From: Actinoallomurus soli
GTDB lineage: Bacteria; Actinomycetota; Actinomycetes; Streptosporangiales; Streptosporangiaceae
Direction: 5' to 3'
NCBI RefSeq assembly: GCF_024055715.1
Contig: NZ_JAMXMV010000015.1
Location: forward strand, 124,001 to 188,000
DNA: 64,000 nt
The position numbers and the translations under genes were made by a program. Shown here in pieces: positions 1-64,000 of this stretch; the stretch's first letter is position 1; the number at the start of each line of letters is the position of its first letter. The notes under the pieces are model-generated. The model was not told the origin of the DNA. It saw only the letters and a list, made by a program, of their open reading frames with translations, and ran no database searches.

Positions 1-150
1 CTGACTGAGACCGCCCTACTGCCCGCCCGATTCGGGGTCATGCACGCGAGCACGAAGAGTAAGGCATCTATAGCTGACAGGTAAGGACCGATTGCCGCCG
101 GTCCGGCATGGGGAGGTACGGCCGAGGACGACTCGGCCGGAGGAGGACGG

Positions 151-1158
151 GTGGCGAACCGCGATGACCAGGGACGACGGCCCGAACGGTGGCCGGTCCG
201 GCGGCGTCCGCGGACGCGCTGGGCCGAGCAGGAGCCGACCGTCGGCCAGGCCGACGCCGCGGTGATCGGCGCGGCGCTGAAGCGGGCGCGGGCGCGGCCC
301 TCCGGGAACTGGTTCGCCGTCGCCCCGAGCGGTGAGGTACGGGCGGACCGGCCGCTGGGACTCCGGGTCCTCGGCAGGGAGCTGGTCGCCTGGCGGGACC
401 GGGCCGGCGCGGTGGTGGCCGGGCCCGGTGCCTGTCCGCACCTGGGCGCGCCGCTGGCGCATGGCCGGATCGTCTGCGGCGACCTGGTCTGCCGATGGCA
501 CGGACTGCGGCTGACCCCGGACGGCGGAGCGGGCTGGCGGCCGCTGCCCTGCCATGACGATGGCGTCCTGACCTGGATCCGGCTCGACCAGGCCGGTGAG
601 GAGCCGTCGCCCCGGCCGGTGCTGCCCGTCCGGCCGCGGCCGGCGCGCAGCCTGCACGCGGTGATCCGGGCGGTGGGCGCGTGCGAGCCGGAGGACGTGG
701 TCGCCAACCGGCTCGACCCGTGGCACGGCGCCTGGTTCCATCCGTACTCCTTCACCCGCCTGCGCGTGACCCGCGTCCCGCCCGACGGCGCCGGGGACAT
801 CGACGACCGGTTCCTGGTCGAGGTCACCTACCGCCTCGGCCCCCGGCTGGGCGTGCCGGTGCTGGCCGAGTTCACCTGCCCCGAGCCCCGGACGGTCGTG
901 ATGCGCATCGTCGAGGGCGAGGGCGCCGGCAGCGTGGTCGAGACGCACGCCACCCCGCTCGGGCCCGGCCGGGACGGCCGCCCGCGCACCGCGGTGCTCG
1001 AGGCGACGATCGCCACCTCGGAGCGTCCCGGGTTCGCGGTCGCGCGGGCGGCGGCCCCGGTCGTACGGCCGCTGATGCGGCGTGCGGCGACCCGCCTGTG
1101 GCGCGACGACCTCGCCTACGCCGAACGCCGCTACGCCCTGCGCGCCGGAGCCCTCTGA
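151..1158 (+). CDS. Rieske [2Fe-2S] protein next to carotenoid genes
   Basis: The 335-residue protein has a Rieske cluster-binding pair, CPHLGAPLAHG then CRWHGL, at roughly residues 95-120, giving two Cys and two His ligands for a [2Fe-2S] centre. The C-terminal half has no motif I recognise beyond resembling the DUF5914-type proteins found beside actinobacterial carotenoid genes. No signal peptide is visible, so it is probably cytoplasmic or membrane-peripheral. The GTG start at 151 follows an AGGAGG-type ribosome binding site directly. The gene converges on crtU, whose end lies 48 bases away. I infer an oxygenase or electron-transfer step that modifies the carotenoid end group, but no substrate can be read from the sequence. 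Confidence 0.8.
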   Translation: MANRDDQGRRPERWPVRRRPRTRWAEQEPTVGQADAAVIGAALKRARARPSGNWFAVAPSGEVRADRPLGLRVLGRELVAWRDRAGAVVAGPGACPHLGAPLAHGRIVCGDLVCRWHGLRLTPDGGAGWRPLPCHDDGVLTWIRLDQAGEEPSPRPVLPVRPRPARSLHAVIRAVGACEPEDVVANRLDPWHGAWFHPYSFTRLRVTRVPPDGAGDIDDRFLVEVTYRLGPRLGVPVLAEFTCPEPRTVVMRIVEGEGAGSVVETHATPLGPGRDGRPRTAVLEATIATSERPGFAVARAAAPVVRPLMRRAATRLWRDDLAYAERRYALRAGAL

Positions 1159-1205
1159 CCGCGCGCGGAATATCGCCGCCGCCCTCGACCGGCGACGGCG
1201 CGCCG

Positions 1206-2759
1206 TCAGTGAGCCGGTGCCAGGTCGGCGAGGCGGCGCAACACGGCCACGCGCCCGCGCAGCGGGACGGTGGTCAGCGGATGTCCCGCCAGGCCCCAGC
1301 GGGTCAGCAGCCGGTTCGCGGCGTGCCAGCCGGTGGTGGCCGCGCGTTCCATCAGCGCGACGGGCAGGTCGACGCGGACGCCGTCGCCGGCCAGGACCAG
1401 CCCCGGCACCGGCCCGTCCACGGTCGGCCGCCGCGTGAACGTGCCGGGCGCGAACAGCGGGCAGTCCCGCCGCCACTCGGTCACGTCGCCGACGATCGCG
1501 GGGTCTCCGGTCTCCGGATAGACCTCGTGCAGGCGGCGCAGGAGACGCGCGGAGGCCGGGCCCCGCGCCCCCGTCACCGCGTACGCGTGCAGTTCGACGA
1601 CCGACCCGCCGGTGGCGCGGGCCCACGACGCGGCCTCCTCGTCGTAGCGGTTCAGCACGCTGACGTTGTCCAGCGGCGGGAGGCCGCCCGTGGCCAGGAA
1701 CGCCGGCCGGTGCGCCGCGACGGGCCGGTCCAGCCAGAGGCGGCGCACGAGGTACGGCGGCGCGGTCTCCTGGCCGGCGACGCGACGCCGCCACTCCGGG
1801 TCGCCGAGTCCGGGGGACGCGGCGACGAGATCGCGCAGGCCCGGCACGTCCAGGGCCAGCACGACCGCGTCGGCGGGGCGGCCGCCGTACGAGGTCTCCA
1901 CGGTGAACCCGCCCGGCCGGGGCCGTACGGCGTCGACCGCGGTGCCGGTGCGCACGTCCGCGCCCAGGTCCGTCAGGTGGCGGCCGGCCGCCGCCCACAG
2001 GTCCCCCAGCGGACGGCACGGCACGTCGAACAGCAGGCCCTCGGCCGAGCCGAGGAAGTACAGGTGGAACATGACCGCCAGTTCGGCTGCGGACAGCCGG
2101 TCCGGCGGCGCGAAGAAGCTGCGCGAGAACACGTCGAACGCCAGGTGCCGGGCGGCTGCCGGGAAGCGCAGCCGGGCCAGGAACTCGGCGGCGTCCAGGT
2201 GGTCGAGCCGCCGGTAGGTGCCGGGGACGGTGACGTTCATGAGCGGGAGGGCCGCGCGGGCGTTCAGGCGCAACAGGTCCCGCGCCGTGAAGGTGGGGCT
2301 GCGCAGGGCGAAGGCGAGGGCGTTCCACGGCGGGACGGCGGGCAGGCCGCGGAACGTGTCGATGCGCCCCGCCGCGTCGACCAGCGGATAGTCCGGCAGC
2401 GCCGTCAGCCGGTCGAGGCCCGGATCGGTCCGGCGCAGCAGGGCGCGGAGGTTGTAGTACTGCCGGAAGAACGCGTGGAAGCCCCGGCTCATCCCCACCC
2501 GGTCGCCGCCGGGCAGCGTCGCGGTCCAGCCGCCCGCCCGCCCGCCGAGATGGTCCTCGCGCTCGTACAGTTCGACGGCGACGCCGCGTTCGGCGAGCGC
2601 GGTCGCGGCGGTGAGACCGGCGATCCCGCCGCCGACGACGACGGCGCGGGGCCGCTCGGCGAGCGCGTCGGCGTGCGGGCGCCCGGGCGGCGGCGGGTGA
2701 CGCACCCGCCTGCGATCCCGGCTCGAGTGCTCATCGATCCGGCTCCTCCGCTCGCTCAC
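1206..2759 (-). CDS. crtU: CrtU-type carotenoid FAD oxidoreductase (isorenieratene synthase-like)
   Basis: A 517-residue flavoprotein with an N-terminal dinucleotide-binding motif VVVGGGIAGLT at about residues 40-50, a glutamate-terminated second strand (ELYERE) and the FAD-family motif GGRAGGW. The segment MSRGFHAFFRQYYN and the later FSRSFFAPP are typical of actinobacterial CrtU, which desaturates beta-carotene rings and shifts a methyl group to give aromatic carotenoids. The GTG start at 2759 is preceded by GGAGG and overlaps the stop of the upstream methyltransferase gene (GTGA). It is the last gene of the minus-strand crt operon. CrtO-type ketolase is a less likely alternative. CrtU assignment is from family resemblance; the aromatic product is inference. 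Confidence 0.82.
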   Translation of the reverse strand: MSERRSRIDEHSSRDRRRVRHPPPPGRPHADALAERPRAVVVGGGIAGLTAATALAERGVAVELYEREDHLGGRAGGWTATLPGGDRVGMSRGFHAFFRQYYNLRALLRRTDPGLDRLTALPDYPLVDAAGRIDTFRGLPAVPPWNALAFALRSPTFTARDLLRLNARAALPLMNVTVPGTYRRLDHLDAAEFLARLRFPAAARHLAFDVFSRSFFAPPDRLSAAELAVMFHLYFLGSAEGLLFDVPCRPLGDLWAAAGRHLTDLGADVRTGTAVDAVRPRPGGFTVETSYGGRPADAVVLALDVPGLRDLVAASPGLGDPEWRRRVAGQETAPPYLVRRLWLDRPVAAHRPAFLATGGLPPLDNVSVLNRYDEEAASWARATGGSVVELHAYAVTGARGPASARLLRRLHEVYPETGDPAIVGDVTEWRRDCPLFAPGTFTRRPTVDGPVPGLVLAGDGVRVDLPVALMERAATTGWHAANRLLTRWGLAGHPLTTVPLRGRVAVLRRLADLAPAH

Positions 2760-3472
2760 GGGGCCTCCGCGCGGAAGGTGTGGACGATGCCGCGCTGCCA
2801 GCCGCCGGCGGTGCGGGTCCGGACGCCGGTGAAGCCCGCGCGGCGGAGCCGGCCGGCGAGCGCCTCCGGGGAGTCGAAGTCCAGCGCGCTGCGCCACAGG
2901 TAGCGGTACAGGCCGGCGTCCCCCGTCAGCAGCCGCCCCGCCGGGATGATCACGCCCCAGCAGACGGCGTGCCACACGAGCCGCGCGGCCGGCCCGTCGC
3001 GCAGCGCGTAGTCGTGGACGACGAGGACGCCGCCGGGGCGCAGCAGCGACCGCAGCGCCGCCGGCGCCGCGTCGCGGGCGGGGAGGTTGCGGAGGAGGTA
3101 GGCGGCGAAGACTCCGTCGAACGGCCCGCCGAGGTCCTCGGCGGACAGGTCCTGGACCAGGCCCTCGACGAACCGTACGGTGACGGGCCACGGTTTGGCG
3201 CGGGCCCGGGCGAGCATCCCCGCCGACGCGTCGATGCCGACGATCTCGGCCCGTGGAGCCATGGCGACCAGCGCGGCGGTGGAGGCCCCGGTGCCGCAGC
3301 CGGCGTCGAGCAGCCGTGTCCCCGCACCACCCTCGGGCAGCGCGAACGCTCGGGCGGCGTGGCGCAGGCCGGCGTGGTAGCCGGGGTTCGCGCCGACGAG
3401 CCGGTCGTACGCCGCCGCGTGCCGGTCGAACGCGGTGGGGACCTCGGTCCGGAGCAACCGCCCGCCGCTCAT
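2756..3472 (-). CDS. SAM-dependent methyltransferase in carotenoid operon (CrtT-like)
   Basis: A 238-residue class I methyltransferase. The SAM-binding motif I is LLDAGCGTGAST at about residue 50, followed by the acidic motif II (VGIDAS). The open frame extends further upstream, but the ATG at 3472 overlaps the stop of the preceding lycopene cyclase gene (ATGA) and gives a family-length protein, so it is preferred. Its place between the cyclase genes and crtU matches crtT of Streptomyces griseus-type crtTUY operons. What CrtT methylates is not settled as far as I know, so the role is a positional inference. Confidence 0.72.
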   Translation of the reverse strand: MSGGRLLRTEVPTAFDRHAAAYDRLVGANPGYHAGLRHAARAFALPEGGAGTRLLDAGCGTGASTAALVAMAPRAEIVGIDASAGMLARARAKPWPVTVRFVEGLVQDLSAEDLGGPFDGVFAAYLLRNLPARDAAPAALRSLLRPGGVLVVHDYALRDGPAARLVWHAVCWGVIIPAGRLLTGDAGLYRYLWRSALDFDSPEALAGRLRRAGFTGVRTRTAGGWQRGIVHTFRAEAP

Positions 3473-3792
3473 CGATCCGCCGTCTCGTCCGGCCGCTGCC
3501 GCTCCCAGGCGAGGAGAGTGGCGGTGACCAGCGCGAACCCGAACAGGAAGTCCTCGACGGGGATGTCGAACGGGAAGCGCAGCCCGGTGATCCCGCGCGG
3601 GTCGTACACGACGACGGGCGACGGCAGCCGCGTCAGCCGGCCGTCGACGACGACCTGGAAGCCGAAGACGATCAGCATCGTCAGCCAGTACGCCGGGCGG
3701 CGGAACAGCCCGGTGCGCAGCCACCAGCGTTCGAGGGCGACGACGGCGGCCACCGACAGCAGGGCCGGGACCGTGTACCCCGCCCCGGTCAT
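3469..3792 (-). CDS. crtYd: Lycopene cyclase domain protein, CrtYd-type subunit
   Basis: A 107-residue hydrophobic protein with three likely membrane helices and the lycopene-cyclase-domain motif DIPVEDFLFGF near residues 75-85. In Gram-positive bacteria two such small subunits form a heterodimeric lycopene beta-cyclase, unlike the single-chain CrtY/CrtL enzymes. The ATG at 3792 has a textbook AAGGAGG site just upstream. The partner subunit lies immediately upstream, 64 bases away. The stop overlaps the methyltransferase start. Assignment to the d rather than c subunit follows gene order and is uncertain. Confidence 0.8.
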   Translation of the reverse strand: MTGAGYTVPALLSVAAVVALERWWLRTGLFRRPAYWLTMLIVFGFQVVVDGRLTRLPSPVVVYDPRGITGLRFPFDIPVEDFLFGFALVTATLLAWERQRPDETADR

Positions 3793-3856
3793 GAGACCTC
3801 CTTCGTCGGCCCCATGACCAAGGTGCTGTGCTTCTTGACTGCCTCGCTTCGCTCGG

Positions 3857-4198
3857 TCATCGCCGCCGCTCCGTTCGCGCCCGGACCGGTGCCCGCAGGA
3901 GCATGCGCCGTACGGTCTCCAGGGTCAGCACCGCGCAGACGGGCACTACGAGGAAGAACAGGGCCTCCTCCAGCGGCACCGACAGCGGCAGTCGGACGCC
4001 GACCAGGTAACGCCGGTCGTACCACCAGACGCCGGCCGCGATCGCGACCGCGTCCCAGGCGAGGAAGGCGGCAGCCACGGGCAGCACGGCGCGTGCCAGC
4101 CGGGCCGGGCGCCGGTACACCCGGCTGCCGGACAGCTCCAGGGGCAGCGTGACCGCCAGGCAGCCGGCCAGGAGAAGCAGATAGCGCAGATGGTCCAC
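3857..4198 (-). CDS. crtYc: Lycopene cyclase domain protein, CrtYc-type subunit
   Basis: A 113-residue membrane protein with about three transmembrane helices and the motif SVPLEEALFFLVVP near residues 75-88, whose paired glutamates are conserved in this cyclase family. It pairs with the next gene to form a heterodimeric lycopene cyclase that closes the beta rings. The start is GTG at 4198, one base after the crtB stop, with a GGAGG element inside the end of crtB, which suggests translational coupling. Confidence 0.8.
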   Translation of the reverse strand: MDHLRYLLLLAGCLAVTLPLELSGSRVYRRPARLARAVLPVAAAFLAWDAVAIAAGVWWYDRRYLVGVRLPLSVPLEEALFFLVVPVCAVLTLETVRRMLLRAPVRARTERRR

Positions 4199-4199
4199 C

Positions 4200-5195
4200 T
4201 CACCGCCTCCGGGCGGGAGGCGCGTGCACCGCCCGCGTCCACAGGGTGCGGCCGAACGCCGACCCGGCCAGGGCCAGCCGCCGGCCGGTTCCGACGCTGA
4301 CCCGGCCGGCGAAGACGTTGTGACCGCGGTCCTCGATCCGGTCGAGGATCCGGGAGTACAGGGCGTGCGCGGTCGCGATGCAGGGCCGCGAGGCCGGGTC
4401 CAGCAGGGCGATCCCCGGACGGGCCAGCCGGTAGATCGCCCGGGTGCGGCCGATCTGGTCCGCCAGCGCCCGCCGCACCCGCGGGTCGACGCGGCCGGTC
4501 CGCCGGCACCAGGCGAGCAGGTCGCGGTCGACGCCGTAGGCCGCGAGTTCGTCGGCGGGCAGGTACACCCGGCCCCGGTCGAGGTCCTCGCCGACGTCGC
4601 GCAGGAAGTTGGTCAGCTGGAACGCCCGCCCGAGGGCCGTGGCGGGCGGCACGGCCTCCGCCGGATCGCCGACCGTGCCGAGCACGGGCAGCATCTGCAG
4701 GCCGATGACCTCGGCCGATCCGTACATGTAGTCGCGCAGGGCCGCACGGGTCGGGTAGCCGGTGACGGCGAGGTCCATCCGCATCGAGCGCAGGAACGCG
4801 GTGAACAGCGCGCCGGCGATGCCGTACCGGCCCGCGGTGTCCACGACGGCGGCCAGGACCGGGTGGTCGCTGCGGCCGGCCCGCAGACCCGCGGTGAGGG
4901 CGGCGGCGACGTCGTCGAGCAGCGCGGCGACCCGGTCGGGTCCGTGCCCCGGAGCGGGCTCGTCGACCAGGTCGTCGGTGTGCCGGGCGAAGCCGTACAG
5001 GGCGTGGACCGCCGGTCGCCGGGACGGCGGGAGCAGCCGCGTCGCCAGGAAGTACGTCCGGCCGTGCCGGGCGTTGAGGGCCCGGCACCGGCGGTACGAG
5101 GCGCGCAGGAGCGGATCGGTGATCCCGGCGGCGTCCAGTTCGCGGCGCGCCACCACCGCCTCCCGCCCCTCCCGGTGCTCGGCCCGGCCCGTCAT
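4200..5195 (-). CDS. crtB: Phytoene synthase
   Basis: A 331-residue squalene/phytoene synthase that condenses two geranylgeranyl diphosphates to phytoene. Both aspartate-rich Mg-diphosphate motifs are intact: DDLVDE at about residue 70 and [14 protein letters not shown] at about residue 185. The ATG at 5195 overlaps the crtI stop (ATGA), so it is co-translated with the desaturase. Its length is normal for bacterial CrtB. The crtE gene supplying GGPP is not in this window. Confidence 0.93.
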
Positions 5196-6730
5196 CGCGC
5201 GCCGTTCGCGGGGACGAGCCGGCCTCCCGGGTCCGCGACGAGCGCGCGCCGCTCCCGTGGAACGCCGGTGATGCGATCGGCCGCGAGCCGTCCGGACATC
5301 AGGGCCGACGGGACGCCCACGCCGGGCACCGTGCCGCAGCCCGCGAGCACGGCGTTCTCCGCCGAGCGCGGGACGTTGCCGGGCCGGAACGGCCCGGTCT
5401 GCCGGAACGTGTGGGACAGGCTGAAGGGCGTGCCCGCGACCAGGCCCAGCCGGTCCCAGTCCGCCGGAGTGATCAGGTGGAGCGTCTCCACGGTGCTCGG
5501 CGCGAAGCCGAGCCGGCCCGCCACGACGTCGAGCATCCGGCGGGCGTACGCGGGACCGGTGCCGTCCCAGTCGGCGGGCCGGTCGGCGAGGTTCGGGACG
5601 GGGGCAAGGAGCGACAGGAGCTCCCGCCCGGGCGGGGCGAGGGAATGATCGGTCGCGGTCGGCCGGGTCAGCAGGAGCGACGGGTCGCGCATCAGCCGGC
5701 CGGAGAGGACCAGGTCGTCGAACACGCCCTCCCACGCCTGCCCGAACAGGAGATTGTGGTGCAGGGTCCCCCTCCACACGCTGGGCGCGGACAGGTGCAG
5801 GACCACCGCCGAGGGCGCCGGCCGCAATGCACAGACGCGGTGCGGGGAGCAGCCCAGCAGGCGGTACGCCACCCCGAGCTCACAGCTGATCACGACCGCG
5901 TCGCACCCGATCCGGTCCCCTTCCTCGGTGCGGACCGCGATGACGCGGCGGCCCCGGCGCTCCAGCGACGCGACGGTCGTGGCGTAGCGGAAGGTGACTC
6001 CGGCGGCCGCGGCCGCGGCCGCCAGGGCGTCCGGCAGCGCGCGCATCCCGCCGTACGGGAAGTAGACGCCGCCGATCGTGTCCATGTAGGCGATCACGGC
6101 GTAGAGCGCGAGCGCGCTGCGGGGCGCGACACCGGCGTACAGCGCCTGGAAGGTGAAGACCCGCTGCAGCCGCTCGTCGTGGATGAACCGGCGGACCGCG
6201 CGCTCCCACGGGCCGAACCCGCCCAGGAGCGTCAGCTGCGCCAGGTGCGGCCCCAGCAGCCGGAGCGGCGAGTCGACGTTGGCGCCGATGAACCTCTCGA
6301 ACTCCACCTCGTACAGCCGGAGCAGCCAGCGCCGGAGCCGCCGGTAGCCGGCCGCCTCCTTCGGCCCCGCGAAGACGCGGATCTCCTCGGCCATCGCCTC
6401 CGCGTCGGGGCGGACGTCGAGGACGCTCCCGTCGGCGAAGTGGGCCCGGTAGGCGGGGTCCAGCCGGATCAACCGAAGCCGGTCCCCCATCGACGCGCCG
6501 ACCGCCGCGAAGGTGTCCTCGACGACGCCGGGCATGGTCAGCACCGTCGGCCCGGTGTCCAGGAGATGGCCCGCGACGTCGCGGCGGCCGGCCCGGCCGC
6601 CGGGCACCGCGTGACGTTCGACGATGGTCACCTCACGGCCGCGTCCCGCCAGGTGCAGCGCGGCGGACAGACCTGCGAGCCCGGCACCGATCACTACGAT
6701 CCGGTCGGTGCTCCCCGCGACGGTGCGCAT
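5192..6730 (-). CDS. crtI: Phytoene desaturase
   Basis: A 512-residue FAD-dependent desaturase that converts phytoene to lycopene. The N-terminus carries [17 protein letters not shown] (about residues 11-27), then [11 protein letters not shown]. The C-terminus has the CrtI signature [18 protein letters not shown], which closes the FAD site. The ATG at 6730 is chosen because it leaves 10 residues before the Rossmann strand and has a GAGGGG site; a longer in-frame extension adds only non-conserved sequence. It is the first gene of the minus-strand crt operon, so the operon promoter should lie in 6731-6917. Confidence 0.93.
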
Positions 6731-6856
6731 GCCCCTCGGGTACCCGCACAGCCGCCTCCCAAGCCCCTCCAGCCCAGCATCGCCGCAGGTCAGGCTGATA
6801 ATGCGGGGTTTGACGCGGAAAATCCCGGCGCATCGCACCGCCCGGATTCCGGCTCG

Positions 6857-6923
6857 CGAGGGCCGGCCTCAGCGCCTCGGCGAGGGCCGGCCTCAGCCGC
6901 CCTGACAGGAGCCGGCCTCAGCC
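6857..6923. repeat. Short GGCCGGCCTCAGC repeats at a gene end
   Basis: The 17-base unit CGAGGGCCGGCCTCAGC occurs exactly at 6857-6873 and 6881-6897 (period 24). A third partial copy, CCGGCCTCAGCC, at 6912-6923 runs over the stop codon of the PLP-enzyme gene. On the minus strand each copy contains CTGAGGCCGG, so the gene-terminal sequence appears to have been duplicated in tandem. The GGCCGGCC core is self-complementary and might add transcript stability. No gene is seen in the rest of the 6731-6917 gap, which should hold the crt promoter. Confidence 0.6.
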
Positions 6924-8114
6924 GGTCTTGGCGAGGGCCTGTTCGAGGTCCGCCCACAGGTCGTCGGGGTGCTCGACGCCGACGGCGACCCGGATCGTGC
7001 CGGCGCCGAAGCCCGCCGCCCGCAGCTGCTCGTCGCCGAGCATCCGGTGGGAGGTGCTCGCTGGGTGCAGGACATAGGTCTTCACCCCGCCGAACGACGG
7101 CGTGAGGGCCGCCAGGCGTACCGCACCGGCGAAGGCCGCGCCGGCCTCGCGTCCCCCGGTCAGGTCGAAGGCCAGCACGCCGCCCTGCCCGTCGGGCATC
7201 AGCCGGACCGCGACCTCGTGGTCCGGGTGGTCCGGCAGGCCCGGGTAGCGGACGGACGCCACCGCGGGATGGCCCGCCAGCCGGGTCGCCAGGTCGAGGG
7301 CGTTGTCGCAGTGCCGCCGCATCCGCAGGGCCAGGGTCTGCATCCCCCGTACGGTGAGCCAGGACGCGAACGGGTCGGCGGAGGCGCCGAGTTCGGCCGC
7401 GTAGTGCCAGACCTTGCGGTGCAGCTCCTCGGCGGCGAACACGGCGACGCCGCCGAGCACGTCCGAGTGCCCGCCGAGGTACTTGGTGGCCGAGTGGACC
7501 ACGACGTCCGCGCCGTGCGAGATCGGGCGGCACAGGATCGGGCTCGCGAAGGTGTTGTCGACCACGCTGAGCACGGCCGCCTCCTTCGCCACGGCGATCA
7601 GCGCGGGCAGGTCGACGACCTGGGTGGTCGGGTTGGCGATCGTCTCCAGGTAGAGCACGCGGGTGTTCGGGCGCAGCGCGGCGCGGACCTCCTCGGGGTC
7701 GGTGCCGGAGACGTACGTCACCTCGACGCCCCATCGCCCGGCGAGGTCGTCGAGCATCCCGATCGTTGCGCCGTAGAGGCAGCCCTGGGCGACGACGTGA
7801 TCGCCGGAGCTCAGCACCGCGAGCAGCACCGCGTTGATGGCGCCCATCCCGGAGGCCGCGGCGAGCCCCGCGACCCCGCCCTCGAGGTCGGCCACCGCCT
7901 CCTCCAGCACCCGGACGGTCGGGTTGCCGAGCCGGCTGTAGAAGAACGCGCCGTCGGGACCGCCGAACGCCTCGGCCATCACGTCGGCGTCGTCGAAGGC
8001 GAACAGGTGCCCCTGGTAGATCGGCACCCCGACCGGGCGGCTGCCGGTCACCTCGACGACGGGCGGGTGGACGGTCCGGGTCTCGGCGTGCGGTTTGTCC
8101 TGCGGTGAGGTCAT
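6918..8114 (-). CDS. Cys/Met-metabolism PLP enzyme (gamma-lyase or gamma-synthase family)
   Basis: A 398-residue trans-sulfuration-type PLP enzyme. The PLP lysine lies in SATKYLGGHSDVLGG at about residue 210; the phosphate-binding segment ASGMGAINAV and the substrate-carboxylate region near the C-terminus (HPASTSHRML) are present. Family members act on methionine, cystathionine or O-acyl-homoserine. The exact reaction cannot be decided; methionine gamma-lyase or cystathionine gamma-synthase/lyase are the main options. Two ATGs are possible, at 8114 and 8123. The gene is divergent from the GntR-SBP regulator, with a 24-26 base palindrome between them, so it may belong to that regulon. Confidence 0.85.
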   Translation of the reverse strand: MTSPQDKPHAETRTVHPPVVEVTGSRPVGVPIYQGHLFAFDDADVMAEAFGGPDGAFFYSRLGNPTVRVLEEAVADLEGGVAGLAAASGMGAINAVLLAVLSSGDHVVAQGCLYGATIGMLDDLAGRWGVEVTYVSGTDPEEVRAALRPNTRVLYLETIANPTTQVVDLPALIAVAKEAAVLSVVDNTFASPILCRPISHGADVVVHSATKYLGGHSDVLGGVAVFAAEELHRKVWHYAAELGASADPFASWLTVRGMQTLALRMRRHCDNALDLATRLAGHPAVASVRYPGLPDHPDHEVAVRLMPDGQGGVLAFDLTGGREAGAAFAGAVRLAALTPSFGGVKTYVLHPASTSHRMLGDEQLRAAGFGAGTIRVAVGVEHPDDLWADLEQALAKTG

Positions 8115-8168
8115 GCGTCCCATCTTCGGCCCCGAACCGCCCGATGGCCAAAACGTCGCTCCACAGGT

Positions 8169-8194
8169 TATTTGTCGTCTGTGGACGACAAATA
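8169..8194. promoter_or_regulatory. Palindromic operator between PLP gene and GntR-SBP gene
   Basis: Perfect inverted repeat with 11-base arms, TATTTGTCGTC and GACGACAAATA, around a 4-base spacer (TGTG). Its outer bases fit ATTTG-N14-CAAAT at 8170-8193, the same geometry as the element at 9753-9776. It lies 32 bases before the chosen regulator start and about 55 bases before the divergent PLP gene. Autoregulation by the GntR-SBP protein is the natural reading. Confidence 0.75.
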
Positions 8195-8225
8195 TGCTGG
8201 GCCTGATCCCCGACCGAGGACGTCC

Positions 8226-9662
8226 ATGGACATCGCGCAGCAGCCTCTGCCCGCCTACTACCGCCTGAAGCGGCGCCTTCTCGCCGACATCGAGAGCGGT
8301 CACTACGGCGCGGACGGCAGGCTGCCCACCGAGCACGCCCTGTGCGCGGAGTACGGCCTGAGCCGTACGCCGGTGGCGCGGGCGCTGTCGGAGCTGGCGG
8401 CCGAGGGGGTCGTCGTGCGGCACCGGCGCCGTGGCACGTTCGTGAACCCGGAGTGGATGCGCGCGCTGCGCGCGGCTCCGGAGGTGTCGGTGATGACCTG
8501 CGACCAGGCGTGGGAGGACCAGCTGAGGGAGGCGGCCGGCAACGACCTGCGGCTGTCGATCACGTCGGCGCCGCTGAGCGAGCTGCGAGCGATGTTCCGC
8601 CGGGCGATCGCCGAGGGACGGGGCCCGGACCTGGCGCTGGTCGACTCCGTCTGGGTGGCGGAGTTCGCCGAGTCCCACATGCTCACGCCGATCGGCGAGC
8701 TCGACCCCGAGTGGGTCGCCGAGCACGACGCCGACTTCCTGCCGCCGTTCGCCGACGCGTACCGCCTGGCCGGCGACGGCATCGTGGCCGTCCAGGCCCA
8801 GGCGGACGTCACCGGCCTGTGGTACCGCCGGGAGGCCCTGGACGCCGTGGGCGCCTCCCCGCCCGGCACCTGGCGTGAGCTGCGCGCCCTGGGCCGTGCG
8901 CTCGCCGCCGGCCTCCCCCGCGACCGGTACGCCCTGGTGATGCCCGGCGGCCCGGCCGCGACGGAGACGGCGACGTACGCGCTGGTCGGCCTGCTCGCCG
9001 CGAACGGCGCGACGATCTTCACCGCCGACGCGGTGACGCTCGACTCCCCCGCCGCCGTGGAGACGCTGCGGTTCCTGCGCCGGCTCGTCGACGACGGGGT
9101 CCTGCCGGCCGAGGTGGTGACCTACGACCGGCACCGGGCGGCCCGGCTGCTGGCGGCCGGGCGCGCGGACCTGTTCGTCGGCGCGAGCTACCACGCCGAG
9201 CTGATCGCCGCCGAGACCGGCACCGCGCTGCCCGAGGTGGGCGAGCGGTTCGGGTTCGTTCCGCTGCCCGCGGGCCCGCACGGGCCGCCGGCGATCCTGT
9301 GCGGCGGGATGGTCTACTGCATCCCGCGCCAGGCACGGAACCCTCGGCTGGCGATGCGGCTGCTGCGCGCGGCGACGGCTCCGAAGCGCCTGGCGGACCT
9401 GTGCGCGGAGACCGGCCAGCTCCCGCCGCGCCGCAGCGTGCTCGACGCCATGGCGCCGGTCTCGCCGTTCCACGCCCAGACGGCGGCGCTGCTGGAGCAC
9501 GCGGTCATGCGGCCGTCGGCGCCGGTGTACGCCCTGGTCTCCGCGCAGCTCCAGACGCTGCTCGAAGGCGTGCTGACCCGGCGGTGGAGCCCGGCGGCGG
9601 GCGTCGCCCTGGCCGCCGACCGGATCAGCGCGATCACGGGCCTCCCCGTCGTCCGCGCCTGA
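8226..9662 (+). CDS. GntR-type regulator fused to a solute-binding-protein sensor domain
   Basis: A 478-residue chimera. Residues about 8-76 are a GntR winged helix (LPTEHALCAEYGLSRTPVAR recognition region, then VVVRHRRRGTFV wing). Residues about 85-478 resemble an extracellular sugar-binding protein of the ABC type, including LWYRREALDAVGASPPGTW. There is no signal peptide or lipobox, so the binding domain should stay in the cytoplasm as a ligand sensor. The ATG at 8226 has GAGGA upstream; TTG 8172 or GTG 8181 would start inside the palindrome. A binding-protein-dependent sugar transporter follows 134 bases downstream. The DNA-binding and ligand-binding roles are inferred from the domains. 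Confidence 0.85.
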   Translation: MDIAQQPLPAYYRLKRRLLADIESGHYGADGRLPTEHALCAEYGLSRTPVARALSELAAEGVVVRHRRRGTFVNPEWMRALRAAPEVSVMTCDQAWEDQLREAAGNDLRLSITSAPLSELRAMFRRAIAEGRGPDLALVDSVWVAEFAESHMLTPIGELDPEWVAEHDADFLPPFADAYRLAGDGIVAVQAQADVTGLWYRREALDAVGASPPGTWRELRALGRALAAGLPRDRYALVMPGGPAATETATYALVGLLAANGATIFTADAVTLDSPAAVETLRFLRRLVDDGVLPAEVVTYDRHRAARLLAAGRADLFVGASYHAELIAAETGTALPEVGERFGFVPLPAGPHGPPAILCGGMVYCIPRQARNPRLAMRLLRAATAPKRLADLCAETGQLPPRRSVLDAMAPVSPFHAQTAALLEHAVMRPSAPVYALVSAQLQTLLEGVLTRRWSPAAGVALAADRISAITGLPVVRA

Positions 9663-9726
9663 CCGCCGATCCGCACGCGCCCGACCGGCCGACGTAACGC
9701 GTTCGTAACCCATTCGCCCGCCCCTC

Positions 9727-9755
9727 TTGACGTGGAACGCTCCAGCTTTCACATT
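9727..9755 (+). promoter_or_regulatory. Probable promoter of the mannoside transporter operon
   Basis: TTGACG at 9727-9732 and CACATT at 9750-9755 are separated by 17 bases. The -10 side runs into the palindrome at 9753-9776, so a bound regulator would block transcription initiation. Moderately convincing: the -35 is good, the -10 weak. Confidence 0.5.
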
Positions 9756-9776
9756 TGCCACAGCACAGTGGCAAAT
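9753..9776. promoter_or_regulatory. Palindromic operator before the transporter operon
   Basis: Inverted repeat with arms ATTTGCCAC and GTGGCAAAT around a 6-base spacer (AGCACA). It matches ATTTG-N14-CAAAT exactly as the element at 8170-8193 does. It overlaps the putative -10 region and ends 19 bases before the start of the binding-protein gene. I read it as the main GntR-SBP operator for the sugar operon. Confidence 0.78.
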
Positions 9777-9795
9777 CCCCCTGGAGGGAGCGCAC

Positions 9796-11142
9796 ATGCG
9801 GCGGAAGTCAGCCCTCGTGATGACGGCGGTCATGGTCGCGGCGACGGCGAGCGCCTGCGGCGGCGGATCCTCGGACAGCAAAACGATCAAGGTCGCGTAC
9901 CAGAAGTTCGGCAACTTCATCGGTGCCGACGAGCTGTTCAAGAAGATCAAGCCCGTCTTCGAACAGCAGAATCCCGGCCTCAAGCTCAAGCTCATCCCGA
10001 TCGAGGCGGATGAGAACTCCTACTACACGAAGCTCAACCTCATGCGGCGGTCTCCCAAGACCGCCCCGGACGTCGCCTACGAGGACACCTTCTTCGTGAA
10101 CTCCGACGCCGAGGCGCGCTTCCTCATGCCGCTCGACGACGATCTCAAGTCCTGGCCGGACTGGTCGCAGTTCGTCGACGCGGCCAAGGCCGCGGGCCGG
10201 GCGGCCGACGGCCACACGTACGGCGTTCCGATGGGCACCGACACCCGCGGCCTCTGGTTCAACAAGCAGATCTTCGCCAAGGCCGGGCTCCCGGCGAACT
10301 GGCAGCCGAAGACCTGGAACGACATCCTCGCCGCGGCCCGGCAGATCAAGGCAAGGGTCCCCGGCGTGATCCCGCTCAACGTCTACGCGGGCAAGGGCGT
10401 CGGCGAGGCGTCCTCCATGCAGGGCTTCGAGATGCTGCTGTACGGCACCGACGACAAGCTGTACGACGACCAGACCAAGAAGTGGGTCGTGCCGAGCAGG
10501 GGCATGGGCGCCGCCTTCGACTTCCTCAAGACGGTCTACTCCTCCGGGCTCGGACCCACGCAGCAGCAGGCCCTCGACCCGCACTGGAGCGACAACGTCG
10601 GCGGGCAGGAGCTGCCGAAGGGCAAGCTCGCCATCGCCCTCGACGGCTCGTGGCTGCCGCAGGCGTGGATCCCCGGCGGGGCGAACGCCTGGCCGCAGTG
10701 GTCCAGCGTCCTCGGCACCGCGGCCATGCCCACCCAGAACGGCCAGGCTCCCGGCAAGGTGTCGCTGTCCGGCGGCTGGCTGCTGTCGGTCGGCGCCCGC
10801 ACCAAGAACCCGTCGGCCGCCTGGAAGCTCGTGCAGCTCGCCCTGAACAAGGAGAACTCCCTGTTCTTCTACATCAAGGCGACGCAGGTGTCGGTGCGCA
10901 ACGACGTCGCCGCGGACCCGAAGTACCTGGAGGGCAACCCGACCCAGAAGTTCTGGACCGACCTGGTGTCCGTCACGCAGTACCGGCCCGCGTACAGCGT
11001 CTACCCGCAGATCTCCAACCAACTGCAGGCCGCGACCGAGGCCGTCGTTACCAACCAGGCCTCCCCCCGGTCCGCGATGAACGACTTCGCCGGTCAGGTC
11101 AAGCAGATCGCCGGGCCGGACAAGGTGGAGGCGAAGTCCTGA
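9796..11142 (+). CDS. ABC sugar transporter solute-binding lipoprotein
   Basis: A 448-residue extracellular binding protein of the carbohydrate (type I) class. The N-terminus is a lipoprotein signal with charged MRRK, a hydrophobic stretch and lipobox TASAC, so Cys21 is the lipidated residue. Features of the fold include LWFNKQIFAKAGL and GSWLPQAWIPGGA. The ATG at 9796 follows GGAGGGAG; an upstream in-frame start lacks a ribosome binding site. It is the first gene of an operon with two permeases and a GH38 mannosidase. No ATPase gene is present, so a shared MsiK-like ATPase encoded elsewhere is expected. A mannose-containing oligosaccharide ligand is inferred. Confidence 0.9.
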   Translation: MRRKSALVMTAVMVAATASACGGGSSDSKTIKVAYQKFGNFIGADELFKKIKPVFEQQNPGLKLKLIPIEADENSYYTKLNLMRRSPKTAPDVAYEDTFFVNSDAEARFLMPLDDDLKSWPDWSQFVDAAKAAGRAADGHTYGVPMGTDTRGLWFNKQIFAKAGLPANWQPKTWNDILAAARQIKARVPGVIPLNVYAGKGVGEASSMQGFEMLLYGTDDKLYDDQTKKWVVPSRGMGAAFDFLKTVYSSGLGPTQQQALDPHWSDNVGGQELPKGKLAIALDGSWLPQAWIPGGANAWPQWSSVLGTAAMPTQNGQAPGKVSLSGGWLLSVGARTKNPSAAWKLVQLALNKENSLFFYIKATQVSVRNDVAADPKYLEGNPTQKFWTDLVSVTQYRPAYSVYPQISNQLQAATEAVVTNQASPRSAMNDFAGQVKQIAGPDKVEAKS

Positions 11143-11179
11143 TGCGCCGCACGCGCTCCCGCACCGAGGGGACGCCCTG

Positions 11180-12100
11180 ATGGTCGCCGTGGACCTGCCC
11201 GAGCGCACCGCCACCCGCCGCCCGCCCGCCCGGCGCGGGCGGCGGGCCGCCGGACGGGCGCTGCCGCTGGTGCCCGCCTTCGGCCTGCTCGCGCTGTTCT
11301 TCGTCGGGCCGATCCTGTGGTGCGTCTACGCGTCGTTCACCGACATCGCGCTGACCGGCGCGGGCGCCAGCACGCCCCACCTGGTGGGCCTGCGCAACTA
11401 CCGGCAGATGTTCTCCGACCCGACGTTCACCAAGTCCCTGTGGCTGACCGTCGTCTTCCTCATCGGATCCGCGATCATCGGGCAGAACATCGGCGGTCTC
11501 ATCCTGGCGCTGCTGATGAACGGCCGGCGCCGGATCGTCCGCACGGTGGTGGGCATCATCGTCGTCGGCGCCTGGGTGCTGCCGGAGCTGGTCGCCGGGT
11601 TCATGTGGTACGCGTTCCTGTCCGACACCGGCACCCTGAACGCGATCCTGCACGCCGTCGGCCTGCACGGGAAGAGCTGGCTGTACTCGATGCCGCTGGC
11701 CTCGGTGACCATCGCCAACATCTGGCGGGGCACGGCGTTCTCCATGCTCGTCTACTCGGCGGCGCTGTCGAACGTGCCCGATGAGCTGCTGGAGGCCGCC
11801 GCGGTGGACGGCGCGTCGGCATTCGCGCGGCTGCGGCACATCACGCTGCCGCTGATGCGGCGGGCGATGCTGACGAACCTCATGACGATCACCCTGCAGA
11901 CGCTGGGGGTCTTCACCCTCATCTTCGTGATGACGGGCGGCGGCCCGGGGACCAAGAGCCAGACGCTGCCGATCTACATGTACCAGGAGGCGTTCAAGTT
12001 CTACCACCTCGGCTACGGCGCCGCGCTGGCGATCGTCCTGCTCGCCGTCGGCGGGCTCTTCTCGATCGTGTACCTGCGGGGCATGCGCAAGGAGGTGTGA
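11180..12100 (+). CDS. ABC sugar transporter permease, MalF type
   Basis: A 306-residue inner-membrane permease with six predicted helices. The cytoplasmic EAA loop that contacts the ATPase is EAAAVDGASAFARLRHITLP at about residue 215. A basic N-terminal tail of about 30 residues precedes the first helix. It starts 38 bases after the binding-protein gene and its end overlaps the following gene region. Confidence 0.9.
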   Translation: MVAVDLPERTATRRPPARRGRRAAGRALPLVPAFGLLALFFVGPILWCVYASFTDIALTGAGASTPHLVGLRNYRQMFSDPTFTKSLWLTVVFLIGSAIIGQNIGGLILALLMNGRRRIVRTVVGIIVVGAWVLPELVAGFMWYAFLSDTGTLNAILHAVGLHGKSWLYSMPLASVTIANIWRGTAFSMLVYSAALSNVPDELLEAAAVDGASAFARLRHITLPLMRRAMLTNLMTITLQTLGVFTLIFVMTGGGPGTKSQTLPIYMYQEAFKFYHLGYGAALAIVLLAVGGLFSIVYLRGMRKEV

Positions 12101-12102
12101 CG

Positions 12103-12948
12103 ATGCCGGTTCCGTCTCCGACGGCTCCCCGACGACGCGCCGTCGCGGCGGTCGCGTACCTGATGCTCGCGCTGGTGGGGCTGGCCTTCCTGCTGCCCTT
12201 CGGGTGGCTGTTCCTCGCCTCGATCTCCGAACAGCCGACTCTGAGCACGTCCATCCCCGACCGGCTGACGCTGCGGAACTTCACCGACGTGCTCACCGGC
12301 GACAACCTGCACGCGCTGGCCAACAGCCTGGTGCTGTCGATGGGCGCCGCGCTACTCACCCTGCTCCTGGCCGCCCCGGCGGCCTATCCGCTGTCGCGGT
12401 ACAGCCAGCGGTTCGGGCGTCCGATCCTGTTGGGGCTGATCTTCGCGACGTGCCTCCCGGTCACGGCGATCATGGTTCCGGTGTACGGCCTGTTCGTCCA
12501 GTTGGACCTGCTCGACTCGATTCCGGCCACCACACTGTTCCTGACCGCCACGGGGCTGCCGATGGCGATCTGGATGATGAAGAACTTCATGGACGACGTG
12601 CCGATCTCCCTGGAGGAGGCGGCGTGGGTGGACGGCGCCTCCGGCCTACGGGCCCTGCTGCGGATCGTGCTGCCCCTCATGGTGCCGGGCACGACCGTGG
12701 TGTTCACCTTCACCTTCGCGCTCACCTGGGGCAACTTCTTCGTCCCGTTCATCCTGCTCATCGATCCCGCGAAACAACCGGCCGCCGTGGCCATCTACCA
12801 GTACTTCGGAACCCAGGGCGGGTACGCCTCCTACGGGCTGCTGGCCGCCTTCTCGATCCTGTACTCGCTGCCCGTCGTCCTGCTCTACGCCGTCGCCCAG
12901 CGCACGCTGGGCAACGCGTTCGCGATGCAGGGCGCCGTCAAGGGCTGA
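12103..12948 (+). CDS. ABC sugar transporter permease, MalG type
   Basis: A 281-residue permease with the EAA loop EEAAWVDGASGLRALLRIVL at about residues 175-194, paired with the MalF-type subunit. The ATG at 12103 is chosen because AAGGAGG lies seven bases upstream; a GTG at 12097 would sit too close to that site. It is followed 17 bases later by the mannosidase gene with its own GGAGG. Confidence 0.9.
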   Translation: MPVPSPTAPRRRAVAAVAYLMLALVGLAFLLPFGWLFLASISEQPTLSTSIPDRLTLRNFTDVLTGDNLHALANSLVLSMGAALLTLLLAAPAAYPLSRYSQRFGRPILLGLIFATCLPVTAIMVPVYGLFVQLDLLDSIPATTLFLTATGLPMAIWMMKNFMDDVPISLEEAAWVDGASGLRALLRIVLPLMVPGTTVVFTFTFALTWGNFFVPFILLIDPAKQPAAVAIYQYFGTQGGYASYGLLAAFSILYSLPVVLLYAVAQRTLGNAFAMQGAVKG

Positions 12949-12965
12949 GCCGGAGGAAAGCCTTC

Positions 12966-15900
12966 ATGCGCATCGCCGCCATCGAGCCGACCGACCTGTT
13001 CGCCGGTTCGACGTCGCATCCCCGTCAGATCGTCCGCGTGACGCTGACCGGGGCCGACTCCCCCCTGACCGAGATCCGGGTCTCGCTCACCGGCCCGGCC
13101 GTGAGCACCCCCGAGCCCACCGTCGTCACCCGCCTGGACCCCGGCGAGACTTTGGTCGCCGAGGTCGGCGTACGCCTCGCCGAGCCCGTCACCGAGGGCG
13201 CCGTCCGCCGCGTCACCGCCGTCGCCGAGACCTCGGGCCAGGACCGCGCGACCCTCGACGGCGAGATCGTCGCCGCCGTCACCGGCTGGACCATGTGGAT
13301 GGTCTCCCACTTCCACTACGACCCGGTCTGGTGGAACACCCAGGCCGGGTTCACCGAGACCTGGTACGACCTGCCCGCCGCCGAGGAACGCCGGCCGACG
13401 TTCGTCAGGACCGCGCTGGACCTGGTCCGTGCCCATCTGGACGCGGCCCGGCGTGACGAGGACTACAAGTTCGTCCTGGCCGAGGTCGACTACCTCAAGC
13501 CGTACTGGGACGTGTACCCAGAGGACCGCGCGGACCTGCGGAGGTTCCTGGCCGAGGACCGGATCGAGATCGTCGGCGGCAACTACAACGAGCCGAACAC
13601 CAACCTCACCCACCCCGAGTCCACGATCCGCAACGCCGTGTACGGCATCGGCCACCAGCGCGACGTCGTCGGCGGCGACCCGCGCTCGGCGTGGATGCTC
13701 GACGTGTTCGGGCACGACCCCGCCTATCCGGGGCTGATGGCCGACGCCGGGCTCACCTCCTCCGCCTGGGCGCGCGGCCCGTTCCACATGTGGGGCCCGA
13801 ACCGCCACGTCGGCGACAACGAGCGCATGCAGTTCCCGGCCGAGTTCGAGTGGATCTCCCCGAGCGGCCGGGGCCTGCTGACCGCGTACATGGCCAACCA
13901 CTACAGCGCCGGCTGGGTCATGGAGGAGCAGGCCCGCACGCTGGAGGAGGCCACGGACCTGGCGTACACGCAGTTCGGCGAGCTGCGCCCGGTCGCGGCC
14001 ACCCGCAACGTCCTGCTGCCGGTCGGCGGCGACCACGTGATCCCGTCCCGGTGGAGCACCGAGGTCCACCGGGACTGGAACAAGCGCTACGTCTGGCCGC
14101 GCTTCGTCGTCGGGCTGCCCAAGGAGTTCTTCGCCGCCGTCCGTGCAGAGTTGGGCGAACGCCGCGCCGTGCCGGTGCCGCAGACCCGCGACATGAACCC
14201 GGTCTACACCGGCAAGGACGTCTCCTACATCGACACCAAGCAGGCGCAGCGGGCCGCCGAGGTCGCGGTCCTCGACGCCGAACGCCTCGCCACGCTCGCC
14301 GCGCTCACCGGCGCGGCGTACCCGGCCGAGGCCGTGGACAAGGCGTGGCGGCTGCTCGCGTACGGCGCCCACCACGACGCGATCACCGGCAGCGAGTCCG
14401 ACCAGGTGTACGTCGACCTGCTCGGCGGCTGGCGCGAGGCGTACGAGCTGGGCGACACCGTCCGCGCCGCCGCCCTCGACCACCTCGCCGCGCGGGCCGA
14501 CACGACCGGTCCGGGCCGCCCGGTGATCGTGGCGAACACCCTGTCCTGGGCCCGCGACGGCATCACCACCGTGCGGCTGACCTTCGACGAGCCGCGCCCC
14601 GGGCTGCGCCTCGTCGACGACGCGGGCGAGCCGGTCCCCTGCCTCGCCGAGGGTGTACGGACCGCGGAGGGCGGCGGCGTCGAGGAGGTCACGCTGACCT
14701 TCCTCGCCCGCGCGGTGCCCTCGCTCGGCTACCGGATCTACCACGTCGTCGACGCCGGCGACCTGCCCGCGGGCTGGACGCCGTCCACCGGAGCCGAGGC
14801 GCGGAACGCCGCGTTCGCGGTGACCGCCGACCCGGAACGCGGCGGCGCCCTGACCTCGATCCGCGATCTGCGGACGGGCGACGAGCTGATCCGGCCGGGC
14901 GGGCTGGGCGGCGAGCTCTACCTCCAGGAGGAGCATCCGACCCACCCGACCTGGGGCGAGGGCCCCTGGCACCTGCTGCCGGCGGGTCCCGGCCACGGCA
15001 CCGGCGCGCGCTCGGCGTCCGTACGGGTCGAGGAGTGCCCGATCGGCCGCCGGATCGTCACCGAGACGACCCTGGACGGGCTGACGATCACCGGTGAGGT
15101 CCTGCTGTGGGACGGCGTCGACCGGGTCGACTTCCGCACCCACGTCGGCGGCTCGATCGGGCGGGACCACCTGCTGCGCGTGGGCTTCGACCTGGACGTC
15201 CCCGGCGGCCGCCCCGTCGCCGAGGTGGGCTTCGCCGCGATCGGCCGGCCGTTCGGCTTCCCGGACGCCGACACCGCCGAGAGCCTGTGGACGCTGGACA
15301 ACCCGGCGCACACCTGGACCGCGCTCAGCGCGACCGTGCGGATCGCGCTGACCGGCGACGACGGCTCCCGGGAGGAGCACGCGGTCGGCGTCGCCGAGGT
15401 GATCGGCACCGACGAGGGCGCGCCCGCGCGTACGGTCCTGGCCGCGCTGGCCGCGCAGGGCGTGACCGCGACGTTCGGCCGCCCGGACGGCCCACGCTAC
15501 GGCGCGCTCGACGTCGACTCGAACCTCCCCGATACCCGCGTCGTCCTCGGCGGCCCGGACGAGAACGCCTTCGCCGCCGAGGTCCTGTCCGCCGCGGACC
15601 CGGCGTACGCGGCGGCGCTGGCCGAGCACGGCCGGGTGTTCGTGCCCGCCGCCCGCCCCCTCGCCGAGGTGTGGGTCCCGGACACCGACGTGCGCGGCGC
15701 ACGCGACCTGCCCGTGCTGATCGTCGCCGGCGACGTCGCGGACCTGTGCGCCGACCTCGCCGACGCGACCATCGACGTACGGCGCCCGGCCGGAACGGCC
15801 GGGAGCGACGCGCCGTACGCGGGCCGGTCGGTCGCGCTGTTGAACGCCGGCCTGCCCGGCACGGTCACCACGCCGGACGGCCGGGTGTACCTCAACCTGA

Positions 15901-17321
15901 TGCGCGCCTGCAGCACCTGGCCGAGCGGCGTGTGGATCGACGGCCCGCTGCGCACGGCGCCCGACGGGTCGAGCCTGTCGTGGCAGCACTGGAACCACAC
16001 CTTCGGCTACTCCCTGACGGCCGGAGCGGGCGACTGGCGCGCCGCCGGGTTCGTCCGGGCCGGCCAGGAGTACAACCACGCCGTCCTGGCCCGGCCCGCC
16101 ACCGCCCATCCCGGCGAACCCGCCCCCCGCGGCGGCCTGGTGACGGTCGAGCCGGACAACGTCCTGCTGTCCGCGCTCAAGCCGGCCGGCAACCCCCTCG
16201 CCGCCGCCCGCCCGGACCAGGCCGACCCCGCCGACGGCGTCACGGTCCGCGTCTACGAGTCGGCCGGCCGCCCGGCCACGGCCCGGATCGGTCTCTTCAC
16301 CGGCATCACGGACGCCCACCGCACCGACCTGCTGGAATCCGACGACGAGTCGGCGCCGGTGGCCGGAACCGCCCGCGTGGACGGGGCGGCAGGGGTGGGC
16401 GGCGCGGCGCCGGTGAACGCGACGGCCTCCGTGGACGGCGCGGCGCCCGTAGGCGAGGCGGCGCCTGCGGACCGGGTGGCGCCCGTAGGCGAGGCGGCGC
16501 CTGTGGACGGGGCGGCCGAGATCCCGCTGGGCGCCGCCGACGTCGCCACGGTCCGCCTGCGCCCGGCGTCCGGCGCCTCCGGGCCTGCGCCGCTGGGCCC
16601 GGAGGCCGAACCGGTCCAGCCGGTGTTCGGCCGCTACTGGCTGCACAACAAGGGCCCCGCCCCCCTGGGCAGCCTCCCCACGGCCGTGCACCTGTCCCCC
16701 CAGCGGATCGCCCTCACGGGTCCCGAGCTCATCCGCCTCACCGTGGCCGCCTCGGGCCGGGAGGCGACGGGGCGCGTCGAGCTGGACGTGCCGGAGGGGC
16801 TCACCGTCACCGGCCCGGCGCCGGACTACCGGCTCGCACCCGGCGAGTTCGCCGAATACGAGCTGACCGTCGACGCGCCGGGAGCCGCCGCGGGCACCTA
16901 CTTCGTAGCCGCCCGCATCCGCGACGACCTGGGCCAGATCATCGAGGACGTCGTCACGGTCCAGGTGGGGGCCGCTCCGGCCGGGGACCCGCTGCACGTC
17001 GAGCTCGCCCCGCCCCCGCCCCGTCTCCGGCCGGGGGACGACGGTGAGATCACCGTGCGGCTGCGCAGCTCCGCCGCCGCTCCGATCCGCGGCGAGGCCC
17101 AGCTGATCAGCCCGTACGGCACGTGGGGCCCGGCGTCCGACGTCCTGATCACTCCGTGGACGGCGGGCTTCGAGGTCGCGCCGGGCGCCGAGACGGTGGT
17201 CCCCTTCCGCCTCCACGCGCCCCGGACGGCGAGACCGGGGGCCTGGTGGGCGTTGGTCCGCGTGACGTACTTCGGCCGCCTCACGTACACGGAAACGGTC
17301 GCGGTCGAGGTCACCCACTGA
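12966..17321 (+). CDS. GH38 alpha-mannosidase, very large, cytoplasmic
   Basis: A 1451-residue glycosidase, well above the usual 800-1050 residues of GH38. An Ig-like N-terminal domain (about residues 1-95) precedes the catalytic domain. Zinc-site and catalytic motifs are visible: SHFHYDPVWW near residue 115, the nucleophile region MLDVFGHDPAYPG near 245, and HHDAITGS near 470. WNHTFGYSL near residue 1008 is a C-terminal family motif. An Ala/Pro/Val-rich linker at about 1135-1185 leads to two beta-sandwich, NEW3-like modules. There is no signal peptide, so it should hydrolyse imported mannosides in the cytoplasm. The ATG at 12966 has GGAGG upstream. Confidence 0.9.
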   Translation: MRIAAIEPTDLFAGSTSHPRQIVRVTLTGADSPLTEIRVSLTGPAVSTPEPTVVTRLDPGETLVAEVGVRLAEPVTEGAVRRVTAVAETSGQDRATLDGEIVAAVTGWTMWMVSHFHYDPVWWNTQAGFTETWYDLPAAEERRPTFVRTALDLVRAHLDAARRDEDYKFVLAEVDYLKPYWDVYPEDRADLRRFLAEDRIEIVGGNYNEPNTNLTHPESTIRNAVYGIGHQRDVVGGDPRSAWMLDVFGHDPAYPGLMADAGLTSSAWARGPFHMWGPNRHVGDNERMQFPAEFEWISPSGRGLLTAYMANHYSAGWVMEEQARTLEEATDLAYTQFGELRPVAATRNVLLPVGGDHVIPSRWSTEVHRDWNKRYVWPRFVVGLPKEFFAAVRAELGERRAVPVPQTRDMNPVYTGKDVSYIDTKQAQRAAEVAVLDAERLATLAALTGAAYPAEAVDKAWRLLAYGAHHDAITGSESDQVYVDLLGGWREAYELGDTVRAAALDHLAARADTTGPGRPVIVANTLSWARDGITTVRLTFDEPRPGLRLVDDAGEPVPCLAEGVRTAEGGGVEEVTLTFLARAVPSLGYRIYHVVDAGDLPAGWTPSTGAEARNAAFAVTADPERGGALTSIRDLRTGDELIRPGGLGGELYLQEEHPTHPTWGEGPWHLLPAGPGHGTGARSASVRVEECPIGRRIVTETTLDGLTITGEVLLWDGVDRVDFRTHVGGSIGRDHLLRVGFDLDVPGGRPVAEVGFAAIGRPFGFPDADTAESLWTLDNPAHTWTALSATVRIALTGDDGSREEHAVGVAEVIGTDEGAPARTVLAALAAQGVTATFGRPDGPRYGALDVDSNLPDTRVVLGGPDENAFAAEVLSAADPAYAAALAEHGRVFVPAARPLAEVWVPDTDVRGARDLPVLIVAGDVADLCADLADATIDVRRPAGTAGSDAPYAGRSVALLNAGLPGTVTTPDGRVYLNLMRACSTWPSGVWIDGPLRTAPDGSSLSWQHWNHTFGYSLTAGAGDWRAAGFVRAGQEYNHAVLARPATAHPGEPAPRGGLVTVEPDNVLLSALKPAGNPLAAARPDQADPADGVTVRVYESAGRPATARIGLFTGITDAHRTDLLESDDESAPVAGTARVDGAAGVGGAAPVNATASVDGAAPVGEAAPADRVAPVGEAAPVDGAAEIPLGAADVATVRLRPASGASGPAPLGPEAEPVQPVFGRYWLHNKGPAPLGSLPTAVHLSPQRIALTGPELIRLTVAASGREATGRVELDVPEGLTVTGPAPDYRLAPGEFAEYELTVDAPGAAAGTYFVAARIRDDLGQIIEDVVTVQVGAAPAGDPLHVELAPPPPRLRPGDDGEITVRLRSSAAAPIRGEAQLISPYGTWGPASDVLITPWTAGFEVAPGAETVVPFRLHAPRTARPGAWWALVRVTYFGRLTYTETVAVEVTH
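16442..16503 (+). repeat. In-frame direct repeat in mannosidase linker
   Basis: A 26-base segment is repeated perfectly at 16442-16467 and 16478-16503 (period 36). It encodes the duplicated peptide APVGEAAP within a longer Ala/Pro/Val/Gly run. The repeat keeps the frame and probably expands a flexible linker by slippage. Confidence 0.75.
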
Positions 17322-17325
17322 TTTA

Positions 17326-17367
17326 CGCCGAGGGTTCTCGCGGTCCCGACCACGAGAACCCTCGGCG
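17326..17367. terminator. Strong bidirectional terminator after the mannosidase gene
   Basis: A 15-base-pair perfect stem, arms beginning CGCCGAGGGTTCTCG, with a 12-base loop. It lies five bases after the mannosidase stop and ends 12 bases before the convergent phosphoribosyltransferase stop, so it can serve both transcripts. There is no U tract, as is usual in high-GC actinobacteria. Confidence 0.85.
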
Positions 17368-17378
17368 CTCACGGTCGC

Positions 17379-18131
17379 CTAGATGTCAGGGCAGACCGCT
17401 CCGGTCCAGGGGCAGATCAGCGGGTCGAAGTCCCTGTCCGCGAGGTCGTTGACGAACCTGCGGTTGTCGGCGAAGTCCTCGTTGATCCACCGGGCGACCA
17501 CGAGTACCGAGATTCGATCGGCACCGGCCTTCCGCAGCGCGAGCGCGGCCGACTGCGCGTGCCCCCCTCGCGCCCAGGTGTCCTCCATCACAAGCACGTG
17601 AGAGCCACGGGGAAGGGTGGTCTCAGCGATGAAGTGATCCGGGTCCACCGCTCTGGGATCAGGGACCTTCGGGGAGGCGATGAGAGGGATCTCTCTCCCG
17701 GGTGCCGTTCCTTTGGCCAGCCGGTGCAGAGGATGTTCCCCAGGTCTCGCGGGCAACGACGGCACGGTCGTCCAGTGCGTGACCGTGACTCCGAGAAGCG
17801 CGCCGGCACATCTCGCATGAGCGGACAGTCCGAGGAGGAGGAGCATGGCCACGATACGGCGGTGTTCCTCGATGGGCGGCCGCGCCTTGTAGCCACGCAT
17901 GAGGTAGCCGGACTGACGGTGGCCGATCGCGTAGGTCAACGGGGCGACGGCGTCGGCTAACCCGGCATGAACGCGATGGGCATTGCACGAGAAGCAGTAC
18001 CGGAAGCCTGCGACCGGCGTCGTACAGACGGCGCAGGTGGCGCCCGCCTGGCGTATGGGGTTCCGCAGGTAACCGCCGGCCGTTGCCACGAGGGCAGCGC
18101 GGAGTCGAGCCTCCGCATCAGGGGGAAGCAC
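17379..18131 (-). CDS. ComF-like phosphoribosyltransferase with zinc ribbon (ShosT-like)
   Basis: About 250 residues. A possible zinc ribbon, CAVCTTPV then YCFSC, is near residues 30-50. The PRPP-binding loop is VLVMEDTWARGGHAQSAAL at about residue 185, matching the type I PRTase pattern of hydrophobics, two acidic residues and a small-residue loop. It belongs to the ComF-type PRTase group, whose substrates are mostly unknown. Starts GTG 18131 or TTG 18137 would abut or overlap the stop of the dprA-like gene, so the two are translationally coupled. Together they resemble the ShosT/ShosA toxin-antitoxin pair. Composition looks less GC-rich than flanking genes, which suggests transfer. Confidence 0.75.
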   Translation of the reverse strand: MLPPDAEARLRAALVATAGGYLRNPIRQAGATCAVCTTPVAGFRYCFSCNAHRVHAGLADAVAPLTYAIGHRQSGYLMRGYKARPPIEEHRRIVAMLLLLGLSAHARCAGALLGVTVTHWTTVPSLPARPGEHPLHRLAKGTAPGREIPLIASPKVPDPRAVDPDHFIAETTLPRGSHVLVMEDTWARGGHAQSAALALRKAGADRISVLVVARWINEDFADNRRFVNDLADRDFDPLICPWTGAVCPDI

Positions 18132-18133
18132 GC

Positions 18134-19045
18134 TCAAGTGGACACCAGCCTGAGCAGCTCGGCGTCGATCCGCGCACTCTCCGTGATCAGCTCTTCGATG
18201 ACCGACAGAACCTCGGCCGGCCGCACGGCGACGTGCACGCCCGGGCGGCCGATCAGCGCCTTCGCCCACTCGTTGCGCTGGACGACCAGGTCGGTGAGGA
18301 TCACCGGGCGACCGTGCTCCACGGCCAATCGTGCCTGAATCCGAGCGCCGCTCTGCTCGCCTGCCTCGACCACGACAGTGGCGATTCCGTAGCCCGACAT
18401 GGTGGCGTTTCTCATCGGGAAGGTGGACTTCTGGGGCGGAGCGTCGGGCCAGAACTGCGACAAGAGGAGGCCTCGCGATCCGATCTCCGCCTGCAGCCCA
18501 CGGTTCGTCGCCGGATACGCCCTGTTGATGCCCGTGCCGATGATGGCGACGGTGCGGCCGCCGGCGTCCAGGGCTGCTCGATGGGCGGCCGTGTCGATGC
18601 CGAGCGCCAGCCCGGCGAGCACGGTCACATTTCGGGCGACCAGCTCTCGCGCCAGGTGAGCGGCGATCTGCAGTCCCCGGTCGGACGCCCGACGGGAGCC
18701 GACAACCGACACCGCGACCTCGTCGGGAACCAGACGTCCACGGGCGAACAGCACCGGCGGCGCCTGGTGGATGCCGCGCAGTCGCGCGGGATATCCGGCA
18801 TCGAGGATCGTCAGCAGTCGATGCCCCTGGCTCGTCCACCGCTCGATGTCCTCGGCAGCCGCCCCAAGCGGATCATCCTCGCCCGGCACGGCCATCAGCG
18901 TGGCCGGCCTGGCCTGCTCCCACACCTGCAGGGCGCTGCCCGATTCGAGGACATCGGCAGTGATCTCCGACCAGCTCATACCGCCGGGCCGATCGCGTAG
19001 CAGCGCGACCAGCGCCGCCTGCTCGCCGCGTGCGACCCCGTCCAT
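18134..19045 (-). CDS. Solitary DprA/Smf-like Rossmann protein (ShosA-like)
   Basis: A 303-residue DprA-family protein. Its signatures are VVGSRRASDRG, AGLALGIDTAAHRAAL, GTGINRAYPATN and FPMRNATMSGYG, the last a variant of the FPxRNRIISG loop that binds DNA in DprA. The usual C-terminal winged helix is missing. Housekeeping dprA in actinobacteria normally sits by comM/topA-type genes; here it stands alone with a PRTase, so it is probably an extra, specialised copy. The ATG at 19045 is used; no clear ribosome binding site is seen. In ShosTA systems the DprA-like protein is the antitoxin; that role here is inference. Confidence 0.8.
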   Translation of the reverse strand: MDGVARGEQAALVALLRDRPGGMSWSEITADVLESGSALQVWEQARPATLMAVPGEDDPLGAAAEDIERWTSQGHRLLTILDAGYPARLRGIHQAPPVLFARGRLVPDEVAVSVVGSRRASDRGLQIAAHLARELVARNVTVLAGLALGIDTAAHRAALDAGGRTVAIIGTGINRAYPATNRGLQAEIGSRGLLLSQFWPDAPPQKSTFPMRNATMSGYGIATVVVEAGEQSGARIQARLAVEHGRPVILTDLVVQRNEWAKALIGRPGVHVAVRPAEVLSVIEELITESARIDAELLRLVST

Positions 19046-19297
19046 GGAGCCAGGGTACGAGGGTGATCTTGGTATATCCACATCACGTCTTTCGGGATCG
19101 CACACTCGTTCGAATCTATCAGCCCTGAGCTGGGCGGTCACGCGGGTCCTGACCGAGGCCCGCGCCACGGGGGCGGTGCGGTCGTCTCCCGCAGCCGTCG
19201 TCCGAGGCGGTCGGATCCGGCCGGGCGCGAACCGGGCCGAGGACACCGGCGTCACACCAGCGACCCGAAATCACCACCCCGCCTTGAGGAACGCCCC

Positions 19298-19552
19298 TTG
19301 CTCACCAGCCGCATCCTCGCCCGCCTGGCTGTCATCGGCGGGATCGCCGCCGCCTCGGCCCTGCCCCTCGTCATGACCGCCGACGCGAGCACCAAGGTCA
19401 CCCGGCACGTCACGGTCCGGATCTCCACCCAGGACCAGACGATCAAGCTCTACCAGCGCACGTCCGGCGGCGGCTGGACGTTCACCTCGCGTCTCTACCG
19501 GTGCGGCACTCACCCGCGCCAGACCCTCTTCGCCTGCTACCTCGACCGCTGA
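19298..19552 (+). CDS. Small secreted protein, unknown function
   Basis: An 84-residue protein with a signal peptide: basic start LTSRILAR, hydrophobic core to about residue 25, then a likely Ala-X-Ala-type cleavage site near DASTKV. The mature part of about 54 residues is basic and has two cysteines (LYRCGTH and FACYLD) that could form a disulfide. The start is TTG at 19298 with GAGGAA upstream. No family is recognised. The 252 bases before it, back to the dprA-like gene, hold the divergent promoters but no other gene. Confidence 0.6.
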   Translation: MLTSRILARLAVIGGIAAASALPLVMTADASTKVTRHVTVRISTQDQTIKLYQRTSGGGWTFTSRLYRCGTHPRQTLFACYLDR

Positions 19553-19630
19553 CCGCCGACCGCGCCGCCATGGCGGGCGGTTCCGCCCGGAACAGCCCGC
19601 CGTGGTGGTCGGTCCGGAAACCGCCGGTCG

Positions 19631-20431
19631 TCAGTCGGCGGAGCCGGGTTCGGTGAGTTTGCGCTGCATCTCGGCCTTCACGGGCTCGGACATGACCCTG
19701 GAGGCGGTGGTCTGGACCTTGTTGCGCAGGGAGCCTCCGACCACCTCGGGCTTGCCCGCCATGAGCGCCTCGAAGCCCTGGCGGGCCACCTCCGCCGGGT
19801 CGTCCTTGTTCTCCATCGCGCCGAACCTGGTGTCCTCCATCTCCGCCCGCTCGAAGAACCCGGTGTCGGTCGGGCCCGGCATGAGCGTCGTGACGGTCAC
19901 GCCGGTATCGCCGAGCTCCTCGCGGACGGCTCCCCCGAAGGAGCGCAGGAACGCCTTCGACGCCGCGTACGTCGCCTGGAACGGGCCGGGTCCGACGGCG
20001 GCGATCGACGAGGTGAGCAGGATGCGGCCCGCGCCCCGTTCCAGCATGGCGGGCAGCACCCGCCGGGTCAGGTGGACGGCGGAGGTGACGTTGAGGTTGA
20101 CCAGGCGGAGCTCGTCGGCCAGGTCGTTGTCGGCGAACGGCCCGGAGACGCCGACGCCCGCGTTGACGGCCAGTGCCTCGGGCGTACGGCCGGTGGCGCG
20201 GATCGCGTCGTACAGCTCCTCCACGCCGTCGTAGGTGGCGAGGTCCACGCGGACGGCGGTCACGGCGGCGCCGGTGCCTTCGAGCTCGCGCGCCGCGGCG
20301 TCGAGCTCGGCGTCCTCGGCGGCGATGAGCACGTCAAAGCCGTTGCGGGCGAACCGGTCGGCGAGTTCGCGGCCGATGCCGCTGGACGCTCCGGTCACGA
20401 CCGCCAGGGGCCGGGTCGGTGCGGTCATCAT
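19631..20431 (-). CDS. Short-chain dehydrogenase/reductase
   Basis: A 266-residue classical SDR. The cofactor motif is TGASSGIG near residue 14, NAG is in NAGVGVSGP, and the active-site Ser and Tyr-x3-Lys (LTSSIAAVG, TYAASK) are intact. The substrate is unknown. The ATG at 20431 overlaps the stop of the upstream P450 gene (ATGATGA) and has AAAGGA before it, so the two form an operon. The pairing suggests that an alcohol made by the P450 is oxidised by the SDR. Confidence 0.87.
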   Translation of the reverse strand: MMTAPTRPLAVVTGASSGIGRELADRFARNGFDVLIAAEDAELDAAARELEGTGAAVTAVRVDLATYDGVEELYDAIRATGRTPEALAVNAGVGVSGPFADNDLADELRLVNLNVTSAVHLTRRVLPAMLERGAGRILLTSSIAAVGPGPFQATYAASKAFLRSFGGAVREELGDTGVTVTTLMPGPTDTGFFERAEMEDTRFGAMENKDDPAEVARQGFEALMAGKPEVVGGSLRNKVQTTASRVMSEPVKAEMQRKLTEPGSAD

Positions 20432-21801
20432 GAGATCCTTTCCGCGTTGCGGCGACGGACGTCGAAGCGCAGGTCGAAGGGGTTGAGCGTGCGCGGCAGC
20501 GGCCGGTCGGGCGTGAGCGGCCGCCGGGACGCCAGGCGATGGTCGTGGTCCTCGAGCAGGACGGCCAGGAAGGTGCCGGCGACCAGCTCGACGAGGTTGC
20601 GTCCCGGGCACTCGACCGGCCCGCCGCTGAACGGGACGACCGACCAGTTCTCCTTCGCCGTGCCGTCGAGCCAGATCTCCGGGACGAAGCGGTCGGCGAA
20701 GGGCAGCGTCTCGTCGTCACGCTGGACGAACGCGGTGAGGATGGCCAGCGCGGTTCCCGCGGGCAGCGTCGTGCCGCCCCAGTCGGTCTCGGTCGTGGTG
20801 TCGCGCAGGATGGCCAAGGTCGTTGGCCACAGCCGTACGGACTCCTCGACGCAGGCGCGCAGGTAGGGCAGGTCCTGCGGCCGGGACAGGTCCCGGCCGT
20901 CGATCTCGGCGCGGGCCCGCGCCGCCTGCTCGGGATGGCCCGCCAGCACGGCCAGGGTCCGGAAGACCGCCATGCCGGCGGGTTCGAAGGCGAACAGCCA
21001 CTGGGGCACCTGGTCGGCGGGTTCCGTGCGGGGCGTCGTGGGCATGCCGCCGACGAGCGCGGCGAGGCTACCCGGCTCCTCCCGCCGCAGGTGCTCGCGC
21101 AGCCGGCGCTGGAAGCGCTCGCGTACGATCCGGCGGCCGGGGTGGAAGAAGGACCAGTTGGCGTCCATCCGCAGGCGGGTCAGCAGGTCGGTGAGCTCGG
21201 AGTCGTCGCGGGCCGCGTCGCCCAGGACGATCCGGCGCACCAGCCGCCACCAGGTCCGCCGGAACCCGTCCCACGTGAGGGTCCCGTCGGCGTCGGCGGC
21301 GGCCAGCAGGTCTCCGGCCTCCTCCTGGATCTTTCTCGTGATCGCGTCGGCCATGCGGTGCACGGGGCGGGCCGTGTCCAGGACCGCCTCGTTGAACCGG
21401 CGGCGGTCGGCGCGGTCCGCCCCGGTGGAGATCAGGACGCCGTGCGGCTGGAAGCGTGCCAGCGCCGCGCGCTTCTCCCGGTTCGCGGCGGCGAACGGCT
21501 CCGGGGACCCGGTGAGGACCCGGCGGACGTCGCCGGCCGAGAGGACCAGGGCGATCGAGCGTCCGGGGATGCGCAGCAGCAGGGGCCCGGGGCCGTACCG
21601 GGCCCGCATCCGCCGCAGCAGCCGGGCGGCCCTGCGGTCGGCGTCGAGCGCGTCGGCCATCGCCACGATCCTCGGCCGCCGGGCGAGCACCCCGCGCGCG
21701 ATGGTCGGCGCCAGCACGACGGCCCCGATCCGCAGGGTGTCGAGTACGGACGCGCGGCGCGGCGGGGCCTGCGCACGCGGCGGGCTCTGGGTCGTCGTCA
21801 T
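20428..21801 (-). CDS. Cytochrome P450
   Basis: A 457-residue P450 monooxygenase. The K-helix motif is ESVRLWP, and the heme-binding segment FSGGPVECPGRN carries the thiolate cysteine near residue 405. The I-helix (LFAFEPAGMAVFRTLAVL) is unusual: it lacks the common A/G-G-x-D/E-T-T pattern, so oxygen activation may differ. The ATG at 21801 has GGAGGA upstream. It is transcribed before the SDR. The substrate is unknown. Confidence 0.87.
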   Translation of the reverse strand: MTTTQSPPRAQAPPRRASVLDTLRIGAVVLAPTIARGVLARRPRIVAMADALDADRRAARLLRRMRARYGPGPLLLRIPGRSIALVLSAGDVRRVLTGSPEPFAAANREKRAALARFQPHGVLISTGADRADRRRFNEAVLDTARPVHRMADAITRKIQEEAGDLLAAADADGTLTWDGFRRTWWRLVRRIVLGDAARDDSELTDLLTRLRMDANWSFFHPGRRIVRERFQRRLREHLRREEPGSLAALVGGMPTTPRTEPADQVPQWLFAFEPAGMAVFRTLAVLAGHPEQAARARAEIDGRDLSRPQDLPYLRACVEESVRLWPTTLAILRDTTTETDWGGTTLPAGTALAILTAFVQRDDETLPFADRFVPEIWLDGTAKENWSVVPFSGGPVECPGRNLVELVAGTFLAVLLEDHDHRLASRRPLTPDRPLPRTLNPFDLRFDVRRRNAERIS

Positions 21802-22000
21802 GCGTCCTCCTTCACTCCTCGCCCCGACGCCATGTCCCGCGGACGCGGCGATAAACCCCCAGGTGCGGCGGGCAATGCGATCAACACCCGAAGATCACCC
21901 GATTTGACGAAACCGTTGCGTTCGGCCGGAGTTGCCGTTGTTACAGCGGGCAAATCGCGAATTAGGACTTGATTAGCCCCGAAAGAAAAGGTGGTGTCAC

Positions 22001-22492
22001 ATGTCCACGCGTCCCATGGCCGGCATGGAGGAACATCCCGACATAGCCGCACTCCGCGCGCGTTACGACCGCGTCGCCGAGACGACGTCCGCCCACACGC
22101 TCGACGGCCTGACCTTCCTGAGCGGCCTGTACCTGGCCATCTCGCCGTGGGTCGTCGGCTTCCACGCGCGTACGACGTCGCTCACCATCAACGACCTCAT
22201 CACCGGCATCGCGATCTCGCTGCTGGCGCTCGCGTTCGCGTCGGCGTACGGGCGCACGCACGGCCTCGCCTGGCTCGTGCCGCTGCTCGGCATCTGGACG
22301 ATCATCGCGCCGTGGGTGGTCCGCGGGGCCCGTCCCTCGACCGGGAACATCGTCAGCAACGTGCTCACCGGCGCCCTGATCACTCTGTTCGGCCTGGGCG
22401 CGGTCGGGATCGGGATGATGACCAAGAAGCAGCGGGGAGAGATGCAGGCAGGCATGCCCGGCAGGCCGACCCCGCGTCGCGGAATGATCTGA
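22001..22492 (+). CDS. SPW-repeat membrane protein
   Basis: A 163-residue integral membrane protein with four predicted helices in two similar halves, each marked by a Ser/Ala-Pro-Trp motif (ISPWVVGF and IAPWVVRG). This is the SPW family, of unknown function and common in actinobacteria and rhizobia. The N-terminal 35 residues are soluble. The ATG at 22001 has AAAGGTGG upstream. The relatively AT-rich 200 bases shared with the divergent P450 gene should contain its promoter. Confidence 0.8.
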   Translation: MSTRPMAGMEEHPDIAALRARYDRVAETTSAHTLDGLTFLSGLYLAISPWVVGFHARTTSLTINDLITGIAISLLALAFASAYGRTHGLAWLVPLLGIWTIIAPWVVRGARPSTGNIVSNVLTGALITLFGLGAVGIGMMTKKQRGEMQAGMPGRPTPRRGMI

Positions 22493-22541
22493 GCGAGCCC
22501 GTACGTCCCGTACGGGACGACGGGGGAAGAGAGGCCCGACG

Positions 22542-22913
22542 ATGCCTGAGTCAGGCCGCCCGATCAAAGGCGAGCACAAGTACGAACAGCATGTGACCTC
22601 GCCCGAGCAACACGAGGAACGTCCCGGGAAGAGCCTGGTGACCACCGACCACGAGGTGATCCGGCACTGGGCCGAGGAACGGGACGCCCATCCGGCGACG
22701 CCGCCCGGGAGCGAGTACGAGGGCAGGCCGGGGCGCCTGCTGCTCGACTTCCCCGGCTACGGAGGACAGGACCTGGAGAGCATCTCCTGGGACGACTGGT
22801 TCGCGACGTTCGACGAGCGCGGGCTGAACTTCATCTACCAGGAGCACCGGGCGGACGGCTCACCGAGCAACTTCTTCCGGCTGGAGAACCCCGAGCGCGA
22901 CGACGACTCCTGA
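22542..22913 (+). CDS. Small conserved soluble protein, unknown function
   Basis: A 123-residue acidic protein with a flexible, charged first third and a conserved-looking core, HEVIRHWAEERDAHPATPPG then LLLDFPGYGGQDLESISWDD, ending FIYQEHRADGSPSNFFRLE. I recall similar small proteins in diverse bacteria that are sometimes labelled as glucan-branching proteins without basis. It begins 49 bases after the SPW gene with a GAGAGG site and may be co-transcribed. No signal peptide or membrane segment is present. Confidence 0.7.
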   Translation: MPESGRPIKGEHKYEQHVTSPEQHEERPGKSLVTTDHEVIRHWAEERDAHPATPPGSEYEGRPGRLLLDFPGYGGQDLESISWDDWFATFDERGLNFIYQEHRADGSPSNFFRLENPERDDDS

Positions 22914-22924
22914 CCCGCCGCCGG

Positions 22925-23625
22925 TCAGGCGTCTTTGCGCCAGACCAGGGCCGCGGAGATCGGGTGGTTGCGGTAGCGCTCCCACTTCGGTTTCACGGCG
23001 AGCCAGCGATCGTCGATGACGCCCTCGCGCATCTCGACGAGACGCCGGCCATGACGTGGTCGCTCAGCAGGTGCACATGCGTCGTGATGGCGATCGGCTC
23101 GCCCGACGCGCTCGTGAAATGGGTCGGCATCCCGGACGCCATGATGAAGTGCGGGTGGAAGGCCACGATCACGCACAGCGCGCCCGGCTCCGCCAGCCGC
23201 CACGCCTCGGCGTAGAACGGCGCCAGGTCGGCCAGGTGCTCGTCGATGAGCGACGCGATGATCAGGTCGTACGTGCCGCCGCCGAGGCCGGTGGCCGTCA
23301 CGTCGGCCTCGAACAGCCGGTCGTGCCCGCCTTTCGACCGCGCGACCGCGAGCATCTCGGGGGTGAGGTCCACCCCGTCGATGGCGGTCACGCCGTGCCG
23401 TCGCAGCCAGGCGGCCGTCCGGCCGGTGCCGCATCCGAGATCCACGGCGCGCCGCACGGATCCCCAGGCGGGCTCGGTGAGCCGGTCGAGCAGCGCGAGG
23501 TCCATGACGTCCTCGACCGTCTCCTCGTACGTGCTCACCCACTGCCCGTAACCGGTCCGTACGTCCACCATCCGGTACCCGCGCGTGTCGAAGTCGGCGA
23601 ACCGCACCATGGGGCCAGTATTCAT
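22925..23625 (-). pseudogene. Class I SAM methyltransferase, frameshifted near its C-terminus
   Basis: The first about 195 residues form a methyltransferase with motif I VDLGCGTGRTAAWL, motif II (DGVDLTPEM) and a post-motif YDLIIASL. The reading frame then hits a stop at 22993. The expected C-terminal end (RLVEMREGVIDDRWL to ISAALVWRKDA) continues in another frame to a stop at 22925. The shift occurs around 23035-23050 and fits loss of one base. The start ATG at 23625 overlaps the stop of the giant ATPase gene (ATGA), so it is the last gene of that operon. It could be a true mutation or a sequencing error. Confidence 0.75.
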
Positions 23626-26600
23626 GATCGTTCAGCCGGTCCGTCAATCGCTCGGGTGATGGCGGACTCCACGGCGGCGACGCGGTCGGCGAGGAGACCC
23701 AGCGCGCCCACGGCCCGGGTCATCGGGTCGTCCTCGGCGCCGCCGAGGGCCTGCGCGCGCCGGTAGGCGGCCTTGACCGCCGCCCAGCGCTCGGCCCGCT
23801 CGGCGGTGAGCGTGCCGCGCAGCTCGGCCAGCTTGAGCAGGTTCTCCTCGGCGCCGGAGGCCAGGGTCTGGGCCTCGCCGAGGTAGTGGTCGTCGATGAC
23901 GGCCTCCAGCTCGGCCTCGTTCATCACGGGCACGATCCGCTCGGCGAGCCTGTTCATGTTCCGGTACGAGCCCTGGAGCCGGAACGGCGGCTCCGTGCGG
24001 GAGGCGTCCGCCTGGGCGGCCGAGGCGATGTAGGCGCGGTTGGCGGCCAGCACGACCTCCCGCACCCGCAGCAGCCGGCGCAGCACCGCGGTGATCTGCT
24101 CGACCTCCGGGCCGGAGTACGGGTGCGCGAGCCGGTCCGGGGACACGGTCGTGTCGCCCTGCGCGAGGCGTACGAACAGCTCGACGTCGGCCCGGTCGCG
24201 GGTGGACAGCGGCGCGAGCACGGGGTTGGAGGTGAGGGCGTTCTCCAGGTAGCTGAGCGCGAACAGGTCCTCCCGGCCGGACAGCACGTCGCCGAGGTTC
24301 CAGACGTCGGCGCGGTTGGCCAGCATGTCGGGGATGCGGAAGCGCTGCCCGGACTCGGTGTACGGGTTGCCGGCCATGCAGACCGCGAACCGCTTGCCGC
24401 GCAGGTCGTACGTGCGGGTCCGGCCGTCCCAGACGCCCTCGATGCGGCGCTGTGCGTCGCACAGCGAGATGAACTTGCCCAGCAGCTCCGGCGAGGTGTG
24501 CTGGATGTCGTCGAGGTACAGCAGCACGTTGTTGCCCATCTCCAGGGCGAAGTTGATCTTCTCGACCTCCTGGCGTGCGGTCGCGTCGGGCGCGTCCGCG
24601 GGGTCGAGGGAGGTGACCGACGGGCCGAGCGCCGGGCCGTTGACCTTGACGAACATCAGGCCGAGCCGGCCGGCGACGTACTCCATCAGCGTCGTCTTGC
24701 CGTAGCCCGGCGGGGAGATGAGCAGCAGCAGGCCCATCTGGTCGGTGCGCTTGGCGTCGCCGGCCGCGCCGAGCTGCTTGGCGAGGTCGTCGCCGATGAG
24801 CGGCAGGTACACCTCGTCCAGCAGCCGGTTGCGGACGAAGGAGCTGAGCACGCGCGGCCGGTACTCCTCCAGCCGCAGCCGCTCGCGTTCGGCCGCGACC
24901 AGCTCGCCGCGCAGGCGCTGGTACGCGCGGTAGGCGGGCACGCGTTCGGCGCGGAACCGCCGGGTCCGGGCGACGCTCTCGTCCAGCCGCAGCTCCAGGC
25001 GGCGGCCGGTGATCCGGGGGTGCGCCCCGAGCAGCCCCTCGACGGTCGCGGTCAGCGGGGCGGAGGAGTCGTGGCGGCCGAGCCGGCCGCACAGCTCGAT
25101 CGCGACCGCCTCGGCGAGGTCGTCGGCCGGGCCGCCGGTGGTCGCGAGGTACGAGCCGAGCCACGCCTCGATGAGCTGGTGCCGGGCGGCCAGATCGTCC
25201 TCCGCCAGGGCCGCCAGGTCGTCGCGGTACCCCGGTGAGCCGCCGAGCGCGGTGCGGAAGCCGTCGAGCAGCGAGCGTGCCCCGGCCCCGGTGACGAAGC
25301 CCGCGGGATCGGCGGCGAGCTCCTCGAACAGGTACTCCCCGATCAGCTCTCCCGTGTCCTCGGGCGGCAGGATCCGGGTGGCCGCGCCGGGCCCGTGCAG
25401 GCCGTTGCGGGTGAGGAAGGCGAGCGCGGCGGCGGTCAGCTCGGCGCGCAGCGCCCCCGCCGCCGGGGACTCGCCGAACGCCGCGCGGGCGCGGGCCAGC
25501 GAGGCGGCACGGGTCGTCCAGGACCGGCGGGACCCCTCGTCCGTACCGTGCGCCCAGAACAGCTGGGCGGCGGCGCGGGCGGCCGGCGGGTAGCGCAGCA
25601 GGCCGGCCTCGGCGCGCAGCCGCAGCAGCGCCTCCAGGATCAGCGCGGCGTCGTGGTCGTGCACGCCGCGCTCGTACCCCTCGTCGTAGCGGGCCTCGGC
25701 GGCGGTACGGACGAGGGCCGGCAGTCCGCCGTCCTCGGCCGCGCGGCGCAGCACGTCGGCGGGCGTCCCGGCGATGATCTCCGCCGCGAGGTACTCGGCG
25801 CGGTAGACCTCGGGCGTCTCGGAGACGAGCGTCTGCTCCCAGTACGGCCGGGTCGCGGCGAACGCCGGGTCGCGGACCGGCGACCGGTAGTCCGTCCCGG
25901 TGACGGCGTAGGCCATGCCGCCCTCGTGCGGGACGAGGGTCAGGTCGATCGGCTGGGTGTTGACCGCGAACCGGTGCGCGCCGAGCCGGATGCTCTCGCC
26001 GCCGTCCTCGTACAGGTCCTCGCGGTCGCGCAGCGCCCGGCCCGCCTCCTGGCGGGCGGTCTTGAGCAGGCCGTCGAGCTCCTCGGCGCGTACGGCGTCC
26101 CCGGCGGCGCGCAGCCGCCCGACGACGGAGCGGACCTTGTCCACCATGGGGTCGGCGGCGAAGTAGGCGTTGATCTCGTCGAGCGAGCCGAGCGCGGCGG
26201 CCCGGCGGCGTACGCCGGTCAGGATGCGGGTCGCGGACTCGGCGAGCCGGTCGGCGCGGCGGGCGCGCTCGTCGAGGAGCGTCTGCTTGCGCGCGGAGAA
26301 CGCCTCGTAGACCTCCTCGCGCTTGGCGGTCAGCTCGGCCACGAAGTCGTCGAACTCGGCGAACCGCGACTCAAGGGTCTCCAGCTGGAGCATGACGCGG
26401 CCGAGCTGGTCGTCGCAGGCGTCGGGCGTGTCGGCCATCGCGAGCGCGCCGGTGACGGCCTGCCCGAGCAGCGCGAACTCGGCCGCGTACGCCGCGCGGC
26501 CCTCGGCGTCCAGGAGCTCCCGGCGGCGGGCGTCGAGGGTCGCCTGCGCCCGGTTGATCCCGGCCAGCACCTCCCCGACCCGTTCCAGGATCGAGGTGCG

Positions 26601-28568
26601 CACGGTCGCGTCGCCGATGTCGAGGGTGCCGACGACGTCGGTCACGACCTCCAGGCCCTCGTACTGCCCGGCGAGCCGCTCGCGGATCGGGGCGGCCTCG
26701 GCCGTGGTGGTGATCTCCTCGATCGCGGCGAGCAGCCGGTCGATCTCCTCGTGGTAGGCGGTGAACGCCTCGGACTCGCGCAGGAACTCGACGGCGCGCC
26801 GCCCGGTCGACGCGAGTTCCCCGCTCAGCCGCTCGGCCAGCTCGTCGATCTTCGCCAGGTCGGCGTACCGCATGTCACGGAGCGTGACGAGGCGGCCCTG
26901 CGCGCGGCGCAGCCCGGTCAGCCGGGTCACCCAGCCGTCGGCGCTGTCGGGTGAGTCGCCGCGGGTGAGCCGGATGAGCGTGGTGATCTTCTCGTCGGTC
27001 TCGGCGAGCGCGGCGGCGGCCTGGGCGGTGAGCCGCTGGACGGTCTCGAACTCCTCCAGGACCTGCCCGGCCGTCGCCCGTACGCCGGCGAGCGGGACGC
27101 TCAGGTCGCCCAGCTCGGGGTCGCCGAGCCAGTGGTACGTGTCGAAGGCGCGCTCACACCCGGCGATCAGCGCCTCGAACACCCCGGCCGACGGGGTCGT
27201 CTCCTCGACCATGCGGGCCACCGACAGGCAGTCGGAGATGCCCCGGACCAGGTCGGCGTTGCCGACCCGCTCCAGCGGCCCGGTCCCGGCGGGCTGCGCC
27301 GCCGCGTACACGTCCGACAGGTACGGCGTCTGCCACACCTGCATCGCGTGCACGCGCGTCGGCTCGCCGGAGTCGGCGCGGAAGACGACGAGCGTGCCGT
27401 CGTCGAACAGCGAGTAGCCGTGGCAGGAGATCGGGGTGGCGACCTCCTTGCGGATCACGTTGTACGGCAGCAGGAGGTACCGGCCGGCCTCGCGGGCGTG
27501 GAAGACGTACAGGACGTCCTCGCCGTTGGTGGAGCGGATCATCCGCTCGTACTCCAGCCCGTCGACGTCCGTGTCGAACGTCTTGGCCGCGCCGGTCACC
27601 AGGTAGTAGCCGCCGGGGAAGATGACGCCGTGGTCCTCCGGCAGCCGCCGGCAGGCCTGCCCGATGCCGTCGAGGCGCACGACCGTCTTCGTACGGGTGT
27701 TGAAGACGAGGTGGCGCCGGGCCTCCTCCTTGTACGGGCGGATCCGCAGGAGGATGAGCGCGCCGACGCGGGCGTACTGGACCTCGGCGTCGGCCAGGCT
27801 CTGCAGCGGCTCGTCGACCGGCTCGCGGTAGATGCCCTCGCCGGTCTCGGTGTTGTTCTCGATCTTGACGGTGAGGTCGCCGCCGACCGTCTCGACGAAG
27901 ACCTCGTCCTCGATCGAGATGTGCGGGTGACGGCCGAGGACGTGGTCGTCCCGGGTGGTCTCCACCCACGTGAAGTCGTACGGCGGCGGGAAGACGTGGT
28001 CCTGCTCCCCCAGGTTGTCCTCGTACGCGGCGGTGCCGTCGGCGCCGACCGTCCAGCGCAGCACCCGGTTGTCGTGCTCGGCGGCCAGGCCGGTCTGGAA
28101 GACCGCCAGCAGCTTCGCGTCGACGCGCCGCAGCTGCAGCAGCCGGGTGTCGCGGTAGTAGCGGTACAGCTCGCCGAAGTCGCGCTCGAAGCGCGGCTCG
28201 CGCAGCAGCCCCTCCGGCCCCTCGGTGGCCTCGAACCGGAACGCGTCGCCGTCCCGGACGAACCGGTACAGGGCGAACACGTCGCCGACGGCCGTCTCCG
28301 GCCGCAGCCCGATGAACACGTTGAAGCCGAACAGCATCAGCCCGCCGACCGCGACGATGTCGCGCGGCACGCAGTTGTGCTCCGTACGGATCCGCTCGGT
28401 GCCGACCAGCCGCAGTTCCGTGCCGCCGAACACCTCCAGCCGCCGGGCGTTCAGCGCCTCGGCCCGCCGGACCAGCTCCTTGGCCTGCTCGCCGAGCCGG
28501 GCGCGGAGCACCTCGTAGGTGCCCGCGTCCAGGCCCGGCCCGGCAGGCGTCTCCCCGCCCTCGGTCAC
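23622..28568 (-). CDS. Giant MoxR-like AAA ATPase (annotated in relatives as DNA repair ATPase)
   Basis: A 1648-residue protein. The N-terminal 450 residues are beta-rich (a DUF3686-like region as I recall it), and the middle, about 480-870, is helical and probably coiled coil. Near the C-terminus lies an AAA+ module with Walker A SPPGYGKTTL at about residue 1288, Walker B VLLYLDDIQH at about 1348 and a sensor-like segment VCMAGNPYTESG. Family members are annotated as DNA repair ATPases, but I know of no firm demonstration. It starts at GTG 28568 with AGGAACC upstream, seven bases after the flotillin stop. The tight link to membrane proteins suggests action at the envelope rather than in repair. 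Confidence 0.85.
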   Translation of the reverse strand: MTEGGETPAGPGLDAGTYEVLRARLGEQAKELVRRAEALNARRLEVFGGTELRLVGTERIRTEHNCVPRDIVAVGGLMLFGFNVFIGLRPETAVGDVFALYRFVRDGDAFRFEATEGPEGLLREPRFERDFGELYRYYRDTRLLQLRRVDAKLLAVFQTGLAAEHDNRVLRWTVGADGTAAYEDNLGEQDHVFPPPYDFTWVETTRDDHVLGRHPHISIEDEVFVETVGGDLTVKIENNTETGEGIYREPVDEPLQSLADAEVQYARVGALILLRIRPYKEEARRHLVFNTRTKTVVRLDGIGQACRRLPEDHGVIFPGGYYLVTGAAKTFDTDVDGLEYERMIRSTNGEDVLYVFHAREAGRYLLLPYNVIRKEVATPISCHGYSLFDDGTLVVFRADSGEPTRVHAMQVWQTPYLSDVYAAAQPAGTGPLERVGNADLVRGISDCLSVARMVEETTPSAGVFEALIAGCERAFDTYHWLGDPELGDLSVPLAGVRATAGQVLEEFETVQRLTAQAAAALAETDEKITTLIRLTRGDSPDSADGWVTRLTGLRRAQGRLVTLRDMRYADLAKIDELAERLSGELASTGRRAVEFLRESEAFTAYHEEIDRLLAAIEEITTTAEAAPIRERLAGQYEGLEVVTDVVGTLDIGDATVRTSILERVGEVLAGINRAQATLDARRRELLDAEGRAAYAAEFALLGQAVTGALAMADTPDACDDQLGRVMLQLETLESRFAEFDDFVAELTAKREEVYEAFSARKQTLLDERARRADRLAESATRILTGVRRRAAALGSLDEINAYFAADPMVDKVRSVVGRLRAAGDAVRAEELDGLLKTARQEAGRALRDREDLYEDGGESIRLGAHRFAVNTQPIDLTLVPHEGGMAYAVTGTDYRSPVRDPAFAATRPYWEQTLVSETPEVYRAEYLAAEIIAGTPADVLRRAAEDGGLPALVRTAAEARYDEGYERGVHDHDAALILEALLRLRAEAGLLRYPPAARAAAQLFWAHGTDEGSRRSWTTRAASLARARAAFGESPAAGALRAELTAAALAFLTRNGLHGPGAATRILPPEDTGELIGEYLFEELAADPAGFVTGAGARSLLDGFRTALGGSPGYRDDLAALAEDDLAARHQLIEAWLGSYLATTGGPADDLAEAVAIELCGRLGRHDSSAPLTATVEGLLGAHPRITGRRLELRLDESVARTRRFRAERVPAYRAYQRLRGELVAAERERLRLEEYRPRVLSSFVRNRLLDEVYLPLIGDDLAKQLGAAGDAKRTDQMGLLLLISPPGYGKTTLMEYVAGRLGLMFVKVNGPALGPSVTSLDPADAPDATARQEVEKINFALEMGNNVLLYLDDIQHTSPELLGKFISLCDAQRRIEGVWDGRTRTYDLRGKRFAVCMAGNPYTESGQRFRIPDMLANRADVWNLGDVLSGREDLFALSYLENALTSNPVLAPLSTRDRADVELFVRLAQGDTTVSPDRLAHPYSGPEVEQITAVLRRLLRVREVVLAANRAYIASAAQADASRTEPPFRLQGSYRNMNRLAERIVPVMNEAELEAVIDDHYLGEAQTLASGAEENLLKLAELRGTLTAERAERWAAVKAAYRRAQALGGAEDDPMTRAVGALGLLADRVAAVESAITRAIDGPAERS

Positions 28569-28575
28569 GTGGTTC

Positions 28576-30651
28576 CTATTGCTCGATCACGGCCATGTTG
28601 GAGATCGCGGCGTCCGCGACGCCGAGGCGCTCGGCGTGGTCGAGCAGCTCGCGGGCCTTGTCGCCCTCGGCGCCGCCGGCCTTGATCCGCTGCATGAGCA
28701 GCGCGGACAGGGTGAGGTTCTTGATGTCGTCGGTCTTGATCGAGCCGACGAGCCGGGCGAGGTCGTCGGGCAGGCTGCGCGAGCCGTTGAGCCACGGACC
28801 GGCGAGCCCCTGGGCCACCTCGGAGTGCTCGACGAACCCGTCGACGCTCTTGCCGACGGTGATCGCGCCGACGATCTTGTCGAAGAAGGCGCCGTCTCCG
28901 CCGACGATGTCGATGTCGGCCTTCTCCAGGCCGGCCGCGAGGACCGTCGCCTGGGCCTCGGCGACCTCGCGCTGCACGTCGAGACCGGCGAGCCGGATCT
29001 CCTTCTCGGCCTGCAGCCGCAGGCGGTACTCCTCGTGCCCGCGGGTGGCGTCGTCCATCGCGGCCATCCCGGCGGCCTTGTCGGTGAGGCCCTCGGCCTC
29101 GGCCTTGAGCTTCTCGCGGATCCCGTCCGCGTCGGCGAGGGCCTGCTCGCGGTTGGCGACGGCCGCCGCGCGGCCGGCCTTCTCGATCGCCTCGGCCTCG
29201 GCCAGGGCCTTCTCCCGGTTGACGGCGGCCTCGGCGCGGCCGACCTTCTCGATCGCCTCCGCATCGCGCTCGCGGACCTGGACCTCGGCCAGGCCCTCCG
29301 CGGCGGCCTCCGCCTGGATGCCCTCGGCGAGCCGAATCTTGGCCTGCGCGTCGAGCTCGGAGGTCTTCTGCCGGGCCTCGGCCAGCAGCAGTTCCTCGCG
29401 GGCCTTGAACTTGGCGGCCTCCTCGGCGGCCTCGGCGGCCTTGATGCCCTTGACCAGGTTCTCCTGCGCCTCGGCCTCGGCCTGGATGATCACGGCCTGG
29501 CGGGTGCGCTCGGCCTCCTCGACGACCCGGAGCCTCTTGATGCCCTCTTCCTGCTCGGCGACGGTCTTCTCGACCGCGATCCGCTCGCGGACGACCTCGG
29601 CGATCTCCCGCTTCTCCGCCTCGACCTCCTTGTCCTTGGCGATGCGGGACAGCTCGGTCTCCCGTTCGCGGGCGATCACCTCGAGCATGCGGTCCTTCTC
29701 GATCCGCTCGTTCTCGACGGCGATGACGCGTTCCCTGTTCTTCTCCGCGACGGCGATCTCACGGTTGCGGTTCTCCTCCTGGACGCCGAGCTGCTCGTCG
29801 GTGCGCAGGCGTGCCATGTGCGAGGTCAGCCGCTCCTCGGCCTGGACCTTGGCGATCTCGGCCTCCTCGCGGGCCCGTACGGTCTCGATCTCCCGCTTCT
29901 TCTTGACCTCCGCCTCGGCCTGGCGGCGTTCGAGCTCGAGGATGGCCTCCCGCGCGTCGACGTTCTGGCGGGTGATCTCCTTCTCCTCGTTGCGCTGGTA
30001 CTCGTTGGTGCGCACGTGCTCGATGGCGGTCAGCTCGGTGATCTTCCGGATGCCCTGGGCGTCGAGGATGTTCGTGGGGCTGAGGCTCTCCAGCGGCGTC
30101 TGCTCGAGGTGGTCGATGGCCGCGTCCTCGAGGTGGTAGCCGTTCAGGTCGGTGCCGATGAGCGCCACGATCTGGTCGCGGAACTCGTGCCGGTGCGTGT
30201 ACAGGTCCACGAAGTCGAGCTGCTTGCCGACCGTCTTCAGCGCCTCGGAGAACTTCGCGTTGAAGAGCGTCTGCAGCGTCTCCTCGTGGCTGGCCCGCTG
30301 GGTGCCGATCGCCTGCGCGACCTGGATGACGTCCTCGACGGTCTTGTTGACCCGGACGAAGAAAGTGATCTTGATGTCGGCGCGGATGTTGTCACGGCAG
30401 ATCAGGCCGTCCCGGCCGCTGCGCTCGATCTCGATGGTCTTCACCGAGATGTCCATCACCTCGGCCTTGTGCAGCACGGGCAGCACGATCGCCCCGGTGA
30501 ACGTGACGTCCACCTTCTTGATCTTGGAGATGATGAGGACGCGGCCCTGCTCGACCTTGCGGAACAGCCGGCTGAACAGGTACCAGGTGCCCAGAGCGAC
30601 GATCAGAATCGCGGCGACGAGCACGGCGATCGCGATGCCGATGGAGTCCAT
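28576..30651 (-). CDS. Flotillin-like SPFH/band 7 protein (YqiK type)
   Basis: A 691-residue flotillin homologue. One N-terminal membrane helix (about residues 5-27) is followed by an SPFH domain (about 30-220) and a long coiled coil (about 220-560) rich in Glu-Ala repeats. One 22-residue unit beginning EAIEK(V/A)GRA occurs twice in tandem. The C-terminal about 130 residues are globular. Such proteins form large membrane scaffolds. ATG 30651 has GAAGGA upstream. It lies between the NfeD/YqiJ-like gene (24 bases) and the ATPase gene (7 bases). Confidence 0.9.
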   Translation of the reverse strand: MDSIGIAIAVLVAAILIVALGTWYLFSRLFRKVEQGRVLIISKIKKVDVTFTGAIVLPVLHKAEVMDISVKTIEIERSGRDGLICRDNIRADIKITFFVRVNKTVEDVIQVAQAIGTQRASHEETLQTLFNAKFSEALKTVGKQLDFVDLYTHRHEFRDQIVALIGTDLNGYHLEDAAIDHLEQTPLESLSPTNILDAQGIRKITELTAIEHVRTNEYQRNEEKEITRQNVDAREAILELERRQAEAEVKKKREIETVRAREEAEIAKVQAEERLTSHMARLRTDEQLGVQEENRNREIAVAEKNRERVIAVENERIEKDRMLEVIARERETELSRIAKDKEVEAEKREIAEVVRERIAVEKTVAEQEEGIKRLRVVEEAERTRQAVIIQAEAEAQENLVKGIKAAEAAEEAAKFKAREELLLAEARQKTSELDAQAKIRLAEGIQAEAAAEGLAEVQVRERDAEAIEKVGRAEAAVNREKALAEAEAIEKAGRAAAVANREQALADADGIREKLKAEAEGLTDKAAGMAAMDDATRGHEEYRLRLQAEKEIRLAGLDVQREVAEAQATVLAAGLEKADIDIVGGDGAFFDKIVGAITVGKSVDGFVEHSEVAQGLAGPWLNGSRSLPDDLARLVGSIKTDDIKNLTLSALLMQRIKAGGAEGDKARELLDHAERLGVADAAISNMAVIEQ

Positions 30652-30675
30652 CAGTGGTCCTTCTCGCGGGGGAAT

Positions 30676-31254
30676 TCAGTTGATTCGACGGTGCGGATCG
30701 AGCTCGGCGTCATACGGCATCACCCAGAAGAACTCGCCGTCGGCGTCGTAGTCGAAGATCAATGCGGTACTGCCTGCTTTGAGGATCTCTTCGCCCGGCT
30801 GGTTCCCGTGCTGGCGAACCTGGATCACGGCGGCCGAGCCATCGGCGGCGCGCACCTCCGCCTGGCCGAACGTCAGGTCGACCCGGCTGGTGCGGATGAC
30901 GCACATCCGGCCCACGAAGTCGCGCCGCGAGGGCAGCACCTCTTCGGGGAGCATGTACCGCAGCGGCCGCATCAGCAGCCTGGTGACCAGGAAGGACGCC
31001 AGGAGCGCGGCGGCCAGCACGCCGATCGCCGGTCCGGTCCCGGTGTGGTCGTCGCGGCGCAGCAGCACGGTTCCGGCCACGCCGGCGAACCACGCGAGCA
31101 CCGCGAACAGCGACAGCGCCACCGCCGTGACGATGGTCGCGGCCGCGTCCAGCAGCCCGATGACGACCAGCAGCCAATAGACGAGGACGACGGCCAGGAG
31201 GGCGCCGAGAACGACGGCCGGAAAGGCGAGCGCCGCACGGGTGAATTCGGTCAC
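30676..31254 (-). CDS. NfeD/YqiJ-like membrane protein with OB-fold domain
   Basis: A 192-residue protein with three predicted membrane helices (about residues 8-35, 38-63 and 72-95), followed by a beta-rich C-terminal domain of about 90 residues (FVGRMCVIRTSRVDLTFGQAEV) resembling the NfeD-type OB fold. NfeD/YqiJ proteins are the usual partners of flotillins. It is first in the operon. The GTG start at 31254 has GGGGAGG upstream. Confidence 0.82.
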   Translation of the reverse strand: MTEFTRAALAFPAVVLGALLAVVLVYWLLVVIGLLDAAATIVTAVALSLFAVLAWFAGVAGTVLLRRDDHTGTGPAIGVLAAALLASFLVTRLLMRPLRYMLPEEVLPSRRDFVGRMCVIRTSRVDLTFGQAEVRAADGSAAVIQVRQHGNQPGEEILKAGSTALIFDYDADGEFFWVMPYDAELDPHRRIN

Positions 31255-31312
31255 CGGCGCCTCCCCGCGGGCATGGCCCTATCGACGTTGCCGACCAGGC
31301 TTCCCGGCGCAC

Positions 31313-31357
31313 CATAAGCGGTCGAATACCGCTTATGCGGCGAAATACGTTCGCCGC
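31313..31357. promoter_or_regulatory. Two adjacent palindromes before the flotillin/ATPase operon
   Basis: The first palindrome has arms CATAAGCGGT and ACCGCTTATG with a 5-base spacer (31313-31337). The second has arms GCGGCGAA and TTCGCCGC, also with a 5-base spacer (31337-31357). Their centres are 22 bases apart, two helical turns. They lie 59-103 bases upstream of the first gene's start. They look like operator sites for a dimeric repressor or activator, though nested RNA hairpins are possible. No regulator gene is adjacent. Confidence 0.65.
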
Positions 31358-31451
31358 GAAAAGCACCGTACCGCATCCGATCCAGGGTGATGCGTGACAT
31401 AGGACACACAAGCCCTGGCCGGCCACGTAAGGGCACCGGGCGAAACCGCTG

Positions 31452-31661
31452 TCAGCGGCGTCGCCGGTTGGTGCGGACGGCCGCGATGACGGCCGCGATG
31501 ATCATGATGGCCAGGATGCTGAGGCCGATGGTGGCGGCCTGGTGACTGTAGTGCGGGAAGCGGGCGACCACGGTCCGGGCGATGGAACGCGCGGTGACGG
31601 CCGGAGCGGCGAGCCGGATCTGGACGGCCGCCGCCGCGATCCCCGCCGTCGGGAGGGCCAT
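31452..31661 (-). CDS. Small membrane protein, unknown function
   Basis: A 69-residue protein with one clear C-terminal membrane helix (IGLSILAIMIIAAVIAAV), ending in a basic TNRRRR tail, which suggests a cytoplasmic C-terminus. The N-terminal half is Ala/Arg-rich. ATG 31661 is preceded by GAGG; a longer upstream extension is possible. It is minus-strand, upstream of the flotillin operon, with the operator region between. No family recognised. Confidence 0.5.
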   Translation of the reverse strand: MALPTAGIAAAAVQIRLAAPAVTARSIARTVVARFPHYSHQAATIGLSILAIMIIAAVIAAVRTNRRRR

Positions 31662-31727
31662 GACCTCATCGTCACGCCGCCTCCGTATAGGCAGGGTTAT
31701 CGCTGGGCTAACGATGTATGGGGCAGG

Positions 31728-31757
31728 TTGTCGCACTTGCGGGCGGCGACTTACGCT
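31728..31757 (+). promoter_or_regulatory. Probable promoter of the M-box transcript
   Basis: TTGTCG (31728-31733) and TACGCT (31752-31757) are separated by 18 bases. Transcription would start near 31764, about 10 bases before the riboswitch aptamer. Confidence 0.55.
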
Positions 31758-31773
31758 TTGGGCAAGCAGGCAC

Positions 31774-31929
31774 CTCGTTAGGTGAGGCGTCTGTCCGGAT
31801 ACAGGCCGCTGACCCCACGACGTCGAGAGACGCCCAGGGTCAGGACACCTCTCCCCGGCTTAAGGGGACAGGCCAAGTGGCTTCCCTCGATGGGAGGGAT
31901 ACGCCGGGCAGTGCCAAAGCTCTTACGAG
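31774..31929 (+). promoter_or_regulatory. M-box (ykoK) magnesium riboswitch
   Basis: The conserved M-box blocks appear in order: CTCGTTAGGTGAGGC, GGATACAGGCCGCTG, a GTCGAGAGACGCC hairpin, CCGGCTTAAGGGG, then GATACGCCGGGCAGTGCC and AAAGCTCTTACGAG. The first and last blocks pair (CTCGT with ACGAG) to close helix P1. M-box RNAs bind Mg2+ and switch off Mg2+ transport genes when magnesium is plentiful. Here the aptamer precedes a PRC-MgtE_N-CBS gene and an NRAMP-family transporter by about 320 bases. Confidence 0.95.
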
Positions 31930-31981
31930 ACGCGGAGGGGTGCGGAGCGTGGCCCGACGGGCGGCACCCTGTCATGGATGC

Positions 31982-32005
31982 GGCGGCGTGTGGACGCACG
32001 CCGCC
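31982..32005 (+). terminator. Hairpin downstream of M-box, possible expression platform
   Basis: A 9-base-pair GC-rich stem (GGCGGCGTG with CACGCCGCC) and a 6-base loop lie 53 bases after the aptamer. A weaker GGGTGC/GCACCC hairpin precedes it at about 31938-31970. Either could be the Mg2+-dependent terminator or an antiterminator partner. There is no U tract. Confidence 0.5.
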
Positions 32006-32027
32006 TGGACCGGGCGGAGGTGAGGAC

Positions 32028-32099
32028 ATGTCCGGCAGTAGTCCGGGGCGAGATCAGCCCCCTCACGGCGTGTCCCGCATTCGTTCCGGTGCGCGGTAG
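32028..32099 (+). CDS. Possible 23-residue leader peptide
   Basis: A short open frame with a very good ribosome binding site (GGAGGTGAGG, then ATG at 32028) encoding MSGSSPGRDQPPHGVSRIRS plus three residues. It has a PP pair and three prolines in all. Pro-rich leader peptides sense Mg2+ in the enterobacterial mgtA and mgtCBR leaders. A similar ribosome-stalling role downstream of the M-box is a hypothesis only. Confidence 0.35.
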   Translation: MSGSSPGRDQPPHGVSRIRSGAR

Positions 32100-32153
32100 C
32101 GCTTCCCGATCGGGCATGGCCGCCGGGCGGGAAGCGGCTGACGTGTGCCCTTG

Positions 32154-32174
32154 ATGGTCCCGGAACGGGACCAT
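32154..32174. promoter_or_regulatory. Perfect hairpin/palindrome in long leader
   Basis: Arms ATGGTCCCG and CGGGACCAT flank a 3-base loop, 77 bases upstream of the MgtE_N-type gene. It could be an RNA hairpin of the riboswitch leader or a DNA operator. Confidence 0.45.
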
Positions 32175-32250
32175 GGAGGGAGTCGTTCGTCATGGTCGAA
32201 CAGGAACCGGCCCTCGCCGGTCGCCGGCCCGTCGGGTCCGGAGGCCGGTG

Positions 32251-33600
32251 ATGGGGCGCCAGGGTCTTCTCGCGGCGGTGCCACGGGCGGTACGGCAGCG
32301 CTACGGGCAGCGCAACGGCCGCCTGACCCGGAGGCATTCGGTGCGCCAGGCGCTGATCCCGCTGGCCGGGCTGGTGGGCCGGCCGGTGGTCAACCAGGCC
32401 GGCCAGCAGATCGGCCGGCTGGTCGATCTGGTCGCCCGCTGGAACGGCCGCGAGACGTATCCCGCGGTGACGGGCCTGGTCGTCCAGGTCGGCCGACGCC
32501 GGTCGTGGGTGCCGTACGAGGTCGTGAATCAAGTGGAGCCGCAGGCCGTCACGTTGCGCAGCGCACGTCTCGACCTGCGGGAGTTCGAGGAACGCCCCGG
32601 CGAGGTCGCCCTGGCGACGCACGTACTGGACCACCAGCTCGTCGACATCGAGGGCGTGCGGGTGGTGCGCCCGTCCGACCTGTACCTGACACCGGTCGAG
32701 GGCCGGTTGCGGCTGGTGGGCATGGACACCGGGCTCGGCGCTCTGGCACGCCGCCTGGGGCCCGCCCGCTGGCGCAGGCGTGCCGTCCCGGAGCAGGTGA
32801 TCGACTGGTCGGACGTGCAGGCGTTCGGCGGTCCGGCGGGCCGGGGCGGAGCCCGGCTGGCGGCGCCCCGCGCGGAACTTCGCCGCCTGCACCCCGCCGA
32901 GCTGGCCGATCTCCTGGAGGACCTGGGCCGCCCCGAGCGCCGTGAACTGCTCGATCTGGTCGGCCCGGACCACGCCGCCGACGCCCTGGAAGAGATGCGC
33001 CCCGACCAGCTGGAAGAACTGCTGACCGAGGCCGATCCCGGCCAGGCCGCCGGGTTGGTGGCCCGGATGGAGCCCGACGAGGCCGCGGACGCCCTCCGCG
33101 ACCTGGACGCCGAGCGGCGCGCGCTCCTGCTCGCCCGGCTCCCCGAGCAGACCAGGTCGACGGTGTGCGACCTGCTCGCCCGGCAGGAGGACTGCGCGGG
33201 CGGGTTGATGACCACGACGATCATCCGGGTGCGGCCCGAGCAGACCGTCGCACAGGTCCGGGACCTGCTGACGGCCGAAGGCGTGCACATCGCCGACATC
33301 GACGCCGTCGCGGTGGTCGACGAGAACGACCGCCTGCTGGACGACGTCATCCTCGGCGAGCTGCTGCTCGCCGATCCGGGCACCACGCTGGGAGAGCTGG
33401 TCGGCCCGCCCTGGCCGATCACCCTCCGGCCCGAGGCGGGCCCGGCCGAGGTCGCGACCCGGCTCGCCGAGTCACGCCGCCTGTCGGTGCTGGTCGTCGA
33501 TGAAGAGGAACGCCCCCTCGGGCGGATCCTGGCCGATGACGTGGTCGACATGCTGCTGCCCGAACGGGGCCGCCTCCACTTCCCCCGGGTGCTGTCATGA
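32251..33600 (+). CDS. PRC-barrel / MgtE_N / CBS regulatory protein
   Basis: A 449-residue soluble protein. Two PRC-barrel-like segments span about residues 38-180. An MgtE N-terminal superhelical domain follows at about 210-310 (LHPAELADLLEDLG, then MEPDEAADALRDL). A CBS pair covers about 310-445, opened by the MgtE-like AGGLMTTTIIRV. It has no membrane channel domain, so it is the Mg2+-sensing half of MgtE used as a separate protein. ATG 32251 has GGAGG six bases upstream; an earlier ATG at 32173 lies in the hairpin. Its stop overlaps the transporter start, implying an Mg2+-gating partner for the NRAMP-type protein. Confidence 0.88.
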   Translation: MGRQGLLAAVPRAVRQRYGQRNGRLTRRHSVRQALIPLAGLVGRPVVNQAGQQIGRLVDLVARWNGRETYPAVTGLVVQVGRRRSWVPYEVVNQVEPQAVTLRSARLDLREFEERPGEVALATHVLDHQLVDIEGVRVVRPSDLYLTPVEGRLRLVGMDTGLGALARRLGPARWRRRAVPEQVIDWSDVQAFGGPAGRGGARLAAPRAELRRLHPAELADLLEDLGRPERRELLDLVGPDHAADALEEMRPDQLEELLTEADPGQAAGLVARMEPDEAADALRDLDAERRALLLARLPEQTRSTVCDLLARQEDCAGGLMTTTIIRVRPEQTVAQVRDLLTAEGVHIADIDAVAVVDENDRLLDDVILGELLLADPGTTLGELVGPPWPITLRPEAGPAEVATRLAESRRLSVLVVDEEERPLGRILADDVVDMLLPERGRLHFPRVLS

Positions 33601-34925
33601 CCGCCCGGCACACCGCACCCTCCACGACCGGCCCCGGCCTCCGGGCGCCCGCCGGCCGGGCCGCCCCGACCGGCGGGAACCGGCCCCGCAGGAGCCCTCG
33701 GCGGATGCTGATCACGGCGCTCGCGTTCGCCGGGCCCGGGCTGATCGCCGCGAACGCCGGCAACGACGCCGGCGGGATCGCCACCTACGCCTCGGCCGGC
33801 GCGCAGTTCGGCTACCGCACCCTGTTCGTCATGCTGCTGGTCACGGTCGGACTCGTGGTCGTCCAGGAGATGTGCGCCCGGCTCGGCGCCTACACCGGCG
33901 AAGGACTGGGCTCGCTGATCCGCGAGCAGTTCTCCATCCGGGTCACCGCGTTCGCGCTCGTGGCGTTCCTGGCCGCCAACGTCGGCCTGGTCGTCTCCGA
34001 GTTCGCCGGCATCGCCGCCGCCTTGGACCTGGTCGGCGTCGGCCGGTACGTCTCGGTCCCGATCGCCGCCGTGGTGATCTGGGCCCTGGTGGTCTTCGGC
34101 TCCTACCGCTACGCCGAACGACTGTTCCTGATCCTGTCGCTGGCGTTCCTGTCCTACCCGATCGCCGCCGCCCTGGCCCATCCCCAGCTCGGGAAGGCCG
34201 CGAGCCAGACGATCTGGCCGCACCTGCTCGGTTCCAAGGCCTTCCTGCTGCTGACGGTCGCCCTGATCGGCACCACCATCACCCCGTACATGCAGTTCTA
34301 TGTCGCCGGAGCCGTCGCCGACAAAGGGATCGGCCCCGCCGACTACCGGGCCGAACGCATCGACACCGTCGGCGGCGCGATCTTCGCCGACCTGATCAGC
34401 ATGTTCATCATCATCGCGACCGCCGCCGCCATCCGCACCCGCGCCCCACTGGACACCGCCGCCCAGGCCGCACACGCGCTGGCGCCGGTCGCCGGCCGCT
34501 TCGCGGAGCAGCTGTTCGCCCTCGGCCTGCTCGGTGCCTCCGCCCTGGCCGCCGCCGTCGTCCCGCTGTCGACCGCCTACGCCATCAGCGAGGCCGCCGG
34601 GGTCGAACGCAGCGTCGGCCGCCGATTCCGCGAAGCGCCCCTGTTCCTCGGCCTGTTCACCGCCCAGATCTTCATCGGCGCCGCCATCGCCCTCATCCCC
34701 GGCAACCTCATCCACCTGCTGATCAACGCCCAGCTCCTGAACGGCATCATCACCCCGATCCTGCTCACCTACGTCCTGGTCCTCGCAGGCCGCAAGCGGC
34801 TGCTCGGAGACGCCGCCAACGGGCCCGTCCACCACCTCATCGCCACGATCTGCGTCGCCGTCGTGGCGATCATGGCGGCGACCGCGCTGATCATCACCGT
34901 GCTCGGCTGGTTCGGCATCGCATGA
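33597..34925 (+). CDS. NRAMP-family transporter with altered metal site (NRMT-like)
   Basis: A 442-residue transporter with about eleven membrane helices. Canonical NRAMPs bind transition metals through DPGN in helix 1 and an MPH motif in helix 6. Here helix 1 reads AGNDAGGIATY (residues about 54-64) and helix 6 reads TTITPYMQF near residue 227, so the Pro-Gly-Asn and the metal-binding Met are replaced. Loss of that Met marks NRAMP-related Mg2+ transporters. The M-box and the MgtE_N partner support Mg2+ transport independently. ATG 33597 overlaps the upstream stop (ATGA). The Mg2+ substrate is a strong inference. Confidence 0.88.
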   Translation: MTARHTAPSTTGPGLRAPAGRAAPTGGNRPRRSPRRMLITALAFAGPGLIAANAGNDAGGIATYASAGAQFGYRTLFVMLLVTVGLVVVQEMCARLGAYTGEGLGSLIREQFSIRVTAFALVAFLAANVGLVVSEFAGIAAALDLVGVGRYVSVPIAAVVIWALVVFGSYRYAERLFLILSLAFLSYPIAAALAHPQLGKAASQTIWPHLLGSKAFLLLTVALIGTTITPYMQFYVAGAVADKGIGPADYRAERIDTVGGAIFADLISMFIIIATAAAIRTRAPLDTAAQAAHALAPVAGRFAEQLFALGLLGASALAAAVVPLSTAYAISEAAGVERSVGRRFREAPLFLGLFTAQIFIGAAIALIPGNLIHLLINAQLLNGIITPILLTYVLVLAGRKRLLGDAANGPVHHLIATICVAVVAIMAATALIITVLGWFGIA

Positions 34926-35041
34926 CCCGGGAAGCGCCTCGGCCTGAAGGCGCGTGACATGGGACACACCGGGTCTTCTCCGTCGGCCGCGATTACTGGC
35001 TGGCTGTACAGTCAACATCCTTCCCACGAGAGGAGCCGCGC

Positions 35042-35491
35042 ATGGCCGCGCGTGACTGGGCCGTCAAGAAGGCCGCGTCGAAGATCCTTGGCCCCGACGA
35101 GAGGCTCGCCGCCAGCTGCATGGCGAACCTGCCGGGCACCCTGAAACGGGAGGGCTACTACGCCGCGCTGCAGAACGTCGTCGGCATCCGCTTCGTCGAC
35201 GTCGCCGCCGACGGCGGGCTGCCCCCGAAGATGAACATCGCGGTGACCGACCGGAGACTCCTGCTGTTCGAGCAGTCGATGCTCGGCCGGGCGAAGGAGC
35301 TGGTCGCCGAGGTTCCCCTGCAGCAGATCGCCGGCGCCCGGGTCACCGAGTCGGGCCGCGCGCAGATCTCGGTCAAGGTCCACAACTTCGTGATCACCTT
35401 CGCCGGCGGCACGGACCTCGCGCTCGAGTCGGCCGACAAGGGCGGCGTCACGAACCTGGTCGGCGCGATCAACGGACGGGTACGGCACTGA
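35042..35491 (+). CDS. PH/GRAM-like domain protein, unknown function
   Basis: A 149-residue soluble protein. The section MNIAVTDRRLLLFEQSMLG resembles the start of bacterial PH-like domains, and the rest alternates short strands. There is no signal or membrane segment. ATG 35042 has GAGAGGAG upstream. A GCTGTACAGT element at 35003-35012 in its promoter region is identical to the core of the marR palindrome at 58897. Confidence 0.65.
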   Translation: MAARDWAVKKAASKILGPDERLAASCMANLPGTLKREGYYAALQNVVGIRFVDVAADGGLPPKMNIAVTDRRLLLFEQSMLGRAKELVAEVPLQQIAGARVTESGRAQISVKVHNFVITFAGGTDLALESADKGGVTNLVGAINGRVRH

Positions 35492-35558
35492 CCGGCGCAC
35501 CGGGGGGCGGCAGGCGGCGGGACAATGGTGTGTCCGTCATCGATGCCCGGGGGTCCGC

Positions 35559-36194
35559 TTGTCGCCACGTTCGGCCCGTGCCAACCAGGAGCTGCGCGAG
35601 CAGTCCCGCCGCCGGATCCTGGAGGCGGCCCTGACGCTGTTCGCCGAACGCGGGTTCGAAGGCGCCACCATCTCCCAGATCGCCGAGCGCGCGGGCGTCG
35701 CCCGGGGCCTCGTGTCGTACTACTTCCCGGCGAAGGAGGAGCTGCTCCACGAGCTGCTCGGCCAGGCCCTCGACGGGCTCCTCGCGGGCACCGACCCGGC
35801 CGACGGGGAGGTCACCGCGGACCAGCGGCTCGCCGGCGTGATCGACCGCACCCTGACGATGGCGCGGGAGACGCTCGGCGTCCAGCGGCTCGTGCTCTGC
35901 CTGATGCTCCAGCCCGCGAGCCGCGAGATCTTCATCAAGGTGGAGTCGGCGAAGGCGGACGTCATCGAGCGGTTCGAGGACCGCCTCCGGCAGATCTTCG
36001 CCGACCGCGGCGCCGAGGACCCGGCCCTCGAAGAGGTGATGTTCCGCAGCGTCCTGGAGGGCGTCATCTTCAAGATGGCGGTCTATCCGGGGGCCTACCC
36101 GCTGGCGGCGGTCCGCCACCGGCTCTTCACGATGTACGGGCTGCCGGCCGGTGACCCGCCGACCGAGCCGGTCGGACGCCTTCGCGCGCACTGA
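35559..36194 (+). CDS. TetR-family regulator
   Basis: A 211-residue repressor-type protein. The N-terminal helix-turn-helix is TISQIAERAGVARGLVSYYF at about residues 37-56, preceded by RRRILEAALTLFAERGF. The ligand domain follows. The start is TTG 35559, without a strong ribosome binding site. The target is unknown; the hydrolase gene 123 bases downstream is the nearest candidate. Confidence 0.85.
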   Translation: MSPRSARANQELREQSRRRILEAALTLFAERGFEGATISQIAERAGVARGLVSYYFPAKEELLHELLGQALDGLLAGTDPADGEVTADQRLAGVIDRTLTMARETLGVQRLVLCLMLQPASREIFIKVESAKADVIERFEDRLRQIFADRGAEDPALEEVMFRSVLEGVIFKMAVYPGAYPLAAVRHRLFTMYGLPAGDPPTEPVGRLRAH

Positions 36195-36317
36195 CCCCCG
36201 GACATCGGGCCGATCGCGAGGTCGGTCCGGTGCGCGCCGCGCGATCCCGATGAGTTCCGCGCGGCCGGGCGGTCGGCACAGGGTGCCCCATCCGTCCCAG
36301 CGAGAGGACTCCCCGAC

Positions 36318-37031
36318 ATGGCGACCTTCGTCCTGATCCCCGGCGCGGGGTGCGACTCGTGGTACTGGCAGCCGCTCATGGCCGAGTTGCGCGGGCGCGG
36401 CCACGACGCCGTGAACGTCGACCTGCCCGCCGAGGACGACGCGGCCGGGCTCGCCGACTACGCCGACGCCGTGGTCGAGCAGATCGGCGACCGCACCGGC
36501 CTGATCGTGGTGGCGCACTCGTTCGGCGGCTTCACCGCGCCGCTCGTCTGCGAGCGCGTGCGGGTCGATCTCCTGGTGATGCTCACGGCGATGGTCCCCT
36601 CCCCCGGCGAGGCCCCCGGCGAGTGGTGGACCGCCACCGGGCACGCCCAGGCGATGCGCGAGGCGGCCGGGCACCACGGGCCCCCGGAGGAGGACCACGA
36701 CTTCGACCCGGTCTACTACCACGACGTTCCGGCGCACCTGGTCGCCGAGATGCGCGAGCACCCGCGCGGCCAGTCGGAGACCCCGGGGAAAGAGCCATGG
36801 CCGCTGCCCGCGTGGCCGCGCGTACCGGCGGAATTCCTGCTCTGCCGGGGCGACCGTCTGTTCCCCGCCGCATTCATGCGCCGGGTCGTGAAAGAGCGCC
36901 TCGGCATCGTCCCCGACGAGATCGACGGCGGCCACATGGTCATGCTCAGCCGCCCCGGCGAGCTGGCGGACCGCCTGGTCTCCTACCTGCGACCCGACCG
37001 GCCGGCGACCGGAAATGGTAGGGAGATGTAA
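36318..37031 (+). CDS. Alpha/beta hydrolase
   Basis: A 237-residue hydrolase. The nucleophile elbow is AHSFGG near residue 75, the oxyanion loop is IPGAGCDSWYW, the likely acid is in CRGDRLFP and the His in GGHMVML. No signal peptide is seen. This small family includes salicylate/methyl-ester-type esterases and polyketide-related hydrolases, and the substrate is not predictable. It lies downstream of a TetR gene, perhaps under its control. Confidence 0.82.
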   Translation: MATFVLIPGAGCDSWYWQPLMAELRGRGHDAVNVDLPAEDDAAGLADYADAVVEQIGDRTGLIVVAHSFGGFTAPLVCERVRVDLLVMLTAMVPSPGEAPGEWWTATGHAQAMREAAGHHGPPEEDHDFDPVYYHDVPAHLVAEMREHPRGQSETPGKEPWPLPAWPRVPAEFLLCRGDRLFPAAFMRRVVKERLGIVPDEIDGGHMVMLSRPGELADRLVSYLRPDRPATGNGREM

Positions 37032-37100
37032 TTCCAGAAGCCTTTCATTAATTGCCATTTTGTGGTATGCTAGAGAAAAGCGCATATATGGTTCCGTCTC

Positions 37101-37967
37101 GTGGATAATGACGGAAAGCCCAGCCAGACCGCACTCACGGCCGCGGCGGCGCGCGCGGCCCACCTCATCGTCGACGACGAGCCGCGGATCTTTGCCGACA
37201 CCCTCGCGTACACACTTCTCGGAGACGAGGCCGAGAACCTCGTCCGCTACCACCGTCTCCACGGCGACCACCCCATCCTCGCCGAGGCGAGATCGATGGC
37301 GACGGTACGGAGCCGGTACACCGAGGACCGTCTCGCCGAGGCCGGGGCCCGCGGCGTCACGCAGTACGTCATCCTGGGCGCCGGCCTCGACTCGTTCGCG
37401 TACCGCTGCGGCGCGGGCGGCCTTCGCGTCTTCGAGGTCGACCACCCCGGCACCCAGGAGTGGAAGCGCGAGCGGCTGAAGGAGGCGGACCTCGCCCTTC
37501 CCGGCACGGTGACGTTCGTCCCCGTCGACTTCGAGACCGCGGTCCTGCCCGAGGCGCTCGCCGAGGCGGGATTCGACCCGTCCCGGCCCGCCTTCGTCAG
37601 CTGGCTCGGTGTGACGATGTACCTGACCAGGGAGGCCGTCGCCGGCACCCTGGCCGAGATCGGCCGCTTCGCCCCGGGTACGGAGATCGTGACCGACTCC
37701 ATGCTCCCCGCCGGACTGCGGGACGCCGAGGGCCAGGCGTACGCCGAGGCGGTCTCCTCGGTGGCCGCCGAGCGCGGGGAGCCGTGGCTGAGCTTCTTCG
37801 CCCCCGAGGACCTGTCCACGCTGCTGGAAGAGCACGGCTTCGGCCTCGTCGGGCACGTGCGCCCGTCCGACGCGATCGACGCCGGGCTGTGGAAGCGGAC
37901 CGACGCCATCCGCCCTTCGGGCCTGAGCCTCCTAACCCACGCGACCGTCCTCGTACGGGCGCGCTGA
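37101..37967 (+). CDS. SAM-dependent methyltransferase, TIGR00027/LCMT-like family
   Basis: A 288-residue methyltransferase of the family common in mycobacteria and streptomycetes. SAM motif I is YVILGAGLDSFAYR at about residue 88, and the acidic loop is VFEVDHPGTQEWKRERL. SWLGVTMYL near residue 173 is characteristic. The start is GTG 37101. The 70 bases before it are clearly AT-richer and include TATGCT at 37066-37071, a likely -10. The substrate is unknown. Confidence 0.87.
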   Translation: MDNDGKPSQTALTAAAARAAHLIVDDEPRIFADTLAYTLLGDEAENLVRYHRLHGDHPILAEARSMATVRSRYTEDRLAEAGARGVTQYVILGAGLDSFAYRCGAGGLRVFEVDHPGTQEWKRERLKEADLALPGTVTFVPVDFETAVLPEALAEAGFDPSRPAFVSWLGVTMYLTREAVAGTLAEIGRFAPGTEIVTDSMLPAGLRDAEGQAYAEAVSSVAAERGEPWLSFFAPEDLSTLLEEHGFGLVGHVRPSDAIDAGLWKRTDAIRPSGLSLLTHATVLVRAR

Positions 37968-37980
37968 TCTTCCATGAAAT

Positions 37981-38016
37981 GAGCCCCCGTCGGCGGCGGA
38001 CCGCCGACGGGGGCTC
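37981..38016. terminator. Very strong bidirectional terminator
   Basis: A 16-base-pair perfect stem (GAGCCCCCGTCGGCGG and its complement) with a 4-base loop, between the convergent methyltransferase and S53 peptidase genes, 14 and 40 bases from their stops. Confidence 0.92.
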
Positions 38017-38055
38017 GGTCGCCCGGACTCGCCGGGCGATGGGTCGATCCCGCGA

Positions 38056-39642
38056 CTACGGCATGGCCGTCAGGGCGGACACGAGCGCGGTTCCCTTCGG
38101 GACGCCCCATCCGGTCGTCAGGTCATAGCCGGTCGTCGTCGGGTAACCGGCGGTCGGGACACCCCACATCTGGTTGTCCACGATGTCGCCCGCCGACTTG
38201 GACACCGTGCCGTCGACCCCGACGTCACTGCCGTCGAAGCCCTTGGGAGCGTCGCCGTAGTGCTGGGGGACGATGTCGGTGTAGGCGGTCGAGCCGAGCC
38301 CCGAGTAGAGGATCGGGTCGAGGAACCCGATCGGCTGCTTGCCCGCCGACCCGCGAGCGGCGTTCACCAGTGCCACCAGGGCGGCGGTCTGCGGGCTCGC
38401 CGCGGAGGTGCCGCCGTAGATGGTCCAGCAGCCGGTGGAGTTACCGCAGTTGTAGTCCGGGTACGCGGAGATGTACACCTCCACGCCGCCGTTGACCGCG
38501 GCGTTCCACGAGGTGTCGGGGACGAGCCGGTGGTCGCCGTAGCCGGTGGCGACGTTCTTCTGCCAGTCCGGTCGCGCGTAGACGCTGCTGGCGCCGCCGC
38601 CGGTGCCGATCGGCCCGAACGACTCGTTCCACGCCGCTTCGGAATTCCCGCCGTCGGTCCACTTCCAGTAGTCCGGGTTGCGGGCCCCGGTCGAGGTACG
38701 CGGCGCGTTGTCGGACGGGTCCCAGGTCCAGCCGTACTGCAACTGGGTGCCGCCGACCGACACGACGTACGGGGAACTGGCCGGCCAGCCGACGGTCGGC
38801 TGCGGGTAGGTCGCGCCCTCGTGCTGCTGCTTCGCCGCGCCCGAGGTGCCGTCGTCACCGGAGGACGCGAAGAAGTTGTCGTGCTTGGCCAGGCCCTTCT
38901 TGAAGACCTCGTCGAACTTGGCGGTCTGCGTGGCCGCCGCGCCCCCGAAGGTCTCCTCGGTGACCCCGAACGACATGGAGAACACCGTGCCGGCCGGTTC
39001 CGCGTCGACCTCGTCGGAGATCGCCTTGAACAGGTTCGGGAAGCCCTGCACGCCCAACGTCTCCGCCGGCGGAACCGCCACCAGGACGATGTGCGCCTCG
39101 GGAGCCACCGCGTACGCCCACTCGATGTCGAGCGTCGCCTCGCCGGACCAGCCGGCCGCGCCGGAGTTGCCGGACAGACCCTGCCCGTTCGCGTTGTTGT
39201 ACTGCGGGTCGCCCTGGGGGAACTTCTGGGTGAAGTCCGGGTTCGGCAGGTCGGGGAAGAACGCGTCGTGGAAGCGCTGCAGGTCGGCCGCTGCGGTCGG
39301 GCTGCCGTACGCGTCGACGAGGACGATCGTCTGACCCTGCCCACGGTTGGGCACCGTCTTTCCGCCGACGGAGATCGACGGGACACCGCTGACGCCGTAC
39401 GCCGAGCGGATCTGCTGGGGGGTGTAGCAGTGGTAGTACGAGACGTTGCCGCCGTCGGGCAGCGTGCACGCCGTGGAGGCCTGCTTGGTCGCGCTGACCA
39501 GGTCAGGAGTCATGGGCACGTGCACCGCCTGCGGCACCATGCCGCCGCCGGCCTGAGCCGCGACGCCGACCGTCGGCGCGAATGCGGACGCCACCAGCGC
39601 CCCCGCACCGGCAACCGCCGCGGCTACGGAACGTATGCGCAC
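38056..39642 (-). CDS. Secreted S53 (sedolisin) peptidase without propeptide domain
   Basis: A 528-residue serine-carboxyl peptidase with an N-terminal signal peptide (about residues 1-30). Catalytic Glu168 and Asp172 are in GWSGEATLDIEW, the oxyanion Asp is in SSGDDG near 263, and the nucleophile Ser is in GGTSAASPQ near 428. The catalytic domain begins about residue 70 (CYTPQQIRSAYGV). The usual propeptide of about 180 residues is therefore missing or reduced to about 35. The start is GTG 39642 with GAGGTG upstream. Sedolisins usually act at acid pH. Confidence 0.88.
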   Translation of the reverse strand: MRIRSVAAAVAGAGALVASAFAPTVGVAAQAGGGMVPQAVHVPMTPDLVSATKQASTACTLPDGGNVSYYHCYTPQQIRSAYGVSGVPSISVGGKTVPNRGQGQTIVLVDAYGSPTAAADLQRFHDAFFPDLPNPDFTQKFPQGDPQYNNANGQGLSGNSGAAGWSGEATLDIEWAYAVAPEAHIVLVAVPPAETLGVQGFPNLFKAISDEVDAEPAGTVFSMSFGVTEETFGGAAATQTAKFDEVFKKGLAKHDNFFASSGDDGTSGAAKQQHEGATYPQPTVGWPASSPYVVSVGGTQLQYGWTWDPSDNAPRTSTGARNPDYWKWTDGGNSEAAWNESFGPIGTGGGASSVYARPDWQKNVATGYGDHRLVPDTSWNAAVNGGVEVYISAYPDYNCGNSTGCWTIYGGTSAASPQTAALVALVNAARGSAGKQPIGFLDPILYSGLGSTAYTDIVPQHYGDAPKGFDGSDVGVDGTVSKSAGDIVDNQMWGVPTAGYPTTTGYDLTTGWGVPKGTALVSALTAMP

Positions 39643-39687
39643 AATTCACCTCATCAATCTCGCTTGCCGGTGGGTCGCCGGAACCTC

Positions 39688-39708
39688 ACCGCTGCGGCAA
39701 GCAGCGGT
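39688..39708. promoter_or_regulatory. Palindrome in the S53 peptidase leader
   Basis: Arms ACCGCTGC and GCAGCGGT with a 5-base spacer, 46-66 bases upstream of the peptidase start. It may be an operator or a leader hairpin. The following 80 bases (39709-39790) are AT-richer and should hold the promoter. Confidence 0.45.
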
Positions 39709-39898
39709 AATTGTGCTGGTATTCGCCCTAATACGCCAGAAGTTACGAGTGCTAATGAAATTCCGATTTGGTAACGTTTTCCGTGGTGAATAGGTCACAG
39801 TACGTCACTTAACAGCGTTGAACTGGGCGTTCTCCCGGGCGAAACGCGGCACGGCGTCCGCCGAGCAGGCGTTCGACCATCCCTGGGAGGATGGTCAG

Positions 39899-40528
39899 GT
39901 GCGCGTACGGCCCATCTCACCGTCCCTCCTGGTCGAGGAACTCGCCGACCGGATCGCGGCCCTCCCCGAAGCGTCGTGGGCGCGGGTCGCGATCGACGGC
40001 GCCCCACCCGCCCGGCCGGGAGACCTCGCGGACGCGCTGGTGGACCCCCTCCGGCTGCGCGGCCGCGACGTCCTGCGCGTCTCGGCCGGCGACTTCCTCC
40101 GACCGGCCTCGCTCCGCTTCGAGTACGGCCGGGAGGACCCGGACGCCTTCTACACGGACTGGCTCGACGAGGGCGGCCTGGTCCGCGAGGTGCTCGGCCC
40201 GCTCGACCCCGGCGGCTCCGGCCGGGTGCTGCCCACCCTCTGGGACAGCACCGTCGACCGGGCCACCCGCGCCTCGTACGTGACGCTGGCGCCGGGCGGC
40301 GTGCTCCTGCTCGACGGCGCGCTCCTCCTCGGCCGGGGCCTGCCGCTGGACCACACGGTCCACCTGTCGATGTCCCGAGCGGCACTGGCCCGCCGCACCG
40401 GACCGGACGAGGAATGGACGCTGCCCGCGTACGAGCGGTACGAGGACGAGACCCGGCCGGCGCTGACCGCCGACGTCGTCGTCCGCGTCGACGACCCGAG
40501 ACACCCGGCCCTCATGGAACAGCCCTGA
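39899..40528 (+). CDS. Uridine-kinase-like protein with degenerate P-loop
   Basis: A 209-residue protein resembling the actinobacterial uridine kinase family: VAIDGAPPARPGDLADAL near residue 27, the segment FYTDWLDEGGLVREVL, and LLLDGALLLG near 135. The expected nucleotide-binding motif (GxxGxGKT/S) is replaced by GAPPARPGD, with no Lys-Ser/Thr. ATP binding is therefore doubtful. GTG 39899 has GGGAGG upstream. The convergent TetR gene ends 19 bases away. Confidence 0.72.
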   Translation: MRVRPISPSLLVEELADRIAALPEASWARVAIDGAPPARPGDLADALVDPLRLRGRDVLRVSAGDFLRPASLRFEYGREDPDAFYTDWLDEGGLVREVLGPLDPGGSGRVLPTLWDSTVDRATRASYVTLAPGGVLLLDGALLLGRGLPLDHTVHLSMSRAALARRTGPDEEWTLPAYERYEDETRPALTADVVVRVDDPRHPALMEQP

Positions 40529-40547
40529 CCCCGAAGACCGGCGGCCG

Positions 40548-41144
40548 TCACGCTGAGGTGAGGCCGGCGACGATGACCGTGGTCAGCCGGGTCAGATAGG
40601 CGTCGTCGACCGGTCCCCCGATCAGCAGCAGGCGCCCCAGCAGCGGCGAGATCAGCAGGTCGAGGCCGAGTTCGCGGTCGATGTCGGCGGGCAGTTCGCC
40701 GCGTTCGACCCCCCGGCTCAGCACGGTGGCGGCAGCGGCGCGGCGTGGTCCGGCCACCGTCTCGCGGAGCGCGGCGCCGAGGTCGGGACTGCGCGTGGTC
40801 TCGGCCGCCATGTCCAGCGCGATCCGCTTGATCCGCGGATCAGCGACCTGCGCGACGATCACATCGAGGAAGCCGCGCACATCGCCGGCCAAAGACCCGG
40901 AATCCGGCACCTCCGGTACGTTCCGGCGCACCGCCGTCTCGAGCAGGTCGAGCAACATGGCCTGCTTGGACGGCCAGCGGCGGTACACGGCGGCCTTGCC
41001 GACACCGGCACGCCGGGCCACCGCGTCGACGGACGTGCGCGCGTATCCGGTCTCCGCCAGCTCGTCGAACAGGGCGGTGGTGATCGCGCTGGTGACGGAC
41101 TCCTGGAGGACGGCGGCGCCGGCCGGCTCGCGCTTGCGTGGCAT
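40548..41144 (-). CDS. TetR-family regulator divergent from a metallo-beta-lactamase gene
   Basis: A 198-residue TetR protein. The helix-turn-helix is SVDAVARRAGVGKAAVYRRW at about residues 37-56. ATG 41144 lies 7 bases after a good -10 (TATACT, minus strand, 41157-41152), so the message is probably leaderless. Two related operators lie in the shared intergenic region, which points to repression of itself and of the divergent lactonase-like gene. Confidence 0.87.
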   Translation of the reverse strand: MPRKREPAGAAVLQESVTSAITTALFDELAETGYARTSVDAVARRAGVGKAAVYRRWPSKQAMLLDLLETAVRRNVPEVPDSGSLAGDVRGFLDVIVAQVADPRIKRIALDMAAETTRSPDLGAALRETVAGPRRAAAATVLSRGVERGELPADIDRELGLDLLISPLLGRLLLIGGPVDDAYLTRLTTVIVAGLTSA

Positions 41145-41165
41145 GCCGCACAGTATAGACGGGAC

Positions 41166-41181
41166 GGAACGGTTGCGTTCC
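41166..41181. promoter_or_regulatory. TetR operator O1
   Basis: GGAACGGTTGCGTTCC, a near-palindrome sharing its GGAACGGT-N2-CGTTCC frame with O2. It overlaps the -35 (TTGCGT, 41173-41178) of the + strand promoter and lies just upstream of the TetR -10. Confidence 0.65.
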
Positions 41182-41202
41182 ATCGATCGCCGTGCCTACT
41201 CT
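41173..41202 (+). promoter_or_regulatory. Probable promoter of the metallo-beta-lactamase-fold gene
   Basis: TTGCGT (41173-41178) and TACTCT (41197-41202) are separated by 18 bases. The start point would be near 41209, just ahead of operator O2. Confidence 0.5.
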
Positions 41203-41212
41203 TCGTCATTGA

Positions 41213-41238
41213 ACGTCGGAACGGTCCCGTTCCGACGT
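41213..41238. promoter_or_regulatory. TetR operator O2
   Basis: A perfect palindrome with 12-base arms (ACGTCGGAACGG and its complement) and a 2-base centre. Its inner 16 bases, GGAACGGTCCCGTTCC, match O1. The two centres are 52 bases apart, about five helical turns, on the same face of the DNA. Confidence 0.8.
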
Positions 41239-41255
41239 AGGCGAAGGAGCCCGTC

Positions 41256-42227
41256 ATGAACATTCACCCGCTGCGCATCGGCCGCACCAAGGTCCCGTTC
41301 GGCCAGTTCTACGGTGGCCTGGAGGGGTTCTCCCTCGGCGAGTTCGCCGCCGACAAGGATCACTTCATCTGGGTGCCGATCCACGCCTACCTGCTTGAGC
41401 ACCCGACCGTCGGCCCGGTTCTGGTGGACACCGGGATCAGCCCGGCACAGGCCGCGCACGCCGACTACTACCGCGGTTCGATCATGGAGCACGTGATGGA
41501 CGCGGACGAGTACGACCTGCCGGACGAGGAGACCATGCCGGCCCGACTCGCGCGGCTCGGCTACCGCCCGGAGGACATCCGCGCCGTGTTCATCACGCAT
41601 TTCCACGAGGACCACGTCGGCGCGCTCAACCTGTTCGCGCACGCTCCGGTGTACCTGGGCGCGGCCGAGTACGCGGCGCGCGACGACAAGGTGCTCGGCC
41701 TCGTGCCGCTGGCCTACCCGCCGTCGATCGCGCCGATCACCGACTGGCGCCCGCTCGAGTTCACCGGCCCGGCCATCGGCGGCTTCACCGGTTCGGCGGA
41801 CGTGTTCGGCGACGGCAGTGTCATCGCGCTGCCCACCCCGGGGCACAGCCCCGGCAGCACCAGCCTGCTGGTCGACCACCGGTTCCTCCTGACCGGCGAC
41901 GCGATGTACACCATCCGGCATCTCGCGGTCGACCAGGTGCGCGCCATCCAGCTCGGTGGCGAGACCCGCTATGTCGACTCGATCCGCCGCATCCAGTGGC
42001 TGCGCCGGGAGCTCCCGGACCTGCTCATCCTGACCTCGCACGACCACACCGACTACGGCGAGCGGTTGATCGCCGGACTTGCCACCGGCCACCTGTCCGA
42101 TGCGGACCTCGCCTGGGCCAAGTCCTACGAACGGGCCACCTTCGACGAACTCGCCAACATCAACCCCGCCCGGTTGCCCCGCTTCGTGCCCGCGGCGGAC
42201 GGCGGCCCGGTCGGCCGCGCTGAGTGA
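41256..42227 (+). CDS. Metallo-beta-lactamase-fold hydrolase (lactonase-like)
   Basis: A 323-residue MBL-fold enzyme. The zinc motif THFHEDHVGAL near residue 110, PGHSPGSTSLLV near 192, GDA near 215 and the distal His in TSHDHTDY near 260 supply the metal ligands. It resembles N-acyl-homoserine-lactone lactonases and related hydrolases, and the substrate is unproven. ATG 41256 has GAAGGAG upstream. It is controlled by the divergent TetR through O1 and O2. Confidence 0.85.
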   Translation: MNIHPLRIGRTKVPFGQFYGGLEGFSLGEFAADKDHFIWVPIHAYLLEHPTVGPVLVDTGISPAQAAHADYYRGSIMEHVMDADEYDLPDEETMPARLARLGYRPEDIRAVFITHFHEDHVGALNLFAHAPVYLGAAEYAARDDKVLGLVPLAYPPSIAPITDWRPLEFTGPAIGGFTGSADVFGDGSVIALPTPGHSPGSTSLLVDHRFLLTGDAMYTIRHLAVDQVRAIQLGGETRYVDSIRRIQWLRRELPDLLILTSHDHTDYGERLIAGLATGHLSDADLAWAKSYERATFDELANINPARLPRFVPAADGGPVGRAE

Positions 42228-42270
42228 TCGACGCCGTTCAGGGGCGCCGACGCCGGATCGGAGATGATCC

Positions 42271-42291
42271 TTAACCCGGATGACGGGTTAA
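42271..42291. terminator. Inverted repeat after the MBL-fold gene
   Basis: Arms TTAACCCG and CGGGTTAA with a 5-base spacer, 44 bases after the stop. It may terminate the gene or be an operator for the XRE gene 160 bases downstream. No other gene is seen in 42228-42451. Confidence 0.5.
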
Positions 42292-42451
42292 TAGGGGGGC
42301 ATACGAAATACCACGAGTAACGATCCTTCGCGGCGCGCGGGTTGTCGTTGATGACCCCCCGGAACAGCGCTTCATTCTGCTTATCCTGCCTGCACTGACC
42401 AGCGAGAACGTCAGGTCAACAGCACCCAGGACATCCCAGAAGGGCGGAAGA

Positions 42452-43231
42452 ATGCGCACATCCCCCAGCCCCACGCTCATCACCCTCGGCCGTCTGGTGC
42501 GGCGTTATCGAGACGCGGGAAGCATCCTCCAGGCCGATCTCGCCAAAAGGCTCGGTTATTCGGATGGATGGCTGAGCAACGTCGAAACCGGACAGCTACG
42601 TCCTCGGCGCGAACAGGTCGCCGCCATCGAGCAGGCACTGGAGGTTCCGCCCGGCGTGCTCCTGGAGGTCTTCAACATGCTGGAGGGAGAGAGCCTGCCG
42701 GGCTGGATGCGCGACTGGCTCGCCGAAGAGCGCCGCTCGTCGGCGCTCCGGGCGTTCGAGCTGGCCGTCGTCCCCGGCCTGCTGCAAACGCCCGACTACG
42801 CCCGTACGGTCCTCGACGGCGACGAGGCCGCCGTCACCGCCCGACTCGACCGCCAGGCCATTCTCAAAAGCGAAAACCCACCTACACTCAGGTGTGTACT
42901 GGACGAAACGGTCCTCACTCGCGGCTTCGGCGATGCGGCGGTGATGCGTGATCAACTAGAGCACCTGGTGAATTGCGTGTCCCCTCGGCTCGCGGTCCAG
43001 ATCGTCCCCTCCGGCGTCCGCTACGAAGGTCTGGCAGGCGCATTCACGATCGCCACCGTCAACGGCGGCGACGTTGCTTACATCGACACCGTCGTTCGCG
43101 GTCTGGTCACGAGCAACCCAGAAGACATCGCATGCCTGATCGATGTCTGGGAGTCGATCCGGACATTCGCCCTGTCCCAACGCGAATCAATCGAGCTCAT
43201 CAAGAAGGTGGCGGAGGAACGATGGACCTGA
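42452..43231 (+). CDS. XRE-family regulator with DUF5753 domain
   Basis: A 259-residue actinobacterial regulator. The N-terminal helix-turn-helix (ILQADLAKRLGYSDGWLSNV, about residues 26-45) is followed by a DUF5753 sensor-like domain with the typical FELAVVPGLLQTPDYAR. Such genes are usually paired with a small DUF397 gene, as here. GAAGGGCGG precedes ATG 42452. The stretch is somewhat less GC-rich than its surroundings. Targets are unknown. Confidence 0.88.
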   Translation: MRTSPSPTLITLGRLVRRYRDAGSILQADLAKRLGYSDGWLSNVETGQLRPRREQVAAIEQALEVPPGVLLEVFNMLEGESLPGWMRDWLAEERRSSALRAFELAVVPGLLQTPDYARTVLDGDEAAVTARLDRQAILKSENPPTLRCVLDETVLTRGFGDAAVMRDQLEHLVNCVSPRLAVQIVPSGVRYEGLAGAFTIATVNGGDVAYIDTVVRGLVTSNPEDIACLIDVWESIRTFALSQRESIELIKKVAEERWT

Positions 43232-43363
43232 ACAACGTCGACTGGCGCAAGTCACGGCACAGCAGCACCAACGGCGGGAACTGCGTCGAGGTCTGCGTCA
43301 CGGAGCAGGCGGGGTAACGGACCACGCCGAATGGCGCGAGTTCACCTCGCGGCGGGCGTCGGC
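43222..43363 (+). pseudogene. Truncated DUF397 gene
   Basis: It starts at ATG 43222 inside the XRE gene end with the DUF397 opening MDLNNVDWRKSRHSSTNGGN and the CVEV motif, but stops after 31 residues at 43317. Intact family members are about 60-70 residues. A recognisable family end, AEWREFTSRR, follows in another frame at about 43326-43360, while the middle section is missing. A deletion plus frameshift has therefore disabled the gene, or left a short 31-residue product. Confidence 0.7.
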
Positions 43364-44580
43364 GTCAGGGGTCCCGGTATCCCTCCGCGCCACACGCGCT
43401 GGACGGAGAGGGTGTCGCCGATGGTGGTGGTCGGGTCACCGGCGACCAGTGTGAGGTCGGCTCGGAGGCCGGGCTTGATTCGACCACGGTCATCGAGGCC
43501 GAACCGACGCGCCGGGACGGAGGTCGCCGCCCGCAGTGCCTCCATCGGCGTGAAGCCTCCCATCACCAGGAGCCGCAGTTCGCCGTGGAGGCTGGCGCCG
43601 TGGGCCATACCCGGTGCGCCGAGATGTGCGGCGTCCGTGCCCGCGAGGATGTCGACGCCGGCTCGGTGCAGCGCGGCGAGCGTCTCGAGCGCGTAGCCGA
43701 AGTTCTCGGCTGGACTCATCGCCATCGTGCCGGACAGATTGTCGAGCCATGTCGGCGTCAGCTTTGAGCTGACCCGCGGGTCCTGAGCGAGCTGGGCGCC
43801 GGCGGGCTCGCCGGTGATCGACGCGATCACCGTCAGCGTGGGGATCACGAAGATGCCGGCAGCGGCGATCTTCTCGATCAGCTCGTCGGTATGAGGCCGG
43901 TCGAAGAAGGAGTGAGTGAGTCCGTCGACGCCGGCGTCGACGACCTGATCGGCCGTCTCGATGGTCATCGCGTGCGCGAGGACCATCGTGTTGCGGGCGT
44001 GGCCCTCACGAACGGTCGCCGCGACCAACTCGGGAGCGAGGCGGGGCAGGGACGAGCCGAACAGGTGGCCGTCCTCCACCAGCACCTTGAGGTAGTCGGC
44101 GCCCTCGGCGATCCTGCCCTCGACGAATGCCGGGATCTCGTCCACGCGCGTGGCGGTCGGCCACGGTGGATCCCCTTCTCCTTGCCGGAGCTGATGCGGG
44201 TGCCCATCCGCAGGAGTGAGCCCGACGGAAGGGGAGCGCACGTCGGCGAGGTCACTCGACTCAGCGACCTGGCGGCGCAGCGGGATCATTCGCTCCGGCA
44301 TCGAGAGCATGTCGAGCTCGGTGGTGATCCCGAACGTCAGGGACTGGCGGAGCGACTCCGCGTCGGTGTGGGTGTGAGCGTCGATCAAGCCGGGCAACAA
44401 CGTGGCACCCGTGCCATCGATGAGTTCGACCCCCTCGGGACGCCTGCCCGCGACGCTCACGATCGTGCCGTCCGCGACTTCGACGTCGACGACCCCGAGC
44501 AGGTCCTCCCCATCGAAGACCCGCGCGCCTGTGATCACGAAGTGGTTCATGGCGCCGTTGGCCTCAGTCGTACGCAGCAT
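43342..44580 (-). CDS. Amidohydrolase (imidazolonepropionase-like)
   Basis: A 412-residue metal-dependent amidohydrolase. The first metal pair is in LLPGLIDAHTHTD near residue 65, later ligands are in VLAHAMT and LTHSFFDRP, and the catalytic Asp is in ILAGTDAAHLG near 320. The carbamylated-Lys candidate is in DYLKVLVEDG near 165. There is no signal peptide. The ATG at 44580 has GGAGG four bases before it. The substrate is unknown; prolidase- and imidazolonepropionase-like enzymes are relatives. Confidence 0.85.
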   Translation of the reverse strand: MLRTTEANGAMNHFVITGARVFDGEDLLGVVDVEVADGTIVSVAGRRPEGVELIDGTGATLLPGLIDAHTHTDAESLRQSLTFGITTELDMLSMPERMIPLRRQVAESSDLADVRSPSVGLTPADGHPHQLRQGEGDPPWPTATRVDEIPAFVEGRIAEGADYLKVLVEDGHLFGSSLPRLAPELVAATVREGHARNTMVLAHAMTIETADQVVDAGVDGLTHSFFDRPHTDELIEKIAAAGIFVIPTLTVIASITGEPAGAQLAQDPRVSSKLTPTWLDNLSGTMAMSPAENFGYALETLAALHRAGVDILAGTDAAHLGAPGMAHGASLHGELRLLVMGGFTPMEALRAATSVPARRFGLDDRGRIKPGLRADLTLVAGDPTTTIGDTLSVQRVWRGGIPGPLTPTPAAR

Positions 44581-44594
44581 CAAGCCTCCGGTTC

Positions 44595-44615
44595 GTGGTT
44601 ACCAATGGTGACCAC
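44595..44615. promoter_or_regulatory. Near-perfect palindrome before the amidohydrolase gene
   Basis: Arms GTGGTTACCA and TGGTGACCAC (one mismatch) around a single base, 15-35 bases upstream of the start codon. It is probably the operator of the amidohydrolase gene; the regulator is not identifiable. Confidence 0.55.
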
Positions 44616-44751
44616 AGAACCGTAGGTGACCGCAATTGAGCCGCCAAGAAGGCACTTTCCCGCCAGGTGGTGAGGTCCAGGTGACCGGCCTCCTCGGGGG
44701 TATCGGACTTTCTCGCCGCGGTCGGCTGAGCCGTGGCCCGGGCGTGCGCGG

Positions 44752-45495
44752 CTATGCCCGGAGGCCGGCTCCACCGCCGACGGTGATGTTCTCGCCGGTC
44801 ACGTAACCGGCCGCGTCGGAGGCGAGGAAGGCCACGACCTCGGCGACCTCTTCGCCGGTGCCGAGCCTGCCCAGGGGGACCCGGGCGGCCGTGGCCTTGA
44901 GGGTCTCCTCCAGCGCTTCGGTCGGGAGTCCGTGCTTGGCCCAGATCGGGGTCTCGATCGGGCCGGGGCTGACGGCGTTGACCCGGATCCGCCGGGGTGC
45001 CAGCTCAACGGCGAGGGACGGGACGAGGGCCAGAAGGGCTCCCCTGGTGGCGGCGGTGACGGACCCGCCGGCGATGCCCCGCGTCACGCCGATCCCGACG
45101 GTGAAGATGATGGAACCCCCGTCGTTGAGCAGCGGGAGGGCCTTCTGCAGGGTGAAGAACTGGCCTTTGAAGTTGACGTCGACCATGTCGTCGAACGTGG
45201 CCTCGTCGAACGCCTCGACCGGCAGGCCCCGTACGATCCCGGCGTTGAGGAACAGCACGTCGAGCGCGCCGAATCGCTCCCGGACCTGTTCCACGACGTG
45301 GTCGGTGTCGGCGAGGGACCGGGCGTCGGCGCGCAGCACGACGATCCCTTCGGGGAGTGACTTCTCGGCCGCGGCGATGGTGTCGGGGTTCTGCCCGGTG
45401 ACCACCACCTGATATCCGCGCGAATGCAGCAGTTCGGCGGTGGCCCTGCCGATTCCGCTGGTTCCGCCGGTGATCAGAGCTGTAGGTGCGGACAT
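44752..45495 (-). CDS. SDR-fold protein lacking the catalytic residues
   Basis: A 247-residue SDR with an intact cofactor motif (TGGTSGIG, residues about 10-17) and NAG. The catalytic positions are changed: the usual Ser region reads FTVGIGV, and the Tyr-x3-Lys site reads TAATR (within GGSVTAATRGAL), so Tyr becomes Thr and Lys becomes Arg. It may bind NAD(P) without normal dehydrogenase activity, perhaps as a sensor. ATG 45495 has GGAG upstream. It is divergent from the LysR gene, its likely regulator. Confidence 0.82.
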   Translation of the reverse strand: MSAPTALITGGTSGIGRATAELLHSRGYQVVVTGQNPDTIAAAEKSLPEGIVVLRADARSLADTDHVVEQVRERFGALDVLFLNAGIVRGLPVEAFDEATFDDMVDVNFKGQFFTLQKALPLLNDGGSIIFTVGIGVTRGIAGGSVTAATRGALLALVPSLAVELAPRRIRVNAVSPGPIETPIWAKHGLPTEALEETLKATAARVPLGRLGTGEEVAEVVAFLASDAAGYVTGENITVGGGAGLRA

Positions 45496-45650
45496 GGTGG
45501 ACTCCGTTCCGGAACAGGGGCCTGAGGAGCGGCCCGATGCGGCACCGTGCCGGTGCGCGGCCGCGGACTCCACCTTCGCGCCACGGAGCACGCCAGGTCC
45601 AATGAATGTTCCGCATCCGGCAATACGCTTCGCGTAACACCCGACGTCAT

Positions 45651-45679
45651 GGCATACGGGCCTAAGCTCCCTGTATGCC
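45651..45679. promoter_or_regulatory. Inverted repeat overlapping the LysR start codon
   Basis: GGCATAC (45651-45657) and GTATGCC (45673-45679) are separated by 15 bases, with GGG/CCC flanks inside. The ATAC-N15-GTAT form suits a LysR-type autoregulatory site. TAAGCT at 45663-45668 may be the -10 of a leaderless LysR transcript. Confidence 0.5.
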
Positions 45680-46580
45680 CGAGTCGCCACCGCCTCCGAT
45701 GAATCTCGACCTGCGGCTGGTGCGGTACTTCACGGTTCTGGCCGAGCATCGGCACTTCGGTCGCGCCGCCGCCGTCCTCCACACCACCCAGCCGTCGCTG
45801 AGCCGGCAGATCAGCCGTCTCGAACAGCAGTTGGGCGTCCGCCTGCTGGATCGCACCCCGCGAGGCAGCGAACTGACCGAGGCCGGGGAGACCTTCCTCC
45901 CGCTCGCGAAGACGCTCCTGCGCTCCGCCGCCCAGGTGGTGGCGCGCACCCGGGCCGCCGCCCGGCCGGACCGGATCACCATCGGCTACACGACGAACCT
46001 CATCGTCACTCCGGCCGTACGCGAACTGCGCCACCGGCACCCGGACGCCGACGTGCGGACCACGTACGTGAACTGGAACGAACCCCGCGAGGCGCTCCTC
46101 GATCACCGCGTGGACGCGGTCGTGACGCGGCTGCCGTTCGCCACCGACCGGCTGCGCGTCACGGTCCTCTACGACGAGCCCCGCGTGCTCGTCGTGCCCC
46201 TCGACCACCGCCTGGCGGGCAAGGAGTCCGTGACGATCGACGACATCGCCGACGAACCTCTGCCACGGGTGTCCGACCCGGACTGGAACGCCTTCTGGCG
46301 CATCGATCCCCGGCCCGGCGGAGCCCCGGCGCCCGACGGTCCCCTCATCGAGGCCGTCGAGGACAAGGCCGAACTCGTCGCCGCCGGGCAGGCCATCGCG
46401 ATCATCCCGGACGGAGAGCACGTCCGCCGGCTGCGGCCCGACCTCACCACGATCCCCCTGGAGGGCGTCGAGCCCAGCCAGGTCGTGCTGGCCACCCGCG
46501 CCGACGACCGCGGCCGCCTCGTGACGGCGTTCCGCAAGATCGCCGAAGCCCACCTCAGCGGCAGCGGCACCGGCCGGTGA
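45675..46580 (+). CDS. LysR-family regulator
   Basis: A 301-residue LTTR. The N-terminal winged helix (LDLRLVRYFTVLAEHRHFGR, then LHTTQPSLSRQISRLEQQLG) is followed by a two-lobed effector domain starting about residue 97. The ATG at 45675 lies seven bases after a possible -10; ATG 45699 is an alternative. It is divergent from the SDR-fold gene, the standard arrangement of LysR with its target. Confidence 0.88.
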   Translation: MPESPPPPMNLDLRLVRYFTVLAEHRHFGRAAAVLHTTQPSLSRQISRLEQQLGVRLLDRTPRGSELTEAGETFLPLAKTLLRSAAQVVARTRAAARPDRITIGYTTNLIVTPAVRELRHRHPDADVRTTYVNWNEPREALLDHRVDAVVTRLPFATDRLRVTVLYDEPRVLVVPLDHRLAGKESVTIDDIADEPLPRVSDPDWNAFWRIDPRPGGAPAPDGPLIEAVEDKAELVAAGQAIAIIPDGEHVRRLRPDLTTIPLEGVEPSQVVLATRADDRGRLVTAFRKIAEAHLSGSGTGR

Positions 46581-46713
46581 CCCGTCAGGTGGCGGACGGG
46601 ACCGGGCCGGCCGCATGTGGCCGCAGAGGGACGGACCATCCTTACCCTTCGCCCGGTGCATACGCATTGACCTGCGGGTATGGGGAGGCGGGCGGGCGGA
46701 GCAGGAGAGCGTC

Positions 46714-46935
46714 ATGGCGAAAGAGAAGAAGAAGCTGCACAAGGGCGACCACGTCTCCTGGCGCAGTCACGGCGGTGAGGCCCGCGGCGAGGTCGAGGAG
46801 GAGATCACCGAACGGACCGAGGCCGCCGGCCGTACGGTCGCCGCGTCGCCGGACGAACCGCAGTACCAGGTCCGCAGCGAGAAGTCCGGCGGCAGGGCGG
46901 TGCACAAGCCCGACGCGCTGAAGAAGGAGGACTGA
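46714..46935 (+). CDS. DUF2945 (HVA1/TUDOR-like) small protein
   Basis: A 73-residue, highly charged protein with KGDHVSWRSHGGEARGEV and YQVRSEKSGGRAVHKP, the pattern of DUF2945. Function is unknown. ATG 46714 has CAGGAG upstream. It is followed four bases later by the DUF3140 gene, and the two often occur together. Confidence 0.82.
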   Translation: MAKEKKKLHKGDHVSWRSHGGEARGEVEEEITERTEAAGRTVAASPDEPQYQVRSEKSGGRAVHKPDALKKED

Positions 46936-46939
46936 ACCC

Positions 46940-47275
46940 GTGGCGGGCGAGGACGACGAGGAGATCCGGAGGCTGTTCGGCGAGCTGGTCAACCTCAAGC
47001 CCGCCGAGCTGGAACGCTGGCTCGGCAGTGAGGAGTCGAAGGCGGCCGGGCAGCACTCGGGCGGCGGCGAGTCCACCGGCCACGAGTCGGGCCGCCGGAT
47101 CGTCGCACTGCTGCGCGCGAAGAAGGCCGACCTGTCCGAGGACGACTACGCGCACATGCGCAAGGTCGTCGGCTACATCCGCCGCCACCTGGCGCAGCGC
47201 CCCGACGGCGACATCCGCGAGACCCGCTGGCGGTACTCCCTGATGAACTGGGGCCACGACCCGCTCAAGGACTGA
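46940..47275 (+). CDS. DUF3140 protein
   Basis: A 111-residue soluble protein: FGELVNLKPAELERWLGSEE, then a glycine-rich stretch, SGRRIVALLRAKKADLSEDD, and a C-terminal RYSLMNWGHDPLKD. This matches DUF3140, a family of unknown function. GTG 46940 has AAGGAGG upstream, inside the end of the DUF2945 gene. It converges on the LAL regulator. Confidence 0.82.
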   Translation: MAGEDDEEIRRLFGELVNLKPAELERWLGSEESKAAGQHSGGGESTGHESGRRIVALLRAKKADLSEDDYAHMRKVVGYIRRHLAQRPDGDIRETRWRYSLMNWGHDPLKD

Positions 47276-47284
47276 GGAGCCCGG

Positions 47285-50017
47285 TCACCGGCCAAGGGCG
47301 TTGTGCAGCTGGACGCGGGAGGTCGCGCCCAATTTGGCGTAGATCCGCGCCAGGTGGGCGCCCACCGTACGGTGCGAGATGTAGAGGCGTTTGCCGATCT
47401 CCCTGTTGGTCAGGCCTTCGGCGGCCATCTGCGCGATCTGGAGTTCCTGCGCGGTGAGGAGGTCGCTGGTGGCGGCCTGTCGTTCGCTGCTCCGCTCACC
47501 GGCGGCGCGGAGCTCACGGCGGGCCCGCTCCCCCCACGGCGACGTGCCGAGCGCGTCGAAGGTGTCCCGGGCCGCGCGGAGGTGCTGTCTGGACTCCACG
47601 GCGCGCCGTTGCCTGCGGAGCCATTCGCCGTACGCCAGCTCCGTGCGCGCCCGCATGAAGGGCCGCCGGGTCAGGTCCGCGGCCAGTGCCGTCCGAAAGA
47701 GGTCCTGGGCCTCCTCCTTGGCCTCGTCCTGGCCCGCCAGCACCGCCCGGGCCAACCGCAGGCCGTCGTGCAGGGACGGCGAGGTCGTGCTCTTCGCGGC
47801 CGCCTCCATCTGGGCGATCACGCCGGCCACGTCGCCGGGACGCTCACTGCGGAGCGCCGCGTCGGCGATGTCGGCGACCGTGTGGCAGCTCAGGGCGAGC
47901 TGGTGCGATGAGTCGGTGATGTCGTGCATGCGCAGAAGCCGGGTGAGCGCCTGCGGGTAGTCGCCCGCCCCCAGTGCGGCGAGGGCGCGCGCGTGCTGCG
48001 CGGTGGCGAGGACGTTCCGTGCGCCGACCGGCGTGCCGAGCCGCTCGGCCTCGGCCGCCAGCTCCTCGGCCCGGTCGAAATGGCCGCGCAGTGCCTCGAT
48101 CTTCGCCTGCGTGGCGAGGATGAGGCCGAGCAGGAACGGCTGGCCGGTCTCCCGGGCGAGCCTGCCCGCCTCTTCGGCGGCGGGCAGGGCCACCGCGAGG
48201 TCGGCGAGCTGCGCCGCCGCCCACGCCTGCGCCGCGAGCGCGCGGGCCAGGAGTTGCAGGCGGCCCTGCTCGCGCAGGCCGGCCAGCGACGCGGCGGACT
48301 GCGTGATCGCCACGTCGAAGGTGCCGACGAGCACCGCGACGCTGCCCACGAGCCGCACGGTCGGCGAGTCGAGGCCGGATCGGGCGAGCAGCCGCTCCGA
48401 GCGTTCGATGACGACCGCGCCCCGGGCGATGGGGGCCGCGTAGCCGAGGATGGCGAGCAGCCGGGCGTCCAGCGGGTCGAGCGGCAGTCGTTCGGCCACA
48501 TCGACGATCCGGTCTCTGGCCGCCATGCCCGGCTCGCTCCAGAAGCAGCGCAGCGCGGCGCTCCAGAGGATCCGGACCGCTAGATCGACGTCCCCGTCGG
48601 CGGCGACGGACTCGGCCAGGTCGGCGAGCGCCGAGGCGTCCATGCCGCCCTCCCGGAGGCCGTCGTCGAATGCGGCCCTGATCCAGGCCAGGCGGGCACG
48701 CCGCTGCCTCGACGGCTCGATCTCTCCGGCCTCGGAGAGGAGCCGGTCGACGATCTCCGGGCGGCCGAGCTCGACCGCACCGTCCGCGGCGCGCAGGAGC
48801 CGGTCGGCCCGCCGCTCCGGATCCGGGCTCAGCCGCGCGGCCCGCTCGAGGGCGGCGACGACCGCGGCGCCGCTGCCACGGCGCTGCGCCCGGACCGCGA
48901 CCGCCTCGAGGGCGGCCGCGATGTCCTCGTCCGGCCGGTCGCTCGCAGCCGCCAGGTGCCATGTTCTCCGGTCGGGCTGATCGGCCAGTGCTCCGGCCAG
49001 GGCCCGGTGCACCTCGCGGCGCCGGGCGGCACCGGCCGCCTGGTGGACGGCCGAGCGGATGAGCGGATGATGGAACGCCACACGGCTCTCGTCCGGAGTG
49101 AGGAGGCGGACCTCGACGGCCGGCCTGAGGTCGGCGGCCGTGACGGACCGGCCCGTGAGCCCGCGGGCGGCCGTCAGCGTCTCGTTCAGATCCGCGCTGT
49201 CGTTGAGCGCGGCGACCTCCAGTACGGCCCTCGTGGCCGCCGGCAGCGCGGCGAACCGCCGCGTGAAGGCGCTCTCCAGCCTGGCCGTGAGCGGCAGCCA
49301 CGGGCTCGCGAGGATGGCGGCGCCGTCGGTGCCGTCGACCGCGGCGGGCAGCTCGATCAGCGCCAGAGGGTTTCCCGCCGCCTCGGCGAGCAGCCGGCGG
49401 CGCGCCGCGGCGGGCAGGTCCGCCGCACCGACGTCGAGCAGTGCGGCGGCGTCCTTCGCGGACAGCGGCGGGATGAGCAGGTCCGGCAGCCCGGCCTCGT
49501 CCAACCGCGTCGCCATCCCGGGGCGGGTCGCGGCGAGCAGCAGGATCGGTTCCGACTCCAGCCGCCGTCCGAGGAACGCGAGCACGTCGGCGGTGGACGG
49601 GTCGAGCCAGTGCGCGTCCTCCGCGACGATCAGAACCGGGCCGGCCTCGGCTATCTCGGCGAGCAGGTTCAGCACGGCGAGGGCGACGAGATAGCCCTCG
49701 GGCACGACCGCCTCGGTCATACCCAGCGCCGCCCGCAGCGCCTCCCGCTGGCCGGGCGGCAGCACCCCGATGCGGTCCCGTACCGGCCACAGGAGCTGGT
49801 GCAGCCCGGCGTAGGGCAGATGGGCCTCGGACTCCACACCGGCCGTGCCCAGGACACGCAGGCCGGACGCGTGCGCGAACGCCGCGGCCTCCTGGAGCAG
49901 GGCCGACTTCCCGATGCCGGGCTCACCGCGGAGCAACAGGGCCGCACCGGTCCGATGTACCGCGCTCACCAGGCCGTGCAGCCGGCTGATCTCCTCGCTC
50001 CGTCCGATGAGTCCCAC
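47285..50017 (-). CDS. LAL-type LuxR regulator with AAA/STAND ATPase
   Basis: A 910-residue LAL regulator. An N-terminal ATPase module (Walker A LLRGEPGIGKSALL near residue 30, Walker B VLIVAEDAHW near 130) is followed by a long alpha-helical, TPR-like region. A C-terminal LuxR helix-turn-helix contains LTAQELQIAQMAAEGLTNRE and ISHRTVGAHLARIYAKLG. LAL proteins act as activators of catabolic or secondary-metabolite genes. GTG 50017 sits exactly seven bases after TAGCCT, so the message is probably leaderless. It is a divergent paralogue of the next gene. Confidence 0.88.
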   Translation of the reverse strand: MGLIGRSEEISRLHGLVSAVHRTGAALLLRGEPGIGKSALLQEAAAFAHASGLRVLGTAGVESEAHLPYAGLHQLLWPVRDRIGVLPPGQREALRAALGMTEAVVPEGYLVALAVLNLLAEIAEAGPVLIVAEDAHWLDPSTADVLAFLGRRLESEPILLLAATRPGMATRLDEAGLPDLLIPPLSAKDAAALLDVGAADLPAAARRRLLAEAAGNPLALIELPAAVDGTDGAAILASPWLPLTARLESAFTRRFAALPAATRAVLEVAALNDSADLNETLTAARGLTGRSVTAADLRPAVEVRLLTPDESRVAFHHPLIRSAVHQAAGAARRREVHRALAGALADQPDRRTWHLAAASDRPDEDIAAALEAVAVRAQRRGSGAAVVAALERAARLSPDPERRADRLLRAADGAVELGRPEIVDRLLSEAGEIEPSRQRRARLAWIRAAFDDGLREGGMDASALADLAESVAADGDVDLAVRILWSAALRCFWSEPGMAARDRIVDVAERLPLDPLDARLLAILGYAAPIARGAVVIERSERLLARSGLDSPTVRLVGSVAVLVGTFDVAITQSAASLAGLREQGRLQLLARALAAQAWAAAQLADLAVALPAAEEAGRLARETGQPFLLGLILATQAKIEALRGHFDRAEELAAEAERLGTPVGARNVLATAQHARALAALGAGDYPQALTRLLRMHDITDSSHQLALSCHTVADIADAALRSERPGDVAGVIAQMEAAAKSTTSPSLHDGLRLARAVLAGQDEAKEEAQDLFRTALAADLTRRPFMRARTELAYGEWLRRQRRAVESRQHLRAARDTFDALGTSPWGERARRELRAAGERSSERQAATSDLLTAQELQIAQMAAEGLTNREIGKRLYISHRTVGAHLARIYAKLGATSRVQLHNALGR

Positions 50018-50024
50018 GTCCCAC

Positions 50025-50030
50025 AGGCTA
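50025..50030 (-). promoter_or_regulatory. -10 element of leaderless LAL gene (minus)
   Basis: TAGCCT on the minus strand, with seven bases to the GTG start at 50017. The divergent LAL gene has the same arrangement. Confidence 0.5.
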
Positions 50031-50146
50031 ACGACCGGCCTTTGGCCGCCTCGCCCTGCCTTGACCTGCCGCGATGCCGACCGGAGCCGTCGGCGGACCG
50101 CGCCACGATGGTCACATGACCGATGCCTCCCGGCCCCCGCCGCCCG

Positions 50147-50152
50147 TAGCGT
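50147..50152 (+). promoter_or_regulatory. -10 element of leaderless LAL gene (plus)
   Basis: TAGCGT, with seven bases to the ATG at 50160. No ribosome binding site is present, so the transcript is probably leaderless. Confidence 0.5.
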
Positions 50153-50159
50153 CGGCGCC

Positions 50160-52958
50160 ATGGCCGTCACCTACCAGTCATCGGACACGAGGGAAGGAAC
50201 CCGTCGCTTTCGCGAAGCGGGGACGCTCTACGGGCGCGACGCCGAACTCCGGCTGCTCGCGGAGGTGACGTCTCGCGGTCTGGCCGGCGCGGGCGGCGCC
50301 CTGCTGGTGCGCGGAGAGGCCGGGATCGGCAAGACCGCCCTGCTCGGCGCGGCCCGGGAGGCCGCCGTCGGGCGGGGCTGCCGCGCCCTGTCGGCGGTCG
50401 GCGTGCAGTCGGAGGCGTCGATCCCCTTCGCCGGGCTGCATCAGCTGCTCAGGCCGGTCCTCGACCGCGCCTCGGCCCTGATCCCCCGGCAGCGGCTGGC
50501 GCTGTCGGCGGCGTTCGGGATGGCCGAGGGCGTCGCACCGGAGATGTTCTCGGTCGGCCTGGCGTCATTGGAACTGATCAGCGGCCTGGCCGATGACTCG
50601 CCCGTCATCCTGGTGATCGACGACGTCCAGTGGATCGACCGGCCGAGCGGTGAGGTCCTGGCCTTCATCGCGAACCGCCTGGGCGCCGAGCGGGTGGTCA
50701 TGGTGCTCGCGCTCCGTGAGGGACATGACACCGTACTGAACGACGCGGGCCTGCCCGAACTGCCGCTGGCGAAGCTCGACGACGACGCGGCGACCGCGCT
50801 TCTCGCCGCGCGCGCACCGGAACTCGGCGAGGCCGCCCGCGACCGCGTCCTGGCCGAGGCGGCCGGCAACCCGCTGGCGCTGGTCGAGCTTCCCGCGGCA
50901 CTGAGCGGGGACGGTGTCCGGCAGGTACGGACGCCGTGGCTGCCGACCACCCGCCGCCTGGAGCGGACGTTCCTCCCCCGCGTCTCGGGGCTGCCGGACC
51001 CGACCCGGAGCATCCTGCTGATCGCCGCCGCCGACGACCAGAGTGACCTCACCGAGATCTTCAGCGCCGTGGAGCTCCTGGACGGCACGGCGCCCTCGGT
51101 CGACGTCCTGGAACCCGCCGTCGAGGCCGGGTTGATCGAGCTCGACGGGCGTGAGGTGCGCTTCCGGCACCCCGTCATCCGCTCGGCCATCTACCGGGCG
51201 GCCCTCCCGTCGAGACGCCTGGCCGCGCACGCCGCGCTGGCGAGAGCGCTGACGCACTCCCAGGAACGCCGGGCCTGGCACAGGGCGGCCGCCAGTCCCG
51301 GTCCGGACGACGGCGTGGCCCTCGATCTCGAGGCGGCCGCCCTCCGGGCACTCGACCGGGGGGCTCCGCGCGCCGCGGCCGAAACCCTGCGCCGGGCAGC
51401 GATGCTGAGCGACCCGGGCGGGAACCGGGGTCGTCTCCTGCTGCGTGCGGCGGAGATCGACTTCGACCTCGGCGACGCCGTCGCCGCACGCCGGCAACTG
51501 GCCGAGGCGAAGTCCTCCAGGCTCGAAGAAGGAGAGCGGCTCCGCCTCACCCTGTGGATGGAGGCCCTCAACGAGGAGAGCTGGTACACCCCACAGCGGG
51601 TACGGGTCTTCGCCGACGTGGCGGACCGGTTGGCCGGCGCCGACAGCGACGGCGCCACGCTCGCGCTCAGAGCCCTGTGGCCGCTGTCCGTCGGCTGCTG
51701 GTACGGCGATCCGACGCAGGAGACCCGTGACCTCGTCGTCAGGACGGCGCGACGCCTCCAGCGAAGCGACGCCGACCCCATGGTCCTGTCCATCGCCGCC
51801 TGCGCGGACCCGGTCAAGGAAGCGGCACGGGTCATCCGCAAGGTCTCCCGGATCGCGCCGGAGTTCACGGGCGACCCCGCCGAGCAGCATGCGCTGGGAG
51901 CCTCGCTGACCGCCATCTGGGCCTTCGACCTGTCGTGGCCGTTCCTGTGCGCGTCCGTCGACGGTCTCCGGCGGCAGGGGCGCCTCGGCCTGCTCGGCGA
52001 AGCCCTCGCCTCTCAGGCGTGGGCGGCGATCCACCTCGGCAAGCACCGGCTGGCGGCGACGGCGGCGGATGAGGCCGGCCGGCTGTCCCGCGACACCGGC
52101 CGATCCCGCTGGGCGCTGGTGGCCGACCTGGCCACGGCCACGCTGGCCGGTGAGCGCGGTGACCACGACACCGCCAACGAGCTCATCCGGCGGACAGAGG
52201 CGGAACTGCTCTCGGTCGGCGCCCAGTCCATCCTGGGCTTCGCCCAGTTCGCCCGAGGACGGTGCGCCCTCGTCAGCAACCAGCACGGCGACGCGTTCGA
52301 GCAGCTGGCCCGGGTACTCGACCCGTCCGACATTGCCTATCACCCGTTCGTGGGCTACCTGGGGATCGCTGACCTGATCGAGGCGGCGACCCTCACCGGC
52401 CGCCACGACGAGGCGGAACACCACCTCGCGCGGCTCGACGCCCTGGCCGAGCGGACGACCTCGCCGTACCTGCAGGCCATGGCCGCCTACGCCCGCCCCC
52501 TGGTCGCCGACGACGACACGGCCGAGCCTCTCTACCAGCGGGCCCTCCACACCCGGCTGAAGAGCTGGCCGTTCCACCGGGCACGGCTCCTGCTGGCGTA
52601 CGGCCGGTGGCTGAGGCGCCGGCGCCGCCTCATCGAGTCCCGTGCCCCGCTGCGGGCGGCCATGGAGAGCTTCGACGCACTCGGCATCAGGGCGTTCGGG
52701 GAGGACGCGCGCGCCGAGCTTCGCGCCGCGGGCGAGGCCGTCACCCGGTCCACGCCCGACACCCTGGACAGGCTCACCCCGCAGGAACTGCAGATAGCCA
52801 GACTCGCCGCGAGCGGGCTGACCAACCGTGAGATCGGGGCGCGGCTGTTCCTCTCGCACCGGACCGTCGGCTTCCACCTCTACCGGATCTTCCCGAAGCT
52901 CGGCATCACCTCCCGCGCCCAGCTGCGCCTGGCCGACCTCGGCGGCGAGCAGCTGTAG
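50160..52958 (+). CDS. LAL-type LuxR regulator with AAA/STAND ATPase (paralogue)
   Basis: A 932-residue LAL protein with the same plan as its divergent neighbour: Walker A LVRGEAGIGKTALL near residue 50, Walker B VILVIDDVQW near 150, helical repeats, and C-terminal LuxR DNA-binding LTPQELQIARLAASGLTNRE, then LSHRTVGFHLYRIFPKLG. The two probably arose by inverted duplication. It lies upstream of the amidohydrolase/SDR island, which it may activate. Confidence 0.88.
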   Translation: MAVTYQSSDTREGTRRFREAGTLYGRDAELRLLAEVTSRGLAGAGGALLVRGEAGIGKTALLGAAREAAVGRGCRALSAVGVQSEASIPFAGLHQLLRPVLDRASALIPRQRLALSAAFGMAEGVAPEMFSVGLASLELISGLADDSPVILVIDDVQWIDRPSGEVLAFIANRLGAERVVMVLALREGHDTVLNDAGLPELPLAKLDDDAATALLAARAPELGEAARDRVLAEAAGNPLALVELPAALSGDGVRQVRTPWLPTTRRLERTFLPRVSGLPDPTRSILLIAAADDQSDLTEIFSAVELLDGTAPSVDVLEPAVEAGLIELDGREVRFRHPVIRSAIYRAALPSRRLAAHAALARALTHSQERRAWHRAAASPGPDDGVALDLEAAALRALDRGAPRAAAETLRRAAMLSDPGGNRGRLLLRAAEIDFDLGDAVAARRQLAEAKSSRLEEGERLRLTLWMEALNEESWYTPQRVRVFADVADRLAGADSDGATLALRALWPLSVGCWYGDPTQETRDLVVRTARRLQRSDADPMVLSIAACADPVKEAARVIRKVSRIAPEFTGDPAEQHALGASLTAIWAFDLSWPFLCASVDGLRRQGRLGLLGEALASQAWAAIHLGKHRLAATAADEAGRLSRDTGRSRWALVADLATATLAGERGDHDTANELIRRTEAELLSVGAQSILGFAQFARGRCALVSNQHGDAFEQLARVLDPSDIAYHPFVGYLGIADLIEAATLTGRHDEAEHHLARLDALAERTTSPYLQAMAAYARPLVADDDTAEPLYQRALHTRLKSWPFHRARLLLAYGRWLRRRRRLIESRAPLRAAMESFDALGIRAFGEDARAELRAAGEAVTRSTPDTLDRLTPQELQIARLAASGLTNREIGARLFLSHRTVGFHLYRIFPKLGITSRAQLRLADLGGEQL

Positions 52959-52999
52959 GGGTGCCGATCCGCATCGTCACCGCCGGCCGCCGATGTGGC

Positions 53000-53995
53000 T
53001 CAGACCCGGCCATCGCCAGTCCCCTTCGGACCCGAGAGGGCCGGGAACAGCCGGGAGGAGTTGCGGGTCGTCAGCGCCCGCCATGTGGTGCCGGGCGGCT
53101 GTTCGGCTCCGTCGATGGACGCGACCTGGGCGGCGGTGCCGGCGGCCGGGGTCCAGCAGTAGTCACTGCCGTAGAGGATCCGCCGGCTGCCGAACGCGTC
53201 GACCAGAGCGGGGATCTGCCGGGGGAACGGCGTACCGGCCATGTCCCACCAGAGTCCCGCGAGCTGCTCCTGGACCGTCGGGGCATCGCCTGCGCCGCCC
53301 AGGAAGACGGTGCGGAAGAGTTCCATGCGGTCGGCGAGCAGCGGCAGGCTGCCGCCGCCGTGAGTGAAGATCCACTGGATCCCGGGGTAACGGGTGATGA
53401 CTCCGCCGAAGACCAGGTCGGCTGCGGCACGGGCGGAGTCGAAGATGAACTCCATCATCGGGCGGGGCCGCCCCAGGGACAGGGCCTCGCCGCAGCACGG
53501 CGACGTGGGATGGACGAACACGACCGCGCGACGGCGGTCGAGCTCGGCCCAGAGCGGCTCGTACTCGATGGCGCCGAGGTACCTTCCTCCGGCGTTGGTC
53601 ACCACGGCAACGCCCCAGCTGGAGAGTTCGTCGAGGGCACGCGAGGCTTCGGCCAGGGCGCCCTCGACGTCCGGCAGAGGCAGCGAGGCGAAGTGCCCGA
53701 ACCGCCCCGGGTGTTCGCGCGCCACGCCGGCGCCGACGTCGTTGACCTCCCGGCAGAGCGCACGAGCGGCCCGGTCGTTCCCGAAGTGGGTGCCGGGCGA
53801 CGAGATCGACAGAATCGACGTGGCCACCCCCCACTCGTCCATCAGCTCCAGGTGGGCAGCGGCGTCCCAGCGCGGCCATCCGGGCATGCCGTCGGGCCGG
53901 AGATGCCCCGCCGCCCTCGCGGCGGCCACATACTCGTCCGTCACGAAGTGGGCGTGCACGTCGACGAGTCCCTCTGCGTACGGCTGTCGGCTCAC
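53000..53995 (-). CDS. ACMSD-like amidohydrolase/decarboxylase
   Basis: A 331-residue protein of the amidohydrolase-2 family. Metal ligands are in GLVDVHAHF near residue 14, VFVHPTS near 165, the FTHGGGSLP segment near 222 and LYGSDYCW near 283. Relatives include ACMSD, 6-methylsalicylate decarboxylase and gamma-resorcylate decarboxylase, which favours non-oxidative decarboxylation of an aromatic acid. GTG 53995 is preceded by AAAGGA at a longish distance. The upstream SDR is on the same strand 84 bases away, so they may share a transcript. Confidence 0.82.
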   Translation of the reverse strand: MSRQPYAEGLVDVHAHFVTDEYVAAARAAGHLRPDGMPGWPRWDAAAHLELMDEWGVATSILSISSPGTHFGNDRAARALCREVNDVGAGVAREHPGRFGHFASLPLPDVEGALAEASRALDELSSWGVAVVTNAGGRYLGAIEYEPLWAELDRRRAVVFVHPTSPCCGEALSLGRPRPMMEFIFDSARAAADLVFGGVITRYPGIQWIFTHGGGSLPLLADRMELFRTVFLGGAGDAPTVQEQLAGLWWDMAGTPFPRQIPALVDAFGSRRILYGSDYCWTPAAGTAAQVASIDGAEQPPGTTWRALTTRNSSRLFPALSGPKGTGDGRV

Positions 53996-54079
53996 GGGCG
54001 GTCGGTCCTTTCTTCCTCGGTCGCCGGTCGCGACGCGGGGCCCGCCCCCGGCGGCCCCGCGTCATCATCGGTCGAGCGG

Positions 54080-54835
54080 TCAACGGGTGGAGAAGCCGCC
54101 GTTGAGGAACACGGTCTGGCCGTTGAGCCACGCTCCGTCGGTGAGCAGGAAGCGCACCCACGGAACGACGTCCTCCACCTTCGTGAGCCGGCCGAAGGGC
54201 GTCTGAGAACGGGAGAACTCATCCTCGCCGGGCGCGGCCGCGTCCCAGAAGAACGACGTGTCCATGGGGCCGGGGGCCAGGTTGTTGACCGAGACCCGGC
54301 GGCCCGTCAGCTCCTTGGACAGCGCCCGGGTGAAGTGCTCCACCGGGGCCTTGCTGCCGGCGTACACGGAGTACCGGCCGGTGTAGGCGGCCAGCAACGA
54401 CGACACGAGGTTCACGATTCTGCCGCCGTCTTCGATCCGCTTGGCGGTCTCGGCCATGACGAAGAACGCGGCCTTGGAATTGATGGCGAAATGGGCGTCG
54501 TACTCCTCTTCGGTGACCTCGGTCATCGGGGCGCCCTTCGCGATCCCCGCCGTGTTGACCGTGGCGTACAGCGCGCCGTAGCGATCGACCACCGAATCGA
54601 CGACGCGGCGGATCTCGGCCACCGAGGTCAGGTCGGCCTCGATCGCGAACGCGTTCCCACCCGCCGCGACGCACGCGGCCACCGTGTCCTCGGCGAGGCC
54701 TTTGTCGGAGCGGCTGTGGTAGTGGACGGCGACGCTCGCCCCGGCGGCGGCGAGGTCACGTGAGATCGCACCACCGAGATTCTTCGCTCCACCCGTGACC
54801 AGGACGGCCTTTCCGTTCAAAGCATTCTCGGGCAT
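54080..54835 (-). CDS. Short-chain dehydrogenase/reductase
   Basis: A 251-residue SDR. The cofactor motif is TGGAKNLG near residue 14, NTAG is present, and the catalytic Ser and Tyr-x3-Lys (LVSSLLAAY, YAGSK) are intact. It ends with the usual FLNGGFSTR. ATG 54835 has AAGGA upstream. It is divergent from the next SDR gene across a 200-base region with repeated GTCACC/GGTGAC elements. Confidence 0.87.
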   Translation of the reverse strand: MPENALNGKAVLVTGGAKNLGGAISRDLAAAGASVAVHYHSRSDKGLAEDTVAACVAAGGNAFAIEADLTSVAEIRRVVDSVVDRYGALYATVNTAGIAKGAPMTEVTEEEYDAHFAINSKAAFFVMAETAKRIEDGGRIVNLVSSLLAAYTGRYSVYAGSKAPVEHFTRALSKELTGRRVSVNNLAPGPMDTSFFWDAAAPGEDEFSRSQTPFGRLTKVEDVVPWVRFLLTDGAWLNGQTVFLNGGFSTR

Positions 54836-54904
54836 CGAATGTGTCCTTCCCTGTCGCTTGGAGACGTCGGCCATCGTCGCCAGGCCGTCGCCGTGCCGTC
54901 TTCT

Positions 54905-54973
54905 GTCACCTGACCTGCTCGGCGCCACGTCACCGCCCGGTGCCCGCGCCGGTGACCGGCCCAGTCACCTGAC
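54905..54973. promoter_or_regulatory. Repeated GTCACC/GGTGAC elements between divergent SDR genes
   Basis: GTCACCTGAC occurs at 54905-54914 and 54964-54973. GTCACC also occurs at 54929-54934 and its complement GGTGAC at 54951-54956. The last two elements form a 6-base inverted repeat with a 7-base gap (54951-54969). They may be binding sites for a shared regulator. Confidence 0.4.
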
Positions 54974-55035
54974 GGAAGAAGGCCGGGAGCCGCTCCGAAC
55001 ACGATGAGCGCGTTCCAACGAGAGGAAGGCGACCC

Positions 55036-55791
55036 ATGGTCGATCAGCAGAATGCGAATCCAGCCGGTGACCGGGTGGCGGTGGTGACCGGAGGCTCCGG
55101 TGGCATAGGCCAGGCGATCTGCCGGCGCCTCGCCGACGACGGATGCGCCGTCGTGATCAACTACGCGGGGCGGCCGGCCGAGGCGGAGGGACTGGCGAAG
55201 ACGATCACCGATCGTGGCGGCCGGGCCATCGCCGTACGCGCCGACGTCGCGGACGAGAACGACGTCGCGGCGCTGTTCGAGGCGGCCGAGTCCGCCTTCG
55301 GCGGTGTCGACGTCGTGATCAACACGGCCGGCATCATGCTGCTCTCGCCGCTGGCCGAGCTCGACCTGGCGGTGCTGGACCGCATGCACCGCATCAACAT
55401 CCGGGGCACCTTCGTCGTCGGCCGGGAGGCGGCCCGCAGGGTCCGGTCCGGCGGCGCGATCATCAATCTCTCCACGTCGATCGTCAAGATCGCCCTGCCC
55501 ACCTACGGGGCCTACGCCGCCAGCAAGGGCGCGGTGGACGCGCTGACGCTGATCCTCGCCAAGGAACTGCGCGGCCGGGACATCACCGTCAACGCGGTGG
55601 CCCCCGGGCCGACCGCCACTCCGCTGTTCCTCGACGGGAAGGACCAGGAGTCGATCGATCGCCTGGCCCGGATGGCGCCGCTGGAACGTCTCGGCGTCCC
55701 CGCCGACATCGCCGAGGTCGTCGCGTTCCTGGCCGGACCGGCCCGCTGGGTCAACGGCCAGATCCTCTACGCCAACGGCGGCGTCATCTGA
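55036..55791 (+). CDS. Short-chain dehydrogenase/reductase
   Basis: A 251-residue SDR resembling 3-ketoacyl-ACP-reductase-type enzymes. The cofactor motif is TGGSGGIG near residue 19, with NTAG, LSTS and YAASK all intact, and the C-terminus is YANGGVI. ATG 55036 has GAGAGGAAGG upstream. First gene of a + strand run of SDR, SDR and DUF4331. Confidence 0.88.
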   Translation: MVDQQNANPAGDRVAVVTGGSGGIGQAICRRLADDGCAVVINYAGRPAEAEGLAKTITDRGGRAIAVRADVADENDVAALFEAAESAFGGVDVVINTAGIMLLSPLAELDLAVLDRMHRINIRGTFVVGREAARRVRSGGAIINLSTSIVKIALPTYGAYAASKGAVDALTLILAKELRGRDITVNAVAPGPTATPLFLDGKDQESIDRLARMAPLERLGVPADIAEVVAFLAGPARWVNGQILYANGGVI

Positions 55792-55865
55792 CCCGGCCGC
55801 CGCACCGCGGTCGCGACCCCCATCGAACCCAGCAACACCCGTACTCCACCCGAGGAGCAGGCACA

Positions 55866-56771
55866 ATGCCGTCCAAGAAGATCATCATCGTCAGCGGGGC
55901 GTCCAGCGGCTTCGGCGCCATGACCGTACGGGGTCTCGCCGACGCCGGGCACGTCGTCTACGCCGGCATGCGCGACATCACCGGCCGCAACACCGCCGCG
56001 GCCCGCGACGCCTCCGAATACGCCCAGGCCCACTCGGTGGAGCTGCGCCCCATCGAGATGGACGTGTCCCGCCAGGACTCCGTCGACGCCGCGGTCGACG
56101 CCGTCATCGCCGAGCACGGCCGGATCGACGTGGTCGTGCACAACGCCGGGCACATGGTCCTCGGCCCGCTCGAGGCGTTCACGCCCGAGCAACTGGCGAG
56201 CGTCTACGACACGAACGCCGTCTCCACACAGCGGCTCAACCGGGCGGCGCTGCCCCACCTGCGCGACCGGCGGGACGGGCTGGTGGTCTGGGTCGGTTCC
56301 AGCAGCACCAGGGGCGGCACTCCGCCGTACCTCGGCCCGTACTTCGCGGCCAAGGCGGCCGAAGACTCCCTCGCCGTCTCGTACGCGGCCGAGCTCGCCC
56401 GGTTCGGCATCGACACCGTCATCATCGTCCCCGGCTCGTTCACCACCGGCACGAACCACTTCGCCAACGCGGGTCACCCGGCCGGTACGGAGGTGGCGAA
56501 AGCCTACGAGGACGTCTACGGCGACCTGATGGGCCAGGTCGCCGAGAAGCTCGCCGACCTGGCGCCCGCCGACGCCGACCCGGCGGAGGTGGCCCGAGCC
56601 ATCGTCCGGGTGGTCGACACCCCCAAGGGCCGGCGGCCGTTCCGGGTGCACATCGACCCGGCCGACGACGGCGCCGAAACCGTCAACCGCGTCGGCGACC
56701 TGGTCCGGCGCGAGTTCTACCGGCGGGTCGAGCTGGAAGACCTGCTCGGCCCGGCGCTGCCCACGGACTGA
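55866..56771 (+). CDS. Short-chain dehydrogenase/reductase, longer form
   Basis: A 301-residue SDR of the classical type with a variant cofactor motif (SGASSGFG near residue 10), HNAG, VGSSS and YFAAK. The extra C-terminal about 50 residues contain a region resembling other oxidoreductases that act on larger hydrophobic substrates. CGAGGAGCAGG precedes ATG 55866. It starts 74 bases after the previous SDR. Confidence 0.87.
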   Translation: MPSKKIIIVSGASSGFGAMTVRGLADAGHVVYAGMRDITGRNTAAARDASEYAQAHSVELRPIEMDVSRQDSVDAAVDAVIAEHGRIDVVVHNAGHMVLGPLEAFTPEQLASVYDTNAVSTQRLNRAALPHLRDRRDGLVVWVGSSSTRGGTPPYLGPYFAAKAAEDSLAVSYAAELARFGIDTVIIVPGSFTTGTNHFANAGHPAGTEVAKAYEDVYGDLMGQVAEKLADLAPADADPAEVARAIVRVVDTPKGRRPFRVHIDPADDGAETVNRVGDLVRREFYRRVELEDLLGPALPTD

Positions 56772-56803
56772 CCGAGAAGCCACGACCGGCGAAGGACCAT
56801 CTC

Positions 56804-57826
56804 ATGTCCCATCACCTCGACACGCCGCTGGCGGCGCAGAACGGCCAGTTGTTCATCGACGACCTGTACGTGTTCCCCGGGCAGGGCAGCACGGTGTTCG
56901 TCATGGACGTCAACTCCGACGTCACCGGCGTCTACGCGCAGCCGGGCTTCCACCCGGAGGCGCGGTACGAGTTCAAGGTGCACTTCGACGGTGCCGCCTT
57001 CGAGGACCTGACCTACCGGATCTCGTTCGGCGAGCCCGGCCCGGACGGACGGCAGACGCTGCAGGCGCACGTGCTGACCGGCGCCGACGCGCGGGAGGAC
57101 GAGGCGGCCGGGGACCTGCTGCTGGAGGGCCGCACCGGAGAACCGGTCGCCGGAGGCGGCGTACGGGTCTGGGCCGGACGCGCCACCGACCCGTTCTACA
57201 TCGACCTGTCACTGCTGGCCATCGTGAACGGCGCGGTGGCGAAGGGGACCGCGGCCGACCTCTCGGCGTGGCGGCCCGACGCCGCGCAGAACAGCTTCGC
57301 CGGCACCACGGTGGAGTCGATCGTGCTGGAGGTGCCGCACTCCCACCCGCTCCTGCGTCCCGGCGCGAGGACCGGCGTGTGGTGCGCCACCAAACTCGCC
57401 ACCGACGCGGGCGGCTGGCGGCAGGTCAACCGCGCCGGTCACCCGATGATGTGGCCGATCTTCTGGCCCGACGACACCGACTTCTCCAACCCCGCCAACA
57501 CGAGACACCCGTCGCAGGACCTCGACGCCGCCGGCGGGCACATCGCCGGCCTGGTCGCCGCCGTCGCCGGGGCCACCGGCATCTCCGACGACCCCGGCGG
57601 CTACGGCGAGACCGTGGCCCGCGCGCTGTTCCCCGACGTCCTGCCCTACGTGGTCGGCACACCCGCGACGTTCGGCTTCGCCACCCGCAACGGACGGGCA
57701 CTGGCCGACAACGCGCCCGAGGTCATGCTGTCCCTCGTCACCGGCACCGCCGTGCTCTCGGGCCTCACACCGGCCGTCGCGGGCGAACGGCGCAGCGGCA
57801 CATTCCCCTACGTCATTCCGGCCTGA
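56804..57826 (+). CDS. DUF4331 family protein
   Basis: A 340-residue protein opening with the DUF4331 hallmark MSHHLDT and a strand pair around FIDDLYVFPGQ, then alternating beta structure to the end. There is no signal peptide, whereas many DUF4331 proteins are exported. Function is unknown. It starts 32 bases after the SDR gene and ends just before a strong terminator, so it is the last gene of the operon. Confidence 0.82.
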   Translation: MSHHLDTPLAAQNGQLFIDDLYVFPGQGSTVFVMDVNSDVTGVYAQPGFHPEARYEFKVHFDGAAFEDLTYRISFGEPGPDGRQTLQAHVLTGADAREDEAAGDLLLEGRTGEPVAGGGVRVWAGRATDPFYIDLSLLAIVNGAVAKGTAADLSAWRPDAAQNSFAGTTVESIVLEVPHSHPLLRPGARTGVWCATKLATDAGGWRQVNRAGHPMMWPIFWPDDTDFSNPANTRHPSQDLDAAGGHIAGLVAAVAGATGISDDPGGYGETVARALFPDVLPYVVGTPATFGFATRNGRALADNAPEVMLSLVTGTAVLSGLTPAVAGERRSGTFPYVIPA

Positions 57827-57844
57827 CCATCTCCCGGAAAGAAT

Positions 57845-57881
57845 GGCAGGATGACGCGGCCGGTGACCGCGTCATCCTGCC
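57845..57881. terminator. Strong bidirectional terminator
   Basis: A perfect 15-base-pair stem (GGCAGGATGACGCGG and its complement) with a 7-base loop, between the DUF4331 gene and the 3' end of the minus-strand tRNA genes. Confidence 0.92.
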
Positions 57882-57888
57882 ATCACAA

Positions 57889-57967
57889 TGGTGGCGCAGG
57901 TGGGATTCGAACCCACGCTCTCTGGCTTATGAGACCAGCGGGGACGGCCGAACTCCCCCACTGCGCT
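57889..57967 (-). tRNA. tRNA with CAU anticodon (Met-like), CCA encoded, mismatched 1-72
   Basis: The minus strand folds as a cloverleaf. The T arm is GTGGG-TTCGAAT-CCCAC, the anticodon arm CTGGT-CTCATAA-GCCAG gives CAU, and the D stem is GGGG/CCCC with GG in its loop. The acceptor AGCGCAG pairs with CTGCGCC except for A1 and C72. A73 and an encoded CCA follow. The CTCATAA loop is that of methionine tRNAs. The 1-72 mismatch recalls initiators, but the anticodon stem lacks the initiator's three G-C pairs. It could be an elongator, a variant initiator or a non-standard tRNA. Confidence 0.8.
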
Positions 57968-57979
57968 CCGTATCTGACG

Positions 57980-58052
57980 TGCCGCCCCAGGGATTCGAAC
58001 CCTGAACCTTCCGGTCCTGAACCGGACGCCTCTGCCGTTGGGCCAGAGCGGC
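57980..58052 (-). tRNA. Type I tRNA with CAG anticodon, unusual for Leu
   Basis: A 73-base cloverleaf. The acceptor GCCGCTC/GGGCGGC includes one T-G pair, the D stem is GCC/GGC with GG in its loop, the anticodon arm is TCCGG-TTCAGGA-CCGGA, and the T arm is CAGGG-TTCGAAT-CCCTG. The anticodon reads CAG (Leu, CUG), yet the variable loop is five bases, whereas tRNA-Leu normally has a long type II arm. A73 is present and CCA is not encoded. It lies 12 bases upstream of the CAU tRNA and is probably co-transcribed with it. Confidence 0.75.
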
Positions 58053-58250
58053 GTGAATGACGAACGTGAAGAAGCGCCCTACCGGAAAAGGCGACCTCTT
58101 TCCGTTCCCCTTCAGTGTGAAGAAGCCCGACCATCACGGCAACGCATTTTCCAGCCGCCCCTATGACGTGGCGCACGGCGGCCGCTCACCCACCCAGGGG
58201 AGCGTCAGGGCAACCTAAAGCAGGCTTGACCTGCGTCGACTTGCGATCTT

Positions 58251-58266
58251 TCGAACATCAGTTCGA
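58251..58266. promoter_or_regulatory. SOS box (LexA site)
   Basis: TCGAAC-ATCA-GTTCGA, a perfect match to the actinobacterial LexA consensus TCGAAC-N4-GTTCGA. The repeat extends one base each side (TTCGAAC/GTTCGAA). It lies 10 bases before the start codon of the next gene, so bound LexA would block its promoter. Confidence 0.88.
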
Positions 58267-58276
58267 AGATGGTCTC

Positions 58277-58657
58277 ATGTACGACGCCCGCCCGCTCGAC
58301 CACTACCCGTCCGGATCCCATCGGATCGAGGCCCGCGACGCCTGGGTCTGGATCCGCCACAAGGGCGCCTGGCGCAAGGGGGCGATCCACTGCTGGTACG
58401 TCCACGGCGACACCTGGATGGCGTGGATGCAGCACGAGGATCCCACCCCCGACGTCCCGTGGTCGGCGTGGGGGCTCTACCTGTACGACGGGGTGACGAT
58501 CCGCCGGCGCCACACGCCGGCGGCGATCGCCCGCGTCGAGGTCCCGGCGGGCCCCGACGGACCCGACCGCATCACCGCCCGCCTCCGCGACACCGGCTAC
58601 ACCGTCGAGCCCCGGCACCATCTCGCGGGCGGCGACAGGACTCTGCTCATCGGATGA
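58277..58657 (+). CDS. Small protein with predicted SOS control, unknown function
   Basis: A 126-residue soluble protein rich in Trp and His, with AWVWIRHKGAWRKGAIHCWY and the segment GDTWMAWMQHEDPTPDVPWS. No family or catalytic motif is recognised. The ATG at 58277 is preferred to the upstream in-frame ATG at 58163 because the SOS box would otherwise lie inside the gene. The LexA site implies induction by DNA damage. The preceding 198 bases (58053-58250) contain only the tRNA promoter region and TTGACC at 58226-58231, a possible -35. Confidence 0.72.
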   Translation: MYDARPLDHYPSGSHRIEARDAWVWIRHKGAWRKGAIHCWYVHGDTWMAWMQHEDPTPDVPWSAWGLYLYDGVTIRRRHTPAAIARVEVPAGPDGPDRITARLRDTGYTVEPRHHLAGGDRTLLIG

Positions 58658-58896
58658 GGCATCCATCTTTACGCCCTCCAGGCGGAGTGCGCCACGGGCG
58701 TACGCATCCGCGGCCTGCGAGGACTGCCGCTTCACGCTGCAGGGCTGGTGCCGGCCCGCGGAGTCCACGTGGGCACCCAGGAGCGCCACCGACAAGCTGC
58801 CGCCCCCTGGATCGGCCCGGGCGGCTCGTCCGCCCACTCGGACTCCGAAAGCCCGGAATCAACGGACCACCGCGGATCGCACCAGGGAAAATAAGC

Positions 58897-58928
58897 AGCC
58901 AACTGTACAGCTGGCTGTGCAGCTGGCT
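58897..58928. promoter_or_regulatory. MarR operator with extra half-site
   Basis: A 20-base palindrome at 58897-58916 (AGCCA, then CTGTACAG, then TGGCT, with one mismatched pair) overlaps the -35 zone of the marR gene. A further half-site, CAGCTGGCT, repeats at 58920-58928. TACGCT at 58939-58944 is the probable -10, six bases before the ATG. Confidence 0.65.
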
Positions 58929-58950
58929 GTTGTCTTGCTACGCTGGACGC

Positions 58951-59400
58951 ATGAGCGAGCAGCCGAAGCCGCACCAAGATGCCTCACGGGTCGCCGGAGA
59001 GCTCCGCGTCACCCTCGGGCAGTTGGTCCGCCGACTTCGTGAACAGGCGGCGGGAAGCGACCTGACCAAGTCGCAGATGTCGGCACTGTTGCGCATCGAG
59101 CGCGAGGGGACCGCGACGTCGTCGTCCCTTGCCGAGGCTGAAGGCATGCGCCCCCAGTCGATGGCCAAGATCGTCCGCGTTTTGGAGGGAGCCGGCTTGA
59201 TCAGCGGCTCGCCCGATCCGAAGGACGGGCGTAAGACTCTACTCAGCCTCACTCCGGCCGCGCAGGAGCAATTCCGCATTGGACGGAGCGCCAGAGAGGA
59301 CTGGCTGACGAGTGCGATCGACGCCAGCCTCTCCGATGACGAGATCGCGCAACTCGCCTCTGCCGTGAAGCTGCTGAGGCGCCTGGCTCAGTCGCCCTGA
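58951..59400 (+). CDS. MarR-family regulator
   Basis: A 149-residue MarR protein with a winged helix at about residues 40-100 (TSSSLAEAEGMRPQSMAKIV recognition region, then DPKDGRKTLLSLT wing). There is no obvious ribosome binding site and the start lies six bases after a -10, so the transcript is probably leaderless. It leads an operon-like run with a cysteine-hydrolase-fold protein and an MFS exporter, a common drug-response arrangement. Confidence 0.87.
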   Translation: MSEQPKPHQDASRVAGELRVTLGQLVRRLREQAAGSDLTKSQMSALLRIEREGTATSSSLAEAEGMRPQSMAKIVRVLEGAGLISGSPDPKDGRKTLLSLTPAAQEQFRIGRSAREDWLTSAIDASLSDDEIAQLASAVKLLRRLAQSP

Positions 59401-59506
59401 CCTGCCTGCCGCTGTGCAGCGGCACGGATAGCACCGCAGATACACGCATGCAGCGGATGCGGTTCCCGCCCCCCGGTCATTCATCGAACGAAACGAAGGA
59501 TTTAGC

Positions 59507-60070
59507 ATGCCCATTACCACGATCGACCCGCGGACCGCTCTCATCGTCGTCGACCTCCAGCAGGGCATCGTGACGACCCCGCTGGCTCATCCGGTCGACG
59601 ATGTCATCCAGCGCTCGACAGCCTTGCTGAAGGAGTTCCGCAGCCGGGGCTTGCCCGTCGTGCTGGTCAACGTCGCAGGATCCCCGGCCGGCCGCACCGA
59701 CGCCGGCGGCCCGCACACTCACACGTTCCCGGCGGGCTGGACGGACCTGATCCCCGAGTTGGAGCGGCAAGACGACGACCTCGTCGTCACCAAGTATGCG
59801 CGCAGCGCATTCACCGGCACCGGCCTGGCCGAACGGCTGCGCGAACTCAACGTGACCCAAGTGGTGATCACCGGGATCGCCACCAGCAGCGGCGTCGAGT
59901 CCACAGCCCGGGACGCGCACGAGCAGGGCTTCCACGTCACCCTTCCCCTGGACGCCATGACCGACTCCGTCCTGGACCGGCACGAGCACAGTGTGGCGCA
60001 GATCTTCCCGCGCATCGCCGAGACCGGCACTACCGCGGACGTCCTGAGCGTCCTGGCACTACGTTCATGA
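59507..60070 (+). CDS. Isochorismatase-fold hydrolase lacking the Cys nucleophile
   Basis: A 187-residue isochorismatase-like protein. The catalytic Asp is in IVVDLQQG near residue 16 and the Lys is in VTKYARSAF near 95. The position of the nucleophilic Cys reads ATSSGVESTARDA, with no cysteine, as in isochorismatase itself and related subgroups. Amidase chemistry is therefore unlikely. ATG 59507 has AAGGA upstream. Its stop overlaps the MFS start. Confidence 0.85.
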   Translation: MPITTIDPRTALIVVDLQQGIVTTPLAHPVDDVIQRSTALLKEFRSRGLPVVLVNVAGSPAGRTDAGGPHTHTFPAGWTDLIPELERQDDDLVVTKYARSAFTGTGLAERLRELNVTQVVITGIATSSGVESTARDAHEQGFHVTLPLDAMTDSVLDRHEHSVAQIFPRIAETGTTADVLSVLALRS

Positions 60071-61464
60071 CCACCCCCACGACTGAAACACCTGCCGCCG
60101 CCGCTACCTCCACGGCTTTCGGATGGCGCTTCGTCGGTCCGCTACTGCTGGGCTCGACGCTCAACCCGATCAACAGCTCGATGATCGCGACTGGCCTGGT
60201 CGGGATCGGCCTGGACTTCCATAAAGGCCCAGGCACCACGGCGTCCCTGATCTCCGTGCTCTACCTCTGCAGCGCGGTGATGCAACCCACCATGGGCAAG
60301 CTGGCCACCGTCTTCGGCGCACGACGTGTTTTCATCACCGGACTGCTCATCCTCGTACTCGCCGGCATCACCGGAGCGGCCGCCCCGGCCTTCGGCTTCC
60401 TGCTGCTGTCCCGGGCCCTGATCGGCATCGGCACCTCCGCGGCCTACCCGACAGCCATGGCCCTGGTCCGAAAGCGGGCGGACGAGACGAAGGCAGGGGT
60501 GCCCAGCCGAGTTCTGGGCAACTTCTCCATTGCCTCCCAGGTCACCACTGTGATCGGCCTGCCGCTCGGCGGCCTGCTGGCTGGGATCTACGGCTGGCGC
60601 GCGATCTTCTTCGTCAACGTCCCCCTCGCCCTGCTCACCCTTGCTCTGACCCTCACAGGCGTCGCCAGCGACAAGCCATCGGCCCGCGAGGGCCGCGAGC
60701 CTTTGGTGACGATGATCGACCTACCGGGCATCGCGCTGTTCGCAGGGACCATCATCAGTACGCTGCTCTTCCTCTCCCACGTGAAGACTCCTGACTGGTG
60801 GGAACTGGCCGCAGCGCTTGTCCTCGGCACCGTCCTGGTCATCTGGGAACGACGCGCCGGCCGTCCCCTGGTCGACGTGCGAATGCTCGGGCGCAACCGG
60901 CCGCTGCTGCGCACCTACCTGCGCCAGGCCGTGGTCTCGCTCGGCATTTATACCGCTATGTACGGCACGAGTCAGTGGATGGAGCAGGCCGCCCACTACA
61001 GCTCGTCCCAGGTGGGTCTGATCATGCTGCCACTGTCGGCCGCCAGTATCGTCATCGCACGCGTCGTCTCGACACGCGGTTGGGTGCGCCGCCCGCTCGT
61101 CATGACCGGAATCTGCATGCTGCTCACCGGTGCGACCATGCTCCAGATCACCCACAGTTCGCCGGTGCTACTGCTGATCGGCATGTCGTTGCTGTTCGGA
61201 CTTGCCAACGGCTTCAGCGGCTTCGCCAACCAGGCCACCCTCTACGTACAGGCTCCAGCAGAGGAAGTTGCCATCGCCTCGGGGCTCTATCGCACCTTCG
61301 CCTACTTCGGGGCGATCTTCTCCTCCAGCCTCATCGGCATTGCCTTCGGGACCCAGGCCGGCGACGGCGGCCTGCACACCATCGCCTGGGTCACCCTCGG
61401 CATCGGCATGGTCAGCCTGCTACTGACCGCCCTCGACAAGAAGATCCCCGCGAAAGTGAACTAA
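60067..61464 (+). CDS. MFS drug-efflux-type transporter
   Basis: A 465-residue major-facilitator transporter with about 14 predicted helices and the DHA2-like loop GKLATVFGARRVF in place of the classical GxLaDrxGrkxxl motif. The motif C-like segment GLPLGGLLAGIYGWRAIFFV is typical of exporters. ATG 60067 overlaps the isochorismatase stop (ATGA). MarR control of an efflux pump is the expected logic; its substrate is unknown. Confidence 0.87.
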   Translation: MTTPTTETPAAAATSTAFGWRFVGPLLLGSTLNPINSSMIATGLVGIGLDFHKGPGTTASLISVLYLCSAVMQPTMGKLATVFGARRVFITGLLILVLAGITGAAAPAFGFLLLSRALIGIGTSAAYPTAMALVRKRADETKAGVPSRVLGNFSIASQVTTVIGLPLGGLLAGIYGWRAIFFVNVPLALLTLALTLTGVASDKPSAREGREPLVTMIDLPGIALFAGTIISTLLFLSHVKTPDWWELAAALVLGTVLVIWERRAGRPLVDVRMLGRNRPLLRTYLRQAVVSLGIYTAMYGTSQWMEQAAHYSSSQVGLIMLPLSAASIVIARVVSTRGWVRRPLVMTGICMLLTGATMLQITHSSPVLLLIGMSLLFGLANGFSGFANQATLYVQAPAEEVAIASGLYRTFAYFGAIFSSSLIGIAFGTQAGDGGLHTIAWVTLGIGMVSLLLTALDKKIPAKVN

Positions 61465-61769
61465 CTCGACGGGGATGGTTCTCCCGACGACGGCACACCG
61501 CTGAGGCACTCGATGTTCACAGCGATGGCTACGACACGTGCTGCAGATACGCCCTTCGTCTGCCGTAATCCGACTCCCTTGTACTGCAGATTCATCGGGA
61601 CCATTTCCAGGTGACCGATGACGGCAAACCCTCGTGCGCGGCACCAGCCGTACTAAGTCAGTCGTGCAACTGTCCCGTTTGGTAGGCGAGACAGGGGTAC
61701 AACGCGGGTCATGCCGAACGATCCGGTCAGGAGGGCGCGGGGCGGCGTACGGGCGTGGTGGAGGCCGGG
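61465..61769. other. Intergenic region without recognisable genes
   Basis: About 305 bases between the MFS and DUF72 genes. No convincing open frame with a ribosome binding site, hairpin terminator or repeat was seen on either strand. It should contain the end of the MFS transcript and the DUF72 promoter. Confidence 0.6.
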
Positions 61770-62537
61770 ATGCCGCTGCTGATAGGTACGTCCGGGTGGC
61801 AGTACAAGCACTGGCGCGACGTCCTGTACCCGACCGGGCTGCCGCAGCGCGTCTGGCTGGAGCGGTACACCGAATGCTTCGACACGGTGGAGAACAACAA
61901 CGCCTTCTACCGGTTGCCCAGCCGTGAGGTCTTCGCCGGGTGGCGGGAGCGCACGCCACCGGACTTCGTGATGGCGGTCAAGGCCAGCCGCTACCTGACC
62001 CACATCAAGCGCCTCAAGGACCCGGAAGAGCCGGTGGACCGGCTGATGAACGCCGCCGGCGGCCTGGGCGACAAGCTCGGCCCGGTCCTGGTTCAGCTTC
62101 CCCCGACCCTGCAGATCGAGGTCGAACGCCTGGAACGATGCCTGCGCCGCTTCCCGGCCGGCGTCCGGGTCGCGGTCGAGCCCCGGCATCCGTCCTGGTG
62201 GACCGACGAGGTGCGCGACCTGCTGATCCGGCACGGGGCCGCGCTGTGCTGGGCCGACCGGCTCGGCCGGCCGCTGACGCCCCTGTGGCGGACCGCCGAC
62301 TGGGGTTACCTGCGGCTGCACGAGGGCGCGGCGACGCCCTGGCCGGAGTACGGCGACCAGGCACTGCGCTCCTGGGTGCGGCGGCTGGCCGAGACCTGGG
62401 ACGACGCTCAGGACGTCTACGTCTACTTCAACAACGATCCGGGCGGCGCGGCCGTACGGGACGCCGGGCGGTTCGCCGAGTTCGCCCGCGCGGCCGGTCG
62501 CGGCGTGACCCGAACGCCCGTCCTGTCCACGCGCTGA
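61770..62537 (+). CDS. DUF72 family protein
   Basis: A 255-residue TIM-barrel-like protein of the DUF72 family, opening LLIGTSGWQYKHWRDVLYP, then ENNNAFYRLPS, FVMAVKASRYLTHIKRL and VAVEPRHPSWW near 150; the end has YFNNDPGG. Function is unknown, though structures suggest a metal-free or metal-binding barrel. ATG 61770 is chosen over an upstream GTG because GGAGG lies five bases before it. Confidence 0.88.
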   Translation: MPLLIGTSGWQYKHWRDVLYPTGLPQRVWLERYTECFDTVENNNAFYRLPSREVFAGWRERTPPDFVMAVKASRYLTHIKRLKDPEEPVDRLMNAAGGLGDKLGPVLVQLPPTLQIEVERLERCLRRFPAGVRVAVEPRHPSWWTDEVRDLLIRHGAALCWADRLGRPLTPLWRTADWGYLRLHEGAATPWPEYGDQALRSWVRRLAETWDDAQDVYVYFNNDPGGAAVRDAGRFAEFARAAGRGVTRTPVLSTR

Positions 62538-62571
62538 CGCTCCGCCGCCCCACTCTCTGCGCGGGCGCGCC

Positions 62572-63744
62572 TCACCAGGTGACGGGCAGCGCGGACACGC
62601 CGCCGGTGAGGCGGTCGACGCGGCGCGGCAGCCGGTCGATCGGCACGGCCAGGCGCAGGCCGGGGAACCGCTGGAACAGCGAGCCGAAGACCGCCCGCAG
62701 CTCGACGCGGGCGAGGTTCGCGCCCAGGCAGTACCGGATGGCGTAGCCGAAGCCGAGGTGCGGCTGCGGGTCGCGGCCGATGTCGAAGCGTTCCGGATCG
62801 GTGAAGACGGTCTCGTCGCGGTTGGCGGCCGCGGTCATGACCACGCAGAGCTCGCCCGCCCTGATCCGTACGCCGTCGACCTCCACGTCCTCGCGGGCGT
62901 ACCGGGCGAGGCCGTGGTCGTTCGGCACGGCGACGCGCATGATCTCCTCGACGGTCGCGGGGACCACCGCCGGATCACGCCGCAGCTCCGCGAGCTGGCC
63001 CGGGTTGGCGAGCAGGAGCAGAACGCCGTGGTCGATGCGGTTGACCGTGGTCTCGTGCCCGGCGAACAGCAGCCCGCCCGCGATGGTCGCGACCTCCTCG
63101 GGAGGCAGGTCGGCCTGGGCCAGGTCGGAGTAGACGTCCTCGCCCGGGTCGTCCCGCTTGGCCTTGACGATGCCGTGGGAGTACTCCTCCATGGCCGTAC
63201 GGGCGGCGGCGGACCGGTCCGCGTCGGTGAGGTCGGTCATGTCATCCGCGAGCGCCCGGAAGTGGTCGCGGTCGGCGAGGGGGACGCCGAGGAGCTCGCA
63301 GATCACCTGGATGGGCAGCGGGACCGACAGCGCCGCGTGCAGATCGGCCGGCGGGCCGTGCTCCTCCATCCGGTCGAGCAGGCCGTCGACCAGCTCCTGG
63401 ACGTGTCCGGACAGCGCCCGCATCCGGCGCGCGGAGAACGCCGGGGCGAGGAGCCGGCGCATGCGGTCGTGCACGTCCTTCTCGGTGGCGAACTCCCCGG
63501 TCGGCCCGCCGGTGAGGGCGGAGTTGGAGAGCCGGGGGGCGTGGTCGGGGTCGGGGTGGGAACGGCCGAAGCGCTGATCGGCGAGGATCGCCCTGGCCGG
63601 TTCGTACCCGGTCACGAGCCACGCCTCGTCACCGGTCCGCGTGCGGATCCGCGCGATCGGCTCCTCGGCGCGCAACGCGGCGTACGTCCCGGAGATCCCC
63701 AGCATGTCGGTGCGCTCGAACGGCAGTCGTGGCAGGTCGGCCAT
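62572..63744 (-). CDS. Cytochrome P450 (CYP105/107-like)
   Basis: A 390-residue soluble bacterial P450. The I-helix is LLFAGHETTVNR near residue 235, the K-helix ExxR equivalent is EEIMRV, and the heme segment FGYAIRYCLGANLARVEL near 333 carries the cysteine ligand. Its length and motifs fit class I actinobacterial P450s that use a ferredoxin. No ferredoxin gene is adjacent. ATG 63744 has AAGGGGA upstream. The substrate is unknown. Confidence 0.9.
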   Translation of the reverse strand: MADLPRLPFERTDMLGISGTYAALRAEEPIARIRTRTGDEAWLVTGYEPARAILADQRFGRSHPDPDHAPRLSNSALTGGPTGEFATEKDVHDRMRRLLAPAFSARRMRALSGHVQELVDGLLDRMEEHGPPADLHAALSVPLPIQVICELLGVPLADRDHFRALADDMTDLTDADRSAAARTAMEEYSHGIVKAKRDDPGEDVYSDLAQADLPPEEVATIAGGLLFAGHETTVNRIDHGVLLLLANPGQLAELRRDPAVVPATVEEIMRVAVPNDHGLARYAREDVEVDGVRIRAGELCVVMTAAANRDETVFTDPERFDIGRDPQPHLGFGYAIRYCLGANLARVELRAVFGSLFQRFPGLRLAVPIDRLPRRVDRLTGGVSALPVTW

Positions 63745-63867
63745 GAGGCGACGTCCCCTTCCCCGAGGTCCCAGTCAACCTCCACGCTTTCACCCGTAAT
63801 GTCGATCGTCAATGCACCCTAAGTGGCGAAAGTCGGGATTGTCGGTTGCGGCCACCGCCCCTGCCGG

Positions 63868-64000
63868 TCAAGGCGTCCAGGCCGGATCGCGGCCGGCGAG
63901 ACCGAGTGCCCGGTCGAGCAACGGAGCCGCCTCCGGAACCGGCACCTCCGAGCCGAACGCCCCGTACTGCCGGGCCATCCCGGCCATCCCGGACACCTGG
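63868..64000 (-). CDS. C-terminus of an unidentified protein (partial)
   Basis: The last 44 codons of a minus-strand gene entering from beyond the window: [20 protein letters not shown], then [18 protein letters not shown] and a TGA at 63868-63870. The pattern of a small-residue helix followed by a terminal Asp-x-Ala-Trp could fit the end of an NAD(P)-dependent dehydrogenase, but there is too little to assign. It runs toward the P450 gene on the same strand, 123 bases upstream. Confidence 0.55.

Follow-up and report, generated by a model that had tools for sequence, protein, structure and literature searches.

Magnesium-sensing M-box riboswitches placed before Nramp-related transporters were described by Shin et al. 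(2014, PMC4072509), who reported M-box-controlled NrmT genes adjoining a gene for a partial MgtE. In the portions of that study drawn on here, the M-boxes come mostly from Clostridia and Deltaproteobacteria and switch by intrinsic terminators. The NrmT of Acidobacterium capsulatum fully rescued a Mn2+-transport defect and rescued the Mg2+ defect only at low-millimolar Mg2+; co-expression with the partial MgtE did not improve Mg2+ rescue, and this NrmT was judged a likely Mn2+ transporter (PMC4072509). The signature of the NRMT group is DxxG-TxxA/T, and its representative EleNRMT carries out uncoupled transport and accepts Mn2+ as well (PMC8806188).

A second kind of M-box leader is known from Mycobacterium tuberculosis, where the pe20 M-box acts through a translational platform together with Rho (PMC12810186). 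The leaders of pe20 and rv1535 have SD1 near the end of the aptamer, SD2 and a short ORF (uORF2/Rv1805A) about 100 nt further on, and an anti-SD between SD1 and SD2; like the leader described below, they have no canonical intrinsic terminator (PMC12810186). D'Halluin et al. (2026, PMC12810186) is the one paper on the leader ORF, and in the parts used here it describes the uORF2 peptide as specific to mycobacteria.

The window analysed here, a stretch of 64,000 nucleotides from Actinoallomurus soli, contains a two-gene operon of the published kind, probably for Mg2+ uptake, behind a magnesium-sensing RNA switch. As in the NrmT operons of Shin et al. (PMC4072509), the M-box, a gene with an MgtE N-domain and an Nramp-related Mg2+ transporter gene are adjacent. 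The locus differs from those described in the same portions of that study in belonging to an actinomycete, in that no intrinsic terminator was found (31400-32400), and in having, in addition, a leader ORF and, on gene A, a PRC-like part. The leader ORF, between the aptamer and gene A, is the new element in the locus. The explanation favoured here, to which a probability of about 0.6 is given, is that the M-box acts as an OFF-switch of Mg2+ uptake by the operon, with an anti-SD downstream of SD2, termination by Rho and a further check by gene A.

The operon and its two proteins

A sequence-only reading of this DNA had placed an M-box upstream of a two-gene operon with an ATGA overlap, and had named a search with Rfam RF00380 among its checks. 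That search was significant (score 127.5 bits, gathering score 44, E 3.1e-28, model positions 1-169 complete), and the overlap lies at 33597-33600, so that both parts of the claim were borne out; the left edge given earlier, 31774, falls 7 nt within the aptamer (Table 1). No other M-box was found in the 9.4 Mb genome.

Table 1. Features of the M-box leader and operon in the window.
Feature	Position	Strand	Basis
M-box Mg2+ riboswitch aptamer (RF00380)	31767..31941	+	127.5 bits, full model
Candidate short ORF, GTG start, 24 codons, after SD-like GGAGG at aptamer 3' end	31949..32023	+	read from sequence
SD2 and start codon of leader ORF	32012..32033	+	GGAGGTGAGGAC-ATG
Leader ORF, 23 codons (MSGSSPGRDQPPHGVSRIRSGAR)	32028..32099	+	covariance model R1, 53.1 bits, window being among the 40 training rows of R1
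Small hairpin GGGGC-loop-GCCCC within leader ORF	32045..32061	+	alignment position
Predicted anti-SD2 within leader ORF	32067..32086	+	duplex with 32012-32033, coordinates derived by hand
Another short ORF, joined to gene A by stop-start coupling (TGATG)	32192..32251	+	read from sequence
Gene A: PRC-like, MgtE_N, CBS; cytosolic Mg2+-sensor-like protein	32251..33600	+	profile matches, Mg2+-site alignment, Foldseek
Gene B: NRMT-type Nramp, predicted Mg2+ transporter	33597..34925	+	Nramp profile, EleNRMT match, site motifs

Gene B reaches 270 bits against the Nramp profile, in agreement with the Nramp family assigned earlier to the membrane component. The wider picture, an M-box before an Nramp-type, probably Mg2+ transporter and a detached gene for the MgtE cytosolic domain, is likewise supported, and its Nramp membrane component is no surprise because the combination of M-box, NrmT and partial MgtE was already published (PMC4072509). 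The best solved relative of gene B is EleNRMT (PDB 7qia, 355 bits), followed by MntH with 64 bits. Its binding site, NDAGG and GTTITPYMQF, is of the Mg2+-type (NRMT) form DxxG-TxxT; the NRMT signature is present, with DxxG plus TxxA/T, no Met and no helix-6b His (by visual inspection, Tyr and Val stand where the two His would be). DxxG and the Thr at the first helix-6 position are common to gene B and EleNRMT, whereas at the second helix-6 position gene B has Thr (TTIT-PY) where EleNRMT has Ala (TTIA-PW) (PMC8806188). The other Nramp of the genome has a DPGN / MPH site, unlike that of gene B. Gene B is of the NRMT type and probably a proton-independent Mg2+ carrier.

For gene A the earlier reading had proposed a separate PRC-MgtE_N-CBS protein. 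The MgtE_N (75.9 bits) and CBS (42 bits) parts stand, both above the Pfam cut-offs, whereas the PRC match of residues 41-94 falls below its cut-off (15.8 bits against 21.2, E 0.015); the label PRC-like is nevertheless fair because 7 of 33 aligned homologues (window excluded) match PRC at E<=0.01, with a best value of 2.9e-5. Gene A is not a full-length MgtE: TIGR00400 gives 80.4 bits against a cut-off of 232.75 and covers only positions 24-252 of 450, and the model of gene A is without the membrane part. Foldseek matched it to MgtE cytosolic domains, and a PHROGs search returned no matches. With the cytosolic domain of the MgtE channel (2yvy, 2oux) it has in common the MgtE_N and CBS-pair fold and most of the Mg2+-site acids, from which it departs by stopping where the plug helix would begin, by an Arg in place of D226 and by its additional N-terminal PRC-like half.

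The Mg2+ sites of MgtE are Mg4 (D91/D247), Mg5 (D226/D250), Mg6 (D95) and Mg7 (E59) (PMC5882242). In an alignment of 33 of the 73 available gene-A homologues, the positions of D91 and D247 are Asp and those of D95 and E59 acidic in all 33; at Mg5 the D250 position is Asp and the D226 position Arg, again in 33/33. The kept acids would favour a sensor role for gene A, and the Arg would speak against it. The suggestion of the sequence-only reading that a detached MgtE gate may regulate the carrier drew no support from the A. capsulatum pair, whose co-expression left Mg2+ rescue no better (PMC4072509).

The leader ORF and the predicted pairing of SD2

Leader ORFs between the aptamer and gene A were absent from the sequence-only reading. 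In the window a strong Shine-Dalgarno (SD2) introduces the leader ORF. Of 82 distinct M-box leaders, 77 have an SD-led short ORF after the aptamer, where shuffled sequences average 9.0 and reach at most 12, and SD2 with a post-aptamer short ORF is common to the window's leader and the translational M-box leaders of the M. tuberculosis type. The candidate GTG ORF at the aptamer's 3' end bears a weak resemblance to SD1/uORF1 of mycobacterial M-boxes. Where an AG[TA]CC block is found, which is the case in 38 of 57 leaders of the window's family and 88 of 95 others, it lies in the reading frame set by the start codon. The family covariance model R1 detected the ORF in none of eight Mycobacterium-like leaders (g73) at E<=0.01, one scoring E 0.33. 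The small hairpin inside the window's ORF occupies the place of a GGGCC/GGCCC hairpin in other family leaders, shifted by one column; that hairpin is paired in 86% of cells in the alignment register. Three leaders (L364, L405, L406) have kept the ORF although they lack an aptamer, and the module is therefore not merely a platform of the M-box. The leader ORF appears to be a reusable component of Mg2+ switches in actinobacteria; the peptide is confined to mycobacteria in the consulted parts of PMC12810186, whereas a similar ORF was found here outside Mycobacterium.

In a permutation within classes of 126 de-duplicated leaders, SD2 preferred its own downstream segment (cognate energy -20.99 against a permuted mean of -20.43, sd 0.15; 0/3000, n=126). 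The preference peaks at +30..+55, was retained in the two halves of the set (14/3000 and 18/3000) and was seen again, across classes, in 79 newly fetched leaders. By the same energy-based test SD2 did not favour its own upstream spacer, between SD1 and SD2 (2363/3000), and SD1 with upstream sequence and SD2 with the first hairpin were not significant among the 126 leaders. An apparent pairing of SD1 with the upstream spacer (0/3000 with segments overlapping by 3 nt, possibly a local hairpin) was rejected, as it gave 2365/3000 once the segments were separated. SD2 here thus prefers sequence inside the ORF, whereas in M. tuberculosis the anti-SD precedes SD2 (PMC12810186). In the window itself the duplex of 32012-32033 with 32067-32086 has -26.5 kcal/mol, equalled or bettered by 7 of 125 foreign segments; in an opening-energy test the window alone was not significant (10/60).

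Classical covariation does not support the SD2/anti-SD helix, whose arms are purine-rich and pyrimidine-rich, respectively. On the 40-row family alignment the covariation score was barely above shuffles (0.187 against 0.179, sd 0.006; 55/500), pairs changed on both sides were not in excess (384/500), and RNAalifold returned five pairs, none compensatory; the share of paired cells was 71.2% against 70.2% in shuffles (sd 0.5, 9/500). Pairing tests across leaders found no ON-state partner or aptamer-linked competing helix. Pairing of GUGCC in the aptamer core with GGCAC in the platform was considered as the ON state and dropped (1434/2000 in the family, 1810/3000 within classes). The GGCAC block is present in 42 of 77 leaders, against a mean of 8.6 and a maximum of 19 in mononucleotide shuffles, and its pairing with GUGCC showed a cognate preference across classes in 95 non-family leaders (7/3000); GGCAC is also kept in leaders devoid of the aptamer.

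At the peptide level, pN/pS of codons 2-9 was 0.29 in non-family, mostly Mycobacterium-like leaders (976 close pairs), the other frames giving 0.85 and 1.74. Pairs were picked here by nucleotide distance alone, as were the 75 of the window's family; earlier groups had been picked by peptide motifs, which biases towards low values, and the distance-only repeat still gave 0.29. On these values selection at the protein level on codons 2-9 is accepted for the non-family leaders. In the window's family the leader ORF was not accepted as a conserved protein, with pN/pS 1.00 over 21 leaders and, for codons 2-9, 0.94 (22 leaders) and 0.84 (75 close pairs).

Proposed switching mechanism and other readings

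At low Mg2+ the aptamer would be loose, the leader ORF would be translated from SD2 and transcription would continue, so that genes A and B would be made; this is the direction that we infer for the switch. At high Mg2+ the closed aptamer would leave SD2 held by the anti-SD downstream within the ORF, the ORF would not be translated and the transcript would probably be ended early by Rho, proposed because no intrinsic terminator was found. Gene A would then most likely serve as a second, protein-level Mg2+ check on gene B.

The downstream pairing of SD2 might instead be a by-product of composition and relatedness, the switch using another, unrecognised platform. The covariation results and the missing aptamer-linked competing helix fit this, and related leaders within a class may inflate the permutation test; the reading is nonetheless doubtful in view of the within-class result, its recurrence in both halves and in the newly fetched leaders, and the lack of significance of the other segment pairs. 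At low Mg2+ the nascent peptide of the MgtL leader interferes with the ribosome or slows it down. A leader ORF of the MgtL/CorL kind would itself be the Mg2+ sensor, its N-terminally Ser/Pro/Asp-rich peptide opening the operon in this way, with the M-box as a second layer. The low pN/pS of the non-family leaders, the in-frame AG[TA]CC block and the ORFs retained without an aptamer would suit this idea, which is unlikely given the slight selection in the window's family and the absence of the proline from several closely related leaders (L162: MSERNWGRSRL...). Improbable to a greater degree is that gene B carries mainly Mn2+, or several divalent metals, and is only tuned to Mg2+ status by the M-box: the complete Mn2+ rescue by A. 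capsulatum NrmT beside its partial MgtE (PMC4072509) and the Mn2+ transport by EleNRMT (PMC8806188) speak for it, and the DxxG-TxxT site, the top match to EleNRMT, the M-box control and the separate DPGN/MPH-type Nramp of the genome speak against it.

The operon extends a published, little-studied Mg2+-uptake system to another bacterial branch. The leader is of more use: it points to a wider occurrence of the short ORF known from mycobacterial M-boxes and to its being in part an RNA element. The leader data offer an alternative place for the anti-SD, with the aptamer-less leaders as natural controls. They also suggest NRMT (Mg2+) transporters as possible targets of the mycobacterial M-box loci labelled as Mn2+-type. 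Were gene A to gate gene B, a separable Mg2+ sensor would act on a transporter from another family. More tentatively, SD2 and the leader ORF could form a portable self-sequestering module, one ORF of about 23 codons holding the start site, the kept frame and the anti-SD, that travels with actinobacterial Mg2+-transport genes, works with or without an M-box and may sense Mg2+ or the state of translation, the aptamer being an add-on sensor.

Genomic spread of the cassette

No M-box was found at 85 other loci with genes of the same A/B type, six of which end before the leader or nearly so, and Pfam gave no match for the pair of genes on the left side of the M-box. A gene neighbourhood shared with the M-box loci of the nearest leaders was rejected: of the six genomes with those leaders, five have the flotillin-like neighbour elsewhere, and in the sixth none was found. 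The M-box cassette in this genome occupies a variable slot.

The operon, its two proteins and their relatives

The window's operon is a further member of an already described system, and its leader is what sets it apart. The sequence-only reading had placed an M-box ahead of two genes overlapping through ATGA, with an Nramp protein as membrane component; this observation was confirmed by a significant, full-length match in the RF00380 search that it had proposed, the only M-box found in the whole genome. Its interpretation as a Mg2+ uptake system with a detached MgtE gate was partly supported. Consensus scans of 31400-32400 found neither an intrinsic terminator nor a sigma-70-type promoter, actinomycete promoters being poorly covered by such a scan. 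A further short ORF (MVEQEPALAGRRPVGSGGR, 32192-32251), preceded by a 9-bp hairpin and an SD-like sequence, is stop-start coupled to the first gene.

Features of the operon and of leader modules found apart from an M-box
Feature	Location	Position	Strand	Remarks
M-box aptamer	window	31767-31941		RF00380, full-length match, 127.5 bits
Gene A	window	32251-33600		MgtE_N and CBS, both above Pfam cut-offs
Gene B	window	33597-34925		Nramp (Pfam)
SD2-leader-ORF module	L364	1472-1566	minus	no M-box match
SD2-leader-ORF module	L405	about 440-505		no M-box match
SD2-leader-ORF module	L406	about 647-721		no M-box match

Gene B fits the Mg2+ branch of the Nramp family (NRMT) because of its site residues, NDAGG and GTTITPYMQF, and its best solved relative, EleNRMT (7qia; 355 bits, with MntH as runner-up at 64 bits). 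In the structural report, the signatures are DxxG-TxxA/T for NRMT and DxxN-A/CxxM for Mn2+/Fe2+ transporters, and EleNRMT is described as lacking proton coupling (PMC8806188). The second Nramp of the same genome carries DPGN and MPH and is of the ordinary Mn2+/Fe2+ type.

Gene A encodes a counterpart of MgtE's cytosolic half and lacks the channel part: the NCBIfam mgtE model matched over positions 24-252 only (80.4 bits, cut-off 232.75), and an AlphaFold2 model from 33 sequences (mean pLDDT 82.6, pTM 0.65) matched the MgtE cytosolic domains 2oux and 2yvy. The MgtE_N and CBS parts of the proposed PRC-MgtE_N-CBS architecture held, and PRC stayed below its cut-off in the window (15.8 versus 21.2 bits), with matches at E<=0.01 in 7 of 33 aligned homologues. 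The Mg2+ sites listed in PMC5882242 (Mg4 D91/D247, Mg5 D226/D250, Mg6 D95, Mg7 E59) were compared in 33 of the 73 available sequences. In all 33, both Mg4 positions are Asp, the Mg6 and Mg7 positions are acidic, and Mg5 retains D250 and has Arg in place of D226. A role of A as a Mg2+ sensor is plausible, perhaps with an altered response. A second PRC-like, MgtE_N, CBS protein of the same genome (L004, about 973-2196), 30.7% identical to A, is encoded away from the M-box; it looks like a housekeeping paralogue, since 292 of 297 genomes of the window's family contain some match to A.

Among the best 80 of 439 B relatives, 57-73% identical to B over aligned columns, 78 have an A match in the DNA fetched with them. 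A strict motif scan, which recovers 56 of the 58 M-box loci known from the family, found no M-box in any of these 80 (at least 600 nt ahead of A being present in 72 of the 78). Matches to A of roughly 50% identity or higher occur in 7 of 296 other family genomes, none in the window's genus, and B accompanies them in all seven; by match figures two of these loci are L010 and L015 of the B-relative set, giving 85 distinct loci. Rfam searches of 26 of the 80 loci and of the seven family loci found no M-box. An M-box, in turn, is present in 54 of the 297 family genomes, 53 of them with a match above the cut-off. Of 58 such loci fetched, 57 could be oriented, several of them short: none has the window's A/B type, and 35 carry, in the same orientation, another Nramp (32-46% identical over the part that matched). 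The window's leader most resembles family leaders (81% over 318 nt with L157), which mostly stand ahead of this other NRMT-like type.

The M-box cassette is, by genome comparison, accessory at this site, because the congener G003 has the same flanks (flotillin-like and NfeD-like genes on one side; bPH_3, TetR and hydrolase genes on the other) with an unrelated large ORF in the slot (window 31408-34996 versus L354 1507-4884). We take this ORF to be perhaps DUF4157-like. In three further genomes, two from congeners and one from elsewhere in the family, only the left flank matched within the 10 kb taken.

A partial-MgtE/NrmT pair is known from A. capsulatum, where co-expression gave no better Mg2+ rescue (Shin et al., PMC4072509). 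The window's gene order (M-box, MgtE_N-CBS gene, NRMT) recurs in L358-L360 of g73, inferred from leaders and M-box number to be a Mycobacterium-like genus; their MgtE_N-CBS gene is about 33% identical to A. Two of these loci belong to a set of 126 non-family M-box leaders, and the third was fetched deliberately. Within the DNA available downstream, 23 of the 126 loci (mostly g73) have an Nramp gene, all with NDAGG and, in all 21 long enough to judge, GTTVAPW, the NRMT site. L222, L257, L260 and L262 are among these M-box-controlled Nramp loci with a Mg2+ rather than Mn2+ site. They may correspond to the 'Mn2+-type' mycobacterial M-boxes of PMC12810186, a label that may need revision.

The leader ORF

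In the window, the aptamer is followed by a strong Shine-Dalgarno sequence (SD2, GGAGGTGAGGAC) and a 23-codon leader ORF. An ORF that is SD-led and 15-60 codons long occurs about 60-195 nt past the aptamer core in 77 of 82 distinct leaders including the window's; dinucleotide shuffles of the same stretches gave a mean of 9.0 and a maximum of 12. D'Halluin et al. (2026; PMC12810186) regard uORF2/Rv1805A of mycobacterial M-boxes as restricted to mycobacteria and describe, in nine representative genomes, a conserved proline at position 7; in the library searched, one further paper, on B12 riboswitches, came up for Rv1805A or an M-box uORF. The g73 leader peptides (MSSSDSPGRSPN...) match this description. 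Many family peptides share an SPGR core (MDSDSPGRSRP..., MSGSSPGRDQPP... in the window). Of 8 leaders from g73, a family covariance model matched none at E<=0.01 and a single one at E 0.33, which argues against simple homology of the two groups of ORFs.

The first third of the ORF appears to act as a reading frame, clearly only outside the family, and the remainder behaves like RNA, as judged from pN/pS by codon range and the framing of two conserved blocks. When leaders were paired solely by nucleotide distance, pN/pS for codons 2-9 was 0.29 outside the family (104 leaders, 976 pairs; 1.74 and 0.85 in the other frames) and 0.84 within it (39 leaders, 75 pairs; 1.02 and 1.07 in the other frames); for codons 10-21 it was 1.21 and 1.10, respectively. 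Earlier non-family values of 0.24-0.26 were obtained on groups selected for a peptide motif and are biased low. An AG[TA]CC block, present in 38 of 57 family and 88 of 95 other leaders, is always in frame with the start codon; a GGCAC block near the ORF end lies outside its commonest frame in 10 of 42.

Several family loci, among them L122, L124, L125, L133 and L143, have after the M-box and leader ORF a gene that encodes a hydrophobic protein about 60 residues long (MTITISVPF... or a similar sequence). In L164 an M-box with this type of leader ORF lies ahead of a presumably MgtC-like gene.

SD2 pairing and the leader module

Across 77 leaders, the following 75 nt raise the cost of opening SD2 (mean z 0.95 versus dinucleotide shuffles; <=3 of 60 shuffles as high in 19), and the preceding 36-76 nt hardly do so (mean z 0.11; 6 leaders). 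The window alone was not significant (10/60), and g73 leaders taken singly showed little effect. In a duplex-energy permutation within leader class, near-duplicates removed, SD2 paired better with its own downstream segment (-20.99) than with those of others (-20.43, sd 0.15; 0/3000, n=126), most strongly at +30..+55; the family gave 14/3000 (n=50) and the others 18/3000 (n=76). Comparisons across classes had first shown the effect in sets of 55 and 15 leaders (0/2000 for either set), and a new set of 79 repeated it (0/3000). The upstream spacer showed no cognate preference (2363/3000). In 40 of the 57 available family leaders, covariation counts barely exceeded those of shuffles, and RNAalifold supported no helix. 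Relatedness among leaders may inflate the permutation test; other segment pairs tested alike do not reach it.

The M-box would be an OFF-switch that works chiefly by controlling whether the leader ORF is translated, which in turn would control Rho-dependent read-through, a step suggested by PMC12810186 and by the failure to find an intrinsic terminator. For the aptamer-to-SD2 step, the best candidate, a GUGCC-GGCAC pairing, was not supported.

The SD2-leader-ORF module is, as its distribution indicates, separable from the aptamer. A covariance model of this region (R1) gave 44 matches in 38 of 240 family genomes and none among 39 A/B-relative loci. Two of the matches (L405 in G162 and L406 in G097) come from genomes in which no M-box was matched, as does L364 (G255), found by BLAST; Rfam searches of the three loci found no RF00380 at E<=0.1. 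All three modules stand ahead of an NRMT-like gene. By eye, L406 appears to contain a decayed 5' aptamer piece, and none was seen in L405 or L364. The L364 module is preceded by a gene that we take to encode an ArsR-like regulator.
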